Positions 1 to 64,000 of a DNA stretch of 64,000 nucleotides are shown piece after piece. Source of the stretch: Bifidobacterium breve (GTDB taxonomy: Bacteria; Actinomycetota; Actinomycetes; Nanopelagicales; Nanopelagicaceae); NCBI GenBank assembly GCA_945860275.1, contig CAMAPN010000001.1:62001-126000 (forward strand). The letters are read 5' to 3'. The notes beneath the pieces were generated by a model. That model searched no databases and was not told the DNA's origin. It saw nothing but the letters and a program-made list of their open reading frames with translations. A program made the position numbers and the translations under genes. Every line of letters starts with the position of its first letter. Position 1 is the stretch's first letter.

Positions 1-2
1 AT

Positions 3-182
3 AAGACCCTTTCAGGTGAAGATGTAGCAGCAGTAATCGATGGCGTTGCCGGACCTATGGTTGATGGCAGGCCATACACCAAATCGAAGAATATAAAGAT
101 TCTTGAGAACTACCATGAATCGGCGATGCGCGCGCATAAAGATCATAATTCACCATCGATTCAACTTCCTGAACTTCAGTAG
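3..182 (+). CDS. C-terminal fragment of an unidentified protein (truncated by window start)
   Basis: Open frame from the window edge ending ...HNSPSIQLPELQ* (TAG at 180-182), directly upstream of rarA; family not recognised with confidence. Confidence 0.5.
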   Translation, partial: KTLSGEDVAAVIDGVAGPMVDGRPYTKSKNIKILENYHESAMRAHKDHNSPSIQLPELQ

Positions 183-208
183 TCCTGGGACCGGAGCAGG
201 AGGTATTG

Positions 209-1498
209 GTGGATCTTTTCGATAATGTAGAGAACGTATCTGCACAAGCTCCATTGGCAGCCCGCATGCGCCCCCAATCAATCGATCAAGTGGTCGGTCA
301 AGAACATTTATTGCAACCTGGATCACCTCTCTCGCGATTACTCGCACGTGAAAAAGGCGCCCCGCCTGCTCTGATCCTTTACGGACCCCCAGGTTCGGGT
401 AAAACAACACTGGCACTGTTGTTAGCTTCTGGTCGAAGATTCCGACAGCTTTCAGCGGTTTCAGCTGGAATAAAAGATGTTCGCGATGAGATTGAAGGCG
501 CACGATATCAATTAAGCCAACGAGGAACCGAGACAATACTTTTCATTGATGAGGTTCATCGCTTCAATAAGGCACAACAAGATGCGCTGTTACCTGCAGT
601 TGAGGATAAAATTGTGACGTTGATTGCCGCAACGACTGAGAATCCCTCCTTTTCAATTATTACACCGCTATTGTCGCGTTCATTAGTCGTACGCCTGAAT
701 CCATTGGCTAACAATCATGCACAAGAGCTCATTGAGCGAGCGCTTAATTCTGAATTTGGTCTCAACAAGAGCGCAAAAATAAGTGAGGATGCCAAACAAG
801 AGCTTGTCCGATTGGCGCACGGGGATGCTCGTCGCCTCTTGACGTACCTTGAAGCGGCTACAGGGGCGGCCGTAGGTGGTGTTATCACCCGTGAAAGCGT
901 GAGCGCTGCCGCAGATCGCGCGTTGGTTGATTTCAATGTGGATTTGCATTACGACATCATTAGCGCCTTCATTAAATCCGTTCGTGGATCTGATGTTGAT
1001 GCAGCAATCCACTATCTTTTGCGAGCAATTGAAGGTGGCGAGGATCTACGTTTCCTTGCTCGTCGGTTAATGATCTTGGCGAGTGAAGACATTGGCATGG
1101 CCGATTCGCAAGCACTTCTCGTTACAACAGCTGCGGCCCAAGCTATTGCGCTCGTAGGCGCTCCAGAGGCCTACTACACGTTGGTGCACGCAACGGTGTA
1201 CTGCGCAGTGGCTCCTAAATCAAATGCAGTTGCTCGAGCGCTGTCGGCCGCCCAGGCAGATCTTGCTCACGGGGAGATTGGTGAGGTGCCCGAGAACCTT
1301 CGCGACGGCAATTCGCCGTTCGGTCAGAGTGGGATTTACCGGTACCCTCATGACTATCCTGAGGGGGTTGTAGGGGCGCAGTACCTGCCAAGGCAGCTGG
1401 TTGGCCGGCGATACTACGAACCAACAACACATGGGGCGGAAGCGCGCATCAATCAGGCGCTAACCCGGATTCGTGAGATTTTGGAGGAGAGAGCATGA
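209..1498 (+). CDS. rarA: Replication-associated recombination protein A (RarA/MgsA AAA+ ATPase)
   Basis: Walker A GPPGSGKTT, Walker B FIDEVHRFNKAQQDALLP, sensor TTENPSF; start probably GTG 209 after ggagg. Confidence 0.93.
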   Translation: MDLFDNVENVSAQAPLAARMRPQSIDQVVGQEHLLQPGSPLSRLLAREKGAPPALILYGPPGSGKTTLALLLASGRRFRQLSAVSAGIKDVRDEIEGARYQLSQRGTETILFIDEVHRFNKAQQDALLPAVEDKIVTLIAATTENPSFSIITPLLSRSLVVRLNPLANNHAQELIERALNSEFGLNKSAKISEDAKQELVRLAHGDARRLLTYLEAATGAAVGGVITRESVSAAADRALVDFNVDLHYDIISAFIKSVRGSDVDAAIHYLLRAIEGGEDLRFLARRLMILASEDIGMADSQALLVTTAAAQAIALVGAPEAYYTLVHATVYCAVAPKSNAVARALSAAQADLAHGEIGEVPENLRDGNSPFGQSGIYRYPHDYPEGVVGAQYLPRQLVGRRYYEPTTHGAEARINQALTRIREILEERA

Positions 1499-1839
1499 GC
1501 GGTGGTGGCATCGCAGCCATTATTGCGGCAAGCGCCTTTGCCATAATTGCAATCGCGGTAGCGTATGCAGTCGTTCGATTTAGCAAAGTGCTCGATGAAG
1601 CCAGCGCGGCGATAAAGAATGTAACAACCGAAACAGTGCCACTTCTCGAAGAGGTAACAACCACTGTCGAGCTGACTAATCGCCAATTAGAGCGAGTCGA
1701 CAATCTCACCAGAAATGTTGAGTCGATGGCTAATAAACTCTCCTCATCTGCAGACTCAATCCTCTCAAAAGGATCTGCCGCAAAATTGGCAGGGGTAGCG
1801 TGGGGGATTGCAAAAGCAGCACGGAAAAAGAAGAACTGA
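1495..1839 (+). CDS. DUF948-like small membrane protein
   Basis: N-terminal TM helix then a coiled-coil-like region; sits between rarA and alaS as in many actinobacteria. Confidence 0.7.
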   Translation: MSGGGIAAIIAASAFAIIAIAVAYAVVRFSKVLDEASAAIKNVTTETVPLLEEVTTTVELTNRQLERVDNLTRNVESMANKLSSSADSILSKGSAAKLAGVAWGIAKAARKKKN

Positions 1840-1881
1840 CCGATGCAAAGCAACTACGAACTAGGTCGCGACTAGATAATA

Positions 1882-4572
1882 ATGAATTCAGCTGAGATCA
1901 GAAGACGGTGGCTCACTTTCTTCGAAAGCGATAACAGGGTTGGCCTGCCACACACAGTGGTCCCTTCCGCTTCGCTTATTGCCGACGATCCAAACTTGCT
2001 TTTGGTGAACGCTGGAATGGTGCCCTTCAAACCGTTCTTCCTAGGCGAGCTTGCCCCGCCTTACCAAAGGGCAACGTCGGTTCAGAAGTGCGTTCGAACG
2101 CTCGACATCGATGAAGTTGGTAAAACTACACGACATGCCTCGTTCTTTCAGATGTGTGGAAATTTCTCCTTTGGTGACTACTTCAAAGAGGGAGCAATTG
2201 CGCTTGCTTGGGAGTTGCTGACAAAGCCGATTGCCGATGGAGGCTATGGGTTCCCTGAGTCGAAACTTTGGGTAACGGTTTATCACGATGATGATGAGGC
2301 TGCAACAATCTGGGAGAAGAAGATTGGCGTTTCACCAGAACGTATTCAAAGACGTGGGATGGCCGATAACTTTTGGTCAATGGGCGTGCCCGGTCCGTGC
2401 GGACCTTGCTCTGAGATCTATTTCGATAGAGGAGCCCAGTACGGTCGTGCCGGTGGTCCAGTTGCCGACGAAGATCGGTATTTGGAGATTTGGAATCTAG
2501 TGTTCATGCAGTTTGAGCGAGGATCTGGCAGTGGCAAAGATGATTTTCCGATTCTAGGAGATCTGCCAAAGAAAAGTATTGATACCGGCCTCGGACTGGA
2601 GCGAACTGCGGCGTTGTTACAGGGCGTCGATAATATTTATGAGATTGACACAACAAAGAAAATTTTGGATGTTGCATCTGCCTTGACGGCCAAGCGCTAC
2701 GGCGCTGCTTCGAGTAATCCCAAAATCGATGTGTCGCTCCGTGTTATTGCTGACCATGCACGTACCGCTGCGATGTTGATTTGTGATGGCGTCACTCCTG
2801 GTAACGAAGGGCGTGGCTATGTTTTGCGTCGCATGATGCGCCGAACGATCCGGAATATGCGAATTCTGGGTGCGCAAGACCCGACGATTGTTGAGCTCAT
2901 GGATAGCGCAATTGGGGCCATGGGAGAGCAATACCCTGAGTTGATTGCTGATCGAAATCGAATTACGCAAGTAGCTGCAAACGAGGAAGAATCGTTCCTG
3001 CAGACCCTTCGTGCGGGAACCACATTGTTTGAGAGCGCCGCTTCGCAGTTGCAGAAGCAAAAGCGCAGCACCATCTCGGGTGATGATGCCTTCAAACTTC
3101 ACGATACCTATGGTTTCCCAATCGACTTAACTCTTGAGATGGCAGAAGAAATCGGTTTAAAGGTTGACCAAGAAGCTTTCAAAAATTTGATGAGCGAGCA
3201 GAAGACTCGGGCGAAAGCCGACGCTAAGGCAAAGAAAACTGGACATACAGATCTCACCGTTTATCGAAGCGCAATCGACGTCGCGGGCCCTACGAAATTT
3301 CTTGGCTACGAATTTTTTAACGCTGAAGCAAAGTTGGCTTTCCTATTAAGTAAAGGAGTGCCAGTCCAAAGCGCACGAATGGGCGATGAGGTGGAAGTCA
3401 TTCTGGATCGGACTCCATTTTATGCTGAAGGTGGCGGTCAAGTTGCAGACTGGGGCACGTTGGTCAGCGGCAATGGCGCTCAGGTAGAAATTGACGATGT
3501 GCAAGCACCACTTCCTGGATTATTCGTTCACCGCGGCAAGGTTCTCAGCGGTGAGATCTCAGTGGGCGAGCAATTGTTTGCAGAGATTGACAATGATCGT
3601 CGCCACGCGCTTTCGCGTTCACATACGGCTACACATATGGTTCATAAATCGTTCCGAGAAGCCTTAGGGGAAACAGCAACCCAAGCGGGAACGGAAAATC
3701 AGCCTGGACGCTTTCGTTTTGATTTCGCCGCCGTAGGTGCAGTATCTGAGACCACGATGAGCGAAGTGGAAGATCGCGTGAATACCCAGTTGATTAAAGA
3801 TTTACCCGTCAGCGCTGAAGTGATGTCGCAAGCGCAAGCAAAGGAGAGCGGGGCGATTGCGCTCTTTGGCGAGAAGTATGGCGATGAGGTTCGTGTCATC
3901 TCGGTTGGTGATTGGGCTAAGGAATTATGCGGTGGCACTCACGTCTCTCGATCAAGTCAGCTTGGTGTCATTAAACTTCTTGGCGAATCCTCTATTGGGT
4001 CAGGCGTACGGCGTGTAGAAGCGTTAGTGGGCGTTGATGCGTATCGCTTCTTTGCGCGGGAACATCTGATTCTCAATTCAGTTAACGAAGCGCTCAAGGT
4101 GACAAAGGTCGACGAATTGCCGGAGCGAATCGACAATATCCTTGAGAAACTTAAAGGCGCTGAACGAGAAATTGCTCAATTCCGAAGCAAAGAGGCTCTG
4201 GCACAAGTTGATCAACTACTTGCTACCACCGTGAGCATCGGCAAGGTTAAGGCAGTTGTAGCAACAGTCATAGGTGATTTGGGCAATGAGGAACTCCGTG
4301 CATTGGCTGGCGCAATGGCCGAACGACTGCGCGGTGAAACAGCAGCTATTGCTCTATTCAGTGCTGGCAAGAAACCAATCGTTGTAGCGCAAACCACCGA
4401 GAGCGCTCGAGCCCTAGGCGTAAAAGCAGGCGAAATGGTCAAGCGCGCATCGAAGGCCCTCGGCGGTGGCGGTGGCGGAAAAGATGATTTTGCTCAAGGG
4501 GGCGGCGCAGATTCAGCTGCAATACCTGTTGCGGTAAAGGAATTAGAAGCATACCTAGCAACTATTGGTTAG
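1882..4572 (+). CDS. alaS: Alanine--tRNA ligase
   Basis: 896 aa; [34 protein letters not shown] motifs. Confidence 0.98.
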
Positions 4573-4582
4573 CCTTTTCCCG

Positions 4583-5032
4583 ATGGAGAATCTGCCGCAT
4601 GAAAATATCAACTCCACCCGGGTCATGGGAGTTGACCTAGGACAAGCTCGCATTGGCGTTGCGCTCTCTGATTTGAGCGGAATTCTTGCTTCACCTTTCA
4701 CCACCATCTCCCATAAGGATGGTTCCGAGGCAGCGATAACTGCAATTGTCCAAATTGTTGAAACAGAGCAGGTGGCAGAGATAGTTGTTGGTATCCCAAA
4801 TAGTTTGTCGAAGGCAAATTCGCTAGCTGGGGATTCGGCCAAAACCTTTCTATCCCTGCTGGCAGAACGGACGTCGGCCAAAGTCCTTGGATTCGATGAG
4901 CGATTCACGACCGTACTTGCAACAAAGAAGCTACGTGATACCGGACATGATTCTCGCTCAATGAAATCTAAGATTGATGCGATGGCTGCTACGGAGATTC
5001 TGCAAAATTATTTGGATACTCGTGGCGCTTAA
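4583..5032 (+). CDS. ruvX: Putative pre-16S rRNA nuclease / Holliday junction resolvase-like YqgF
   Basis: MGVDLGQARIGVALSD and GFDERFTT motifs; ATG 4583 preferred over the longer ORF. Confidence 0.93.
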   Translation: MENLPHENINSTRVMGVDLGQARIGVALSDLSGILASPFTTISHKDGSEAAITAIVQIVETEQVAEIVVGIPNSLSKANSLAGDSAKTFLSLLAERTSAKVLGFDERFTTVLATKKLRDTGHDSRSMKSKIDAMAATEILQNYLDTRGA

Positions 5033-6068
5033 CAGAGCGAATCGTCGGTTTTTAGCGATAGTGCTCACCTCTTTACTGTTCATGGGATCAGCTACAGTTA
5101 TTCGCGAAATAAGAAAACCCGAACCGATACCCAATTACGTGGTAGGCGAAAGGTCTTCCGAAACGACGGTAGTCATTCCTTCTGGTGCAACTGGCGACCA
5201 AATCGCACAGATACTCTTCGATGCTGGTGTGGTGAAAAGCGCTCGCGCCTTCTTCGCTGCAGCGACCGCAAATCCTCAATCCCAAGGGATTCAACCCGGT
5301 ACCTACATGATTAATACAAAGATTCCGGGTTCTGAGGCCGTTCTGCAATTGCTTGATCGTGATAGACGCTCACTTGTGCTTCTGATCAAAGAAGGTGAGC
5401 GAACCTATGAAATCGGAGAGAGTCTGACCCAACTCAAATTCAAACCGCGGGAGATTGAGGTTTTTCTCAATCAACGTGTTGATCTACCTGGATTTGGGGC
5501 ACAAAGAGCTGAAGGTTTTCTCTTCCCCGCGACCTACAATTTAACTCCCAATGAAACCCTTTCCCAAATCGGAAGAAAATTACTAAGTAAATTCGAGACC
5601 GTTGTGACAGAGCTAGATTTTCAAGCTAAAGCCCAGAACTTGGGATTGAGTCCATACCAAGCGTTGATAATTGCATCTATCACTCAATCAGAAGGATTTA
5701 ACGAGAATGATTTTCGTAAAATCGCACGCGTGATCTTCAATAGGCTAGAAATAGGAATGCCTTTGCAGATGGATAGCACCGTGCTCTATGCATTAAAGGA
5801 GCGACGAATTGCTGTGACCAACAAAGACATTGGCATTGCGTCTGCATACAACACCTACAACCGAAAGGGACTTCCGCCAACTCCGATAAGTAATCCAGGT
5901 AAGGCTGCGCTGGAGGCGACACTCAACCCAGCTTCGGGCTCGTGGTTATACTTTGTCACCGTTGAACCAGGTGTGACGAGATTTACCGCTTCATACAAAG
6001 AATTTCTCACCTTCAAAAGGGAATTCCAGAGGAATTTGAAAGCAGGGAAGTTCGGGGGAGATTCATGA
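5022..6068 (+). CDS. mltG: Endolytic murein transglycosylase MltG
   Basis: N-terminal TM, IIASITQSEGFNENDFRKIARVIFNRL and PISNPGKAALEATLNPA motifs; GTG start overlapping ruvX end. Confidence 0.93.
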   Translation: MALNRANRRFLAIVLTSLLFMGSATVIREIRKPEPIPNYVVGERSSETTVVIPSGATGDQIAQILFDAGVVKSARAFFAAATANPQSQGIQPGTYMINTKIPGSEAVLQLLDRDRRSLVLLIKEGERTYEIGESLTQLKFKPREIEVFLNQRVDLPGFGAQRAEGFLFPATYNLTPNETLSQIGRKLLSKFETVVTELDFQAKAQNLGLSPYQALIIASITQSEGFNENDFRKIARVIFNRLEIGMPLQMDSTVLYALKERRIAVTNKDIGIASAYNTYNRKGLPPTPISNPGKAALEATLNPASGSWLYFVTVEPGVTRFTASYKEFLTFKREFQRNLKAGKFGGDS

Positions 6069-6889
6069 TCAAGGCGAGCGTCCTAGGGTCACCGATACAA
6101 CACTCCCTCTCTCCAGTGATTCACGCGCGCGCATATGAAGTTTTGGGCTGGAATTGGAGTTACGAAAAGCACGAAGTCAGCTCCGGTCAATTGGCTGATT
6201 TTCTCAAGAAGAATATGGGCGTTTTTCGAGGTCTATCGCTAACAATGCCATTGAAAGAAGAGGCGCTTACGCTCTGCGATTCACTCACCGACCTTAGTAA
6301 GCGAGTCAATGGAGTGAACACTTTAGTCTTTGATGATTTGGGTACCCATGGCTACAACACCGATGTACAAGGTTTTATCGATGCCATGAGATTCCATGAA
6401 GTGGTTATTCCTCCATCTGTTACCGTTTTAGGGGGCGGAGCGACTGCCCGCGCCGCAATTGCAGCCCTTGATGGCGCAGCGCAATATATAAATGTCTATT
6501 CGCGCTCAGCTCATCGAGCCAAGGCGCTGGTTAATTCAGCAAACAGCTCTATCGTGACTGTTCATCCTTGGGATGAGGTTGATAGTGAAAGTGGTGCTTT
6601 CCAGGCGACGTTGGTTATCTCGACGACCCCGAAGGGCGTTACCGATTCCTTACGTATCAAGAAGGCCGCAGGTACTTTTTTCGAATCACTGTATGACCCG
6701 TGGCCCACAACTTTTTTAGCAGCATGGCGCACTGCTGGTGGTTTTGGTATCGATGGGCTAGACCTACTGGTGTGGCAGGCGATTGGACAACTCGAGTTGA
6801 TGGGCTTTGATCCTGACTCGGTGCGCAATAGCCGAAGTGAGTTGTATCAAGATATGCGTGCCAGCGCGCTTAAGGCCCTGCAGTTGTAA
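6065..6889 (+). CDS. aroE: Shikimate dehydrogenase
   Basis: LGSPIQHSLSPVIHARAY, NGVNTLVFD, GGGATARAAIAAL; ATGA overlap with mltG. Confidence 0.93.
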   Translation: MIKASVLGSPIQHSLSPVIHARAYEVLGWNWSYEKHEVSSGQLADFLKKNMGVFRGLSLTMPLKEEALTLCDSLTDLSKRVNGVNTLVFDDLGTHGYNTDVQGFIDAMRFHEVVIPPSVTVLGGGATARAAIAALDGAAQYINVYSRSAHRAKALVNSANSSIVTVHPWDEVDSESGAFQATLVISTTPKGVTDSLRIKKAAGTFFESLYDPWPTTFLAAWRTAGGFGIDGLDLLVWQAIGQLELMGFDPDSVRNSRSELYQDMRASALKALQL

Positions 6890-6946
6890 TTGGTTGTGTT
6901 GTTGATAATCTCATAATGGAGATAGCCCTTTAATTACCCTCTGACC

Positions 6947-7510
6947 ATGCTCGCAGATCCATTGGGTTCATTTCTTATCGAAAGCGCAGCCATCTTGCTA
7001 TTTCTTGGATTTGTATCGAAGAAACTAGATATTGATATCTCAAGATTCTCAGCAGTAACGTACGCAATAGTTCTCAGTCTCTACACAGATGATCATGGAT
7101 TACTCATTATCGCGACAGGGTTGTTTGTGATCTCCGAAATCGATCGAATTGAATTTCGGATTCCAGATGTATTCACCAAGAGTGCGCTCTTTGTTTTCAC
7201 TGTCATGGCCAACGGTGATTGGGATTTGCTTGCCATTGCTTGGCTGTGGATGGCGGTGATGTACGTGCTTACCTTTTTTCTGCCGCAAGCAATTGGTCGA
7301 GGAGATGTAAAACTCATAGGTTCTTTGATCCTGGCTACTCCATGGATGGTTAACATGGCGCCAGCCAAATTTCTGCTTTCTCTCTTGCTACTGTCGAGCT
7401 CCTTGGCGCTTCCTGGCGCCATGCGGAATCGAAGGAAGCGGGGGCAAATTGCCTTTGCCCCCGCCATTTCAGGCGCAGCTTTACTCCTTTTTGGAATAGG
7501 CGTCATCTAG
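6947..7510 (+). CDS. A24-family (prepilin) peptidase-like membrane protein
   Basis: Multi-TM protein with GRGDVKLIG (GxGD aspartyl protease motif); short form lacking the N-terminal methylase domain. Confidence 0.75.
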   Translation: MLADPLGSFLIESAAILLFLGFVSKKLDIDISRFSAVTYAIVLSLYTDDHGLLIIATGLFVISEIDRIEFRIPDVFTKSALFVFTVMANGDWDLLAIAWLWMAVMYVLTFFLPQAIGRGDVKLIGSLILATPWMVNMAPAKFLLSLLLLSSSLALPGAMRNRRKRGQIAFAPAISGAALLLFGIGVI

Positions 7511-7536
7511 AGGTAGTTATCTGAGAGAATTACCCA

Positions 7537-8718
7537 ATGCTTAGATGGTTAACAGCGGGCGAATCGCACGGTCCAGCTCTTTCCGCGATCGTGGAGGGCG
7601 TTCCTGCTCATGTGAAAGTCACCTCAAAAGACCTGGATTTTCATCTGGCTCGGCGCCGCTTGGGCGTTGGACGAGGTGCACGACAGAATTTCGAAGCCGA
7701 CCAGATATCAATTCTTGGAGGAATTCGACATGGAGTAACGCAAGGTGGACCGATCTCAATTCAGGTTGGAAACACTGAATGGCCTAAATGGGAGAAGGTC
7801 ATGTCTGCTGATCCCGTTGATGCAGCAGAACTTGCTGGACTCGGCCGGAATGCTCCCTTGACTCGACCACGTCCCGGACATGCAGATTTAGTTGGAATGC
7901 AAAAATATGATTTCGATGATGCACGTGCGATTTTGGAGCGCGCATCAGCTCGCGAAACCGCCGCGCGGGTAGCTCTTGGCGCAGTTGCGCGACTCTTCTT
8001 GGAACAAGCAGCCGGAATTGAAATTTTTAGCCATGTTGTTTCCATCGGAACGGCGCGAATTGAAGAAAACTACCCGCTACCGCTACCGAAAGATATGACT
8101 GCTATTGATAACGATCCTGTTCGTGCATTCGATAAGAAAGCTAGCGACGCAATGGTTGCTGAAATTGAAAGCGCACACACCTCTGGTGACACCTTAGGCG
8201 GTGTTATCGAGATTCTGGCATATAACCTCCCACCAGGCCTGGGATCGCATGTTCATTGGGATAGACGATTAGATAGCCGTATCGCGGGTGCAATGATGAG
8301 CATCCAAGCAATTAAAGGCGTAGAGCTCGGTGATGGCTTTACCACTGCCACTCGAAGAGGTTCGCACGCTCACGATGAGATCGATTTAACGCCCGAGGGA
8401 ATCCGACGGAGGACCGGTCGTGCCGGTGGCACAGAGGGTGGAATGAGCACTGGAGATCCACTTCGCGTCCGAATCGCCATGAAACCTATTTCTACTGTTC
8501 CTAAGGCTCTCGACACTATCGATGTCGCTACAAAAGAAGCAGCTAAGGCCATCAATCAACGTTCAGATGTTTGTGCGGTGCCCGCCGCCGGAGTGGTCGG
8601 CGAAGCAATGCTTGCACTCGTACTTGCTGACGCTCTTCTAGAGAAATTTGGCGGGGATAGTCTTCCGGAAATTCAACGTAACATTCGAGGGTACCTCGAT
8701 AACTTAGAAATCAAATAA
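7537..8718 (+). CDS. aroC: Chorismate synthase
   Basis: [42 protein letters not shown]. Confidence 0.98.
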
Positions 8719-8727
8719 TTTCGCGCG

Positions 8728-9240
8728 ATGAATCAACCCGTAATTATCACTGGACCTCCTGGCGCTGGAAAGAGCAGTACAGCGCGCGCGCTCGCAGAGA
8801 TAATCAATGGTGAAGTTATCGACACGGACTTATTAATTGAAGAGGCCTGTGGAAAAAAGATTTCAGAGATTTTCACTGATGATGGGGAGTCGTATTTTCG
8901 AGAGCAAGAGGAAGAGGCAGTCACTCGCGCTCTGACAAGCGAGAGTCACCGTCGAAAAATTATCTCGCTAGGCGGTGGCGCCATCCTCTCGAAGCGAACT
9001 CAAGAACGCCTACGCGAAAGCGGCGGATCGATTATTTTTCTTAATGTAAGCATTGCTCATGCTGCACCTCGTATTGGGTTCAATCGTGATCGGCCCTTAT
9101 TAGTTGATAACCCTCGCGCAAAATGGGTGGCGTTGATGAAGGAGAGGTTGCCGATTTATCAGTCGATGGCAAATTTCATCATTGACACCGACGGCAAGAG
9201 CGCCCGTGAAGTTGCCACTGAAATTTCAAAGGCGGTGTGA
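8728..9240 (+). CDS. aroK: Shikimate kinase
   Basis: Walker A GPPGAGKSS, DTD, ISLGGGAIL; located in aro cluster. Confidence 0.95.
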   Translation: MNQPVIITGPPGAGKSSTARALAEIINGEVIDTDLLIEEACGKKISEIFTDDGESYFREQEEEAVTRALTSESHRRKIISLGGGAILSKRTQERLRESGGSIIFLNVSIAHAAPRIGFNRDRPLLVDNPRAKWVALMKERLPIYQSMANFIIDTDGKSAREVATEISKAV

Positions 9241-9245
9241 GGTCT

Positions 9246-10331
9246 ATGAATCGGAAGATTACCGTTCAGGCGGAACATGCTTATGATGTTCTTTTTGGTT
9301 CAGTTTCTCCTGAAGTACTTGAACCAGTTCTGATTGGCGTGAATAACATCGCTATTGTCGTGCCGACCGATCTGGCCCATCTTGCTAAGCCGCTCACCGA
9401 GTTACTTTCCGCGCTCGGGAATATCGACAAGGTAGTGGTAATTGAAGTTCCAGAAGGTGAAGCTCAGAAGAATTTCACGACCGTAAATTATTGCTGGGCA
9501 AAACTAGGTGCCGAGAATTTCCGCAGAAATGATCTCGTTATTGGATTAGGCGGCGGTGCGACGACGGATTTGGCCGGTTTCATTGCTGCTACATGGTTGC
9601 GTGGCATCAAATGGATAGCGATACCTACCTCTCTCGCCGGGATGGTCGATGCTGCTATTGGTGGAAAAACTGGGATAAATACTGAAGTGGGAAAGAATTT
9701 GGTTGGCTCTTTTTATTCTCCTCAATTGGTAATAGTGGATGTGCGATATTTACTAACGCTGCCGATTGAAGAATTGCGTGCGGGAATGGCCGAGGTAATC
9801 AAATGTGGTTTTATCGCAGACCACCGCATTCTAGAGATCATCGAAAGTGTGGAAGATTTCTATGACCCGCAGAGTGCGGCAATTATTGAATTGATAGAGC
9901 GAGCAGTTCAAGTGAAGGCAGATGTAGTCTCGCAAGATCTCAAGGAGAGCTTCTTACGCGAGATTCTTAATTATGGACATACCTTGGCGCACGCTGTTGA
10001 ACGGCAAGAAAAATACAGCTGGCGCCATGGAGATGCTGTGGCGGTAGGTATGGCATTTATCGTCAATCTTGCAATGGAGGCTGGATTGGCATCTGAAGCA
10101 CTTGTCAATCGCCATATCTCAATTTTGAGGCGAGCAGATCTGCCAACAAGTTATCCACGTGAAGCTTGGCCGCAGCTGCTCAATTACATGCAAAGTGATA
10201 AGAAATCTCGCGGTTCAGGTTTACGTTTCGTGGCGGTTTCAGACGAGAACTCGGATGTTTATAAAGTAGTCCGCTTGGAAGGGCTAGCTGATGATATTTT
10301 AGCCAGAGCATATGAGAGGATTTCATCATGA
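9246..10331 (+). CDS. aroB: 3-dehydroquinate synthase
   Basis: GLGGGATTDLAGFIAATWLRGI, NYGHTLAHAVE, WRHGDAVAVGM. Confidence 0.97.
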   Translation: MNRKITVQAEHAYDVLFGSVSPEVLEPVLIGVNNIAIVVPTDLAHLAKPLTELLSALGNIDKVVVIEVPEGEAQKNFTTVNYCWAKLGAENFRRNDLVIGLGGGATTDLAGFIAATWLRGIKWIAIPTSLAGMVDAAIGGKTGINTEVGKNLVGSFYSPQLVIVDVRYLLTLPIEELRAGMAEVIKCGFIADHRILEIIESVEDFYDPQSAAIIELIERAVQVKADVVSQDLKESFLREILNYGHTLAHAVERQEKYSWRHGDAVAVGMAFIVNLAMEAGLASEALVNRHISILRRADLPTSYPREAWPQLLNYMQSDKKSRGSGLRFVAVSDENSDVYKVVRLEGLADDILARAYERISS

Positions 10332-10765
10332 AGGTTTGGGTGCTTAATGGTCCCAATTTGGGGCGACTTGATCTGCGCGATCACTCCATTTATGGGGATA
10401 TTTCATTCAAAGATCTTGTCGAATTTTGCGTGGCTAAGGGTAAAGAACTTGGCTTACAGGTTGAAGTGAAGCAAAGTGATAGTGAGACCGAGATTATTCA
10501 TTGGTTACATGAGGCCGCGGACCAGCAAATTCCTATTGCATTTAATCCAGCTGCCTTCACACATTATTCATATGCAATCCGAGATGCTGTGGCGATGCTG
10601 AAAGCGCCAAGCATCGAAGTTCACCTGTCCAACCCACTCGCTCGCGAAGAGTTCCGCCATACGTCAGTAGTTTCTGGGGTAGTAACCGGAACCATCGGGG
10701 GCTTTGGTCTACTCTCTTATGAACTCGCACTACGTGCGCTGGCGAACTTAGCGGGAAAGAAGTAA
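10328..10765 (+). CDS. aroQ: 3-dehydroquinate dehydratase, type II
   Basis: VLNGPNLGRL, NPAAFTHYSYAIRDAV, VHLSNPLAREEFR. Confidence 0.95.
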   Translation: MKVWVLNGPNLGRLDLRDHSIYGDISFKDLVEFCVAKGKELGLQVEVKQSDSETEIIHWLHEAADQQIPIAFNPAAFTHYSYAIRDAVAMLKAPSIEVHLSNPLAREEFRHTSVVSGVVTGTIGGFGLLSYELALRALANLAGKK

Positions 10766-10832
10766 GGAATTCCTCAGGTAGAATTCAGGCAGGCTGTGGG
10801 TAGTCCTCCCACACATAAGTAAAGGATTTTTC

Positions 10833-11393
10833 GTGGCAACGACCAATGACCTTAAGAATGGCATGACCCTCAATCTCGACGGACAACTTTGGAATGTCGT
10901 TGAGTTCCAGCATGTGAAGCCTGGCAAGGGCCCAGCTTTCGTTCGGACCAAGATGAAACACGTCCTCTCCGGGAAAGTTGTTGAGAAGACATTCAATGCG
11001 GGGTTGAAAGTCGAGGTTGCCACCGTTGATAAGAGAGATATGACATATCTCTACAAAGATGCAGAGAGCTTTGTGTTTATGGATAAAGAGAACTTCGACC
11101 AGATGTACATCTCTGAAGCCACAGTGGGCGAAGCATCAAAATACATGCTTGAAAATGTCGGAGCAATAGTTGCCGTCCATGAAGGCGAGCCGCTTTATGT
11201 GGAATTGCCAGCGTCTGTTGAACTACGAATTACCTACACCGAACCTGGACTTCAAGGAGATCGCTCCAATGCAGGCACTAAGCCAGCTACGTTGGAAACG
11301 GGCGCAACCGTGAACGTTCCGCTATTTATCAATCAAGATGAGAAAGTTCGGATCGACACTCGAGATGGTTCATATCTCGGTCGAGCAAATTAA
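10833..11393 (+). CDS. efp: Elongation factor P
   Basis: [39 protein letters not shown] start with AAAGGA SD. Confidence 0.98.
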
Positions 11394-11812
11394 TGTCTGC
11401 ACGCTCGAAAGGGCGGAAACGCGCGCTCGATATCTTGTATGAGAGCGACATTAAAGGCGTCAATCCACTCTGGTTGGTAAAGGAAAGAACAAGCACCACT
11501 GATGAGATTGCTCTTTTTGCAGCTGAGCTGGTTGAAGGGTATGGCGCGGCAGCGCCGTCAATTGATGGCTTGATTGATAAGCACGCTAAAAATTGGGATC
11601 TTGATCGACTAGCCAGCGTCGATAGAAATATTATGCGAATCGCAACGTTTGAAATTCTAAACGGGAAATCACGAGAGGTGCCAATTTCGGTGGCAATTGA
11701 TGAGGCGATTGAATTAGCAAAATCTCTTTCGACGGATGAGTCGCCTCAATATATTCATGGGATTCTCAGCGCCATAGCGCGAGAAAGCGATGCACCCGAA
11801 GTTTCTCAATAA
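11393..11812 (+). CDS. nusB: Transcription antitermination factor NusB
   Basis: ARSKGRKRALDILYESD, DRLASVDRNIMRIATFEIL, IDEAIELAKSLSTDESPQYIHGILSAI. Confidence 0.95.
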   Translation: MSARSKGRKRALDILYESDIKGVNPLWLVKERTSTTDEIALFAAELVEGYGAAAPSIDGLIDKHAKNWDLDRLASVDRNIMRIATFEILNGKSREVPISVAIDEAIELAKSLSTDESPQYIHGILSAIARESDAPEVSQ

Positions 11813-12260
11813 AGTCATTAAATGAAAGACCCTCACACGTGGCAATCATTTCTAGGTCACTTCGACGCACGGTGATTACGTGCCCATTCCAATCACCACG
11901 CACATTTATGATGTAGGTAACAAATTGAGAGAGCGCAAAGCTGTGCGCAGCCATTTCGTGTCGACGAGTAATTTCGAGGGTTAATTCTTCGGATCTTCCT
12001 GAATCCCCGCTTCGGACACCGTCGGTTCTGGTGTGCGAAAGCGGAAATAGCGCGCTGATTGGGGCTTGGTACAGAGCCATCAAAGAGCTCAGTCGCCCCA
12101 CAGTGATAGCTCGGTCGGCCCTTTCGTAGGAACCGACGACAACAGCTTTCCAACGCCCTCCGGAAAGGGCTTCGACGTCGGCTAACGAGAGACCGCGCTG
12201 TTTTCTAATTTTCTTGAGTTCTTGCCCCACGCGCAGGGCTTCTAGTCGGTCAAATTCCAT
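11766..12260 (-). CDS. bldD: BldD-family XRE/HTH transcriptional regulator
   Basis: GRWKAVVVGSYERADRAITVGRL HTH region plus RGD-X8-RRSD; next to nusB/efp and pyrR as in Streptomyces; ATG 12260 used instead of the longer ORF. Confidence 0.88.
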   Translation of the reverse strand: MEFDRLEALRVGQELKKIRKQRGLSLADVEALSGGRWKAVVVGSYERADRAITVGRLSSLMALYQAPISALFPLSHTRTDGVRSGDSGRSEELTLEITRRHEMAAHSFALSQFVTYIINVRGDWNGHVITVRRSDLEMIATCEGLSFNDFIEKLRVHRFLALWR

Positions 12261-12272
12261 GGCGGGAGAGTA
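12261..12272 (-). promoter_or_regulatory. Leaderless-type -10 box of bldD
   Basis: - strand TACTCT (12267-12272) + 6 nt + ATG 12260. Confidence 0.55.
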
Positions 12273-12318
12273 GGCGCGCGCGCAACACGTCGGTTTCAGA
12301 TATCCACCGAAACTCCTA

Positions 12319-12324
12319 TATGCT
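12319..12324 (+). promoter_or_regulatory. Candidate -10 box of the pyr operon
   Basis: TATGCT 12319-12324, places TSS near G12331, immediately before the SD-sequestering hairpin. Confidence 0.5.
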
Positions 12325-12330
12325 CGCCTC

Positions 12331-12369
12331 GATCCTTTAAGACTCGTCCCGAGAGGCGAGGAAGGAACG
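12331..12369 (+). promoter_or_regulatory. PyrR-binding-type 5' leader (SD-sequestering)
   Basis: GATCCTTTAAGACTCGTCCCGAGAGGCGAGGAAGGAACG; TCCTT (12333-12337) can pair with SD AAGGA (12362-12366), CTCG (12343-12346) with CGAG (12357-12360); contains CCTTTAA and CCCGAGAGG as in PyrR leaders. Confidence 0.75.
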
Positions 12370-12909
12370 GTGGCCATGAAGGCTGTTCTGAGCAGCGCGG
12401 ATATATCACGCGCTATAACTCGCATTTCTCACGAAATTATCGAAAAGAATCGTGGCAGCGAAGATATCGTCCTTTTAGGAATTCCCACTCGAGGAATTCA
12501 TCTTGCTGAACGAATCGGCAGCGAAATAGGCGTAATTGTCGGTCAATCTATTCCGGTTGGAACTCTCGACATCACCCTCCATCGCGATGATTTACGATCA
12601 AAGCCGCCTCGAGCACTCACGCCAACCAAGATTCCCTCTGGCGGCATCGATGGCAAGCGCATCGTGTTAGTTGATGATGTCCTCTATTCCGGACGGACCA
12701 TTCGAGCTGCTTTGGACGCGTTAGGTGAAATTGGACGACCAGCTTTGGTGCAGCTAGCAGTACTTGTCGATAGAGGTCATCGAGAGTTGCCCATACGAGC
12801 CGACTATGTGGGGAAGAATCTTCCCACCTCACATGAGGAGATTGTAAAAGTAAGTATCCACGAGGTTGATGGCGAAGATCAGGTTCAGATCGCGGGATCT
12901 CATGAGTGA
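12370..12909 (+). CDS. pyrR: Bifunctional pyrimidine operon regulator / uracil phosphoribosyltransferase PyrR
   Basis: PRPP motif [22 protein letters not shown]; first gene of pyr operon. Confidence 0.95.
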
Positions 12910-13876
12910 TGTTGTAACTCCAGTTTTGAAACGTCATTTACTTTCGATTGATGACCTCACTCGAGAACAAGCGATATTAATTCTCGATACGGCAGATGAG
13001 CTAGCTCGCATTTCCGATGCACCAATCAAGAAATTACCAACGCTTCGTGGTCGAACAGTAGTAAACCTTTTTTACGAGGACTCAACTCGAACCCGGATCT
13101 CCTTCGAGGCGGCAGCAAAACGACTTTCGGCTGATGTCATTAATTTCTCTGCGAAGGGTTCAAGTGTCTCTAAGGGGGAGAGCCTCAAAGATACAGCGTT
13201 AACGCTTCAGGCAATGGGAGCAGATGCTGTGATCTTGCGCCATAGCGCGTCGGGAGCTGCGCATCGATTGGCTGAGTGGACAAAAGGATCTGTCATCAAT
13301 GCGGGCGATGGCACGCACGAACATCCAACGCAAGCTCTTCTCGATGCATTTACCATTCGAAAACATCTGAATAAGAATCCAGAGCAAAATGGTGGAGTAG
13401 GAGCCGATCTAACCGGAGTGAATGTTGCCATCGTTGGAGATATTCTGCATTCACGGGTAGCACGAAGCAATGTACTTTTACTCTCACGCCTCGGGGCGAA
13501 GGTGACTTTGGTAGCTCCTCCCACATTATTGCCAGTAGGAGTCTCTGATTGGCCAGTGAGCATTTCTTACGATTTCAATAACGCGATTGGCGAATGCGAC
13601 GTTGTTATGATGCTTCGCCTTCAGCTAGAACGAATGAAAAGCGCCTTCTTCCCCAGCGCGCGTGAGTATTCACGACTATTCGGATTGGATATGGAGCGGC
13701 TTGCCAAAGGTAAGAAATCGCCATTGATCTTGCACCCTGGACCCATTAATCGAGGTTTAGAGATTTCTGCAGAATGCGCCGACAGTGCTGATTCATTGAT
13801 TCTTGAACAGGTGACTAATGGTGTAAGTATCAGAATGGCAGTGTTGTATTTACTTCTAGGAGGGGCTGACGCATAA
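12902..13876 (+). CDS. pyrB: Aspartate carbamoyltransferase catalytic subunit
   Basis: [58 protein letters not shown]. Confidence 0.97.
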
Positions 13877-13877
13877 C

Positions 13878-15206
13878 ATGACGCAAAGAATTGAAAGCTC
13901 CGGTTACCTATTATCTTCTGTGCTCTCACCAGAGCAAGAGCTCATTGATATCCGGATTAGTAATGGCGTGATTGCTGAGATTGCTAGCGCAGGTTCGCTT
14001 ACCCCAGGAGCATCAGTAACGATTGAAAGCGCCGGAATGCAGCTATTGCCTGGCCTTGTTGATTTACACACGCATCTGCGTGAGCCCGGTCGTGAAGATG
14101 CTGAAACAATCCGAACCGGCAGCGCCGCCGCAGCCCTTGGTGGCTTCACCGCGGTACATGCCATGGCAAATACCGATCCAGTTGCAGATACCGCAGGCGT
14201 GGTAGAGCAAGTGGTTCGACTTGGACGTGAAGCAGGATATTGCGATGTTTATGCAGTTGGTGCCGTTACACAGGGGTTAGAGGGATTGGCACTTGCTGAG
14301 CTTGGGGCAATGGCGCATTCAATGGCGCAGGTCCGAGTCTTTAGCGATGACGGCAAATGTGTATCGGACTCGCTTGTGATGCGTCGCGCCCTTGAATATG
14401 TGAAGCAATTCGATGGAGTTATTGCGCAACATGCTCAAGATCCTCGCTTAACGGAAATGGCGCAGATGAATGAAGGAATCATATCTGCCAAATTGGGTTT
14501 AACTGGTTGGCCGGCAGTAGCTGAAGAGGCCATTATCGCTCGCGATGTTCTACTGGCCGAACATGTAGGTGCCCGATTGCATATCTGTCATGTGTCAACT
14601 TCGGGCAGCGTAGAAATTATCCGCTGGGCGAAAGCTCGCGGGATTAATGTGACTGCAGAGGTCACTCCGCACCACTTGCTACTGACTGACTCTCTTGCTG
14701 AAACCTACAATCCGATCTACAAAGTAAATCCACCTCTTAGAACGAACGAAGATGTACTAGCACTTCGTACGGCTTTGGCCGATGGCACTATCGATATCGT
14801 CGCCACAGACCATGCGCCACATCCGCGAGAAAGTAAAGAATGTGAGTGGAGCGAGGCGGCCAATGGAATGCTTGGTTTAGAAAATGCACTCTCAGTAATC
14901 CAGGAGAGCATGATTGAAAATGGACTATCGAATTGGAAAACGATTGCCGAGCGAATGTCGTACGCCCCGGCACGAATCGGTCGCGTTGACGCAAGTTCGG
15001 GACATGGTCAAATTATCAAGGTTGGGGTACCTGCCAACGTCATTCTGATCGATACAAAAATAAGACGAAAAGTTAGCGAAATGAAGAGTGCGAGCAAGAG
15101 TTCGAATAACCCATATATTGATCGAACTTTGCCGGGGCAAGTTCTCTATACATTTCTTCGCGGTGAAATGATCGTTGCAAATGGAGAGCTGGTGCGCCCA
15201 TTATGA
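13878..15206 (+). CDS. pyrC: Dihydroorotase
   Basis: PGLVDLHTHLREPGREDAETI, ATDHAPH. Confidence 0.97.
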   Translation: MTQRIESSGYLLSSVLSPEQELIDIRISNGVIAEIASAGSLTPGASVTIESAGMQLLPGLVDLHTHLREPGREDAETIRTGSAAAALGGFTAVHAMANTDPVADTAGVVEQVVRLGREAGYCDVYAVGAVTQGLEGLALAELGAMAHSMAQVRVFSDDGKCVSDSLVMRRALEYVKQFDGVIAQHAQDPRLTEMAQMNEGIISAKLGLTGWPAVAEEAIIARDVLLAEHVGARLHICHVSTSGSVEIIRWAKARGINVTAEVTPHHLLLTDSLAETYNPIYKVNPPLRTNEDVLALRTALADGTIDIVATDHAPHPRESKECEWSEAANGMLGLENALSVIQESMIENGLSNWKTIAERMSYAPARIGRVDASSGHGQIIKVGVPANVILIDTKIRRKVSEMKSASKSSNNPYIDRTLPGQVLYTFLRGEMIVANGELVRPL

Positions 15207-16330
15207 ACCTGCGAAAGCCTGCATATTTAGTTCTAGATGATGGTCGAATTTTCGAGGGTCGAGCATGGGCCAAGGAGGGCGAAACCTTTGGTGAAGCAGT
15301 ATTTGCCACAGGAATGACTGGCTATCAAGAAACATTGACTGACCCATCGTATTTTCATCAAGTTGTTGTCATGACGGCGCCACATGTTGGAAATACAGGA
15401 ATGAACACGATCGATGAAGAGTCCCGCAAGATTTGGGTTTCAGGTTTTGTGGTGCGTGACCCGTCCCGTATTTCTAGCAATTGGCGCTCAGAGCGAGATT
15501 TAGAGAGTGAATTGATAGAAAGCGATGTAGTAGGAATTTCCGGGGTTGACACGAGAGCGCTCACTCGCCATCTTCGTGATTGTGGTGCGATGAGAGTTGG
15601 TATTTTCTCTGGAGAAGAACTAACGCGTGAAGAGATGGTGCGAAGAGTACGACTATCACCCGAGATGGCAGGCGCAAATTTAGTAGCTGATGTTTCTGTA
15701 GCGAAGAAGTATGTTGTGCCCGCCGAGGGTGGAAAGAAGGCAGTTGTTGCAGCGCTGGACCTAGGTATAAAAGGTGCTACTCCTCGATTAATGGCCCAAC
15801 GTGGGATTGAGGTGCACGTTTTTCCATTCGACGCAACGCTTGATGAGCTTTTGCAATCCAATCCTGATGGAATTTTTCTCTCAAATGGACCAGGCGATCC
15901 TTCAACAATGCGGCCGACGGTCGAATTGGTTCGGGAAATCTTGCAACGTGAGATTCCTATTTTTGGTATTTGTTTCGGCCATCAGATTTTTGGCCAAGCG
16001 CTCGGTTTTGAAACGTACAAGTTACGTTTTGGTCATCGCGGGATAAACCAGCCCGTGCTCGATAAAACGAGTGGGAAAGTTGAGATCACTGCACACAATC
16101 ATGGATTTGCAGTGAAAGCGCCCATTGATGGCATATTCGACACTGTTTTCGGACGCGGTCGAGTTTCCCATATCAACCTCAACGACAATGTCGTGGAAGG
16201 GCTGGAATTGCTAGATCGCCCTGGATTTAGCGTCCAATACCACCCAGAAGCTGCGGCAGGGCCACATGATGCTAGCTATCTGTTTGATCGGTTCTTAGAG
16301 TTGATTTTACGTTCGAAGGGGAAACGCTAA
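15203..16330 (+). CDS. carA: Carbamoyl-phosphate synthase small subunit
   Basis: [52 protein letters not shown]. Confidence 0.98.
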
Positions 16331-19300
16331 TGCCAAGACGAAATGATATTAAGAGCGTCTTGGTTATCGGATCAGGACCGATTGTTATCGGACAAGCGTG
16401 CGAATTTGATTACTCAGGCACTCAAGCCTGTCGAGTCCTGCGCGCCGAAGGGCTTCGAGTAATCCTTATCAATTCCAACCCTGCAACAATCATGACTGAC
16501 CCCGAATTCGCCGATGCTACATATATCGAACCCATCACGCCTGAATTTGTTACCAAGGTTATTGAGAAAGAACGCCCCGACGCACTCCTAGCCACTCTTG
16601 GTGGGCAGACAGCGTTGAATACCGCAATTAAGCTCCACGAAGCAGGTGTGCTCGAGAAATATTCCGTGCGGTTAATCGGTGCGAATGTTGAAGCGATTAA
16701 CAGGGGAGAGAATCGAGAAATTTTCAAAGAGATCGTCGCGAGTATTGGTGGTGAATCGGCACAATCTCAAATCTGCCACACGATAGAAGAGTGCCTTACT
16801 GCTGCAGAGCGCTTCAATTTCCCTGTTGTCGTGAGACCGTCATTTACTATGGGAGGACTTGGCTCAGGAATCGCAAAGGATGAATCTGAATTGCGAGAAA
16901 TTGCCGGCGCCGGCCTTCGTTACAGTCCAACAACTGAGGTGCTCATCGAAGAATCAATCCTTGGTTGGAAAGAATTTGAACTAGAGATGATGCGTGATCA
17001 TAAAGATAATGTCGTCGTAATCTGTTCAATTGAGAACTTTGATCCGATGGGCGTGCATACCGGAGATTCAATCACGGTTGCTCCTGCTCTAACGTTGACG
17101 GATGTTGAATATCAAAAGTTACGCAATCTTTCGATCGATATTATTCGCGCAGTTGGAGTTGATACCGGTGGATGCAATATCCAATTTGCGGTTAATCCTT
17201 CAAATGGTCGGATTGTTGTAATTGAAATGAATCCACGAGTTTCACGCTCAAGTGCGCTTGCATCAAAGGCGACTGGTTTTCCGATTGCTAAAATTGCTGC
17301 CAAGCTGGCAATTGGATACTCCCTTGATGAGATTCAAAACGATATTACAAAAGAGACTCCTGCGTCGTTTGAGCCAACCCTTGATTACATTGTTGTAAAG
17401 ATTCCACGATTTAATTTCGAGAAATTTCCAGCGGCGGATCCACGGCTTACAACAACTATGAAAAGTGTGGGAGAGGCGATGGCCATTGGCAGGAGCTTCC
17501 CCGAAGCGCTGCAAAAGGCTATGCGTTCGCTCGAGAAGAAAGGGTACTCATTCTCGTTTGATAAAGAAGGAGATCTAGAACGTGAATTGCAAGGGGCTGC
17601 AGTCGCCACTGAGATGCGAATTCACCACGTGCAACGTGCTCTCTTTCTCGGCGCGTCTGTTCCGAAGGTACATGAGGTATCGAAGATTGATCCTTGGTTT
17701 CTCGATCAGATCGCTCAAATTAACGAGATGGCGTATGAATTATCCGAGCGTAAGGAGTTAACACGAGAGGTTCTGCGCGAAGCAAAACGATTTGGATTTA
17801 GCGATAAACAAATCGCCGACATCGTGGGATTGATGGAGAGCGATATTCGACGCAAACGCGAAATTCTCGATATTCATCCGGTTTATAAAACAGTGGACAC
17901 CTGCGCTGCTGAATTCAAGGCGTTAACCCCGTATCACTACTCCAGTTATGAAGATGAAAGCGAAGTTGAACCGAGAACAAAACCAGCTGTCCTAATTCTC
18001 GGAAGTGGACCGAATCGAATTGGCCAAGGTGTTGAGTTTGATTATTCCTGCGTCCATGCTGCATTCGCATTAAAGGATATGGATTTCGAAACTATCATGG
18101 TCAATTGCAATCCAGAGACGGTGTCCACCGATTACGACACTGCAGATCGACTCTATTTCGAACCGTTAACTTTTGAAGATGTGATGGAGATCTATCGCGC
18201 AGAGTTGGCAGTTGGTCCGGTGGCCGGGGTCATCGTGCAGCTGGGTGGACAAACTCCGCTTGGTCTAGCCAAAGCTTTACAAGATGCCGGCGTTCCAATC
18301 GTTGGCACAAGCCCGGAATCGATTGACATTGCTGAAGATCGCGGTGAATTTGGTGCGCTCTTGGAACGCGAGCAACAACGTGCTCCAGAATTTGGTTTAG
18401 CGTATTCCTACACAGATGCACTGTCCATCGCACATCGAGTGGGATATCCGGTTTTGGTTCGCCCATCCTACGTACTGGGCGGTCGGGGCATGGAAATCGT
18501 CTATGACGATAGCGCCCTGGAAAGTTACATCTCTCGAGCAACAGAGATAAGTCCAGATCATCCAGTCCTAGTCGATAGATTTTTAGATCATGCAACCGAA
18601 CTTGATGTAGATGCTTTATTCGATGGTAAGGAACTTTTTCTAGCTGGAATCATGGAACATATTGAAGAGGCCGGCATACACTCCGGTGATTCCGCCTGCG
18701 TCTTACCGCCAGTTGATGTCTCAGACCGGGAACTAGCGGAAATCCGTACTGCAACCGAGAAGATCGCCCGCGGGATCGGTGTTCTCGGTTTGGTCAATAT
18801 TCAATTTGCAATCGAAAGTGGCACGCTCTATGTGCTCGAGGCAAATCCGCGCGCCTCTCGAACGGTGCCATTTGTTAGCAAAGCAATCGGGGTTCCGCTT
18901 GCTAAAGCCGCTGCACAGATCTCCCTAGGAAAGAGCATCGCATCACTGCGCGCAGAAGGTGTACTGCCCCAAGATGGTGATGGTATTGCTCGTGGCATAA
19001 GCGTTAAAGAGGCGGTCTTGCCTTGGAATCGCTTTAGGAAACGTGATGGCAGTGGAGTAGATGCCTTACTCGGCCCCGAAATGCGATCTACCGGAGAAGT
19101 TATGGGCAGAGATACAACCTTTGGTAGGGCCTTTTCCAAGAGCCAGAGCGCAGCATCAGGAGCGCTGCCTAATTCAGGTTCGGTTTTCGTTTCATTTGCC
19201 GACCGCGACAAGGTTCAAGGAATTATCGGCGCACAGAAATTAGCTGATGCAGGTTACGAGCTATATGCGACTGCGGGCACAGCGAAGGCTCTTGCAGATA

Positions 19301-19584
19301 AGGGAATCGTCGTGCAGAACGTTCGCAAATTTTCAGAGGGGCCTGGTCCTAAGGGAGAGAGCACTGCACTTGATCTCATTGAATCTGGAACCGTTTCGCT
19401 AGTGGTGAATACGCCCTTTGGCTCCGGCCCGCGGGAGGATGGTTGGCGGATTCGAACCTCTGCTGTTGCGCGAGGAATCCCCATCATCACCACTATTTCA
19501 GGTTTGAATGCGGCCGCCGAGGCGATGGTGGCCCAACGCGCTGGTGGTTTTACTGTTACATCACTACAAGAGTGGTTACGGTAA
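16330..19584 (+). CDS. carB: Carbamoyl-phosphate synthase large subunit
   Basis: 1084 aa with duplicated ATP-grasp domains and C-terminal MGS-like domain. Confidence 0.99.
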
Positions 19585-19589
19585 CTTCC

Positions 19590-20453
19590 GTGGCACATTC
19601 AGCGAGTATCAATCCCGATGTGACTCAAAGTGAGTGCGAGGTAATCTCCAAAAGGAAAGTTGGTGCATACCATCATTTAACATTGGCAGCTCCTGCTATT
19701 GCAGAACATGCCAAACCAGGAAATTTTCTTGCAATCAGCATCGGGGATATGAAAAGTTCCATGCTTCTACGCCGTTCTTTTGCGATTTATCAAACCGTTC
19801 CTCGAGGACCTTTCGGTGGCACAGTAGAAATCATCGTCGCGCCACATGGACCAGGAAGTACGTGGATTACCCAACGCGCACCACACGAGAAATTAGATGT
19901 TGTTGGCCCGTTAGGAAATGCGTTCAAAATTCCAAAAGATCCCGTCCGCGCCCTGCTTGTCGGTGGTGGGTATGGATCCGCGCCCCTGTTTGCACTCGCT
20001 GAAACGCTTCGCCAGAAGAACTCGAGAGTAGAGATGGCAATTGGGGCTGCTACAGCGGATCGAATTTTTGCCCCCGTCGAAGGCAAGCGTTCGGTGCACT
20101 CACTCATGATTGCCACTGAAGATGGATCCAGCGGCGCTAAAGGAAGAGTTACTGATCTCTTCGATAATTCACTCTCTGCCATAGACATCGTGTACGCATG
20201 TGGTCCGATGGGGATGCTTAGAGCGCTCACAGAGATTGGTGCCCGGGCGGGTGTTCTTGTTCAATGTGCGGTTGAAGAATCAATGGCGTGCGGTGTGGGC
20301 CTATGCATGACGTGCGTACTGCCGGTGCAAGACAAAGATGGCGTCATCAAGATGCTTCGCTCCTGCATAGAAGGACCTATCTTCGACGGAAGCGCCGTTC
20401 AATGGGATGCCATCGGGACTATTCCGCCTGGAACCTATGGAGCTCATCGATGA
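19590..20453 (+). CDS. pyrK: Dihydroorotate dehydrogenase electron transfer subunit (PyrK-like)
   Basis: FAD/NAD reductase fold (LLRRSFAIY, VGGGYGSAPLFALAE) and Fe-S Cys cluster CAVEESMACGVGLCMTCVLP; GTG 19590. Confidence 0.9.
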   Translation: MAHSASINPDVTQSECEVISKRKVGAYHHLTLAAPAIAEHAKPGNFLAISIGDMKSSMLLRRSFAIYQTVPRGPFGGTVEIIVAPHGPGSTWITQRAPHEKLDVVGPLGNAFKIPKDPVRALLVGGGYGSAPLFALAETLRQKNSRVEMAIGAATADRIFAPVEGKRSVHSLMIATEDGSSGAKGRVTDLFDNSLSAIDIVYACGPMGMLRALTEIGARAGVLVQCAVEESMACGVGLCMTCVLPVQDKDGVIKMLRSCIEGPIFDGSAVQWDAIGTIPPGTYGAHR

Positions 20454-21385
20454 GTGGATTCGATTTCTCGACGTCGATTGCTCAGACGAGCCTTCCCAAC
20501 CCGATTCTCACAGCAAGTGGTTGTGCGGCAAACGGAAAAGAACTCTCAGCTTTTTTCCCGTTAGATCAAATAGGCGCTGTAGTGACGAAATCTGTCATGA
20601 GTCAACCGCGCTCGGGAAGAGCTACTCCGCGAATGGCCGAAACTCCCAGCGGAATGCTCAACGCGATCGGATTGCAAGGCCCAGGGATCGATGCCTTTCT
20701 CAAAGAGGATTTAGCATGGCTGGTCGAACATGGCGCACGTACCATCGTGTCGATTGCAGGGGAGAGCGTAGATGAATTTGCTGCACTCGCTCGAAAAGTG
20801 CGGGGCGCACATGGCGTAAGCGCAATCGAAGTGAACATCTCCTGTCCAAATGTCGAAAATCGTGGATTAGTTTTCGCGTGTGATAGGAATTCTGCGCGCG
20901 AAGTTATAGAGGCAGTCAAACGAAGCGTGGGTAATACCATCCCGATAATTGCAAAGCTCTCACCTGACGTCACTGATATCGTCTCTATTGCCGAAGAGGT
21001 GGTAGCTGCCGGTGCCGATGGATTAGCGATGATCAATACGCTCTTGGGAATGGTGATCAATACCGAGACCATGCGACCACATCTTGCCAATAAAACCGGT
21101 GGCCTCTCAGGGCCGGCAATTCGACCTGTAGCTGTGCGCGCCATTTACCAAGTTCATCGCGCGCTTCCTCAGGTGCCCATTGTGGGAATGGGTGGAGTAC
21201 TCACGGGTAATGATGCATTTGAATTAGTTCTCGCTGGGGCCTGCGCTATCTCAGTTGGAACGGCAACTTTCCATGACCCCTCTGCGCCAATACGAATCAA
21301 ACAAGAACTTGAATCCTTATTAGTGGCGCGCGGATTTTCTCGATTCTCTGACGCTGTCGGTTATGCACATAGGAGTGATCAGTGA
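20450..21385 (+). CDS. pyrD: Dihydroorotate dehydrogenase, class 1
   Basis: NPILTASGCAANGKE, EVNISCPNVENRG, GMGGVLTGNDAFELVLAGA; ATG 20450. Confidence 0.95.
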   Translation: MSGFDFSTSIAQTSLPNPILTASGCAANGKELSAFFPLDQIGAVVTKSVMSQPRSGRATPRMAETPSGMLNAIGLQGPGIDAFLKEDLAWLVEHGARTIVSIAGESVDEFAALARKVRGAHGVSAIEVNISCPNVENRGLVFACDRNSAREVIEAVKRSVGNTIPIIAKLSPDVTDIVSIAEEVVAAGADGLAMINTLLGMVINTETMRPHLANKTGGLSGPAIRPVAVRAIYQVHRALPQVPIVGMGGVLTGNDAFELVLAGACAISVGTATFHDPSAPIRIKQELESLLVARGFSRFSDAVGYAHRSDQ

Positions 21386-22071
21386 GAGCGCCAATTGTTC
21401 TGGCTGTCGATACAACCGATCTTGAGCGCGCGCGCGAATGGGTACACGCTACCCGTGAATCAATCAGCATTATCAAGCTAGGTTTGGAATTTTTTCTCGC
21501 TCACGGTCAATCCGGTGTGAGCTATGTACGGGAGGGTGCTCCCGAACTAGAACTCTTCTTGGATTTAAAATTGCATGACATTCCAAACACGGTGGCCGGA
21601 GCAACACGAGCGATTTCCGAGATTCAACCAGATTATTTAACGGTCCACGCATCTGGTGGAGAGAGCATGATTTCGGCAGCGGTGGGCGAACTTCCATTGG
21701 GAAAAATAACTGCTGTCACCTTGCTTACTTCGCTATCCGAAAGTGAGATTGAGCAGCTAGGGATAACAGGAAGTTCGGGGGAGATAGTAAACCGATGGGC
21801 CCAATCGGCTGTGCGCGCGGGTGCGCGCGCTATCGTGGCGTCGCCGCATGAAGTTGAAAGTTTACGCGCAAGCTTGCCGCAAGAAATTACGCTCATCACT
21901 CCAGGTGTTCGGCCACATGGTTCAGCAAAGGCAGATCAATCTCGTGTGGCAACGCCGGAAGAGGCCATCTCGTGGGGTGCGAATTTCGTGGTGATAGGTC
22001 GACCGATAACCTCAGGGTCAACTCTCAAAGAGATTGCTGAGAACGCAGCGCGCATTGCCGCATCGTTTTGA
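21382..22071 (+). CDS. pyrF: Orotidine 5'-phosphate decarboxylase
   Basis: LAVDT, LFLDLKLHDIPNTV, VIGRPIT; GTGA overlap with pyrD. Confidence 0.95.
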   Translation: MRAPIVLAVDTTDLERAREWVHATRESISIIKLGLEFFLAHGQSGVSYVREGAPELELFLDLKLHDIPNTVAGATRAISEIQPDYLTVHASGGESMISAAVGELPLGKITAVTLLTSLSESEIEQLGITGSSGEIVNRWAQSAVRAGARAIVASPHEVESLRASLPQEITLITPGVRPHGSAKADQSRVATPEEAISWGANFVVIGRPITSGSTLKEIAENAARIAASF

Positions 22072-22108
22072 AGATGCCGCCAGGGCAGTTACCAGCTAAC
22101 TTGTAGAT

Positions 22109-22426
22109 ATGGAACTACCTCGCCTCACTGAAGCGGAACGAGCGGCAGCGCTCGAGCGAGCAGCGCAAGCGCGAAAAGCGCGAGCCCAGATTAAAGCCGA
22201 ACTCAAAAGCGGCAAACGCACTCTCGAAGAAGTCATCACGTTGGGAAAGAGCGATGATTTTGTTGGAAAAATGAAAGTGAGCGCCCTCATTGAAGCGCTC
22301 CCAGGCGTGGGAAAGGTGCGGGCTTTAGCAGTTATGGAAAAAGTGGGCATCGCAGCCAGTCGTCGAATTCGAGGATTAGGAATCCACCAAACTCGAGATT
22401 TATTGGCGGAGTTCCAACTACGCTAG
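22109..22426 (+). CDS. mihF: Integration host factor, actinobacterial type
   Basis: ALERAAQARKARAQIKAELKSGKRTLEEV ... LPGVGKVRALAVMEKVGIAASRRIRGLG; upstream of gmk. Confidence 0.95.
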   Translation: MELPRLTEAERAAALERAAQARKARAQIKAELKSGKRTLEEVITLGKSDDFVGKMKVSALIEALPGVGKVRALAVMEKVGIAASRRIRGLGIHQTRDLLAEFQLR

Positions 22427-22430
22427 GCGC

Positions 22431-22979
22431 GTGGATTTAATCGTGCTCTCCGGCCCGGGCGGGGTTGGAAAGTCAACTGTCTCCGATTACCTGCGAAAAA
22501 ACTGCCCGGATATATGGGTAAGCGTCTCAGCTACCACCCGAGCACCACGCATGGGTGAACAAGATGGGATCGATTACTTCTTCAGAACTGAAAGTGAATT
22601 CAAGGATCAGATAACCAACAATGAATTCCTCGAATGGGCACATTTTGCCGACAATTACTACGGCACGCCCAAAGCTCCGGTGTTTCAAGAAATCAGCGCA
22701 GGTAGATCAGTCCTATTGGAAATCGAGATTTCTGGAGCTCGCCAAGTTCGATCAGCTAGCGACCAGGCATATTTAGTCTTCCTGGCCCCACCTTCAATTG
22801 TGGAGTTGGAGCGTCGGTTGCTAGGCCGCGGGACAGAATCCCCTGAGCGGGCCGCACAGCGCCTAGAACTTGCCCAGGAGGAGATGGCCCAGAGCCATTG
22901 GTTCGATGAGGTGCTGGTCAATACCTCAGTCGAAGAGGTGGCCGCCCGGCTGATAACCTTGGCCTCTCAACCGCGCTAG
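22431..22979 (+). CDS. gmk: Guanylate kinase
   Basis: LSGPGGVGKSTV, VSATTRAPRMGEQDGIDYFF, EFLEWAHFADNYYGTP. Confidence 0.95.
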   Translation: MDLIVLSGPGGVGKSTVSDYLRKNCPDIWVSVSATTRAPRMGEQDGIDYFFRTESEFKDQITNNEFLEWAHFADNYYGTPKAPVFQEISAGRSVLLEIEISGARQVRSASDQAYLVFLAPPSIVELERRLLGRGTESPERAAQRLELAQEEMAQSHWFDEVLVNTSVEEVAARLITLASQPR

Positions 22980-23023
22980 CTCCACCCACGAGCTCTTAAG
23001 GCGCCACTTCTGGAGGCAGAGCA

Positions 23024-23296
23024 ATGATCCACAGCGACGGCATCACCAATCCGCCAATTGATGACCTATTGGCCAAGAGTGGTTCGAAATATAGCTTGGT
23101 CCTTTTCTCAGCCAAGCGCGCACGGCAGATCAATGCTTATTACTCGCAATTGAGCGAAGGCTTACTTGAATATGTTGGACCACTGGTGGAAACGCACGTT
23201 CATGAAAAGCCACTATCTATCGCGCTTCGCGAAATCAACGGTGGTCTTCTCACCCTTGAATCCTTAGAGAGTTCCGAGTCAACCGAGAACGCATAA
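23024..23296 (+). CDS. rpoZ: DNA-directed RNA polymerase subunit omega
   Basis: [32 protein letters not shown]. Confidence 0.93.
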
Positions 23297-23326
23297 CTCG
23301 GTCTATTTATCGAGCGTTGGACAATA

Positions 23327-24547
23327 ATGCTGCCCCGAAAAATAACGCTAGGTGTAACAGGCGGCGTTGCCGCATACAAATCGTGCGAACTGCTCCGGCG
23401 GCTTCTCGATAGAGGAGCCGATGTTCAGGTTGTTCCAACCACGAACGCACTGCGCTTTGTTGGCTCAGCAACATGGGAAGCGCTCTCTGGCAAGAAAATT
23501 CACGATTCCCTTTGGGAAGATGTAGCGGCGGGTGCACATATCGAGATAGCTCGAAGTACCGAGCTTTTACTAATTGCCCCTGCGACTGCCGATTTTATCG
23601 CGCGGTTAGCGCAAGGACGTAGTGAAGATCTATTGAGCGCAACTGCGCTCACTGTGCAATCTCCGATTGTCATCATTCCGGCTATGCATCACCAAATGTG
23701 GCGAAACGAAGCAACTCAAGCGAATGTAACCACGTTACGTAAGCGTGGAATTCTTGTTATGGAGCCCGCTGAAGGTCCGTTGAATAATGGGGATACCGGT
23801 GTTGGTCGCTTTCCTGAAATTTTTGAGATCTTCGATTACCTGAGCGCTCACAATCTTTTACGCAGCGATCTCATCGGCACATCAGTCGTAGTCACTGCAG
23901 GTGGGACGAGAGAGATGATCGATCCGGTGCGTTTTATCGGAAATCTCTCTTCAGGCAAACAAGGCGTAGCAATCGCCAAGGCGGCTGCAGCGCGCGGCGC
24001 TCAAGTGACCTTAATTGCGGCCAATATTTCACCAGAATTGCTTCCGAGAGATAAATCAATTTCTATTATCAGTGTTGGTTCGACCGCAGATCTTTCTCGT
24101 GAACTTCAATCAGTAGTGAATTTTGATTACCTCTTTATGGCAGCAGCAGTATCGGATTATCGAGCGGCGCAGCTTAGTGCCAGCAAATTAAAGCGAACCG
24201 GAGCAGATCTCTCCTTAGAGCTAGTAGAGAATCCTGACCTACTGGCAATATTCGCTGCACGCCATCGAGAACAGGGCGATAACGAGCCGGGCCGTTCCCA
24301 TCGCGGCATTATCGTGGGATTTGCCGCAGAGAGCTCGGTTGATGTGGAACAGGCTGCAGAGAAGCTGACACGAAAGGGGGTCGACTACCTCTTCGTGAAT
24401 GACATCGCAAATCAGGCGGTATTCAACTCCCCATCTAACGGTGGATTTTTGATTGATAAATATGGTTCGAGTACATCCTTCGATTACCAAAGTAAAGACA
24501 CGCTCAGCGATGCGCTCTTAGATGTAGTAGCAAAGGCGCTAAGTTAG
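23327..24547 (+). CDS. coaBC: Bifunctional phosphopantothenoylcysteine decarboxylase / phosphopantothenate--cysteine ligase
   Basis: [50 protein letters not shown]. Confidence 0.96.
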
Positions 24548-24551
24548 CCCC

Positions 24552-25745
24552 GTGTCAAAACGCCTATTTACCTCAGAATCGGTAACAGAGGGCCATCCCG
24601 ACAAGATGGCAGATCAAATCTCTGATTCCATACTTGATGCTTTTCTGGCTGAAGATTCAAAGAGTCGTGTGGCTGTTGAAACGTTGCTCACCACTGGGCA
24701 AGTCCATGTAGCTGGTGAGGTAACCACCTCAGCCAATCCAGATCTGATGAGCTTAATTCGTTCAGTAATTATCGATATCGGTTATGACAGTAGCGAGCGC
24801 GGCTTCGACGGAAATTCTTGCGGCATTAGCCTCTCCTTGGGCAAGCAATCGCCGGACATAGCACAAGGGGTAGATACGGCAATCGAAGAACGTTCCAAGG
24901 AGTCGAGCGATCCATTAGATCGTCAAGGCGCAGGTGACCAAGGGTTGATGTTTGGATACGCAACTGACGAAACGCCAGAGTTAATGCCTTTGCCAATCGC
25001 CATATCGCATGCTCTCTCACATGAACTCATGAAGGTTCGAAAATCTGGGGCACTTAGATATCTGAGACCTGATGCGAAAACACAAGTTACCGTCGAATAC
25101 AGTGGGAATGTTGCGCAGCGCCTCGACACGTTAGTCATATCAACACAACACGATCCCGATGTTGACCTCGAACGCGAGCTCCCTGCTGATCTAAAGAAAC
25201 ATGTCGTAGATCCGGTTCTTGCTCGCTATGAACTCTCGACGAAAGAGATGCGAATTCTGATTAATCCAACAGGTCGATTTGTTCTTGGTGGACCGATGGG
25301 GGATGCAGGACTCACCGGGCGGAAGATTATTGTTGATTCGTACGGTGGAATGGCTCGCCATGGCGGTGGCGCATTTAGCGGAAAAGATCCGTCAAAGGTT
25401 GATCGTTCTGCTGCCTATGCAATGCGCTGGGTTGCTAAGAATATTGTTGCTGCGCAATTGGCGAAACGATGCGAAGTTCAAGTGGCATACGCTATTGGAA
25501 AAGCTCAACCTGTCGGGCTCTTCGTAGAAACCTTTGGAACCGAGAATGTAGCAATTGAAAAGATTCAAGAGGCGGTAACAGAGGTTTTCGATCTTCGACC
25601 AGCAGCAATTATCAGGGATTTGAATCTCCTCCGGCCGATTTATCGTAAAACCAGCAACTACGGTCACTTTGGCCGCGAGCTCCCTGAATTCACGTGGGAG
25701 CAACGCGATAGGGTGGCGCAATTACGGAGCGCGACCGGCTTTTAA
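24552..25745 (+). CDS. metK: S-adenosylmethionine synthase
   Basis: [50 protein letters not shown]. Confidence 0.99.
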
Positions 25746-25791
25746 CCGCACGCTCCCGCTTCATGGTGAAGGGAGATGAGCGCAACAGAGC

Positions 25792-27780
25792 ATGATGGAG
25801 AAAGTCGCCCCTTTGCGCCTAAAACGTGAGCAAATCCTCACGCCAGAACGCGCGCCAATTGCTGCCAAGGATTTACCCATTGCAAGCATCCTTGTAGATA
25901 CAGGCCTGCTCCATCTTGATGATGAATTTGATTTCCTGGTACCTGATGATATTTCGCACCTAGTACTACCAGGTTCACTGGTACGGGTAACCTTTAATGG
26001 GAAACGTACGCAGGGTGTGGTGTTAGGCCGTAAGGCGCAATCGACGTTTCAAGGTCGAATTCGATTTTTATCAGAGTTAATTAAGCCATTTCCGGTAGTC
26101 ACTCAAGAAGTACTCATAATGGCTGCCGAAATAAAACGTTATTACGGCGGAACGCGCTGGGACGTGCTTCGATTTGCGTTGCCGCCATTCACAAAGAAGG
26201 CCAGAGGCAATGAAAAGAGTTCCGATGTAAATAGCATTACGGCGGGAAATATCAGGAGAGATTCCAGCGAATCGATACCAGATCCACATTATCAAGAGAA
26301 TTTTTGGCGGGCAATTGCGAAGAATCCTAAGGATGAGAAACAAGTTCGCGCGTACTGGTCGGCACCGCCAGGGCATGATCCATTCTTCTTTTTAGCGAGT
26401 TTGGTGCGCTGGGGTACTGGAAATGCAATTCTCTTATTGCCCGACCAATCTGATGTGGAGCGAATGTTCGCTTTAATCGAAAACATGGAGGGAGTCGACC
26501 GAGACGAAATCTCAGTATGGCATTCGAATGTTAAGCGACGTGAACGTGAAGAGATTTTTCTACATATTCTCAATGGTGACCGCAGGATAGTCATTGGCGT
26601 GCGCGGGTCGATCTTGTTGCCGATGCCAAATCTCGATCTCATAATTCTTTGGGATGAAGGAAATGATTCATATTCGGAGCAACGATCTCCCTATTACCAC
26701 GCACGTGAAGTGGCGATCATGCGATCACATATCGAAAAAACTCACCTCATCATTGGGGGATATTCCCCAACCTTGGTGGCTGCGGAGTACGTCAATCGCG
26801 GATATCTGGCGCTCCTCTCCCCAAGTCAAGCGCTGATAAAGAGTGGAATGCCAACCATGCGCGCGATCACCAATCGAAGCGCTCCTGAACAAAGTGGCAG
26901 ATTTCCAACTCTAGCTTGGCAAGTTCTTCGGAAGGGTTTAGAACATGGCGCGGTGATAGTACAAGCGCAGCTCCGAGGATATATTCAATCGCTTTCGTGC
27001 AGTAGATGTTTCAATATCGCTACCTGTTCTTGCGGAGGCAAATTAATTTCGAGCGGGAATGGGCAGGTTCCCGAATGTTTCCTCTGCGGTAGCCGCCAGC
27101 ACAATTGGAATTGTGCTTACTGTTCGAATCGTCAGTTGCGAAATTCTCAGATTGGCGATGAACGCCTCGTTGAAGAATTGGGCCGCACTTTCCCTAACAC
27201 GAGAATTATCTCGTCCAATGCGCAGCATCGAGTCCTTGAAATTGATGATGAACCCGTGATTGTTATTGCCACCCCAGGGACAGAGCCGGTGTTAAAGAAC
27301 GGCTATAGCGCAGGGGTGATCATTAATTCCCAAGTGACGTTGCAAAGAGCAACTTTAAACTCGGAAGAAGAATCGCGTCGACGATGGTTCGCTTTCGCCA
27401 CGCTTTTGCGGGCCGAAGCCGAACTTTTCATCGATTGCGAATACGGAAATCGGAATATCCAAGCGCTAGTGCGTTGGGATGGATTAGGAGCGAGTGTGCG
27501 CGAATTGCAAGAGCGAGCAGTTCTTTCTCTGCCGCCATTTGCGAAAACTGTTGAAGTGAAAGGTACGCACGAGGCAGTGGCCCAAGTAGTTCGTGATTTG
27601 CCAGGCGAAGTATTGATCTCGGCGCCAAAATCGCTCGAAACTGGCGAGATGGTAGCCCTAATTCGCATTTCCCCAAGTGCATCAAATATAGCGCTCAACG
27701 AGATTTTTCGCCGGGTAAGGGCGCAGTCAGCGCGTGGTTCACATGTCGCTCGAGTGCGAGTGGATCCAATTTCTTTTTGA
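25792..27780 (+). CDS. priA: Primosomal protein N' (PriA-like, actinobacterial degenerate form)
   Basis: N-terminal FDFLVPDD...GSLVRVTFNGKRTQGVVLG, paired Cys zinc sites (CSRCFN..CSCGG...CFLCGS..CAYC); no Walker A. Confidence 0.88.
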   Translation: MMEKVAPLRLKREQILTPERAPIAAKDLPIASILVDTGLLHLDDEFDFLVPDDISHLVLPGSLVRVTFNGKRTQGVVLGRKAQSTFQGRIRFLSELIKPFPVVTQEVLIMAAEIKRYYGGTRWDVLRFALPPFTKKARGNEKSSDVNSITAGNIRRDSSESIPDPHYQENFWRAIAKNPKDEKQVRAYWSAPPGHDPFFFLASLVRWGTGNAILLLPDQSDVERMFALIENMEGVDRDEISVWHSNVKRREREEIFLHILNGDRRIVIGVRGSILLPMPNLDLIILWDEGNDSYSEQRSPYYHAREVAIMRSHIEKTHLIIGGYSPTLVAAEYVNRGYLALLSPSQALIKSGMPTMRAITNRSAPEQSGRFPTLAWQVLRKGLEHGAVIVQAQLRGYIQSLSCSRCFNIATCSCGGKLISSGNGQVPECFLCGSRQHNWNCAYCSNRQLRNSQIGDERLVEELGRTFPNTRIISSNAQHRVLEIDDEPVIVIATPGTEPVLKNGYSAGVIINSQVTLQRATLNSEEESRRRWFAFATLLRAEAELFIDCEYGNRNIQALVRWDGLGASVRELQERAVLSLPPFAKTVEVKGTHEAVAQVVRDLPGEVLISAPKSLETGEMVALIRISPSASNIALNEIFRRVRAQSARGSHVARVRVDPISF

Positions 27781-27797
27781 GATTGTAGACTTCTGGC

Positions 27798-28343
27798 GTG
27801 GCAATTCAACCAATAAGGCTTTTCGGGGATCCAATTCTTGCAACCCCGGCTGTTGCTGTTGACTCTTTTGATAAAGAGATTCGTCAACTAGTTGCCGATC
27901 TCACCGACACCATGCTCGATGCTCCAGGGGCAGGTCTTGCAGCTCCCCAAATCGGAGTTTCGCTCCGAGTTTTCACTTGGTCTATTGATGAAGAAGTAGG
28001 TCACCTTATTAATCCCGTTCTCAGTTTGGGTGAGGAAAAGCAAGATGGTGATGAAGGGTGTCTGTCGATTCCAGGGTTGGTATATAACTGTAAGAGAGCG
28101 TTTCGCGTGATAGCTGATGGATTTACCATGCATGGAGAGCCTGTACGTCTAGTTGGCGAGGAGTTGCTCGCTCGAATCTTTCAACACGAAACTGATCATC
28201 TGAACGGGATTTTATTTGTTGATCGACTCGACAAAGAGATACGCAAACAAGCTTTACACGATATAAAAGAGAGCGAATGGTTTGGTTTGAAGGCGCCAGA
28301 GATACGCCTTTCACCTCACTCCACACATGGATTTGGAAACTAG
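27798..28343 (+). CDS. def: Peptide deformylase
   Basis: GAGLAAPQIGVSLRV, DEGCLSIPGL, FQHETDHLNGILFVDRL. Confidence 0.97.
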   Translation: MAIQPIRLFGDPILATPAVAVDSFDKEIRQLVADLTDTMLDAPGAGLAAPQIGVSLRVFTWSIDEEVGHLINPVLSLGEEKQDGDEGCLSIPGLVYNCKRAFRVIADGFTMHGEPVRLVGEELLARIFQHETDHLNGILFVDRLDKEIRKQALHDIKESEWFGLKAPEIRLSPHSTHGFGN

Positions 28344-29272
28344 TGCGGATTCTTCTCGCAGGCACACCTGCGATGGTCATACCAATCTTCGACCGAATAG
28401 CGCAAAGCGATATCGAAATCTTGGGAGTGATCACAAATCCACCTAGGGCGCGAGGCCGTAGTGGAAAACCAACTCCCACGCCAGTTGCTATCTGGGCGCA
28501 AGAGAAGAACATCAAAATTTTTGATAGTGGACGCTGTGACGATTATGCAGAAGAATTAATCAAGGCCGATCTGGTGTTGATTATCGCTTATGGACAGTTA
28601 ATTCCAGAGAAGTATCTCAACCTGCCACGAAATGGTTGGGTCAATCTTCATTTTTCCACTTTGCCCGAAGCTCGCGGTGCCGCGCCGGTGCAAAGGTTGA
28701 TTGCCGCTGGAAGGAAAGAAATCGGCTACTCACTTTTTAAATTGGAAAAGGGACTGGATACAGGAGATCTATATTTCCAAAGTGAACAGATTCCCGTGAC
28801 AGGTTTAAGCACTGGCGAGGTATGGTCGTTGTTAGTGGATCATGCGGCAAGAAACATCATTGAACAATTAAAGGCAATAGCAGCCGGCGTAACGCCCAAA
28901 CCACAATCTGAAATTCTATATACGGGCTCGTTGCCCGTGGCTCCAAAGATTTCAACGGAAGAGGCACGGATAGACTGGAATAAATCCGCCGAGCATATTC
29001 GCAACGAAATCCTGGGCTTTAATCCAGCGCCTTCTGCTTGGACCACTTTTCGAGGCGAACGGCTACTGATTCATAATGCGCAGCTTCTCTCTGAAGAGCC
29101 AAGTGGGTTTCTCTCGCCGGGGGAGATTTATACTTACCAGAAGAGTTTATGCGTGAGTACCGCAACAGGCGTGCTTGTTATCACCTCGCTACAGTCAGCG
29201 GGAAAGCGCGCTATGTCTGGCGAAGAGTGGTTGCGTGGGGTGAGCGTGAAAGATCGCGAGAGATTTGAATAG
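28343..29272 (+). CDS. fmt: Methionyl-tRNA formyltransferase
   Basis: RILLAGTPAM, NLHFSTLPEARGAAPVQ; GTG 28343 overlapping def stop. Confidence 0.95.
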   Translation: MRILLAGTPAMVIPIFDRIAQSDIEILGVITNPPRARGRSGKPTPTPVAIWAQEKNIKIFDSGRCDDYAEELIKADLVLIIAYGQLIPEKYLNLPRNGWVNLHFSTLPEARGAAPVQRLIAAGRKEIGYSLFKLEKGLDTGDLYFQSEQIPVTGLSTGEVWSLLVDHAARNIIEQLKAIAAGVTPKPQSEILYTGSLPVAPKISTEEARIDWNKSAEHIRNEILGFNPAPSAWTTFRGERLLIHNAQLLSEEPSGFLSPGEIYTYQKSLCVSTATGVLVITSLQSAGKRAMSGEEWLRGVSVKDRERFE

Positions 29273-30608
29273 GTCAGAGAAACCCTCAGAGAGGCAGGAT
29301 TCAGGTTTTGCCGCACGAAATCTGGCGCTCCGGTTACTTTTGGAGATTGAGCAGGAAAGTGCTTATGCAAATTTAGTCGTGCCCGCCCGGCTTCGCGATT
29401 CTACGTTAGAAGCACGGGATCGTAATTTCGTCACCGAGTTAGTTTATGGCACTCTGAGAATGCAATTACTTTACGATTTGATAATCGAAGCTGCTGCGAA
29501 AAGACGGGTCAGCAAGATTGATTCAATCCCACTCAATATTCTCCGATTAACTGCACATCAACTTTTAACGTTAAAGATTTCTGCACATGCACCAGTTGAT
29601 ATTGCAGTTCGGTTGGTAGTCAAGAATCGTTCTGGATCAGCATCTGGATTTGTGAATGCCGTGTCCCGACGAATAAGCGAAAGAAGCTTGGAGCAGTGGA
29701 TTTCTGAATTAACTGAAGGAATTCAGCCTTTGGAAGCGTTGGCAATTGAGTACGCCCACCCAATTTGGATAGTACGAGAGTATTTCGAGCGACTGGGCGA
29801 TTTTGAACTTGTTCGCGCTGAATTAGCCGCCAACAATCACAATCCTCGTGTTTGTGCGGTCATTTATCCAGGTGAAGTGTGGTCGCAGGAGAGTTTGGAC
29901 TCCAGCGAAATGGCAGATTGGGTTCCCAGCGCGCGCTATCTTGCTGGAAACCCCGAAGCATTGCTGGAAATCCGAAATGGAACCGCTGGCATCCAAGATC
30001 AAGGTTCATATTTAGTGGCCCAGGCTCTTGCACATTCCCATAGTGAAATTCCAGGTCCCTGGATCGATCTCTGCGCTGGCCCTGGAGGTAAAGCAGCGTT
30101 GCTTGATCGATGGGCTGATGAATTGGGGCACACATTTCTAGGGCTAGAAATTTCGGAGCATCGCGCAGCGTTAATGAAACGGGTCACGGGGGCTATCGCC
30201 GTTGGCGATGGTGTTCATCCACCAATTAAAGAGAGCAGTGCAGCCCTAGTTCTGCTCGACGCTCCCTGTTCGGGTTTAGGAGCGCTTAGGCGACGACCAG
30301 ATGCTCGACTTCGAAAGAAATCTTCTGATATTCCAGAACTCGTATTGTTGCAACGCTCCCTGATGGAATCTGCCGTGAAGATCCTCACACCGGCAGGAAT
30401 TCTGGGCTATGTCACCTGCTCACCATTAGCCCGCGAAACCATCGAAAATCGTCGCTGGATACTTGAAACTTTCGCGGATTTGGAGAGCATCGATGCCAGA
30501 GAATTTTTCTCGGCTGATTTACCGCTACCTGACACGCCCGATGTACAGCTTTGGCCGGGAATGCATGGAACCGATGCCATGTATTTAGCGTTATTCCGGA
30601 AGAAGTAA
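29265..30608 (+). CDS. rsmB: 16S rRNA (cytosine-5)-methyltransferase RsmB/Sun
   Basis: N-terminal NusB-like domain, CAGPGGKAALL, DAPCSGLGALRRRPDAR. Confidence 0.93.
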   Translation: MNRSEKPSERQDSGFAARNLALRLLLEIEQESAYANLVVPARLRDSTLEARDRNFVTELVYGTLRMQLLYDLIIEAAAKRRVSKIDSIPLNILRLTAHQLLTLKISAHAPVDIAVRLVVKNRSGSASGFVNAVSRRISERSLEQWISELTEGIQPLEALAIEYAHPIWIVREYFERLGDFELVRAELAANNHNPRVCAVIYPGEVWSQESLDSSEMADWVPSARYLAGNPEALLEIRNGTAGIQDQGSYLVAQALAHSHSEIPGPWIDLCAGPGGKAALLDRWADELGHTFLGLEISEHRAALMKRVTGAIAVGDGVHPPIKESSAALVLLDAPCSGLGALRRRPDARLRKKSSDIPELVLLQRSLMESAVKILTPAGILGYVTCSPLARETIENRRWILETFADLESIDAREFFSADLPLPDTPDVQLWPGMHGTDAMYLALFRKK

Positions 30609-30631
30609 AGCTAGGCCGCTAGAATTATCTT

Positions 30632-31288
30632 GTGGCAATCAGAATTACTCCAAGCATTCTCAATGCTGATTTCTCAAAGCTCAATGAAGAGATACTGAAG
30701 GTATCGTCAGTCTCGGACTTGATTCATTTAGACATCATGGATAATAAGTTCGTCCCAAATTTCACTTTCGATTTTGATCGCGCTGCCGAAATAATCAGAG
30801 AGTGCCCAATCCCAGTGGATTCACACTTGATGGTGGTGGAACCAGAGCTGGCAGCACCTGCCTTCGCTGAAATGGGTAGCGCTAGTGTGACCTTTCATTT
30901 TGAGGCAGCCGAGAACCCCCGAAAAGTTATCAAATCCATCCATGCAAAAGGTGCACGCGTGGGCGTGGGGTTGAAACCAGGGACAGAGTTTTCAGCTATC
31001 GAAGATTTCTTGGATGAAATAGATATGGTTTTAGTGATGACAGTGGAACCTGGATTCGGTGGCCAAAGTTTTATGGAAGATATGTTGGAAAAGGTTCGAA
31101 CGGCTCGAGCAGCGTTGGGAAAGAATGAGCGCGGGATCTGGTTACAAGTTGATGGCGGTATATCGCCGGCAACTATAGAGCGAGCCGCGCAAGCAGGGGC
31201 TGACACATTCGTTGCCGGTTCGGCAGTTTATAAATCCGATAATCCAGCACAGATGGTGACCTTGCTGCGGGATTTAGCAACACCTTAG
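30632..31288 (+). CDS. rpe: Ribulose-phosphate 3-epimerase
   Basis: ITPSILNADFSKL, HLDIMDNKFVPNFTF, MTVEPGFGGQSF, VDGGI. Confidence 0.97.
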   Translation: MAIRITPSILNADFSKLNEEILKVSSVSDLIHLDIMDNKFVPNFTFDFDRAAEIIRECPIPVDSHLMVVEPELAAPAFAEMGSASVTFHFEAAENPRKVIKSIHAKGARVGVGLKPGTEFSAIEDFLDEIDMVLVMTVEPGFGGQSFMEDMLEKVRTARAALGKNERGIWLQVDGGISPATIERAAQAGADTFVAGSAVYKSDNPAQMVTLLRDLATP

Positions 31289-31341
31289 CGTTGATTGATG
31301 GGAGGCGACATCCTGGCTTAGGACTCAGATACTCTTAATCC

Positions 31342-31611
31342 ATGAAGAGCTTTGATGACCTATGGGATGAGATTTCAGATCGGGATTACGCCGTAGCTCC
31401 ACATGACTCCTCCAGCACCGGCAGGCTCCTTGATAGCGGGGTGCACGGTATCGGGAAGAAGATTGTTGAAGAGGCAGCTGAAGTATGGATGGCAGCTGAA
31501 TATGAAAGTGATGAAAATCTTGCCAACGAAATCAGTCAGTTGCTCTATCACCTGCAAGTGCTGATGCTTGCTCGCGGAATAGAAATCGACGATGTATACG
31601 AGAAACTGTAG
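31342..31611 (+). CDS. hisE: Phosphoribosyl-ATP diphosphatase
   Basis: [18 protein letters not shown]...[15 protein letters not shown]; upstream of hisG. Confidence 0.95.
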
Positions 31612-31620
31612 GGGACTGTT

Positions 31621-32466
31621 GTGTTAAAAATTGCGCTACCAAATAAAGGATCTCTAGCCGAGGATTCAATAAAAATTCTTGGAGATGCAGGTTATCGTCA
31701 GCGCTCGGATTCACGAGATTTGATTACCGTTGATTCAGAGAATGAGATTGAGTTCTATTACCTGCGCCCTCGCGATATCGCAATCTACGTTTCATCAGGT
31801 GAACTAGATTTGGGCATAACTGGCGAAGATCTGCTGATTGATTCAGGGGTTAGCGCAAAAATTCTTTTGAAACTTGGGTATGGGAAATCAACATTTCGAT
31901 TTGCTTGCCCAGCTGCAGTTGCCAACGGCGCTTCAGTAGCGTCACTTCAGGGGAAACGAATCGCAACCTCATATCCGGGAATTCTCGACCAAGCGCTCCG
32001 CCGGCTTGGCGTGTCGGCTCAGATAGTCTCTCTAGACGGGGCAGTTGAGAGTTCGATCAAGCTGGGAGTGGCCGATGCGATTGCAGATGTTGTTTCGACC
32101 GGAACAACTCTCAAGCAAGCGGGCCTTGCAATCATCGGTGAACCGATTTTAGAGAGCGAAGCTGTGCTCATCGGAGCGAAAGAGCCAACCGAAGAAGCGG
32201 CAAATCTCATCCGTCGCCTCACCGGTGTGATCATCGCACGCCAGTATGTTTTGATGGATTACGACATCAAAACCGAGCTTATTGATACCGCCTGCGCAAT
32301 AACTCCCGGTTTCGAATCTCCAACAATCTCACCGCTACGAGTTGATGGTTGGTCAGCGGTGCGAGCCATGGTTCCACGCAAGAGCGCCCAAAAAGTGATG
32401 GATGAGCTCTGGTCGATCGGTGCGCGCGGCATACTCGTTACCGATATCCACGCCTGTCGCCTCTAA
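31621..32466 (+). CDS. hisG: ATP phosphoribosyltransferase
   Basis: KIALPNKGSLAEDS, GITGEDLLIDSG, DVVSTGTTLKQAGL. Confidence 0.97.
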   Translation: MLKIALPNKGSLAEDSIKILGDAGYRQRSDSRDLITVDSENEIEFYYLRPRDIAIYVSSGELDLGITGEDLLIDSGVSAKILLKLGYGKSTFRFACPAAVANGASVASLQGKRIATSYPGILDQALRRLGVSAQIVSLDGAVESSIKLGVADAIADVVSTGTTLKQAGLAIIGEPILESEAVLIGAKEPTEEAANLIRRLTGVIIARQYVLMDYDIKTELIDTACAITPGFESPTISPLRVDGWSAVRAMVPRKSAQKVMDELWSIGARGILVTDIHACRL

Positions 32467-33626
32467 ATTTCGTTACGCGGAATCCCTAACAAGTAAAGAA
32501 CAGAATCTAAATAAGGCGTGTTGACGGAAGTATCAGCGCTTGCTCGAACAACCGGTTTAGCATTGAAGGCAATCCCTAAACCAGCCAAGGCAATCATGTC
32601 GAGATCATTCGCGCCATCTCCAATTGCCACCGTATCTGCTAGATCAACATCCGCTAACTGAGCAAATTGTCGAAGTGCGGCAGCTTTCCCCGCACGATCA
32701 ATGATTTGACCCTTCGTTCTACCTGTTAATTTCCCATCGGCAATCTCAAGATGATTCGCTGCTATGAAATCGATTCCCAATTCTTCGGCGATTGGGGTGA
32801 TTACTTCTGCAAACCCACCAGAAACTATCCCAACTTTATGATGGAGTTTCTTAAGTGTGCGTATCAATGTCCTTGCACCGGGCGTCAAGGTTATCTCGCT
32901 ACGTACATCATCGATGATTCTTGCAGGTAATCCGGCGAGTAATCCAACGCGTTCCTGGAGAGCTTGAGCAAAATCAATTTCACCATTCATTGCTCGATCC
33001 GTAATGTTTTTCACTTGATCGCCTACTCCAGCATGATGCGCCAGAAGTTCGATTACCTCTTGTTGAATAAGCGTTGAGTCAACATCAAGAACTACTAACT
33101 TCTTCGCTCGACGTTGGAGCCCTCCAGCTTGAACACCAATATCCACCTCCGTGGAATTTGCCACAGCTGCCAGAGAGGTTTTTATCGAAGCTACCGCTAC
33201 ATTGGAAACAAGTAGCTCGATTGCAGTGACTGGATAATGCGCGATTCGAAAAATTCGTTCGATATTGCCACCGGCAGCGCTCACGATTGCAGCTACCTGG
33301 CCGAGTGGTCCAGCTGTTAGCTCTCGCCCCATAACGGTGATGTGTACGCTCGACTCAGAGCTGAGGTTTTCAATCTGTTGATGATCTCCCTCTTGAGCGC
33401 GAAACTCTAATCCGCGCAGGGTTGCGCATTCGGCCAAGGAAGTTAGAACCGATTCTCGACTTTCCGGTGATATCTCTAGCGCCAAGGTGAGTATGAGGTG
33501 GCCATGGATTACAACCTGCTCCATGTCAGAGATGGCGTGGCTCACTTGGAGAGCTTCTATTTGTTCTAAAAGAGCCTGGGTAATCCCGGGGCGATCCATT
33601 CCGCTGAGAATCACCACAGTGCTCAT
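32463..33626 (-). CDS. serB: Phosphoserine phosphatase with N-terminal ACT domains
   Basis: HAD motif VLDVDSTLIQQEVIELLA, GDGANDLDMI; ACT-like N-terminus. Confidence 0.95.
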   Translation of the reverse strand: MSTVVILSGMDRPGITQALLEQIEALQVSHAISDMEQVVIHGHLILTLALEISPESRESVLTSLAECATLRGLEFRAQEGDHQQIENLSSESSVHITVMGRELTAGPLGQVAAIVSAAGGNIERIFRIAHYPVTAIELLVSNVAVASIKTSLAAVANSTEVDIGVQAGGLQRRAKKLVVLDVDSTLIQQEVIELLAHHAGVGDQVKNITDRAMNGEIDFAQALQERVGLLAGLPARIIDDVRSEITLTPGARTLIRTLKKLHHKVGIVSGGFAEVITPIAEELGIDFIAANHLEIADGKLTGRTKGQIIDRAGKAAALRQFAQLADVDLADTVAIGDGANDLDMIALAGLGIAFNAKPVVRASADTSVNTPYLDSVLYLLGIPRNEI

Positions 33627-33701
33627 GAGAGAAGATTATCTCGCGGCACGGTGGCCGTGTGTGAGGTTGCGCTGTGAGCTCTTGCGGTAAGTTCTCCATC
33701 T

Positions 33702-34478
33702 GTGTCCGTACTCAAACTCTCCCAAGTGACCCTGCGCAGGGGGCAGAAGGAGATACTTCACTCAATTGATTGGCAAGTGGAGGCAGGCGAGCGCTGGGTG
33801 ATACTCGGCCCCAATGGCGCGGGCAAAACGACTTTGATTCAAATTGCTGCGACTTTGATGCACCCCACATCTGGAAGCGCTGAAATTTTAGATGAGCAAT
33901 TAGGCAAGGTTGATATTTTCGAACTTCGACCCCGGATTGGCCTTGCCAGTGCGGCCCTGTCCGATCGAATCCCACCGGAAGAACGAGCAGTGGATGTTGT
34001 CATGACCGCTGCCTACGCGGTTACCGGAAGATGGCGAGAGCTCTACGACCTTTGGGATGAATCTCGTGCTTTAGCCCTTCTTGATCAATTCGGTGTGGGG
34101 GATAGGCGTGATCAACTTTTCTACACCATGAGCGAAGGCGAACGTAAACGAGTTCAAATTGCGAGGGCGCTTATGCCCGATCCAGAATTATTGATTTTGG
34201 ATGAACCCGCAGCAGGTCTTGATCTTGGTGCGCGTGAAGATCTTGTTCGAAGGCTTTCAACTCTTGCTCTCGATCCTGCCTCGCCAACGAGTGTTTTAGT
34301 AACCCACCACGTTGAAGAAATTCCTTTTGGAACCACCCACGTATTGCTCATCAGAGAGGGCCATATCATCGCGGCTGGACCAATCATGAGTACGCTTTCT
34401 CCAGATTCACTTTCTGCCACTTTCAATATACCTATTTCATTAGCTTATGACGGGCAACGCTGGTTCGCTCGGGCATAG
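33702..34478 (+). CDS. ABC transporter ATP-binding protein (ModF-like)
   Basis: Walker A LGPNGAGKTTLIQ, signature MSEGERKRVQIARAL, LLILDEPAAGLD. Confidence 0.9.
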   Translation: MSVLKLSQVTLRRGQKEILHSIDWQVEAGERWVILGPNGAGKTTLIQIAATLMHPTSGSAEILDEQLGKVDIFELRPRIGLASAALSDRIPPEERAVDVVMTAAYAVTGRWRELYDLWDESRALALLDQFGVGDRRDQLFYTMSEGERKRVQIARALMPDPELLILDEPAAGLDLGAREDLVRRLSTLALDPASPTSVLVTHHVEEIPFGTTHVLLIREGHIIAAGPIMSTLSPDSLSATFNIPISLAYDGQRWFARA

Positions 34479-34489
34479 CAGGCGCAACC

Positions 34490-35152
34490 GTGACTTTACT
34501 TGGTGGATTTGATAGTAGCTGGAATGAAATCATTGATCCGCATCGTCAATGGATCACGGATCTTCTTGATAAGTTAGAAGATTCCTCCGACGTTGGGTAT
34601 TTACCTTCACGAGAATTGATCTTCAAAGCGCTTTCAGTTGCGCGCAACGATGTACGCGCAATTATTCTTGGTCAAGACCCGTATCATACGAAAGGTATGG
34701 CTGAAGGTTTGGCCTTTTCTGTTCCGCGCTCACTGCCGATGAACAAAATTCCAGCATCGCTAAAGAATATTTTCACCGAGTACCAGAAGGATCTTGGATT
34801 TACCGCCCCTACTACTGGTCATCTAGGGCAGTGGGTGGACAATGGCGTTCTGCTCCTTAACGGAATCCTCACCGTCGCACCAGGTTCGCCACTCTCGCAC
34901 AAAGGAAAAGGGTGGGAAAGAGTCACCGACTCAATCTTGGAATCTTTGATTGATAGAAAATTGCCGGTAATAGCTTGGGGAAAGCCCGCCGAGCAAAAGG
35001 CAGTTCGGATTGGATTTAAAGCTGTTCTTGCATCGCCACATCCATCGCCGCTCTCTGCTTACCGGGGATTCTTTGGCTCGCAGCCGTTTTCAAGAGTGAA
35101 TGAGATTCTCGCAATGAATGGACAAGCGCCCATTGATTGGAAATTGTCATAA
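34490..35152 (+). CDS. ung: Uracil-DNA glycosylase
   Basis: IILGQDPYHTKGMAEGLAFSVP, LLLNGILTVAPGSPLSHKGKGWE, HPSPLSAYRGFFG. Confidence 0.97.
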   Translation: MTLLGGFDSSWNEIIDPHRQWITDLLDKLEDSSDVGYLPSRELIFKALSVARNDVRAIILGQDPYHTKGMAEGLAFSVPRSLPMNKIPASLKNIFTEYQKDLGFTAPTTGHLGQWVDNGVLLLNGILTVAPGSPLSHKGKGWERVTDSILESLIDRKLPVIAWGKPAEQKAVRIGFKAVLASPHPSPLSAYRGFFGSQPFSRVNEILAMNGQAPIDWKLS

Positions 35153-35193
35153 AAAAACCTAGCGATCGGGTATTCACCAATCGCTAGGTTTTT
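35153..35193. terminator. Bidirectional rho-independent-like terminator between ung and the NCS2 permease gene
   Basis: AAAAACCTAGCGAT (35153-35166) / ATCGCTAGGTTTTT (35180-35193): 14-bp perfect inverted repeat, 13-nt loop, A/T tracts on both sides. Confidence 0.93.
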
Positions 35194-35215
35194 GTATATC
35201 TGTTTGTGAAGTTAT

Positions 35216-36691
35216 TTATCCAATCCACGATCTAATCGGGGAGCTAAGGAAGTAGATCATGAACAAGAAGGAGACGATCCACAGAAGTGGATGTACATCC
35301 TTGCCGCGACCTTGAACCGCACGAATGACGACGTGCGAGACGAAACCTGCTCCGATTCCGACTGAGATGTTATAAGAGAAAGGCATCAAGATGATCGTTA
35401 GGAAGGCTGGGATTCCAATTCCAAGATCTTGCCAATCGATGGATTTAACCTGCGACATCATCAAGAAGCCAACAATGATCAGCGCTGGTGTTGCTGCTTC
35501 GTAAGGAATCACCGCAACTAGTGGCGCAAGGAATGTTGTGAGGAGGAAACAGATACCAGTCACGATTGATGCCAAACCGGTACGTGCACCTTCTCCAACA
35601 CCTGATGCAGATTCGATATATGAAGTGTTCGATGAGATTCCTGCGGCTCCACCTGCAGCTGCTGCAATTGAATCTACGATCAGAATCTTATTTGCGTTTG
35701 CAACATTTCCATCTGAATCGTTGAGGCCAGCTTGACTACCAATTGCAGTCATTGTTCCCATCGTGTCGAAGAAATCTGCGAGCAAGAGTGTGAAGACCAA
35801 CAGAAGTGCGGCTAGGAATCCTGTTTTTGGATTCGTAAATGCACCGAAAATATCTTCAAAACCCAAACCCAATGTGTCGAATTTAGGAGTTGCCACGATG
35901 TTGTCGGGAATGCTCGGTGTATTCAAGCCCCATCCACGTGGATTGGACTCAGTTGGTGAAACAAAGCTGTTCCCAACTTTGAATGCATTCTCAAGAATGA
36001 TTGCAAGAACGGTCGAAACGACAATACCGATCAAGATTGCACCCTTAACCTTCCGGACCATCAAGATGATGGTGAGGAATAGGCCAAGTGCGAAGACAAC
36101 AATTGGCCAACCTACGAGTTGACCGCCATCACCTAGCTCTAGCGGTACGGCAGATGGCTTGGAGTTGGTGCTACCCCAAACAACGTTTGGAGTACGGCGT
36201 ACAAAGCCGCTATCGACCAATCCGATCAGTGCGATAAACAAACCAATACCAACGGAGATCGCCACTTTGAGCGGCGTTGGGATTGCTTTGAAAACCGCAA
36301 CGCGGAAGCCGGTAAGGACGAGGATAAGAATGACAATGCCCTCTATCAGCACAAGGCCCATGGCTTGCGCCCATGTTGAGTTCTTGGCGATGGAGACCGC
36401 CACAAAGGTATTCAATCCAAGACCGGTAGCCAGTGCTAATGGAAAATTGGCGACTGCGCCCATGAGGATTGTTAAAAGGCCTGCGATAAGGGCAGTGCCT
36501 GCTGCAACGATGATGATGGCGTTGGTTCGATCGCCGCCACCAATGAATGCTCCGGTTCCATCTGTGGTGGCGAGAATCAAAGGGTTTAGCGCCACGATGT
36601 ACGCCATCGTGAAGAATGTAACTAAACCTCCTCGGATTTCTTGACCAACAGAGGATTTACGTTCGGAGATCTTGAATAACGATTCGAGCAT
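35216..36691 (-). CDS. NCS2/AzgA-family nucleobase (adenine/guanine/hypoxanthine-type) permease
   Basis: SVGQEIRGGLVTFFTMAYIVALNPLIL, LLADFFDTMGTMTAIG, SSNTSYIESASGVGEGARTGLASI. Confidence 0.93.
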   Translation of the reverse strand: MLESLFKISERKSSVGQEIRGGLVTFFTMAYIVALNPLILATTDGTGAFIGGGDRTNAIIIVAAGTALIAGLLTILMGAVANFPLALATGLGLNTFVAVSIAKNSTWAQAMGLVLIEGIVILILVLTGFRVAVFKAIPTPLKVAISVGIGLFIALIGLVDSGFVRRTPNVVWGSTNSKPSAVPLELGDGGQLVGWPIVVFALGLFLTIILMVRKVKGAILIGIVVSTVLAIILENAFKVGNSFVSPTESNPRGWGLNTPSIPDNIVATPKFDTLGLGFEDIFGAFTNPKTGFLAALLLVFTLLLADFFDTMGTMTAIGSQAGLNDSDGNVANANKILIVDSIAAAAGGAAGISSNTSYIESASGVGEGARTGLASIVTGICFLLTTFLAPLVAVIPYEAATPALIIVGFLMMSQVKSIDWQDLGIGIPAFLTIILMPFSYNISVGIGAGFVSHVVIRAVQGRGKDVHPLLWIVSFLFMIYFLSSPIRSWIG

Positions 36692-36769
36692 GTATCCCTC
36701 TCAACTATTTTGGTTTCGGGGGTGTTTACGACCCCGCCACGAAATGACGGCTCGTGATACCGAGGGAAG
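36692..36769 (-). promoter_or_regulatory. Candidate structured 5' leader of the NCS2 permease gene
   Basis: On the minus strand TCCCTC (36762-36767) can pair with the SD region GAGGGA (36695-36700), enclosing hairpins CACGA/TCGTG and GGGGT/ACCCC. Confidence 0.45.
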
Positions 36770-36805
36770 GGTTCAAACGTACCCCCAGACTCAGCGAATT
36801 TTCAG

Positions 36806-37462
36806 TTACTGAGCGGTATTTCGCGTTAGATGTCCTACGACGGTTAACCAGAGCGCCACGCTCCCGCCAATTCCAAGGGCAAAGACAAGCGTTCCCACTC
36901 CAACTCGCCCCCCTAGGAGCCAACCAAGGGCCAGAACGACCCCTTCTATGCCCGCTCGGACTCGGGCCACCGAAATATTGGTTGCGTAGTGGATTGCCGT
37001 CATTAATCCATCGCGTGGACCCGGCCCTAACCCGCAAGTGAGGTAGATAGCAGAACCTGCCCCCACCATGATCACTCCAAAGATCATGAGACAAGCACGT
37101 AAAAGAAGATTCTCGGGAGTATCAATCCACGCCACCGTCAAATCGATGGCTAATGCGATAAGCAGGATATTGGCAATAGTGCCCGCACCCGGTTTCTGGC
37201 GGAATGGAATCCAGAGTAGAAGTACTGCTGACGAAACTGCAAAAGTTGCCCAACCAATCGAGATGCCGCTTTTAAATGAAAGTCCTTGTGCAAGAACGCT
37301 CCACGGCGCATTTCCCAAGTGGCTGACGATGAGTAATCCATCACCGATACCAAAGATTATTAAGCCAATGCTGAGAATGAGAAGTCGAGATGGAGCAAGG
37401 CTCCATTGCTCGCTCGCTCGCCATGGAGTGTTTGGGATGGTGTGAGAGAAGAACTTCCGCAT
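36806..37462 (-). CDS. YczE/YitT-like integral membrane protein
   Basis: Multi-TM protein; GLSFKSGISIGWATF, GLGPGPRDGLMTAI typical of YczE-like family. Confidence 0.78.
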   Translation of the reverse strand: MRKFFSHTIPNTPWRASEQWSLAPSRLLILSIGLIIFGIGDGLLIVSHLGNAPWSVLAQGLSFKSGISIGWATFAVSSAVLLLWIPFRQKPGAGTIANILLIALAIDLTVAWIDTPENLLLRACLMIFGVIMVGAGSAIYLTCGLGPGPRDGLMTAIHYATNISVARVRAGIEGVVLALGWLLGGRVGVGTLVFALGIGGSVALWLTVVGHLTRNTAQ

Positions 37463-37493
37463 TTATCAGAGCGTAGTCGCGTACTCTTTAATA
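37463..37493. promoter_or_regulatory. Divergent YczE-like/uppP leaderless-type promoters
   Basis: + strand TACTCT (37482-37487) 6 nt before uppP GTG; - strand TACGCT (37470-37475) 7 nt before YczE-like ATG 37462. Confidence 0.6.
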
Positions 37494-38369
37494 GTGAAAT
37501 CTCTCGAGCTCTCATATCTGCAATCCATCATCACAGGCGTTCTTCAAGGTTTTTCCGAACTCTTTCCGGTATCGAGCCTTGGTCATTCCGTGCTGTTTCC
37601 AGCATGGATAGGTGGGAGTTGGGAAGCTTTTCTCAACGCGCAAAGCTCAGGTGAATCGCCTTATCTCCTGTTGATTATTGCGCTCCACGTTGCGAGCTCA
37701 TTGGTTCTCATCTGGTTTTTCAGAGAGCGTTGGATTCTTTTGATACGAGCTTTTTTCGCCAGCGTGCCAAAAGTTATCTCTCGCCAAGAACTGCAGGTTC
37801 AAGAACGATTGATTTTAAAGATCCTACTAGCGACTATTCCGGTAGGAGTTCTTGGAATACTTTTCCAGGAACAAGTTGGAGAACTCTTTAGCGATCCATT
37901 CGCTGTTGGCGGCTTCTTATTTCTTAATGGATTGTTGTTAGCCGGAATTGAAATTTTCAAGAAGTATCGCATCAGGCACGAGCTTATGGATTCTGAAGAA
38001 ATCAGTAATTCACAAGCGCTACTGATTGGAGTCGCTCAATCTGCCGCGCTCTTTCCTGGCATCAGTCGTTTTGGTGTCACTATGTCTGCAGGTCTTGCAA
38101 GAGGTCTCTCGCATGCCGCCGCTTCTGATTTTGCCTTTTTGATTGCTGCTCCCGTTATCTTTGGGGCGGGCATTCTCAAGTTGCCGAAACTCTTTGATCC
38201 AGAAATTGCGCACATTCTTGGGCCTGTGATTGTAGGGTCGATTATCTCAGCCATCTGTACATACATTTCGATTGCTTTTCTTGTTAAATGGTTCAAAACG
38301 CACACGCTATATCCATTTGCGATTTACTGTCTTGTTGTTGGCGCGCTGTCGTTCTGGAAATTCTCATGA
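37494..38369 (+). CDS. uppP: Undecaprenyl-diphosphatase (BacA/UppP)
   Basis: ITGVLQGFSELFPVSSLGHSVL, FPGISRFGVTMSAGLARGLSHAAASDFAFLIAAPVI. Confidence 0.96.
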   Translation: MKSLELSYLQSIITGVLQGFSELFPVSSLGHSVLFPAWIGGSWEAFLNAQSSGESPYLLLIIALHVASSLVLIWFFRERWILLIRAFFASVPKVISRQELQVQERLILKILLATIPVGVLGILFQEQVGELFSDPFAVGGFLFLNGLLLAGIEIFKKYRIRHELMDSEEISNSQALLIGVAQSAALFPGISRFGVTMSAGLARGLSHAAASDFAFLIAAPVIFGAGILKLPKLFDPEIAHILGPVIVGSIISAICTYISIAFLVKWFKTHTLYPFAIYCLVVGALSFWKFS

Positions 38370-39091
38370 TAGGCACCCTTATCAATGTCATCACGATTGT
38401 CGTGGGCAGCGCGATAGGAGTTGCGGTAGGGGCCAAGATTCCAACTCGAACTCGAACATTAATTACTGATGCTCTTGGGTTAATAACCTTTATCAGCGGT
38501 GCAAGCGCATGTGCTGCGCTATGGAATAGTAGCTATGTTCAAGCCGTCGGCGGCGGTAAACCTATTTTGATTACTTTGGGTGGACTATTGCTAGGGGGAG
38601 TGCTCGGCTCACTGCTAAGACTTGAAGATAGACTTGAGCGAGCCGGTAATAAGCTTCGAGAGAAATTCGCTCGCGAAGAGGATTCGAATTTCATCACTGG
38701 TTTTGTCTCTGCATCGTTGATCTTTGTAATAGGTCCCATGGCAATCTTGGGAAGTATCAGTGATGGGCTGGGCAATGGCAATGAACTGCTCATTCTAAAA
38801 AGCATTATGGATGGTTTCGCGGCAATCGCATTTGCAGCCGCGCTTGGCTGGGGCGTTGCCGCCTCAGCGATAAGCGTGCTGATTTATCAAGGCGCCTGGT
38901 CGGCAATTGGTGCGCTGATGGGCAAGATTCTTGCCGACTATCAGATTGATGCAATAACCGGAGTTGGCGGTTTGTTATTGATTGGAATTGGATTGCGCCT
39001 TCTGAACATCAAAAGCATCGCTATCGGGGATATGCTTCCGGCGATTTTGATGACCCCCGTCTTGGCCACGGTTGTAGCTTCGTTGAGTTAG
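38366..39091 (+). CDS. DUF554 family membrane protein
   Basis: MIGTLINVITIVVGSAIGVAVGAKI...GPMAILGSISDGLGNGNELLILKSIMDGFAAIAFA; ATGA overlap with uppP. Confidence 0.9.
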   Translation: MIGTLINVITIVVGSAIGVAVGAKIPTRTRTLITDALGLITFISGASACAALWNSSYVQAVGGGKPILITLGGLLLGGVLGSLLRLEDRLERAGNKLREKFAREEDSNFITGFVSASLIFVIGPMAILGSISDGLGNGNELLILKSIMDGFAAIAFAAALGWGVAASAISVLIYQGAWSAIGALMGKILADYQIDAITGVGGLLLIGIGLRLLNIKSIAIGDMLPAILMTPVLATVVASLS

Positions 39092-40131
39092 AATTTTGAC
39101 GCGTCGATCACAAACCGGTATTTCACATCACTGGCGACTGTTCGCTCCCACGCTTTGTTGATGTAGTCAGGATCGATAACTTCAACATCGCTTACGATCT
39201 GTTTCTCGCCACAGAAATCAAGCATCTCTTGAAGTTCTGGGATACCACCAATCATCGAGCCCGCTAATCTGCGGCGTTTTCCTAACAGAACACCTGCTGG
39301 CACTTGGTAGGGCTTGCCTGGAAGTCCAATAAGCACGAGGGTTCCATCTAAACGCAGTAACGAGAGGTAGCTCTCAAGATTGAGATCAACCGAAACGGTA
39401 TTGAGAATTAAGTCAAAGGAGTTTGAATTTTTCTTGAAATACTCTTCTGATGGATTTGCAATGAAATCATCCGCACCCATTGCTTGGGCATCTGCCTTCT
39501 TCTTCTCAGAGTGCGAGAAAACTGTTATGTGAGCCCCCATCGCATGAGCAAATTTCAACCCCATATGACCTAACCCGCCAAGACCAATAATTCCAACGCG
39601 CTTGCCAGGGCCTGCATGCCAATGTCGCAACGGGGAGTACAACGTGACTCCAGCGCACATCAAAGGCGCTACTCCTGCAATATCAAGGCTCTCTGGTACG
39701 CGAACAACGTAATTCTCGTCGACAACGATGAGATTGGAGTAACCACCATAAGCGACGCTCTTTCCATCACGCTCCATGGTGTTGTAGGTACCTGTCATAC
39801 CTTCGAAGCAATATTGCTGAAGTCCTGCAACACAGTTTTCACATTTGCGACATGAATCGATGAAAACGCCAACGCCCACTAATTGCCCTTGGGAGAATCC
39901 CGTGACGGAACTTCCCACACTTTTCACCCGTCCAACAATTTCGTGGCCGGGAACCATTGGAAAGAGCGCTTGACCCCATTCTTCTCGACCCTGGTGGATA
40001 TCAGAATGGCAGATTCCCGCATGGCTAATGGTGATTTCAACGTCTCCTGGGCGAAGAGCTCTACGTTCAAAGCTAAACGGAACTAATTCTGCTTTGGGAT
40101 TTAATACTGCATAACCTTGGGCATTAGCCAT
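39088..40131 (-). CDS. Zinc-dependent NAD(P)-dependent alcohol dehydrogenase (MDR family)
   Basis: HAGICHSDIHQGREEWG, GHEIVGRVKSVG, C-rich structural Zn loop CRKCENC, IIGLGGLGHMGLKFAHAMGA; internal ATG with GGAG SD preferred. Confidence 0.92.
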   Translation of the reverse strand: MANAQGYAVLNPKAELVPFSFERRALRPGDVEITISHAGICHSDIHQGREEWGQALFPMVPGHEIVGRVKSVGSSVTGFSQGQLVGVGVFIDSCRKCENCVAGLQQYCFEGMTGTYNTMERDGKSVAYGGYSNLIVVDENYVVRVPESLDIAGVAPLMCAGVTLYSPLRHWHAGPGKRVGIIGLGGLGHMGLKFAHAMGAHITVFSHSEKKKADAQAMGADDFIANPSEEYFKKNSNSFDLILNTVSVDLNLESYLSLLRLDGTLVLIGLPGKPYQVPAGVLLGKRRRLAGSMIGGIPELQEMLDFCGEKQIVSDVEVIDPDYINKAWERTVASDVKYRFVIDASKF

Positions 40132-40238
40132 TGCGCGCTCCATTTTGTTGGTTTCTCAGATGCATTCTTGTCGGAATCTGGTCGGAACCTGACTGGGAGT
40201 GGAGTTTATCGAGAAATTTTCATGAGAACATCTTCTCT

Positions 40239-41837
40239 GTGATTTCAACATCAAGCGTGGAGCTTCGGGCGGGCGCTCGGTTATTGCTTGCCGACGTCTC
40301 GGTGCGAATCAATCACGGTGATCGCATTGGCTTGGTAGGTCGAAATGGCGCCGGTAAATCAACGTTCGCAAAGGTATTGGCAGGGGATACCTTGCCAGCT
40401 GGCGGCCAGGTTTTACGTACCGGCGCTATTGGTTACTTGCCTCAAGATCCTCGAACTGGCGATGAAGAAAGCAGTGTCATCAACCGAATCCTCTCTGTCC
40501 GTGGATTGGATTCCATCGCTGAACGAATGCGTGGCTTGGAAGAGAAGATGAGTTCCACTAGCGGCGATGAACTCGAAAAAGTTTTAGAACGTTATTCACG
40601 AGCCGAGGAAGAATTCCAAACTGCAGGAGGGTACAGCGCAACTTCTGATGCTGAAGCAATTGCTACGAATCTTGGATTGCCAGAGAAAATATTTGCCCAG
40701 CGCCTCAATGAGTTATCAGGAGGACAACGGCGCCGAGTTGAACTCGCACGGATCCTTTTCAGTAATGCAGAGACGCTTCTTTTGGACGAGCCAACAAACC
40801 ATCTAGATGCCGACTCGATTATCTGGCTACGCGACTTTTTAGGAAAGTATTCTGGTGGGTTGGTGATTATCAGTCACGATGTCAAACTGATAGAAACCGT
40901 TGTGAATCGTATCTTCTACTTGGATGCAAATCGGAATGTGATAGATGTGTACAACATGGGGTGGCGAAACTATCTCCTCGCTAGAGAACAAGACGAGCAT
41001 CGACGGAAGAAAGAACGAGCTATCGCTGAAAAACGCGCCGAAATTCTCCAAAAGCAGGGCGAGAAGATGCGTGCAAAAGCAAGTAAGGCTAAAGCTGCAC
41101 AAAGTATGTTCAAGCGCGCTGAAAAAATAATGTCGGTTACCGAAGGGGAGCGCGCAAAGGATAAAGTTGCAAAACTTCGATTTCCTTCACCAGCCCCGTG
41201 CGGCAAAACTCCACTGACTGCAGCAGAACTGAGTAAGTCATACGGATCAACCGAAGTTTTCACGGATGTTGATCTAGCCATTGATAAGGGATCTCGAGTC
41301 GTTATTCTGGGGCTTAACGGCGCCGGCAAAACAACGTTGCTTCGAATGTTGGCCGGCGAATTGGATCCCGACACAGGCGCTGTAGCGCCGGGCCATGGTT
41401 TACGTCTTGGCTATTACGCGCAAGAACACGAATCGCTCAATTACGAAGAGACGGTTCTTGCAAACATGCTGAAAGCGCGAGTTGATATAAGTGAAGGGGA
41501 AGCTCGAAACGTTTTGGGTACATTCTTATTCAGCGGTGATGATGTTTTTAAACCTGTAAAAGTGCTCAGTGGTGGTGAACGCACGAGATTGGCATTAGCT
41601 CAACTAGTAGTTAGTGCGGCGAATGTCCTGCTCCTAGATGAGCCGACGAACAACCTTGATCCCGCTTCCCGCGAAGAAATTCTCGGCGCCCTTCGGGAGT
41701 ACCAGGGCGCAATCGTTCTTGTTACCCATGATGAGGGAGCGGTGAGCGCGTTATCTCCAGAACGAGTTTTGCTTCTTCCTGATGGAGATGAAGATCTCTG
41801 GCGTGATGATTACTATGAACTCATCACGTTGGAGTAA
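40239..41837 (+). CDS. ABC-F family ATP-binding cassette protein
   Basis: Two ABC domains (GRNGAGKSTFAK, GLNGAGKTTLLR), LSGGQRRRVELAR, LSGGERTRLALAQ, no TM; start uncertain. Confidence 0.93.
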   Translation: MISTSSVELRAGARLLLADVSVRINHGDRIGLVGRNGAGKSTFAKVLAGDTLPAGGQVLRTGAIGYLPQDPRTGDEESSVINRILSVRGLDSIAERMRGLEEKMSSTSGDELEKVLERYSRAEEEFQTAGGYSATSDAEAIATNLGLPEKIFAQRLNELSGGQRRRVELARILFSNAETLLLDEPTNHLDADSIIWLRDFLGKYSGGLVIISHDVKLIETVVNRIFYLDANRNVIDVYNMGWRNYLLAREQDEHRRKKERAIAEKRAEILQKQGEKMRAKASKAKAAQSMFKRAEKIMSVTEGERAKDKVAKLRFPSPAPCGKTPLTAAELSKSYGSTEVFTDVDLAIDKGSRVVILGLNGAGKTTLLRMLAGELDPDTGAVAPGHGLRLGYYAQEHESLNYEETVLANMLKARVDISEGEARNVLGTFLFSGDDVFKPVKVLSGGERTRLALAQLVVSAANVLLLDEPTNNLDPASREEILGALREYQGAIVLVTHDEGAVSALSPERVLLLPDGDEDLWRDDYYELITLE

Positions 41838-41850
41838 CGAACAATTGTCC

Positions 41851-42396
41851 TTAAAGTAAAAATAGGGTTTTTAATTCATGGTTTGGAAATTTGCTCAAAA
41901 CCTTTTTTCGTCCCTCCAGAACGGCGATTTCAGCAACAACCGCACTTCCAAGACATGTTGCCTTCGTCATCGCTAGTAATTCAATAGCAGCACAGAGCGT
42001 GCCACCAGTAGCGAGGACATCATCAACTATCAGGACTCTATCTGCTTCCGATAATGCGTCCTTATGAATCTCAATTGCATCCGTTCCATATTCGAGCGCA
42101 TAGGAGACGGAAAACTTCTCTCGCGGAAGCTTCTTAGGTTTGCGCAAGAGAATGCAACCACGCCCCAATCGCGCTGCTATGGCGGAAGCAAAAATGAAAC
42201 CGCGCGCCTCTAATCCGGCAAAGTGCGTTGCATCTGGAGATAGCGCACCCAACGCATCAACGACAGCTCGAAGTGCCGGCCCATCTGCGATCATCGGTGT
42301 TAGATCTCGAAATAGCACGCCTGGGGATGGGTAATCAGGTACATCGCGAATCAGTAATCGTGCGCGATCGAGCTCAGAGGTGTTTTCCTGCGGCAT
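41851..42396 (-). CDS. apt: Adenine phosphoribosyltransferase
   Basis: VPDYPSPGVLFRDLTPMIADG, GLEARGFIFA, VLIVDDVLATGGTL. Confidence 0.96.
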   Translation of the reverse strand: MPQENTSELDRARLLIRDVPDYPSPGVLFRDLTPMIADGPALRAVVDALGALSPDATHFAGLEARGFIFASAIAARLGRGCILLRKPKKLPREKFSVSYALEYGTDAIEIHKDALSEADRVLIVDDVLATGGTLCAAIELLAMTKATCLGSAVVAEIAVLEGRKKVLSKFPNHELKTLFLL

Positions 42397-42401
42397 AGCG
42401 A

Positions 42402-42671
42402 TTATCCCTTCTTTTCACTTTTCACTCGACGCCAGATTATTCGCCATGTCGCAAGCGAAAAGAGAACTCCCCATAATCCGAACGCTCGGGCGACGGATCC
42501 TATGTTGCTTAATAACAACATCAAGCCCAAGGAAGCGCTGATTACCGTTAAGGGGAGAGCGGCAATCATCACCCAGCGCTTATCAAGAAATCGCACAATC
42601 GCAAAAACTATTGGCGCAATCAGAAGTGGGAATGCAATGATGATGGAAACGGTGCGCGCTAGATCCTCCAT
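42402..42671 (-). CDS. Small membrane protein, unknown function
   Basis: 89 aa with TM segments, between apt and the quinone oxidoreductase gene. Confidence 0.6.
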   Translation of the reverse strand: MEDLARTVSIIIAFPLLIAPIVFAIVRFLDKRWVMIAALPLTVISASLGLMLLLSNIGSVARAFGLWGVLFSLATWRIIWRRVKSEKKG

Positions 42672-43612
42672 GGATCCAATCCAATCTTTCCGGAGTAACG
42701 GCGAGATTCGAGAAGCTCGTGCGCTCTCTGAGCTTCACTTAACGGGAAAACTTTGGTTGCGGGATAACGCAATTTCCCACCTTCGGCCAGGGAGAGCAAA
42801 TCAGAAAGTCGATCCAATCGTTCGATTTCTGTCGAGGTATAGGTTGCAAGCGTCGGTCTTCTAATCGCCAATGACTTGGCATTCAATCGCATGAGGTCGA
42901 AGGGGGGTACTGGACCACTTGCGCCTCCGTAAAGTAAATACATCCCAGAAGGCGCTAGAGAGTCCAAACAGTTGTCAAAGTAATCTTTTCCAATGGAATC
43001 GAAAACGATATTGACTCCCGCACCATTAGTTGCGGTGGAAACTAAAGTACTCATTTGGTCGTAGATCCCAACCACATCAGCACCATGCTCTTTAGCAATT
43101 TGCGCACGCTCTGCGGTAGATGAAAGCGCGATCACGTTAGCGCCACGATTCTTTAATAATTGCGTGAGTAATAGGCCAACCCCGCCAGCGGCCGCAGTAA
43201 CCAATACCCATTCCCCAGCATTAACGTGGTATGCCGAATGAACCAAATAGTGCGCGGTCATTCCCTGACAGAGCAGCGGAAGGATTTGCTCATTCGTAAG
43301 TGTGGTGTGCGGAAGTGGCGTTAGTTGGGTTTCGGAAACGTTCACCTCTTGTGCATAGGAGCCAAGAGCGCTTAACCAGAAAACTTTCTGTCCTTGTGCA
43401 AGTTCACCGATACCTTCAATTCCTATCCCGGTGCCGATCGAAGGGGGCATTGCCAGTGCGTACTGGCCCCGACGGTGATAAACGTCAATGAAATTTACGC
43501 CAGCGAGTGAAACCTTCACACGGATTTGTCCTTGCGCCGGAGAAGGGAGCGCCATATCGCTCACGGTCAGCGCATCAGCAGATCCTGGGGCAAAAACCCG
43601 AATAGCTTTCAT
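42659..43612 (-). CDS. Quinone oxidoreductase / zinc-binding dehydrogenase-like (MDR family)
   Basis: VKVSLAGVNFIDVYHRRGQYALAMP, VLVTAAAGGVGLLLTQLLKNRGANVIALSST, VFDSIGKDYF. Confidence 0.93.
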   Translation of the reverse strand: MKAIRVFAPGSADALTVSDMALPSPAQGQIRVKVSLAGVNFIDVYHRRGQYALAMPPSIGTGIGIEGIGELAQGQKVFWLSALGSYAQEVNVSETQLTPLPHTTLTNEQILPLLCQGMTAHYLVHSAYHVNAGEWVLVTAAAGGVGLLLTQLLKNRGANVIALSSTAERAQIAKEHGADVVGIYDQMSTLVSTATNGAGVNIVFDSIGKDYFDNCLDSLAPSGMYLLYGGASGPVPPFDLMRLNAKSLAIRRPTLATYTSTEIERLDRLSDLLSLAEGGKLRYPATKVFPLSEAQRAHELLESRRYSGKIGLDPWRI

Positions 43613-43658
43613 ATCCCAAATCTACTCATCAGCTCTCGTAGATTGGCCAGTTGCCGTG

Positions 43659-43742
43659 TGTCCGAACGGGGACTTGAACCCCGAAGCCCTTTCGGGCACT
43701 AGCACCTCAAGCTAGCGCGTCTGCCAATTCCGCCACCCGGAC
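43659..43742 (-). tRNA. tRNA-Leu (anticodon GAG)
   Basis: Reverse complement GTCCGGGTGGCGGAATTGGCAGACGCGCTAGCTTGAGGTGCTAGTGCCCGAAAGGGCTTCGGGGTTCAAGTCCCCGTTCGGACA; class II with long variable arm, loop TTGAGGT; CCA not encoded. Confidence 0.96.
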
Positions 43743-43891
43743 GAGGTGAACCACTCTCGATGAGAGCAGCGCAAGTCGATAGCCTACCAATGCGCCCGTG
43801 ACCCAACAAACCGTTCTGGTCCGCTTTAAACCAGGTAGAGAAAGTTCTATCAATCGGGGACATTCCATTGGAACTGTAGGAAGATAACGGT

Positions 43892-45205
43892 ATGCGAGAG
43901 ACCGACTATGCACAGTTAGGCGCGGAGGCTGTGCGCCTATGTCAAGAATTGATCCGAATTCCCAGTGTCAATCATGGTGGTGGAAAGGGTGATGAACTCG
44001 CTGCAGCCGAATACGTGGCCGAGTATTTAAAAGGTTGCGGCCTTGACCCCACGTTCTATCGGGCAGCCCCTACTCGCGTGAGTGTTGTCGCTCGCATCAA
44101 AGGTCGAGACAGTTCACGTCCTGGGTTGGTGCTCCACGGACACTTGGATACCGTTCCAGCAGATGCCAAAGATTGGACAATGGATCCGTGGTCGGGCGAG
44201 ATCAAGGATGGCGAGATTTGGGGTCGCGGCGCAGTTGATATGAAAGATATGGACGCGATGATTCTTGCCATCGCAAAAGATTGGCATGTTCGCGGTTATG
44301 TTCCAGAACGTGATGTCGTTCTCGCCTTCTTTGCCGATGAAGAAGCAGGCGGAACATATGGCGTCAATTGGATAGTAAAAAATCATCCTGAAGCTTTTAC
44401 TGGCTGCTCCGAGGCAGTTTCGGAAGTTGGTGGCTTCTCTGCAACGTTAAGCAATGGAAAGCGGCTCTATCTCGTCGAAACTTCGGAGAAGGGCATGTAT
44501 TGGATGGAGCTTTCTGCAGAAGGCACTGCAGGCCATGGTTCGATGGTGAATAAAGAGAACGCGGTCACTGCCTTGGCTCAAGCGGTTTCTCGAATTGGCT
44601 CGCACCAGTGGCCGATTCGCATCACTCAAACGCTACGAGTTTTTCTGACAACCGTTGCAAAAACACTTGGGAAAGAATTTGATGAGAAGAATCCAGGACC
44701 AATCGTTGCTGAATTAGGTTCGATGGCTCGGATGATCGGTGCAACGACGCAAAACACGGCGAATCCAACAATGTTGGAAGCTGGGTATAAAGAGAATGTC
44801 ATCCCGCAGCATGCGCGGGCGGTTGTGGACGGCAGATTTCTCCCGGGATATGAAGAGGAATTCCTCACCACTATTCGTGAACTAGCTGGATCAGAGATCA
44901 CCGTTAAACCGATAATCCATGATGTGGCGCTCGAACTGCCATTCACTGGAGAGTTGGTAGACGCCATGTGTGCAGCCATCAAAGATTGTGATCCGGAGGG
45001 TATTCCCGTGCCGTACGTGATGAGCGGAGGAACCGATAACAAAGGATTGTCGAAGCTAGGCATCGCAGGGTACGGGTTCTCGCCATTAAAATTACCGCCA
45101 GAACTTGATTTTATGGCGTTGTTTCATGGAATCAATGAAAGAGTCCCGGTTTCAGCAATCCACTTCGGCGTAGAAGCGCTCGATCGGTTCTTGCAGCGCG
45201 CTTAA
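43892..45205 (+). CDS. M20-family metallopeptidase
   Basis: VLHGHLDTVPADAKDW, WGRGAVDMKDMDAMIL, FFADEEAGG. Confidence 0.93.
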   Translation: MRETDYAQLGAEAVRLCQELIRIPSVNHGGGKGDELAAAEYVAEYLKGCGLDPTFYRAAPTRVSVVARIKGRDSSRPGLVLHGHLDTVPADAKDWTMDPWSGEIKDGEIWGRGAVDMKDMDAMILAIAKDWHVRGYVPERDVVLAFFADEEAGGTYGVNWIVKNHPEAFTGCSEAVSEVGGFSATLSNGKRLYLVETSEKGMYWMELSAEGTAGHGSMVNKENAVTALAQAVSRIGSHQWPIRITQTLRVFLTTVAKTLGKEFDEKNPGPIVAELGSMARMIGATTQNTANPTMLEAGYKENVIPQHARAVVDGRFLPGYEEEFLTTIRELAGSEITVKPIIHDVALELPFTGELVDAMCAAIKDCDPEGIPVPYVMSGGTDNKGLSKLGIAGYGFSPLKLPPELDFMALFHGINERVPVSAIHFGVEALDRFLQRA

Positions 45206-45231
45206 CGCTAAAGGATTAATTGTTGCCCTTG

Positions 45232-45435
45232 TTACAGCGGAGGCAACTGTTCAAATTCAATCTCCGGACGCCACACTTTTCGCTTGAGTTGAACTAAATG
45301 GCGTCCATCTGGGTAAATTCGAACTCGATCCAGAATCCAACGATCGCGCTCGGCAAATTCAGCGAGCATTTTCTGCACTGCGCTCTTTTTCGTTCCCCTA
45401 GGAACGCGAAGCAAGTGGTATTCGTAGGTGATCAT
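45232..45435 (-). CDS. DUF5703 family protein
   Basis: 67 aa YEYHLLRVPRGTKKSAVQKMLAEFAERDRWILDRVRIYPDGRH. Confidence 0.75.
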   Translation of the reverse strand: MITYEYHLLRVPRGTKKSAVQKMLAEFAERDRWILDRVRIYPDGRHLVQLKRKVWRPEIEFEQLPPL

Positions 45436-46358
45436 TGAGCACTCACATCATCAAGAGCGCTGCGCACAACAGCGGGCAATTCAATTTCATCTACACGTAA
45501 GATGCCGCGTAATTGTGCAGCGCTTCGTGCCCCAACAATTGCGCTAGAAATTCCTGGTGCATCGCGAACCCACGCTAGTGCGATTTCAAGAGGTGCTGAT
45601 CCCAAACCATCGGCGGCCATCGCTACAGCTTGCACTATTTGGCGCGCCCGCGGTTCCAAGTAGGGTGACACGAAAGGCCCCAAGTGTGGGCTTGCTCCTC
45701 GAGAGTCTGCTGGTACTCCGTTGAGATACTTTCCGGTGAGTACGCCGCGCCCAAGTGGAGACCATGCTAAGACGCCAAGTCCAACTTCAGCTGCACAGGG
45801 GAGAATTTCTGCTTCCACGCTTCGGTTGAGGAGAGAATATTCATTTTCGGTGATGGATAGAGGAATTGAGCGTTCGAGCAATGTGAATGCCCGAGCAGTT
45901 TGCCAGCCAGAGAAATTTGAGATTCCAATGTATCGAACGCGACCGCTTGACACAGCTAATTCGAGAGCTGTCAAAGTTTCTTCCAGCTGAACGCTCGCAT
46001 CCCACCGTTGCACCATCCAGATATCAAGGTAATCAGTTCGCAACCTTTTAAGCGATTCATCGAGATCCTTGAGCAGATTTCCCCGTGAGTTGTTCGCGCC
46101 AGTTGTGGTCATGCCAGCTTTACTTGCCAGAACAACTTGATCGCGTGGCGTGAGCGTATTGAGCAGACCTCCAATTACGCGCTCGCTATCGCCATCCCCA
46201 AAGATTGCAGCGGTGTCAATGAGAGAGCCGCCATAGTCAAGGAATGCTCGCAGTTGCTCTGCCGCTTCATGTTCGTCGGTATCCCGGCCCCAGGTCATCG
46301 TGCCAAGCCCGAGCGCCGATACGCGCAATCCACTCCTACCTAGTTGACGAATCTCCAT
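45432..46358 (-). CDS. Aldo/keto reductase
   Basis: LGLGTMTWGRDTDEHEA, IDTAAIFGDGDSERVIGGLL, VLASKAGM, IGISNFSGWQ. Confidence 0.94.
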   Translation of the reverse strand: MEIRQLGRSGLRVSALGLGTMTWGRDTDEHEAAEQLRAFLDYGGSLIDTAAIFGDGDSERVIGGLLNTLTPRDQVVLASKAGMTTTGANNSRGNLLKDLDESLKRLRTDYLDIWMVQRWDASVQLEETLTALELAVSSGRVRYIGISNFSGWQTARAFTLLERSIPLSITENEYSLLNRSVEAEILPCAAEVGLGVLAWSPLGRGVLTGKYLNGVPADSRGASPHLGPFVSPYLEPRARQIVQAVAMAADGLGSAPLEIALAWVRDAPGISSAIVGARSAAQLRGILRVDEIELPAVVRSALDDVSAQ

Positions 46359-46420
46359 CGTCTGCAGTTCCTCACTAACTTCGCTAACCTCTAGGTGGGA
46401 GAGTAGCTAGGGGGAACGCA

Positions 46421-47116
46421 TTGGGCACGGTAATACTCATTCGCCACGCGCGCAGTACCGCCAATGCAAACAATATTTTGGCTGGCCAAAGCCCGGGCGT
46501 TCGACTCGACCCCACGGGAGTGGAGCAGAGTAAGTCTCTTGCTGATCTTCTTGGAGAATTGCCCATCAATCGAGTTTTTGTGAGCCCTTTAGAAAGATGT
46601 ATTGACACAATTTCCCCATGGTTAACCAAATATGGCAACAGCGTCGAAGTGCATAGCGAGCCAAGAATTATCGAACCTGATTATGGAACGTGGAGTGGTC
46701 GCTCTCTTGAGGAATTGACGCTAGAGAAACTATGGAGCGATGTGCAACATAATCCCGCTGAAGTGACTTTCCCCAGCGGTGAGAAATTCGCAGACGTATG
46801 GAATCGAGTTGCTGACTTCTATGCACAAATTCGGGAGCTGGCAAACGATGGCGGAAATTACATTGTGGTTAGCCATGGGGACATCATTAAATTTCTCATT
46901 GCGAACGTGCTGAATATTCGATTTGAACATTTTCAAGCTCTCGTCGTTGAGCCAGCCTCTATTTCTATTGCGCAATTTTCCGAAAAGCGAGCTCGATTGG
47001 TGCAATTCAATAGATCTGCCCAAGAGATTGACGCCTTAGTGAGATCTCTATCTCCGGCCACTCTCGGTGGCGAAAGTGGTCAAAAATTCCGTTCCTCTAC
47101 ACAGGGGAGTAATTAA
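46421..47116 (+). CDS. Histidine phosphatase superfamily protein (MSMEG_4193-like)
   Basis: ILIRHARSTANANNILAGQSPGVRLDPTG, VSPLERCIDTI, EPDYGTWSG, VVSHGD; TTG start with AGGGGG SD. Confidence 0.9.
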   Translation: MGTVILIRHARSTANANNILAGQSPGVRLDPTGVEQSKSLADLLGELPINRVFVSPLERCIDTISPWLTKYGNSVEVHSEPRIIEPDYGTWSGRSLEELTLEKLWSDVQHNPAEVTFPSGEKFADVWNRVADFYAQIRELANDGGNYIVVSHGDIIKFLIANVLNIRFEHFQALVVEPASISIAQFSEKRARLVQFNRSAQEIDALVRSLSPATLGGESGQKFRSSTQGSN

Positions 47117-47118
47117 AC

Positions 47119-47643
47119 ATGCGTGAGATTCACGATTTCGAATTCCCAGAGCGATTTATCGCAGGAACTGTTGGGATGCCGGGCGAACGAACTTTTTATC
47201 TCCAGGCCATAGACGGTAGACGCAATGTTTCTGTCGCTTTGGAAAAGAATCAATTGGCAATCCTGGCTGAGCGCATCGTTGCTTTGTGTAAAGAATTGAA
47301 GATGGGTAAGGCCCAAGACCTGAAGCGAAATAACCGTCCGCTACCCCAATTGTTAACTCCGTTCTCTGAAGAGTTCCGCATTGTTGCACTCTCGTTAACA
47401 TGGAATGCGCAGACTGAGCAGTTGATTATTGAAGCTCAAGGCGGAGAAGAGAGCGAAATAGTCGAGGATATCGATACCGGTCCGCCGCTCTTGCGGGTAA
47501 CGCTCGCAATGGAAACGGCGCTCGGTTTCGCTTTGGACTCTTTCACTTTAATTAGCGCTGGTCGACCACCCTGCCAATTCTGTGGGGCACCGCTAGATCC
47601 ACAAGGGCATGTATGTCCGAGGGCAAATGGTTATCGACGCTAG
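47119..47643 (+). CDS. DUF3090 family protein with C-terminal zinc-ribbon-like motif
   Basis: HDFEFPERFIAGTVGMPGERTFYLQA...CQFCGAPLDPQGHVCPRANGYRR. Confidence 0.92.
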   Translation: MREIHDFEFPERFIAGTVGMPGERTFYLQAIDGRRNVSVALEKNQLAILAERIVALCKELKMGKAQDLKRNNRPLPQLLTPFSEEFRIVALSLTWNAQTEQLIIEAQGGEESEIVEDIDTGPPLLRVTLAMETALGFALDSFTLISAGRPPCQFCGAPLDPQGHVCPRANGYRR

Positions 47644-48334
47644 ATCGGCCATCGAATTCGGGGAAATAGAAATCACTGGAAGGTTGGTGGATGCCTCGAA
47701 CGCAACTTTATTTGGACATGTCACGGGAGCTAATGGCGAAGAAATATCTTTGATCTATAAACCAATCGCTGGTGAACGCCCATTGTGGGATTTCCCTGAT
47801 GGCACGTTAGCTGCGCGAGAGGTCGCTGCCTACCAATTTAGTGATTTTGCTGGCTTTAATCTGGTGCCTCTAACGATTCTACGAGATGGACCTTATGGTC
47901 TGGGCGCAGTGCAAGAGTGGGTAGAGGTAGATCAGGAGATAGACATCATTGATCTTGCTCAATCGAGAGATCAAGCCCTTCGCAGATTGGTTCTTTTCGA
48001 TGCCATCATCAACAACACTGACCGGAAGATTGGCCACTTGCTTCCTACGCGAACCGGAGAGCTTTTTGCCTGCGATCATGGCGTGTGTTTCCATCAGGAA
48101 GATAAATTACGAACAGTCTTATGGCAATGGCGTGCAGAGGAGCTGCTTGGCGAGGATTTTGATCTACTTCACTCTGTGAACAATCGTTTCGATGATTTTG
48201 CCTCACTTGTTGAAGAGTTGTTAACGCCTACTGAAATTGCAGCAACCAAGATGAGAATTGAAAGGCTGATCCAAACTCGGGTGTATCCATCTCCCTCTGA
48301 TGATTGGCCGGCGATTCCATGGCCACCAATCTAA
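47627..48334 (+). CDS. SCO1664 family predicted kinase-like protein
   Basis: LIYKPIAGERPLWDFPDGTLAAREVAAY, FDAIINNTDRKIGHLL, ACDHGVCF; start inside the 3' end of the DUF3090 gene. Confidence 0.88.
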   Translation: MVIDARSAIEFGEIEITGRLVDASNATLFGHVTGANGEEISLIYKPIAGERPLWDFPDGTLAAREVAAYQFSDFAGFNLVPLTILRDGPYGLGAVQEWVEVDQEIDIIDLAQSRDQALRRLVLFDAIINNTDRKIGHLLPTRTGELFACDHGVCFHQEDKLRTVLWQWRAEELLGEDFDLLHSVNNRFDDFASLVEELLTPTEIAATKMRIERLIQTRVYPSPSDDWPAIPWPPI

Positions 48335-48375
48335 AGTATGCAGGAAAAGCTCATTTACCTGAGTAAACTCTAGGA

Positions 48376-49611
48376 GTGAAATCTTGGGCTCCGGTGTACC
48401 TACCACCAACCACGCAGAGAGAATTTCCCATTCTTGCGATTCATAACTCGCTAACTGGCAAGAAAGATGCCATTTCTGAAAATCCTGTAACTATGTATGT
48501 CTGTGGCATCACTCCTTACGATGCTACACATCTTGGTCACGCCGCTACATACCTAACATTTGATCTCATCAACAGGTACTTGCGACTCACTGGACGCGCA
48601 ATTGAATATGTTCAAAACATCACAGATGTAGATGACCCCCTTTTGGAACGCGCGCAGCGAGATAACGTTGAATGGGAGTCGTTGGCGGCCAATCAGATTT
48701 CGCTTTTCAGAGATGATATGACCGCGCTTCGTGTATTACCCCCCGATCATTATATGGGCGCTGTAGAAACTATCCCTTGGGTTATTGATGCTGTAAATGA
48801 ACTTAAGAAGCAAAATAGTGTTTACGAGATTGAAGGAGATCTGTACTTCGATATTTCATCTGATCCGGAATTCAATACTTACAACTTGCTATCTTACGAA
48901 GAGCAGATTGCGATATTCGCAGAGCGTGGTGGAGATCCACAGCGCCCTGGCAAACGAAACCCTCTGGATTGCTTGATTTGGCGAAGTGAACGAGAAGGGG
49001 AGCCTGCATGGCCATCACCATTCGGCGCGGGTCGTCCAGGATGGCATATTGAATGCACAGCGATAGCTCTTAAATATTTGACCGCTCCCATTTCTATCCA
49101 AGGTGGTGGCAGTGATCTTCATTTCCCTCATCACACGATGTGTGCCGCTGAAGGAAAAGTTCTTTCCAGCAAAGATTTTGCCAGGCGATTCGTTCATGCA
49201 GGAATGATCGGTTTAGATGGTGAAAAGATGAGCAAATCCAAAGGCAATCTCAAATTCGTTTCAGTGATGCGTGCAGCGGGAATTGATCCGTTGGTTATTA
49301 GAATTGCCTTGCTATCTGGACACTATCGAGAAGATCGCCCGTGGAGTGATGCATTGCTTGTACAGAGCCAAGCGCGTCTTGAATTATGGCGTCAGGCATT
49401 CTCAAGTCCTTATGGGGGAGATGTTGAAACGTTGATTATGGCAATGGCAGAACGTTTGAGTGATGACCTCGACACTCCGGGATCTTTTGAATTGCTCGAT
49501 GTTTGGGCGAGCGAAAGGGTACGGGCCTTGGCTTCTGAAGAGCGTGCAGAAGTTTCCGATGTTGGACAACTTTCCCGATTTTTAGATGCCGCACTCGGCA
49601 TCGCGCTTTAG
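48376..49611 (+). CDS. mshC: Cysteine--1-D-myo-inosityl 2-amino-2-deoxy-alpha-D-glucopyranoside ligase (mycothiol synthesis)
   Basis: CysRS-like TMYVCGITPYDATHLGHAATYLTFDL, GWHIECTAIA, GEKMSKSKGN; PAC2 neighbour; no C-terminal CysRS anticodon domain. Confidence 0.93.
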   Translation: MKSWAPVYLPPTTQREFPILAIHNSLTGKKDAISENPVTMYVCGITPYDATHLGHAATYLTFDLINRYLRLTGRAIEYVQNITDVDDPLLERAQRDNVEWESLAANQISLFRDDMTALRVLPPDHYMGAVETIPWVIDAVNELKKQNSVYEIEGDLYFDISSDPEFNTYNLLSYEEQIAIFAERGGDPQRPGKRNPLDCLIWRSEREGEPAWPSPFGAGRPGWHIECTAIALKYLTAPISIQGGGSDLHFPHHTMCAAEGKVLSSKDFARRFVHAGMIGLDGEKMSKSKGNLKFVSVMRAAGIDPLVIRIALLSGHYREDRPWSDALLVQSQARLELWRQAFSSPYGGDVETLIMAMAERLSDDLDTPGSFELLDVWASERVRALASEERAEVSDVGQLSRFLDAALGIAL

Positions 49612-49625
49612 TCGGTAAACAGAAG

Positions 49626-49649
49626 AGAACCGCAGACGCTAACGGTTCT
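49626..49649. terminator. Candidate hairpin terminator between convergent mshC and PAC2 genes
   Basis: AGAACCG (49626-49632) / CGGTTCT (49643-49649), 10-nt loop, no long T tract; overlaps PAC2 3' end. Confidence 0.5.
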
Positions 49650-50490
49650 TGTCATCTCCTCGGTGGCGCAAATATCGTTCGAATTCGCGAGCAATAGATT
49701 CGCCAGATGCTTCAGGTAACTCTGCCGCATCTTTTGATTCCTCTAGAGATTGTACGTATTCTGAAATTTCTGAATCTTCTTGAGTGATTTGTGTTGCCCC
49801 AAGTTCCCACGCTCGCGCGTCATCGGGCAATTCGCCTTCGGGAATATTTATCTCGATTAAATCTTCCAAATGATTGAGTAAGGCGAGGGTCGCCTTTGGG
49901 CAAGGTGGACTAGCAACGTAGTGTGGAATTGCCGCCCAAAGTGAAACGGCGTCGAGGTCTCGTGCATTACAACCATCTTGCAAAGCGCCAAGAATTCCTG
50001 TTGGACCTTCATAACGACTCATCTCAACATCAAATCGTTTCGCCAAACCAGAATTCGCCGCTGAAAGCGTTACCGGTATTGGGCGAGTATGTGGCACATC
50101 AGCTAAGAGTGACCCAAATGACACTACGAGGGAGATGTCGAGATCTTCCCCCAGGGAGAGCAACTCCCCGATGAAAGTGCGCCACTTCATCGAAGGTTCC
50201 ACTCCGGCAACAACTAACAAATCACGATCAAAATCTGGGACTGTGATGGCGTGCACAGTTGTTGTCGGCCACGAGAGTTCCCGATCACCGTTCTCGTCGA
50301 GAAAGATCTGTGGGCGATTTACTTGATAATCGTAGAAATCTTCTGATTCAACCTCGGCAATCAATTGCGAAGGCCAGAGCGCCAGCAAATGTTCAACTGC
50401 TTTCGATGCAGCTTCACCTGCATCGTTCCAGCCCTGAAAGGCGGCGATCATGATGGGGTCCCGCAGCGCTGGAAGAGAGTAGATCTCCAT
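49639..50490 (-). CDS. PAC2 family protein (proteasome assembly chaperone-like fold)
   Basis: MEIYSLPALRDPIMIAAFQGWNDAGEAASKAVEHLL; second ATG preferred (6 nt after TACTGT). Confidence 0.93.
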   Translation of the reverse strand: MEIYSLPALRDPIMIAAFQGWNDAGEAASKAVEHLLALWPSQLIAEVESEDFYDYQVNRPQIFLDENGDRELSWPTTTVHAITVPDFDRDLLVVAGVEPSMKWRTFIGELLSLGEDLDISLVVSFGSLLADVPHTRPIPVTLSAANSGLAKRFDVEMSRYEGPTGILGALQDGCNARDLDAVSLWAAIPHYVASPPCPKATLALLNHLEDLIEINIPEGELPDDARAWELGATQITQEDSEISEYVQSLEESKDAAELPEASGESIAREFERYLRHRGDDKNR

Positions 50491-50496
50491 GGCCAT

Positions 50497-50522
50497 ACAG
50501 TAGAGCAGGTACCCTTGCTCTA
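50497..50522. promoter_or_regulatory. Divergent PAC2/metH promoter region with inverted repeat
   Basis: + strand TACCCT (50510-50515) 7 nt before metH ATG; - strand TACTGT (50497-50502) 6 nt before PAC2 ATG 50490; IR TAGAGCA (50501-50507) / TGCTCTA (50516-50522). Confidence 0.65.
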
Positions 50523-53500
50523 ATGAAAAGCCTTCGCGATACCCTCAAGGAACGGGTCCTGATTGTGGATGGGGCTATGGGCACAATGCTCCAGGAGCAG
50601 AACCCCACTCTCGAGGATTTTCAAGGTCATGAAGGCTGCAACGAGATTCTCAATGTCAGCTCACCAGAGATGGTGAAAAAGGTCCATCGCGCCTACCTCG
50701 AGGTTGGGGTAGATGGCATCGAAACGAACACTTTCGGCGCAAACTTTGGCAATCTCGCCGAGTATGGAATTGAAGATCGTATTTTTGAACTTGCCTACGC
50801 CGGAGCGAAGCTGGCGCGCGAGGTGGCCGATGAATTCTCTAGCACGCAACCACGCTGGGTGTTTGGCTCAATTGGACCAGGTACGAAACTTCCTACCCTG
50901 GGCCACACCACCTATGCCACCTTGCGCGATGCTTACCAAGAATGTGCACGCGGGTTAATTGAAGGGGGTTCGGATGCGCTCTTGGTGGAAACCTCCCAAG
51001 ATCTTCTCCAGACGAAAGCAGCTATAAATGGATGTCGAGCAGCGATAGATGATTCCGGAAAAGATTTATTACTCATCGCTCAAGTGACTGTTGAAACTAC
51101 TGGAACCATGTTGTTGGGCAGCGAGATCGGCGCAGCGCTCACAGCGCTGGAGCCTTTGGGAATTGATGTCATCGGCCTTAACTGTGCTACCGGTCCCGCT
51201 GAAATGAGCGAACACCTCCGACAACTTTCGCAGTCCTCATCAGTAATGCTCTCTTGTATGCCTAACGCAGGATTGCCGATCTTAGAAAGCGGTGGAGCGC
51301 GTTATCCGCTCACACCTAAAGAATTAGCGAAGAGTCTCTTAACTTTTGTAGACGACTATGGGTTAAACATAATTGGTGGTTGCTGTGGTACTACCCCCGA
51401 GCATCTAGCGGAAGTCGTACAGATATTTAATGAGAATAAAAGAAGCGTTACAACGCGGAGCGTAACTTTCGATCCTGGCGCAGCTTCGCTTTATCAGCAT
51501 GCTTCTTTTCGTCAACAGAACACCTACATGGCAATCGGAGAACGTACCAACGCAAATGGTTCTAAAGCCTTTCGAGATGCTCTACTGGAAAATGATTGGC
51601 AGCAGTGCCTTGAAATTGCAAAAGGTCAGATTCGAGAAGGCGCCCATATGCTCGATCTGTGCGTCGATTATGTTGGACGCAACGGAGTTGCAGATATGGA
51701 GCAACTTGCCGAGCTCTTTGCAACCAGTTCCACGCTACCAATAGTCCTCGATTCAACAGAGCCAGCTGTTCTTCAAGCAGGACTAGAGAAATTGGGTGGA
51801 AGGGCGGTCATCAACTCAGTCAATTATGAAGATGGAGATGGCCCTTCCTCGAGATTCGCCAAGATTATGCCGCTTGTTAAGGAGCATGGCGCCGCGGTTG
51901 TTGCGTTGACCATCGATGAAGAGGGTCAAGCGCGTACCTCTGATTGGAAAGTAAAAGTTGCATCGCGACTGATTGACGATTTAACGAACAATTGGGGACT
52001 TCGCGTCTCAGACATTCTTATCGATTCTCTCACCTTCCCAATCGCTACTGGGCAAGAAGAAACACGTCGGGATGGAATTGAAACGTTAGAAGCTATCAAA
52101 GAAATCAGATCTCGATACCCACAAGTGCAAACCGTCCTGGGAGTGAGCAATATTTCCTTTGGCTTGAATCCCGCAGCACGAATCGTCTTAAATTCGGTAT
52201 TCCTCCACGAAGCGGTTTCTGCCGGTTTAACTTCAGCAATTATTCACCCTTCGAAAATCACACCGATGATCCGAATCGACGAGAAATCGCGTGAGTTAGC
52301 CCTTGATTTAATTTATGATCGTCGAAAATACGATGCACTCTCGCAAGAAGTTATCTATGACCCACTCACGGAGTTCTTGACGCACTTTGAAGGCGCCGAA
52401 GTAACCTCGTCAAGAAATTCTCGGGCAGAACAACTGGCAGCCCTTTCCCTTCCAGACCGTTTAAAACAACGAATAATCGATGGCGAGCGAAATGGTTTAG
52501 AAGATGATCTAGAGCTAGCTATTTCCGAGGGGATGGCTCCATTAGACATTATTAATAGCCTTCTGCTTGATGGCATGAAGACTGTCGGCGAACTCTTTGG
52601 TAAGGGGGAGATGCAACTTCCTTTTGTACTCCAAAGCGCCGAAGTGATGAAGCGAGCGGTGGCTCATCTTGAACCAAAAATGGAGAAGAGCGATTCTTCT
52701 GGACGTGGGAAGATTTTGCTAGCAACCGTAAAGGGTGATGTGCACGATATTGGCAAGAATCTCGTTGACATTATCCTTTCAAATAATGGCTACAACGTGC
52801 ACAACATTGGAATCAAGCAATCAATCAATACGATCATTGAAGAAGCTGAAAAAGCGAATGTGGACGTTGTTGGCATGAGTGGATTGTTGGTCAAATCCAC
52901 AGTCATCATGAAAGAGAATCTCGAAGAACTGGCTATTCGGGGACTTGCCGAAAGGTGGCCAGTCATTCTTGGCGGCGCTGCACTCACTCGAGCTTTTGTT
53001 GAGCAAGATCTAGCAGAGGTTTACCCCGGCACTGTTCGCTATGCCAAGGATGCCTTCGAGGGATTGGACTTGATGGATCGCCTCATGGCGCTCAAACGTG
53101 GGGAACCTGGAGCGGCGTTACCTGAATTGCGTAAACGACGCACGAAGGTGGCCCGTTCCGATGAAGACGCTCGGGAGATAGATACCAAGCGCAGTGATAT
53201 CCGTACTGATAATGAAATACCAACACCGCCCTTCTGGGGCTCGCGCGTAATCAAAGGGATTCCACTCAATGATTACGTCAGCATGCTCGATGAGCGGGCG
53301 CTTTTTGTTGGTCAGTGGGGTTTAAAGGGTGGCAAAAGTTTTACTGAAATGGCAGAACTAGAAGGTCGACCTCGTTTGCGCCAACTGCTTAATGATATCC
53401 AGGTTAATAACTGGATTGAAGCGGCCGTTGTATACGGTTACTACCCCTGTTTTAGCGAAGGAAATGATCTTGTCATTCTCGATCCAGAAAAACCTCTTGA

Positions 53501-54008
53501 GCGTAAAGAAATCTCACGTTTAACATTTCCGCGTCAACGTCGCGATAGGAGACTGTGCCTCTCTGATTTCTTCGCATCGAAGGATAGTGGTCGAATAGAT
53601 GTGGTCGCCTTCCACGTGGTGACTATGGGTGAAGCGGTCAGTCGTGCGACTGGGAAACTTTTTGCTCAGAACAACTTCCGTGAGTATCTTGAATTACACG
53701 GCCTGTCAGTGCAACTGACTGAAGCCTTAGCGGAATATTGGCACGCTCGAATACGAGCAGAGCAAGGTTTTGGGATTGAAGATAGCTCCGAATTAGATTC
53801 TATTCTCGATCAAGGTTACCGTGGGTCGCGCTATTCCTTTGGCTATCCAGCTTGTCCTGACCTCTCTCAGCAAACTCAACTCTGCGAGTTACTTAAACCT
53901 GAACGAATTGGCGTAAATCTTTCGGAAGAGTTTCAATTGCACCCAGAACAATCAACATCTGCCATCATCGTTCATCACCCCGAAGCAAAATATTTCAACG
54001 CGACATGA
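50523..54008 (+). CDS. metH: Cobalamin-dependent methionine synthase
   Basis: IVDGAMGTMLQ, GGCCGTTPEHL, GERTNANGSKAF, TVKGDVHDIGKNLVDIIL (B12 motif), C-terminal activation domain. Confidence 0.98.
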   Translation: MKSLRDTLKERVLIVDGAMGTMLQEQNPTLEDFQGHEGCNEILNVSSPEMVKKVHRAYLEVGVDGIETNTFGANFGNLAEYGIEDRIFELAYAGAKLAREVADEFSSTQPRWVFGSIGPGTKLPTLGHTTYATLRDAYQECARGLIEGGSDALLVETSQDLLQTKAAINGCRAAIDDSGKDLLLIAQVTVETTGTMLLGSEIGAALTALEPLGIDVIGLNCATGPAEMSEHLRQLSQSSSVMLSCMPNAGLPILESGGARYPLTPKELAKSLLTFVDDYGLNIIGGCCGTTPEHLAEVVQIFNENKRSVTTRSVTFDPGAASLYQHASFRQQNTYMAIGERTNANGSKAFRDALLENDWQQCLEIAKGQIREGAHMLDLCVDYVGRNGVADMEQLAELFATSSTLPIVLDSTEPAVLQAGLEKLGGRAVINSVNYEDGDGPSSRFAKIMPLVKEHGAAVVALTIDEEGQARTSDWKVKVASRLIDDLTNNWGLRVSDILIDSLTFPIATGQEETRRDGIETLEAIKEIRSRYPQVQTVLGVSNISFGLNPAARIVLNSVFLHEAVSAGLTSAIIHPSKITPMIRIDEKSRELALDLIYDRRKYDALSQEVIYDPLTEFLTHFEGAEVTSSRNSRAEQLAALSLPDRLKQRIIDGERNGLEDDLELAISEGMAPLDIINSLLLDGMKTVGELFGKGEMQLPFVLQSAEVMKRAVAHLEPKMEKSDSSGRGKILLATVKGDVHDIGKNLVDIILSNNGYNVHNIGIKQSINTIIEEAEKANVDVVGMSGLLVKSTVIMKENLEELAIRGLAERWPVILGGAALTRAFVEQDLAEVYPGTVRYAKDAFEGLDLMDRLMALKRGEPGAALPELRKRRTKVARSDEDAREIDTKRSDIRTDNEIPTPPFWGSRVIKGIPLNDYVSMLDERALFVGQWGLKGGKSFTEMAELEGRPRLRQLLNDIQVNNWIEAAVVYGYYPCFSEGNDLVILDPEKPLERKEISRLTFPRQRRDRRLCLSDFFASKDSGRIDVVAFHVVTMGEAVSRATGKLFAQNNFREYLELHGLSVQLTEALAEYWHARIRAEQGFGIEDSSELDSILDQGYRGSRYSFGYPACPDLSQQTQLCELLKPERIGVNLSEEFQLHPEQSTSAIIVHHPEAKYFNAT

Positions 54009-54688
54009 TGGTTGGCTCAGTGAATTTTTCTCGTCACACGAATATGCCTGAAGCCGTTTTTTTCGATATGGATGGCCTTCTCGTAGATACCGAACCTTAT
54101 TGGCTCGAAACTGAACGCGAACTCATGGCCGATTTTGGCGTCATCTGGCGCTCTGAAGATCAACTGTATTGCCTAGGTGGTCCAATGCAAAAAGTCGGCG
54201 ACTACATGTCGTCACTGGCCCAAGGCCGGGAGAGTTCAGAGTGGTTCGCAGAAGAACTGATCAATCGAATGGCCAAGAAATTTGCGAACATTAACCTGAT
54301 GCCTGGCATCGCCGATTTACTCGACGAAATTCATGCTCTTGGGCTCTCGTGCGCGCTAGTTTCGGCTAGTCCACGCCGGTTAGTTGATGCGGTGTTAGCT
54401 ATCTTTGCCGTGTCACCTTTCAAGGTCACCATCTCAGCTAATGATGTACTTAGAGGTAAGCCGCACCCAGATCCATATCTCAAAGCAGCACAGCTCCTTG
54501 GTGTCGATATCGCTCAATCGCTCATCATTGAAGATTCTCCAACGGGTGTTACTGCTGCGCGAGCAAGTGGTGCATTCGTGATCGCCGTTCCTCACATCGC
54601 ACCAATACCAGATGCACCGCGCAGCGCAACTATTCAATCTCTATCAGGAAAAAATCTCAGTGAGCTGTGGAGCTTGTGTCAACGTTGA
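54005..54688 (+). CDS. HAD-superfamily hydrolase (beta-phosphoglucomutase-like)
   Basis: VFFDMDGLLVDTEPYW, SASPRR, GKPHPDPYLKAAQLLG, IEDSPTGVTAARASG. Confidence 0.93.
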   Translation: MMVGSVNFSRHTNMPEAVFFDMDGLLVDTEPYWLETERELMADFGVIWRSEDQLYCLGGPMQKVGDYMSSLAQGRESSEWFAEELINRMAKKFANINLMPGIADLLDEIHALGLSCALVSASPRRLVDAVLAIFAVSPFKVTISANDVLRGKPHPDPYLKAAQLLGVDIAQSLIIEDSPTGVTAARASGAFVIAVPHIAPIPDAPRSATIQSLSGKNLSELWSLCQR

Positions 54689-55467
54689 AGTTCGGGGGGA
54701 GTTCCGCCGAACTCTGGACAGATTTTCTGGTGTGCGCACCAATCACATAATCTGGATTTCCTCGTTGGCCATTCACCAGATCTCTTGGAATATTCGATAT
54801 CCGCAGCAATTTTCTCGATCTTTAGTTGTGTTTTCACAAGATCATCTTCAGAGGGGTCTTGCGTAAGAATCTTTCCATCCCCAAGGAATATCATCTGTAA
54901 GCGCTTTGGAACACGACCAAGCGTCTTCCAAAGAATTAATCCATAAAATTTCATTTGGAAGAAAGATTTCTCCTCAAAACCTACGCTGGGAGATTTTCCT
55001 GTTTTGTAATCAACAATTCGTATCTCTCCTGTAGGTGCAATATCAAGGCGATCTATATACCCGTGAATCATCAATTCATCAGATAAATTGATTTCAACAT
55101 GCGCCTCTAACTCAGATGGCTCAAAGCCTGTTGGATCTTCCAGCGAGAAATATCGTTCGAGCAAAGTATGTGCCGAGAGTAAGAACTCCTCTTCCTTAAG
55201 CACGGGAAGTAGTTCCTGAACATCCGCTCTAGTCTCTTTCATTTCGCTCCACAGCGGATGAAGGTCAGCCTGGACGAGAGTGAAATTCCGTTCACCTCGC
55301 GGATAGGTAAACAATTTTTCCAGCACTAAGTGGACCAAAGTGCCGCGAATTGCATCTATGCTCGGCGGTTCAGGCAATTTATCTATCGTTCGAAAGCGAT
55401 AGAGCAGGGGGCAGTTCAAGTAGTCGTTAGCCCTACTTGGAGAGAGTGTGGCTTTGTCTTCACTCAT
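54679..55467 (-). CDS. RecB-like PD-(D/E)XK nuclease
   Basis: LSPSRANDYLNCPLLYRFRTID, GTLVHLVLEKLF, GYIDRLDIAPTGEIRIVDYKTGK, CDWCAHQKICPEFGG (Fe-S-type Cys). Confidence 0.92.
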   Translation of the reverse strand: MSEDKATLSPSRANDYLNCPLLYRFRTIDKLPEPPSIDAIRGTLVHLVLEKLFTYPRGERNFTLVQADLHPLWSEMKETRADVQELLPVLKEEEFLLSAHTLLERYFSLEDPTGFEPSELEAHVEINLSDELMIHGYIDRLDIAPTGEIRIVDYKTGKSPSVGFEEKSFFQMKFYGLILWKTLGRVPKRLQMIFLGDGKILTQDPSEDDLVKTQLKIEKIAADIEYSKRSGEWPTRKSRLCDWCAHQKICPEFGGTPPELQR

Positions 55468-55490
55468 GGCAACACCTTAGACTGCCGGAC
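55468..55490. promoter_or_regulatory. Divergent RecB-like/trmI promoter with overlapping -10 boxes
   Basis: + strand TAGACT (55478-55483) 7 nt before trmI ATG; - strand TAAGGT (55474-55479) 6 nt before RecB-like ATG 55467. Confidence 0.65.
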
Positions 55491-56390
55491 ATGGATTTCC
55501 AGGGGAAGGCGCGAAAAGGACCATTCCATTTCGGCGATCGCATTCAACTATCCGACGCAAAAGGAAAGTTGTATAGCTTTACGTTGAAAGAGGGCGGCTC
55601 GTGGCATAGCCATAAGGGAATCGTCGAGCATGCGCAATGCGTGGGATTATCTGAAGGTTCCTTCGTAACCTCAACTTCTGGCGCACAGTACTTCGCAATC
55701 CGACCTTTGTATGAGGACTTTGTTCTAGCAATGCCGCGCGGAGCCACAATTGTTTATCCCAAAGATGCTGCGGACATTATCGGCTTCGGCGATATATCCG
55801 AGGGGGATATCGTTTTAGAAGCCGGAGTGGGCTCGGGTGCGCTAACTATTGCCTTGTTGCGCGCGGTGGGGCCACACGGAAGAGTTATAAGTACAGAACG
55901 ACGTGATGATTTTGCCGTAATTGCAGAGAAGAACCTGGATATCTTTTTTGGAGCGGCACCTAAAAATTGGTCAGTGCGTATTGGCTCTTTCGAAGATCAA
56001 GATTTTTCTGATGCGCTATTGCCTAAGGAAGGGGTCGATCGGATAGTTCTCGATATGTTGGCACCTTGGGAGTGTGTAGATCAAAGCGCCCATTTGCTTC
56101 GACCTGGTGGAGTATTCATTGCGTACATCACCACAACAACTCAGCTCTCTAGAACTGTCGAGGCTTTACGAGAAGATCGACGATTTACTGAGCCGTACTC
56201 GTGGGAGAGCCTCCATAGAAGCTGGCACGTTGATTCGTTATCTGTTCGTCCCGATAATCGAATGATCGGCCACACCGGATTCTTAGTACGCGCGCGACGC
56301 GTTGCAGACGGAGTGCAAGCGCCGAGAACGCGTCGTCGAGGCGCTAAAAATCCAGAAGAGAATCAGCAAGATTCCGAAAGCGTGCGCTAA
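55491..56390 (+). CDS. trmI: tRNA (adenine-N1)-methyltransferase TrmI
   Basis: IVYPKDAADIIGFGDISEGDIVLEAGVGSGALTIALLRAVGPHGRVIS, DRIVLDMLAPWE. Confidence 0.94.
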   Translation: MDFQGKARKGPFHFGDRIQLSDAKGKLYSFTLKEGGSWHSHKGIVEHAQCVGLSEGSFVTSTSGAQYFAIRPLYEDFVLAMPRGATIVYPKDAADIIGFGDISEGDIVLEAGVGSGALTIALLRAVGPHGRVISTERRDDFAVIAEKNLDIFFGAAPKNWSVRIGSFEDQDFSDALLPKEGVDRIVLDMLAPWECVDQSAHLLRPGGVFIAYITTTTQLSRTVEALREDRRFTEPYSWESLHRSWHVDSLSVRPDNRMIGHTGFLVRARRVADGVQAPRTRRRGAKNPEENQQDSESVR

Positions 56391-57112
56391 CTTAAACGAG
56401 CAGAGCGTATTTCGACAGATTGCAATGGAGATCCATCTGGTCCGCCAGAGGATGTACCTAGCGCAGCAACTTTCTCCACTATATCGAGACCTTTAGTGAT
56501 AGTTCCCCAGACCGAGTAGTTGGGACCTAGAGTTGTGTCGGCATAAACAAGGAAGAATTGGCTGCCATTGGTATTAGGTCCTGAGTTAGCCATCGCAACA
56601 GTTCCCTTGGGGTAATTCATTCCAGTGGTTGTTGGCAGATTCTCATCAACGAAGGTGAAACCTGGCGTCCCGCCACCATCTCCTTGCGGATCTCCACACT
56701 GCAATACGAAAATGCCGGAAGTTGTCAATCGATGGCAAAGCGTTGCATCGTAATACCCGGAGTTAGCCAGAAACCCTATAGTTGAGACTGTTGCCGGGGC
56801 CTTTATGCCATCAGCTTGAATTTCTATTTCTCCACAATTGGTGACAAGCGTCAGGGTGTACATCTGTTTTGGTAAATATTCCGTTGGAGAACTTTCGGCA
56901 AGAGGCGAACGAGCAACCGAGGTCGCCTCTTCGCAGATGGCGGCTCCACCACTGATGGGATCGGCTACAGCATCAGTCGCCTCAGAGGTTGAAGCAGCGC
57001 TCTGTTCATCCTTTGGGTCGCTTGCGCTCGAACATCCTGCAACAAGGAGAATAGCGCTCACGAGAGCGATGATCCGGAGGTAGCCAGTCCAGCTAGCGCT
57101 TGTTGAGGTCAT
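56387..57112 (-). CDS. Cyclophilin-type peptidyl-prolyl cis-trans isomerase, predicted lipoprotein
   Basis: Lipobox VAGCSS; TLVTNCGEIEIQAD, CHRLTTSGIFVLQCGDPQGDGGGTPGF, GTVAMANSGPNTNGSQFFLVYAD. Confidence 0.93.
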   Translation of the reverse strand: MTSTSASWTGYLRIIALVSAILLVAGCSSASDPKDEQSAASTSEATDAVADPISGGAAICEEATSVARSPLAESSPTEYLPKQMYTLTLVTNCGEIEIQADGIKAPATVSTIGFLANSGYYDATLCHRLTTSGIFVLQCGDPQGDGGGTPGFTFVDENLPTTTGMNYPKGTVAMANSGPNTNGSQFFLVYADTTLGPNYSVWGTITKGLDIVEKVAALGTSSGGPDGSPLQSVEIRSARLS

Positions 57113-57148
57113 GCCCAAATAGTAACAAGGCTTACTACGATATCGGGC
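57113..57148. promoter_or_regulatory. Divergent PPIase/pafB leaderless-type promoters
   Basis: + strand TACGAT (57136-57141) 7 nt before pafB ATG; - strand TACTAT (57119-57124) 6 nt before PPIase ATG 57112. Confidence 0.65.
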
Positions 57149-58144
57149 ATGGCAGGTGAAAAAGGTGACAAGGCTGAGCGCCTTCTCAATCTCACCCTTG
57201 CCCTGTTGAGCGCCAAACGCCCGCTTACTAAGCAAAATATTTTTGAGAACGTCGCGGGCTATTCCGGTAAATCAGAATCCATGGAGCGCATGTTCGAGCG
57301 CGACAAAGATGAACTCCGTGAGCTAGGAATCGAAGTGTCAGTTCTTCCAATTGATGCCTTTTTTGATGACGAACTTGGGTATCGCATCTTGCCGCGCGAC
57401 TATTTCTTACCTGAAGTTTCTCTTACACACGAGGAGTCGATTTGGCTAGCGCTAGCTGCCAATGTGATTCGCGAATTCGCAGGCCGAGAGCGAGCCCAGA
57501 ACGCAGTTCACACCTTACTATCAGAAAGCACGGCGGCAATAGATGAAGTTGTAACGGCTAGCACAGCAACTCCAATTGATATTCCGGTGAATGAAGTACT
57601 TGATGAGATCTGGCGAGCAATAAAACAGAAAATTTCCCTGCAGTTTACCTATCAATCGTCGCCAAGCTCTACTTCGAATCCCGAAATCGCAGGAGAACAG
57701 AATGAGCGAGAAGTTTCCCCTTACTTACTAACTTCGCGATTTGGGAATTGGTACCTAGTGGGAAGAGATCTCAAGGATAAAAAAATCAAAACTTTTCGAA
57801 TAGACAGATTGAGCCAGCTTTTGCAAGGAAATTCAACTGTATTTCTCGATGCTGATCCACAGGGAGAGCTCACTCCAGTTTTACAGAATTTTCACGGAGA
57901 GCGAATTCAAGAAGTTCTCCTCAAATGTGATGCAAAGATGTCGATAGATCATCGATTGATCCGACGTTCTGCGGAAGTGGATGAGAAAGGCGATTTTCGA
58001 ATCCTCACAATTAAGGATGTCGATGCTGTCGAAATTACCGAAATGGTCCTATGGGCTGGGCCTTTGGTGGAAGTCCTAGCGCCGGATTCTCTACGCGAAC
58101 GAGTCCATCAGGCTCTTCGAAAAACATTGGAAATGAACTCATGA
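57149..58144 (+). CDS. pafB: WYL-domain transcriptional regulator PafB
   Basis: ERLLNLTLALLSAKRPLTKQNIFENVAGYSG, WYL-like region SRFGNWYLVGRDLKDKKIKTFRIDRL; adjacent pafC and tatA. Confidence 0.92.
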   Translation: MAGEKGDKAERLLNLTLALLSAKRPLTKQNIFENVAGYSGKSESMERMFERDKDELRELGIEVSVLPIDAFFDDELGYRILPRDYFLPEVSLTHEESIWLALAANVIREFAGRERAQNAVHTLLSESTAAIDEVVTASTATPIDIPVNEVLDEIWRAIKQKISLQFTYQSSPSSTSNPEIAGEQNEREVSPYLLTSRFGNWYLVGRDLKDKKIKTFRIDRLSQLLQGNSTVFLDADPQGELTPVLQNFHGERIQEVLLKCDAKMSIDHRLIRRSAEVDEKGDFRILTIKDVDAVEITEMVLWAGPLVEVLAPDSLRERVHQALRKTLEMNS

Positions 58145-59100
58145 CGATTTCTCCGGGCGGGCTCCGATTGGCACGTTTACTGAAATTAATTCCTTTTCTA
58201 CAAATCAATTCAGGGGTAAGCGTCACTGATGTGGCACAGCTCTTTAATATCTCCGAGGAACAACTTATTTCTGATTTGAATTTAATTTGGTTATGCGGCT
58301 TGCCAGGATATTCGCACCTTGAGTTAATTGATGTTTCTTACGATTCAGGAACCATTTCTATTCAAAACGCTCAAACTGTTGCTCGACCAATGCGGCTTGG
58401 TTTTGATGATGGCGCCTCACTTTTATTAGCAATTGAGAATTTATTAGCCGCAGTGCCGCCGAATGATGCTCTTGTGCTGAACAATTTACGACGAAAAATT
58501 CTCGATGTGCTGCAACTCGATAGTGGGGGACCTTCGAATGAGAAGTTAGAGCAATTGGAACCGGACGAATCGACCGTGCTACCAACCATTATGCAAGCCC
58601 TTTCCTGCGAGAATCAATTAATAGATTTCCATTACTACTCGGCAACGTTAGATAGCTTTATTCATAGCCAGGTTATCCCGCAGAGATTTTATGTAGAAAA
58701 CGGTTTCACTTACCTTGCTGCTTTGGTGATGCCCTCACGGCAATACTCCGTCTTCCGCGTCGACCGGATAGAGCGCGTTACTTTAATTTCAACTTTGATT
58801 GAACTCTCGGACGCTGATGTTGCACCCCTCGAGATTGAAAAACGCGCAGTCGAGGTAACTATCGAAATTGCACCCGCTGCCCAGTGGTTCATTCAAAAGT
58901 GGGGGCTAGCTCAGATGAAGTACGACCCGGCGCGAAGGCGATATGTGGGTCAAATTCAGGTTTTCAACCCTTCGTGGCTCATCCGGGCGGCGTTAAGCCT
59001 GGGCGGGGCGATGGAAGTTGTGGCGCCCACCACGTTGCGAGAAGAGGTTGCCAACGCTGCCAGATCATCGCTCGAAAAGTATCGTGAGCCACTAAAGTAG
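58141..59100 (+). CDS. pafC: WYL-domain transcriptional regulator PafC
   Basis: RLLKLIPFLQINSGVSVTDVAQLFNISEEQLISDLNLIWLCGLPGYS; ATGA overlap with pafB. Confidence 0.92.
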   Translation: MTISPGGLRLARLLKLIPFLQINSGVSVTDVAQLFNISEEQLISDLNLIWLCGLPGYSHLELIDVSYDSGTISIQNAQTVARPMRLGFDDGASLLLAIENLLAAVPPNDALVLNNLRRKILDVLQLDSGGPSNEKLEQLEPDESTVLPTIMQALSCENQLIDFHYYSATLDSFIHSQVIPQRFYVENGFTYLAALVMPSRQYSVFRVDRIERVTLISTLIELSDADVAPLEIEKRAVEVTIEIAPAAQWFIQKWGLAQMKYDPARRRYVGQIQVFNPSWLIRAALSLGGAMEVVAPTTLREEVANAARSSLEKYREPLK

Positions 59101-59148
59101 GGTCATCTACAGCGGCTCGTCCGGTGAGCCAGCTTGAGGGGGCACCAC

Positions 59149-59364
59149 ATGTTTCTTCGCGAACCGTCACATCTACTCCTGGTTATCCTCGTCTTGATTT
59201 TGCTCTTTGGGGCCAAACGGTTGCCCGATTCTGCACGCGCCATAGGCAAGTCACTGCGGATCTTTAAAGGTGAGCTCAAGGATCCGAACAAAGGTAGCGA
59301 AAATTCGGATTCAGACTCCAATCACGAGAGTAAAAAACTAGATAAGCCAGATCAGACAGATTAG
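59149..59364 (+). CDS. tatA: Sec-independent translocase TatA
   Basis: [45 protein letters not shown]. Confidence 0.94.
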
Positions 59365-59392
59365 TTCACGAACGATTGGTGGCTCGTGAACT
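59363..59392 (+). other. Hairpin-forming inverted repeat between tatA and tatC
   Basis: AGTTCACGA (59363-59371) / TCGTGAACT (59384-59392), perfect 9-bp arms, 12-nt loop, 3 nt before the first tatC ATG. Confidence 0.8.
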
Positions 59393-59395
59393 GCG

Positions 59396-60181
59396 ATGTC
59401 AATGAATGAACAATTCGATGCTTCAAAAGCACCCTTACTTGCGCATTTGCGCGAATTGCGCAAGCGAATCTTCAAGAGCGCTCTAGGCGTAGTTGCCTTT
59501 GCAGTTATTGGCTGGCTTTTCTACAACCAGATTATTTTACAACTCGCTACGCCTATGTGCGGGGAAAGCCAGGAGCTTCAGAGCCTCGAGCAATGCACCT
59601 CACTTTACGTCTCCGGAGTCCTAGGTCCACTCAATTTACAGATTAAGGTTGCACTTCTTGTAGGTATAATTCTTTCGGCGCCGGTTTGGTTATTTCAAAT
59701 CTGGGCTTTTGTTTTACCAGGTTTAAAAAGGCGCGAAAAAATTCTCGCATTCGCCTTTTTTGTCGGAGCAATTCCATTCTTCGCTGCCGGAGTAACTCTT
59801 GGATACTACATATTGCCAGTCGCAATAAAGGTTTTGCTTGGCTTTACTCCAGACAATTTAGCAAACCTTATAAGGTTTGATGATTATCTAGATTTCGTAC
59901 TTCGCGTGATATTACTATTTGGAATAGCTTTTGAATTACCAGTTTTCTTACTGGCTCTGAACGCTGCAGGGGCAATCACTGGAGCGGCTATTCTCAAACC
60001 ATGGCGCGTAGCAGTTTTCTTAATTTTCTTATTCGTCGCTGCATTCACGCCGACGGGGGATCCTTTAACGATGCTTGCCCTAGCCATTCCGCTCTGCGCA
60101 CTATATTTCGCTGCAGGTTGGATTGCTTCACTTCTTGATAAACGCCGCGCTAGGAAAACTTTGGCGTCTGATGAAGTCTAA
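59396..60181 (+). CDS. tatC: Sec-independent translocase TatC
   Basis: LLAHLRELRKRIFKSALG, FEKP-equivalent region, FELPVFLLALNAAGAI; start 59396 or 59402. Confidence 0.95.
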   Translation: MSMNEQFDASKAPLLAHLRELRKRIFKSALGVVAFAVIGWLFYNQIILQLATPMCGESQELQSLEQCTSLYVSGVLGPLNLQIKVALLVGIILSAPVWLFQIWAFVLPGLKRREKILAFAFFVGAIPFFAAGVTLGYYILPVAIKVLLGFTPDNLANLIRFDDYLDFVLRVILLFGIAFELPVFLLALNAAGAITGAAILKPWRVAVFLIFLFVAAFTPTGDPLTMLALAIPLCALYFAAGWIASLLDKRRARKTLASDEV

Positions 60182-62831
60182 GCCGGAACTTTCACCAGCC
60201 GAGAGATTTGCCGCCTCCCGAAAGCGCTCTGCGTCGCGCGCTTCCGCACTCCATGATTATTTAGAACGATTACCATTCGCACTGGATGACTTTCAAATAG
60301 AAGCTTGCAAGCATTTAGAAGCCGGTAGTGGCGTCTTGGTCGCAGCTCCAACGGGAGCGGGCAAGACAATTGTTGGTGATTTCGCCACTTTTCTATCGCA
60401 GCGCCAAGGAAAGCGCATTTTCTATACAACCCCGATTAAAGCGCTGAGCAATCAGAAATTTAGCGAGTTTGTCGAGAAGTACGGCGAGGAGAAGGTGGGG
60501 CTTCTCACTGGGGATATCTCGATCAATGGTGATGGCGAAATAGTGGTGATGACTACTGAAGTACTGCGTAACATGATTTACGCTAACTCGCGCAATCTCC
60601 AGAACCTAGCGTTCGTCGTTCTTGATGAAGTCCATTACTTAGGGGATAAGTTCAGAGGTGCGGTCTGGGAAGAAATACTTATCCATTTACCCCAAGAGAT
60701 AGCGGTGGTTTCACTTTCGGCAACGGTTTCCAATGTTGAAGAATTTGGGGAGTGGTTACGTACTGTTCGCGGCAGTATTGAAGTGATTGTCAGCGAAATA
60801 CGCCCCGTTCCGCTACATCTTCACGTTATGCAGGGCAATGAACTTTATCCACTCCTCAAAGATGAGAAACAAGTTAATGCAGAACTGGTAAAGATCTCAC
60901 AAAGTTACAATCAAAACTATCGCGATCGAAAATTTCGTAGTACTTTCAAAGTACTCCATAAAGAGCTCATTATTGAACGTCTTGCGCAAGAAAATCTGCT
61001 GCCAGCCATATTTTTTATTTTCAGCCGGGCGGGCTGTGACAATGCTGTGAAATCGTGCAGTCATCTCAATCTCACTAATGAACGGGAGAAAGCTTCGATC
61101 CGCGAGCGTATTGAAGAAGTTGCACAAGTTATTGCGCCAGAAGACTATGGACCTTTGAATTTTCTCGCATGGGCCAAAGCCTTAGAACAAGGTGTTGCAG
61201 CTCACCATGCGGGATTAATACCTCCTCTCAAAGAAGTTATCGAAGAGCTCTTCCAGCAAGGTTTTATCAAGGTTGTTTTCGCAACGGAAACGCTCGCTTT
61301 AGGAGTGAACATGCCCGCTCGATCGGTTGTTATAGATCGACTCACGAAATGGAATGGGCAAGGGCATGTAGATATTTCTCCGGGAGAATTCACTCAACTC
61401 ACCGGCCGTGCTGGACGTCGGGGTATCGATATTGAAGGGCACGCGGTAATGGTGTGGAGCCCGGAGGTGGATATCCCATCTCTGGCAGGGTTAGCTACGG
61501 CACGAACATTTCCGCTGAAATCTTCATTTAATCCAACATACAACATGACTGTAAATCTCCTATCTAGTACTACCTCGCAGATTTCGCGCGAACTGCTTGG
61601 CTCTTCTTTTGCGCAGTATCAAGCTGATCATTCGGTTCAAGGTTTAGAACGTCAGGTAGCGCGTAATAAAGAATTCCTTCGAACTTTGCGAGATGAAGTG
61701 GATTGCCATCTAGGGGACTTCCATCAATATGCACAATTAAGAAACCAGATCAAGGCGCTTGAGCGTGCTGGCAGTACGATGCAAAAGCGAGATTTACCGG
61801 AGGTCATCGAAACACTTGCATCGGTTTCCCGGGGAGATGTGCTCTCTATCGGTAGCAGGCGGCGGGGGAGCATCGCTTTGGTGATTGAGCGCGGGCATGA
61901 GCTTGCGCGTCCGCTAGTGATGTATCTCGACCGAAAAGTGGCGCGAATCTCGCCAGTGGATTGCCAGAACGGCATCGAAAATTTAGGTCGAATAAAGGTT
62001 CCCGGAGGAACTGGCCATAAAAATTCACGAGATAAATCATTATGGATAGATGCCTATAAAAGAAGTGGCCTAAAATCGGGGGGCAAAGGTGCAGAAAATT
62101 CTGCGTATGAGATTGAATTAATTGAGCTGCGAAATCAGATGCGCGCTCATCCATGTCACGATTGTCCTGAACGAGAGGAACACGCTCGAATTGGTGAACG
62201 AATTGTTCGTATTGAACGAGAACTTGAAGATTTGCACACAAAGATAGAGAGCAGAACGAATGTGATTCCACGAACTTTCGATCGGCTCTGTAAAGTTTTG
62301 CGGGAGTTGAGTTATCTCGATGGTGATTTGGTTACTGCTAATGGGCAGCTACTTTCCAAGATATATTCGGATGCTGATTTAGTTCTAGCTGAAGCAATCA
62401 GAAGAAACATTTTTGAGGGGCTCGATTCATTGGAACTTGTCGCTACACTCTCCTTATTCGTCTACGAATCTCGAAGTGATGAGCCACATCGCCACCTTGC
62501 TAAAAATGCCAAAGTGATTAACGCTATGCATTCTTTGGAAAAGCTTTGGTTTGAAATTCGATCTTTAGAGCAGCGAAACTCCCTGCAAACTATGCGTGAA
62601 CTAGATGGAGGGATGGCTGCGGCAATCTATAAATGGGCTAGCGGTGGAGATCTAGTTGAAACACTTGCGCTTGCTGAACTCCCAGCTGGTGATTTCGTTC
62701 GTATTGTGAAACAACTTATCGACTTATTAACCCAAATTTCAGATGCATCGGCGCAACTGTCAAATCGAGCCCGTGAGGCAGTAGCTCTCTTACGTCGAGG
62801 GGTTATTGCCTACTCTGAGGTGGTTGGATGA
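60174..62831 (+). CDS. DEAD/DEAH-box RNA helicase HelY-like
   Basis: APTGAGKTIVGDFA, LDEVHYLGD, SATVSN, TGRAGRRGID; downstream of tatC as in actinobacteria. Confidence 0.94.
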   Translation, partial: KSKPELSPAERFAASRKRSASRASALHDYLERLPFALDDFQIEACKHLEAGSGVLVAAPTGAGKTIVGDFATFLSQRQGKRIFYTTPIKALSNQKFSEFVEKYGEEKVGLLTGDISINGDGEIVVMTTEVLRNMIYANSRNLQNLAFVVLDEVHYLGDKFRGAVWEEILIHLPQEIAVVSLSATVSNVEEFGEWLRTVRGSIEVIVSEIRPVPLHLHVMQGNELYPLLKDEKQVNAELVKISQSYNQNYRDRKFRSTFKVLHKELIIERLAQENLLPAIFFIFSRAGCDNAVKSCSHLNLTNEREKASIRERIEEVAQVIAPEDYGPLNFLAWAKALEQGVAAHHAGLIPPLKEVIEELFQQGFIKVVFATETLALGVNMPARSVVIDRLTKWNGQGHVDISPGEFTQLTGRAGRRGIDIEGHAVMVWSPEVDIPSLAGLATARTFPLKSSFNPTYNMTVNLLSSTTSQISRELLGSSFAQYQADHSVQGLERQVARNKEFLRTLRDEVDCHLGDFHQYAQLRNQIKALERAGSTMQKRDLPEVIETLASVSRGDVLSIGSRRRGSIALVIERGHELARPLVMYLDRKVARISPVDCQNGIENLGRIKVPGGTGHKNSRDKSLWIDAYKRSGLKSGGKGAENSAYEIELIELRNQMRAHPCHDCPEREEHARIGERIVRIERELEDLHTKIESRTNVIPRTFDRLCKVLRELSYLDGDLVTANGQLLSKIYSDADLVLAEAIRRNIFEGLDSLELVATLSLFVYESRSDEPHRHLAKNAKVINAMHSLEKLWFEIRSLEQRNSLQTMRELDGGMAAAIYKWASGGDLVETLALAELPAGDFVRIVKQLIDLLTQISDASAQLSNRAREAVALLRRGVIAYSEVVG

Positions 62832-63736
62832 TTCTGCTTATCGATAGTGCATCGCTTTGGTATCGCGCTTTCTATGGCATGCCCGACACCCTTCGTGCAC
62901 CTAACGGCCAACCGGTAAATGCAATCAGGGGATTTTTAGATAGCGTCGCACGATTGAGCGCTCACTACAAACCTGACCAGATTGTTGCCTGTTTAGATGG
63001 CGATTGGCGACCTTCGTGGCGAACCGAATTAGTTCCTGAATATAAAGCCGCGCGTGATGTTCCAAGTGAAGATAGCGAAGCGCTTCAAGATGAAATTGAT
63101 CTGGAGAGTCAGACGCCAGTAATCCTGGATATCCTTGATGCAATTGGTCTTCCGGTAATTGGTATTGATGATTACGAAGCAGATGATGTGATTGCGACCC
63201 TGGCTACAAGAGAAAAGTCTCCAATTGTCATTGCAACCGGTGATCGTGATCTCTTCCAATTGGTGGACGACCAAAAACCGATTTCTGTTGCATATCTAGC
63301 AAAGGGAATTTCTAGCCACGAGCTTGTAGATTTGCAGTGGATTTCACAACGCTATGGGATACCGGGGGAGCGGTACGCGTTGATGGCCCTCTTGCGGGGA
63401 GATCCTTCCGATGGGCTTCCTGGCGTGCGTGGTATCGGCGAAAAGGGCGCCGCCAAAATCGTTAATCTTTTTGGAAGCGTTGCAGAAATGCTTACTGCTG
63501 CAGAGCAAGGTGATGATCGACTCGGGGCGGTACTGGCTAAGAAACTTCTCGAAGGTAGAAAGTATCTCCAGCGCGCAGAACCAGTAGTTACGTGCGTGCG
63601 CGATCTTCGTCTCCCATCATTTGCTCAGCAAGTTCCAACCCAAATTTCGAATCGAAAAAAACTTAATTCTATTATTGAGGAGTTTGGCGTCGGCACGAGC
63701 GTTAGCAGGTTACTCGCTGCCATATCGCTAGAGTGA
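62828..63736 (+). CDS. 5'-3' exonuclease (PolA N-terminal domain-like)
   Basis: LIDSASLWYRAFYGMP, ACLDGDWRPSWRTELVPEYKAAR, YEADDVIATLA, ATGDRDLFQLV, GIGEKGAAKIVNLFG. Confidence 0.93.
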   Translation: MILLIDSASLWYRAFYGMPDTLRAPNGQPVNAIRGFLDSVARLSAHYKPDQIVACLDGDWRPSWRTELVPEYKAARDVPSEDSEALQDEIDLESQTPVILDILDAIGLPVIGIDDYEADDVIATLATREKSPIVIATGDRDLFQLVDDQKPISVAYLAKGISSHELVDLQWISQRYGIPGERYALMALLRGDPSDGLPGVRGIGEKGAAKIVNLFGSVAEMLTAAEQGDDRLGAVLAKKLLEGRKYLQRAEPVVTCVRDLRLPSFAQQVPTQISNRKKLNSIIEEFGVGTSVSRLLAAISLE

Positions 63737-63740
63737 GCAA

Positions 63741-64000
63741 GTGATACGCGCACTCTGGGTATTCGTACTTGGAGCCATCGCATCAGGGGGCTTTGCCCCA
63801 GTTGCACAATGGTGGCTATTTCCTCTAGCCCTTGCCTTCTTTATCGTCCATACGATTAACCAAAGAGCGGGTCGAAGAGCGCTCTTATCGTTTATGTTCG
63901 CACTAGGTTTCTTTGCGCCCATGCTCCACTGGTCAAGCAGTTTCGTAGGATCCCTACCGTGGCTATTACTCACCATCATGTCCGCACTTTTTTATATTCC
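63741..64000 (+). CDS. lnt: Apolipoprotein N-acyltransferase, N-terminal fragment (truncated by window end)
   Basis: GTG 63741, VIRALWVFVLGAIASGGFAPVAQWWLFPLALAFFIVHTINQRAGRRALLSFMFALGFFAPMLHW; open at window edge, absent from ORF track. Confidence 0.75.
   Translation, partial: MIRALWVFVLGAIASGGFAPVAQWWLFPLALAFFIVHTINQRAGRRALLSFMFALGFFAPMLHWSSSFVGSLPWLLLTIMSALFYI

Follow-up and report, generated by a model that had tools for sequence, protein, structure and literature searches.

A conserved gene set of histidine phosphatase, DUF3090 protein and predicted PI4K-II-like kinase in actinobacteria

A histidine phosphatase, a DUF3090 protein and an SCO1664-family kinase, encoded by three adjacent genes, were found to be an ancient and conserved trio of actinobacteria. 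It is retained across several actinobacterial classes, including mycobacteria and streptomycetes. We propose, with a probability of roughly 0.45, that the kinase and phosphatase are an opposed pair and that DUF3090 is a partner of the kinase and not an obligatory substrate. The window (the whole stretch of 64,000 nucleotides that was analysed) belongs to an actinobacterial genome of 1.3 Mb (G000), and the closest relatives of its kinase were from freshwater actinobacteria such as Candidatus Planktophila. The features of the locus are listed in Table 1.

Table 1. Positions in the window of the three genes, their predicted functional sites and the adjoining mshC gene
Feature	Position	Strand	Support and remarks
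Histidine phosphatase (branch 1), MSMEG_4193/Rv2135c-type	46421..47116	+	TTG start; TIGR03848 190.1 bits; PF00300 140.7 bits
Phosphatase catalytic RH	46442-46447	+	SHGD motif has the other catalytic His, at 46874-46876
DUF3090 protein, 174 aa	47119..47643	+	TIGR03847 172.4 bits; PF11290 157.8 bits; AlphaFold2 pLDDT 87.7
DUF3090 N-terminal invariant patch (P21, G22, R24, F26 ... E42, K43)	47179..47247	+	conservation
DUF3090 putative zinc site (C152, C155, H164, C166)	47572..47616	+	invariant or 110/111
SCO1664-family kinase, 235 aa	47627..48334 (alternative start 47609)	+	TIGR03843 280 bits; AlphaFold2; Foldseek
Kinase K45 (YKP; predicted ATP-site lysine) and the loop after it, containing W54 (PLWDF)	47759..47788	+	
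Kinase catalytic loop NNTDRKIGH (D132 catalytic; H137 at the PI4K-II metal Asn position)	48011..48037	+	
Kinase DHG metal motif (D150)	48074..48082	+	D150 119/119
mshC, mycothiol cysteine ligase	48376..49611	+	TIGR03447 528 bits, above cut-off

The original prediction described three tightly packed genes, the last beginning inside the second, and both points were confirmed by the open reading frames 46421-47116, 47119-47643 and 47609/47627-48334, all on the forward strand. Both candidate ATG codons of the kinase lie within the DUF3090 gene, 17–35 bp ahead of its 3' end; that at 47627 was preferred over 47609 because it agrees with the family alignment and has GAGGG just upstream. Scores were above the curated cut-offs for the kinase (TIGR03843, 280 against 172.4 bits) and for DUF3090 (TIGR03847, 172.4 against 117.25 bits; PF11290, 157.8 against 27 bits). 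The window phosphatase reached 190.1 bits with TIGR03848, about 14 bits short of the cut-off of 203.85, and has the RH, second His, Arg and Glu of the histidine phosphatase superfamily, branch 1. TIGR03848 was nevertheless its top model by far, and several genuine trio phosphatases also scored below the cut-off. Given the best model, the conserved operon and these other sub-cut-off members, the window phosphatase was regarded as a divergent TIGR03848 relative by context and not by score.

The three families are already catalogued in NCBIfam, whose model notes appear to treat TIGR03848, TIGR03847 and TIGR03843 as one actinobacterial system of three genes, one of them PI-kinase-like; the models give none of the three a function. 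In the literature collection that was searched, no paper named any of the three models. The suggestion that the locus is an undescribed protein system had to be given up, since each of the three proteins is covered by an NCBIfam model, assays of Rv2135c exist and the linkage of SCO1664 to mshC has been published.

To describe the distribution of the trio, its presence was recorded across the phylum and within the class Actinomycetes. The kinase and DUF3090 were each present in 52 of 120 phylum genomes, in identical genome sets, and the phosphatase adjoined them in all 52, in two of which the kinase was interrupted by a contig end. Of 148 genomes of the class Actinomycetes, 140 had DUF3090 and 139 the kinase, with G171 the sole discrepancy. 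The order phosphatase–DUF3090–kinase was constant, and all 110 complete trios lay on a single strand. Overlap of the DUF3090 and kinase genes is frequent in the family and not universal, with a gap of ≤0 in 59 of 110 trios and a 4-bp overlap the commonest arrangement. This co-occurrence and constant order are far beyond chance, and the lack of conserved co-occurrence that would have counted against the original prediction was not what was found. Outside the class Actinomycetes, no conserved additional neighbours were found in 20 loci, which indicates a unit of exactly phosphatase, DUF3090 and kinase.

Two further contexts were considered for the trio and rejected. Plasmid carriage was indicated by two records, one of which, at 11.85 Mb, is necessarily a chromosome. 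For anti-phage defence there was one marginal PADLOC match (E 0.0011), to the kinase only, which was judged to be superfamily noise. Separately, a contig labelled 'Chloroflexi bacterium' carried DUF3090–kinase (L106:9307-10726) with no recognisable phosphatase within 10 kb on each side; the kinases of this contig and of the window share 49% identity, so the contig is possibly mislabelled.

The kinase residues K45, E65, D132, H137 and D150 were conserved in 119/119 members, as were R133 and K134, and a basic stretch, KLRTxxW, downstream of the DHG motif was nearly invariant. The lysine, glutamate, catalytic loop and DHG motif named in the original prediction are thus present and conserved, and there was no loss of catalytic residues across the family in either enzyme (113/113 for the phosphatase, 119/119 for the kinase). 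The AlphaFold2 model of the kinase (pLDDT 91.5, pTM 0.90) had PI4K-IIalpha as its top Foldseek match (4hnd, E 4.7e-9, TMq 0.66), followed by PI4K-IIbeta and then by Fam20C and CtkA. In profile alignment, the kinase NNADRKGGH paired with PI4K2B RNTDRGNDN, placing His at the metal Asn; this second metal-binding Asn, expected of PI3/PI4 kinases, was His (DRKxGH loop) in 119/119 kinases. The window kinase scored 23.2 bits with PF00454 (PI3/PI4 kinase), under the gathering score of 27.1, while 26 of 28 members matched that model at E ≤ 0.01 (best 1.7e-8; 32.9 bits for member L143). HipA_2 gave 13.3 bits for the window kinase, below the cut-off, and a weak Pfam match in 4/28 members; Pfam Fam20C was matched by 1/28. 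The HipA domain with adjacent HipB that marks HipA toxin–antitoxin systems was likewise not found, with no extra neighbour conserved outside the class Actinomycetes. Of the proposed HipA/PI3-4-kinase layout, the PI4K-II fold part was therefore upheld and the HipA part found only weakly. A specific fold can now be assigned to the kinase: its predicted structure is closest to that of type II PI4K and supports its membership, as an intact kinase, of the PI3/4K-HipA-Fam20 superfamily.

For the phosphatase, R8, H9, R59, E85 and H152 were conserved in 113/113 members, among them the RH and the His of the SHGD motif that had been pointed out beforehand. Rv2135c has been characterized as an acid phosphatase that lacks phosphoglycerate mutase activity and is weakly active on general substrates; its gene and Rv2136c are predicted to form an operon (PMC3866925). 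In the class Actinomycetes, the phosphatases terminate in a Gly-rich motif (e.g. AVGGGAG; TLGGESGQK in the window, 47004-47113) that those of other classes lack.

The C-terminal metal-site-like motif of DUF3090 (CQFCG...GHVCPR in the window), a family feature already noted in the literature (PMC9425974), was likewise present and conserved as predicted, with C152 and C155 in 111/111 and H164 and C166 in 110/111 sequences; the single exception (L060) has a frameshift-like C-terminus. In the AlphaFold2 model (pLDDT 87.7), a beta-sheet-plus-helix unit occurs twice, and the metal-site motif at the C-terminus has the form CxxC-x8-HxC. The only fold match with a probability near 1 was PUR-alpha (3k44; E 1.5e-3, TMq 0.42, rmsd 10.6), so that nucleic-acid binding may serve as a lead only. 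No sequence relatives of DUF3090 were found in the PDB, and among viral structures the matches were just unnamed or weak. Transposon mutants of MSMEG_4192 (DUF3090) were enriched under dibucaine, a drug that disturbs membranes (PMC10127668), the protein was found in a ClpC1 interactome (PMC10433963) and a transposon screen of BCG with rifampicin picked out Rv2134c (PMC11329110). The recovery of mutants in such screens argues that DUF3090 is non-essential for growth.

A small number of genomes depart from the usual three-gene arrangement. In Frankia-like genomes, DUF3090 was kept at another site in the genome while the phosphatase and kinase remained near mshC; that the gene was kept although no longer linked speaks for a functional connection. 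Some Frankia-like genomes (L132, L133; G176, G145) had a lone copy of DUF3090 in addition to that of the trio; relatives of G176 and G145 had the lone copy only. Phosphatase–kinase pairs lacking DUF3090 were found in two lineages, at a second locus of G008 and in G344 (Corynebacterium-like), at loci L143 and L145/L159. Their kinases are sisters (94/89) and their phosphatases fall in one clade (99/97); the kinases were placed near those of another class, which suggests transfer. G008 thereby has two SCO1664-family kinases (C17:153588 and C17:398696): one belongs to a complete trio, the other to a pair without DUF3090. The pairs at L143:3308-6757 and L159:3644-8021 lie divergently next to an AAA ATPase gene (Mg-chelatase/MoxR-like) and a gene for a VWA-domain protein, which are 65–71% identical between G008 and G344; pair, ATPase and VWA gene are possibly a four-gene mobile set. 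The Corynebacterium glutamicum control was positive for kinase and phosphatase and not for DUF3090. Conversely, G171 had phosphatase–DUF3090–mshC with the kinase cleanly absent (75 bp from DUF3090 to mshC), and G261 had DUF3090–mshC with neither kinase nor phosphatase. Overall, these arrangements show the core of the set to be phosphatase–kinase. As regards the surroundings, the window (43892-54008) and G171 (L144) have in common a block made up of genes for an M20 peptidase and an aldo/keto reductase, the trio, mshC and metH, and a UppP-like gene lies directly upstream of the phosphatase in G171 (L144) and of DUF3090 in G261, with none there in the window.

The exceptional genomes were also compared at conserved residues. 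DUF3090 of G261 deviated at 6 of the 20 columns conserved at ≥95%, namely P21, G22, R24, F26, E42 and K43. All six changes were in the N-terminal patch, and the four putative metal ligands were retained; as 9 of the 20 near-invariant columns are N-terminal, finding 6/6 there by chance has p ~0.002, for one lineage. The unlinked Frankia-like copies deviated at 1/20. Both DUF3090-less kinases were changed at W54 (to Ser and His), one of 45 near-invariant kinase columns, and the only other deviation among these was K160 to Arg, in one of the two. The phosphatases of the same pairs had no common deviation at near-invariant columns. Loss of the DUF3090 patch where kinase and phosphatase are absent, together with loss of kinase W54 where DUF3090 is absent, was read as a kinase–DUF3090 contact, an argument that covers one genome (G261) and the partial case of G171 on the DUF3090 side and two related kinases on the other. 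We infer from these substitutions that DUF3090 probably touches the kinase, and candidate residues for the contact can be named.

In the proposed model, the kinase, with its PI4K-II-like fold, would phosphorylate a substrate in an ATP-dependent manner and the histidine phosphatase would take off the same or a linked phosphate, the two presumably having a common substrate. With three genes, the usual form, DUF3090 would bind the kinase and tune or target it; in the rarer two-gene form it would be dispensable. The intact active sites, PI4K-II fold, near-obligate co-occurrence, constant order, two-gene phosphatase–kinase units and correlated residue loss support this model; the weak general activity of Rv2135c (PMC3866925) and the His for Asn in the kinase count against it. 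The basic KLRTxxW stretch would fit a lipid headgroup or a phosphorylated small molecule more readily than just any protein, and a phosphoinositide is a possible substrate. It is a long shot that the set is a bacterial phosphoinositide-type switch, in which the PI4K-II-like kinase and a dedicated phosphatase would act on phosphatidylinositol or an inositol glycolipid under the control of DUF3090. If true, inositol lipids would undergo a cycle of phosphorylation in organisms other than eukaryotes, and an inositol-lipid substrate would provide a bacterial counterpart to central eukaryotic signalling chemistry.

The original prediction had instead envisaged a modification cycle, here taken as phosphorylation of DUF3090 by the kinase and its reversal by the phosphatase. 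Tight linkage of the three genes and the dependence of conserved DUF3090 residues on the presence of kinase and phosphatase would fit such a cycle, and the co-occurrence that it presupposes is real. The part that was weakened is DUF3090 as dedicated substrate: kinase and phosphatase occur in its absence (L143, L145/L159), it occurs in the absence of the kinase (G171, G261) and no Ser, Thr or Tyr is among its invariant columns. DUF3090 is thus unlikely to be the sole substrate, and the cycle as a whole is quite improbable. Much the same holds for a phosphomutase pathway, in which a phospho-sugar or phospho-polyol made by the kinase would have its phosphate shifted by the enzyme of histidine phosphatase fold; mutases do exist within the fold superfamily and the NCBIfam name is 'putative phosphomutase', but Rv2135c is a phosphatase with no phosphoglycerate mutase activity (PMC3866925). 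A degenerate kinase that serves as a binding protein is also unlikely. The His that replaces the metal Asn in every member could mean altered or lost catalysis, and the nearest sequence-profile match is the pseudokinase FAM20A, but this kinship reflects the superfamily, active Fam20C also has a non-Asn metal ligand, and the Lys, Glu, catalytic Asp and DHG Asp are invariant in 119/119 kinases.

A role in mycothiol metabolism was the obvious functional guess. SCO1664 has been reported to be 'invariably closely linked' to mshC (PMC4255298). In our set, mshC adjoined the trio in the class Actinomycetes only. MshC scored above the cut-off in 10/52 trio genomes and at 391–426 bits, an uncertain range, in 10/52; in 32/52 its scores were merely in the cysteinyl-tRNA-synthetase range. 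In the family that includes Mycobacterium, 7 of 121 genomes lacked DUF3090, all from one Corynebacterium-like genus; all seven have MshC (646–705 bits) and six lack kinase, DUF3090 and TIGR03848-type phosphatase. The trio without MshC and MshC without the trio indicate that the link is positional only and that the trio is not part of mycothiol synthesis, so any mycothiol role was dropped, on the strength of at least 32 trio genomes without MshC and six of seven Corynebacterium-like genomes with MshC and no trio. The eight class Actinomycetes genomes that lack DUF3090 and kinase also lack MshC, and this joint absence may be deletion of a linked block. A related explanation equates the phosphatase with MshA2, the still unassigned mycothiol phosphatase, or with the likewise unassigned PIP-to-PI phosphatase, the trio serving inositol-phosphate compounds. 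The position of mshC, the presence of Ino1 in 50/52 trio genomes versus 35/68 others and the lack of an identified PIP phosphatase in the 2015–2019 literature are in its favour, although the Ino1 correlation could be explicable by shared ancestry. It is nonetheless highly improbable, given the MshC scores of the at least 32 trio genomes above and the MshC-bearing Corynebacterium-like genomes that lack the trio though corynebacteria make both mycothiol and PI; the latter rule out MshA2 and PIP phosphatase as universal roles.

Returning to the pair with a DUF3090 partner, its components can be compared with known systems. The window genes match all three NCBIfam families, TIGR03848, TIGR03847 and TIGR03843, in the same phosphatase–DUF3090–kinase order, and differ from TIGR03848 (MSMEG_4193 family) in that the phosphatase scores 14 bits under the cut-off. 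Rv2135c, an acid phosphatase with no mutase activity, is of the same family as the window phosphatase by name and locus. The beta-sheet-plus-helix repeats of PUR-alpha (3k44) are similar to those modelled for DUF3090, although the match is weak and there is no sequence kinship in the PDB. Fam20 and CtkA/HipA-type kinases have the atypical kinase superfamily in common with the trio kinase, Fam20A being top by sequence profile (E 0.0016), but their fold match is weaker than that of PI4K-II. Relative to type II PI4K (PI4K2A/PI4K2B), the trio kinase is ~19% identical, shorter (235 aa) and has His for the metal Asn, yet it is alike in predicted fold (TMq 0.66–0.68, probability 1.00), in the Lys, in the NTDR loop and in the D(H/N)G motif.
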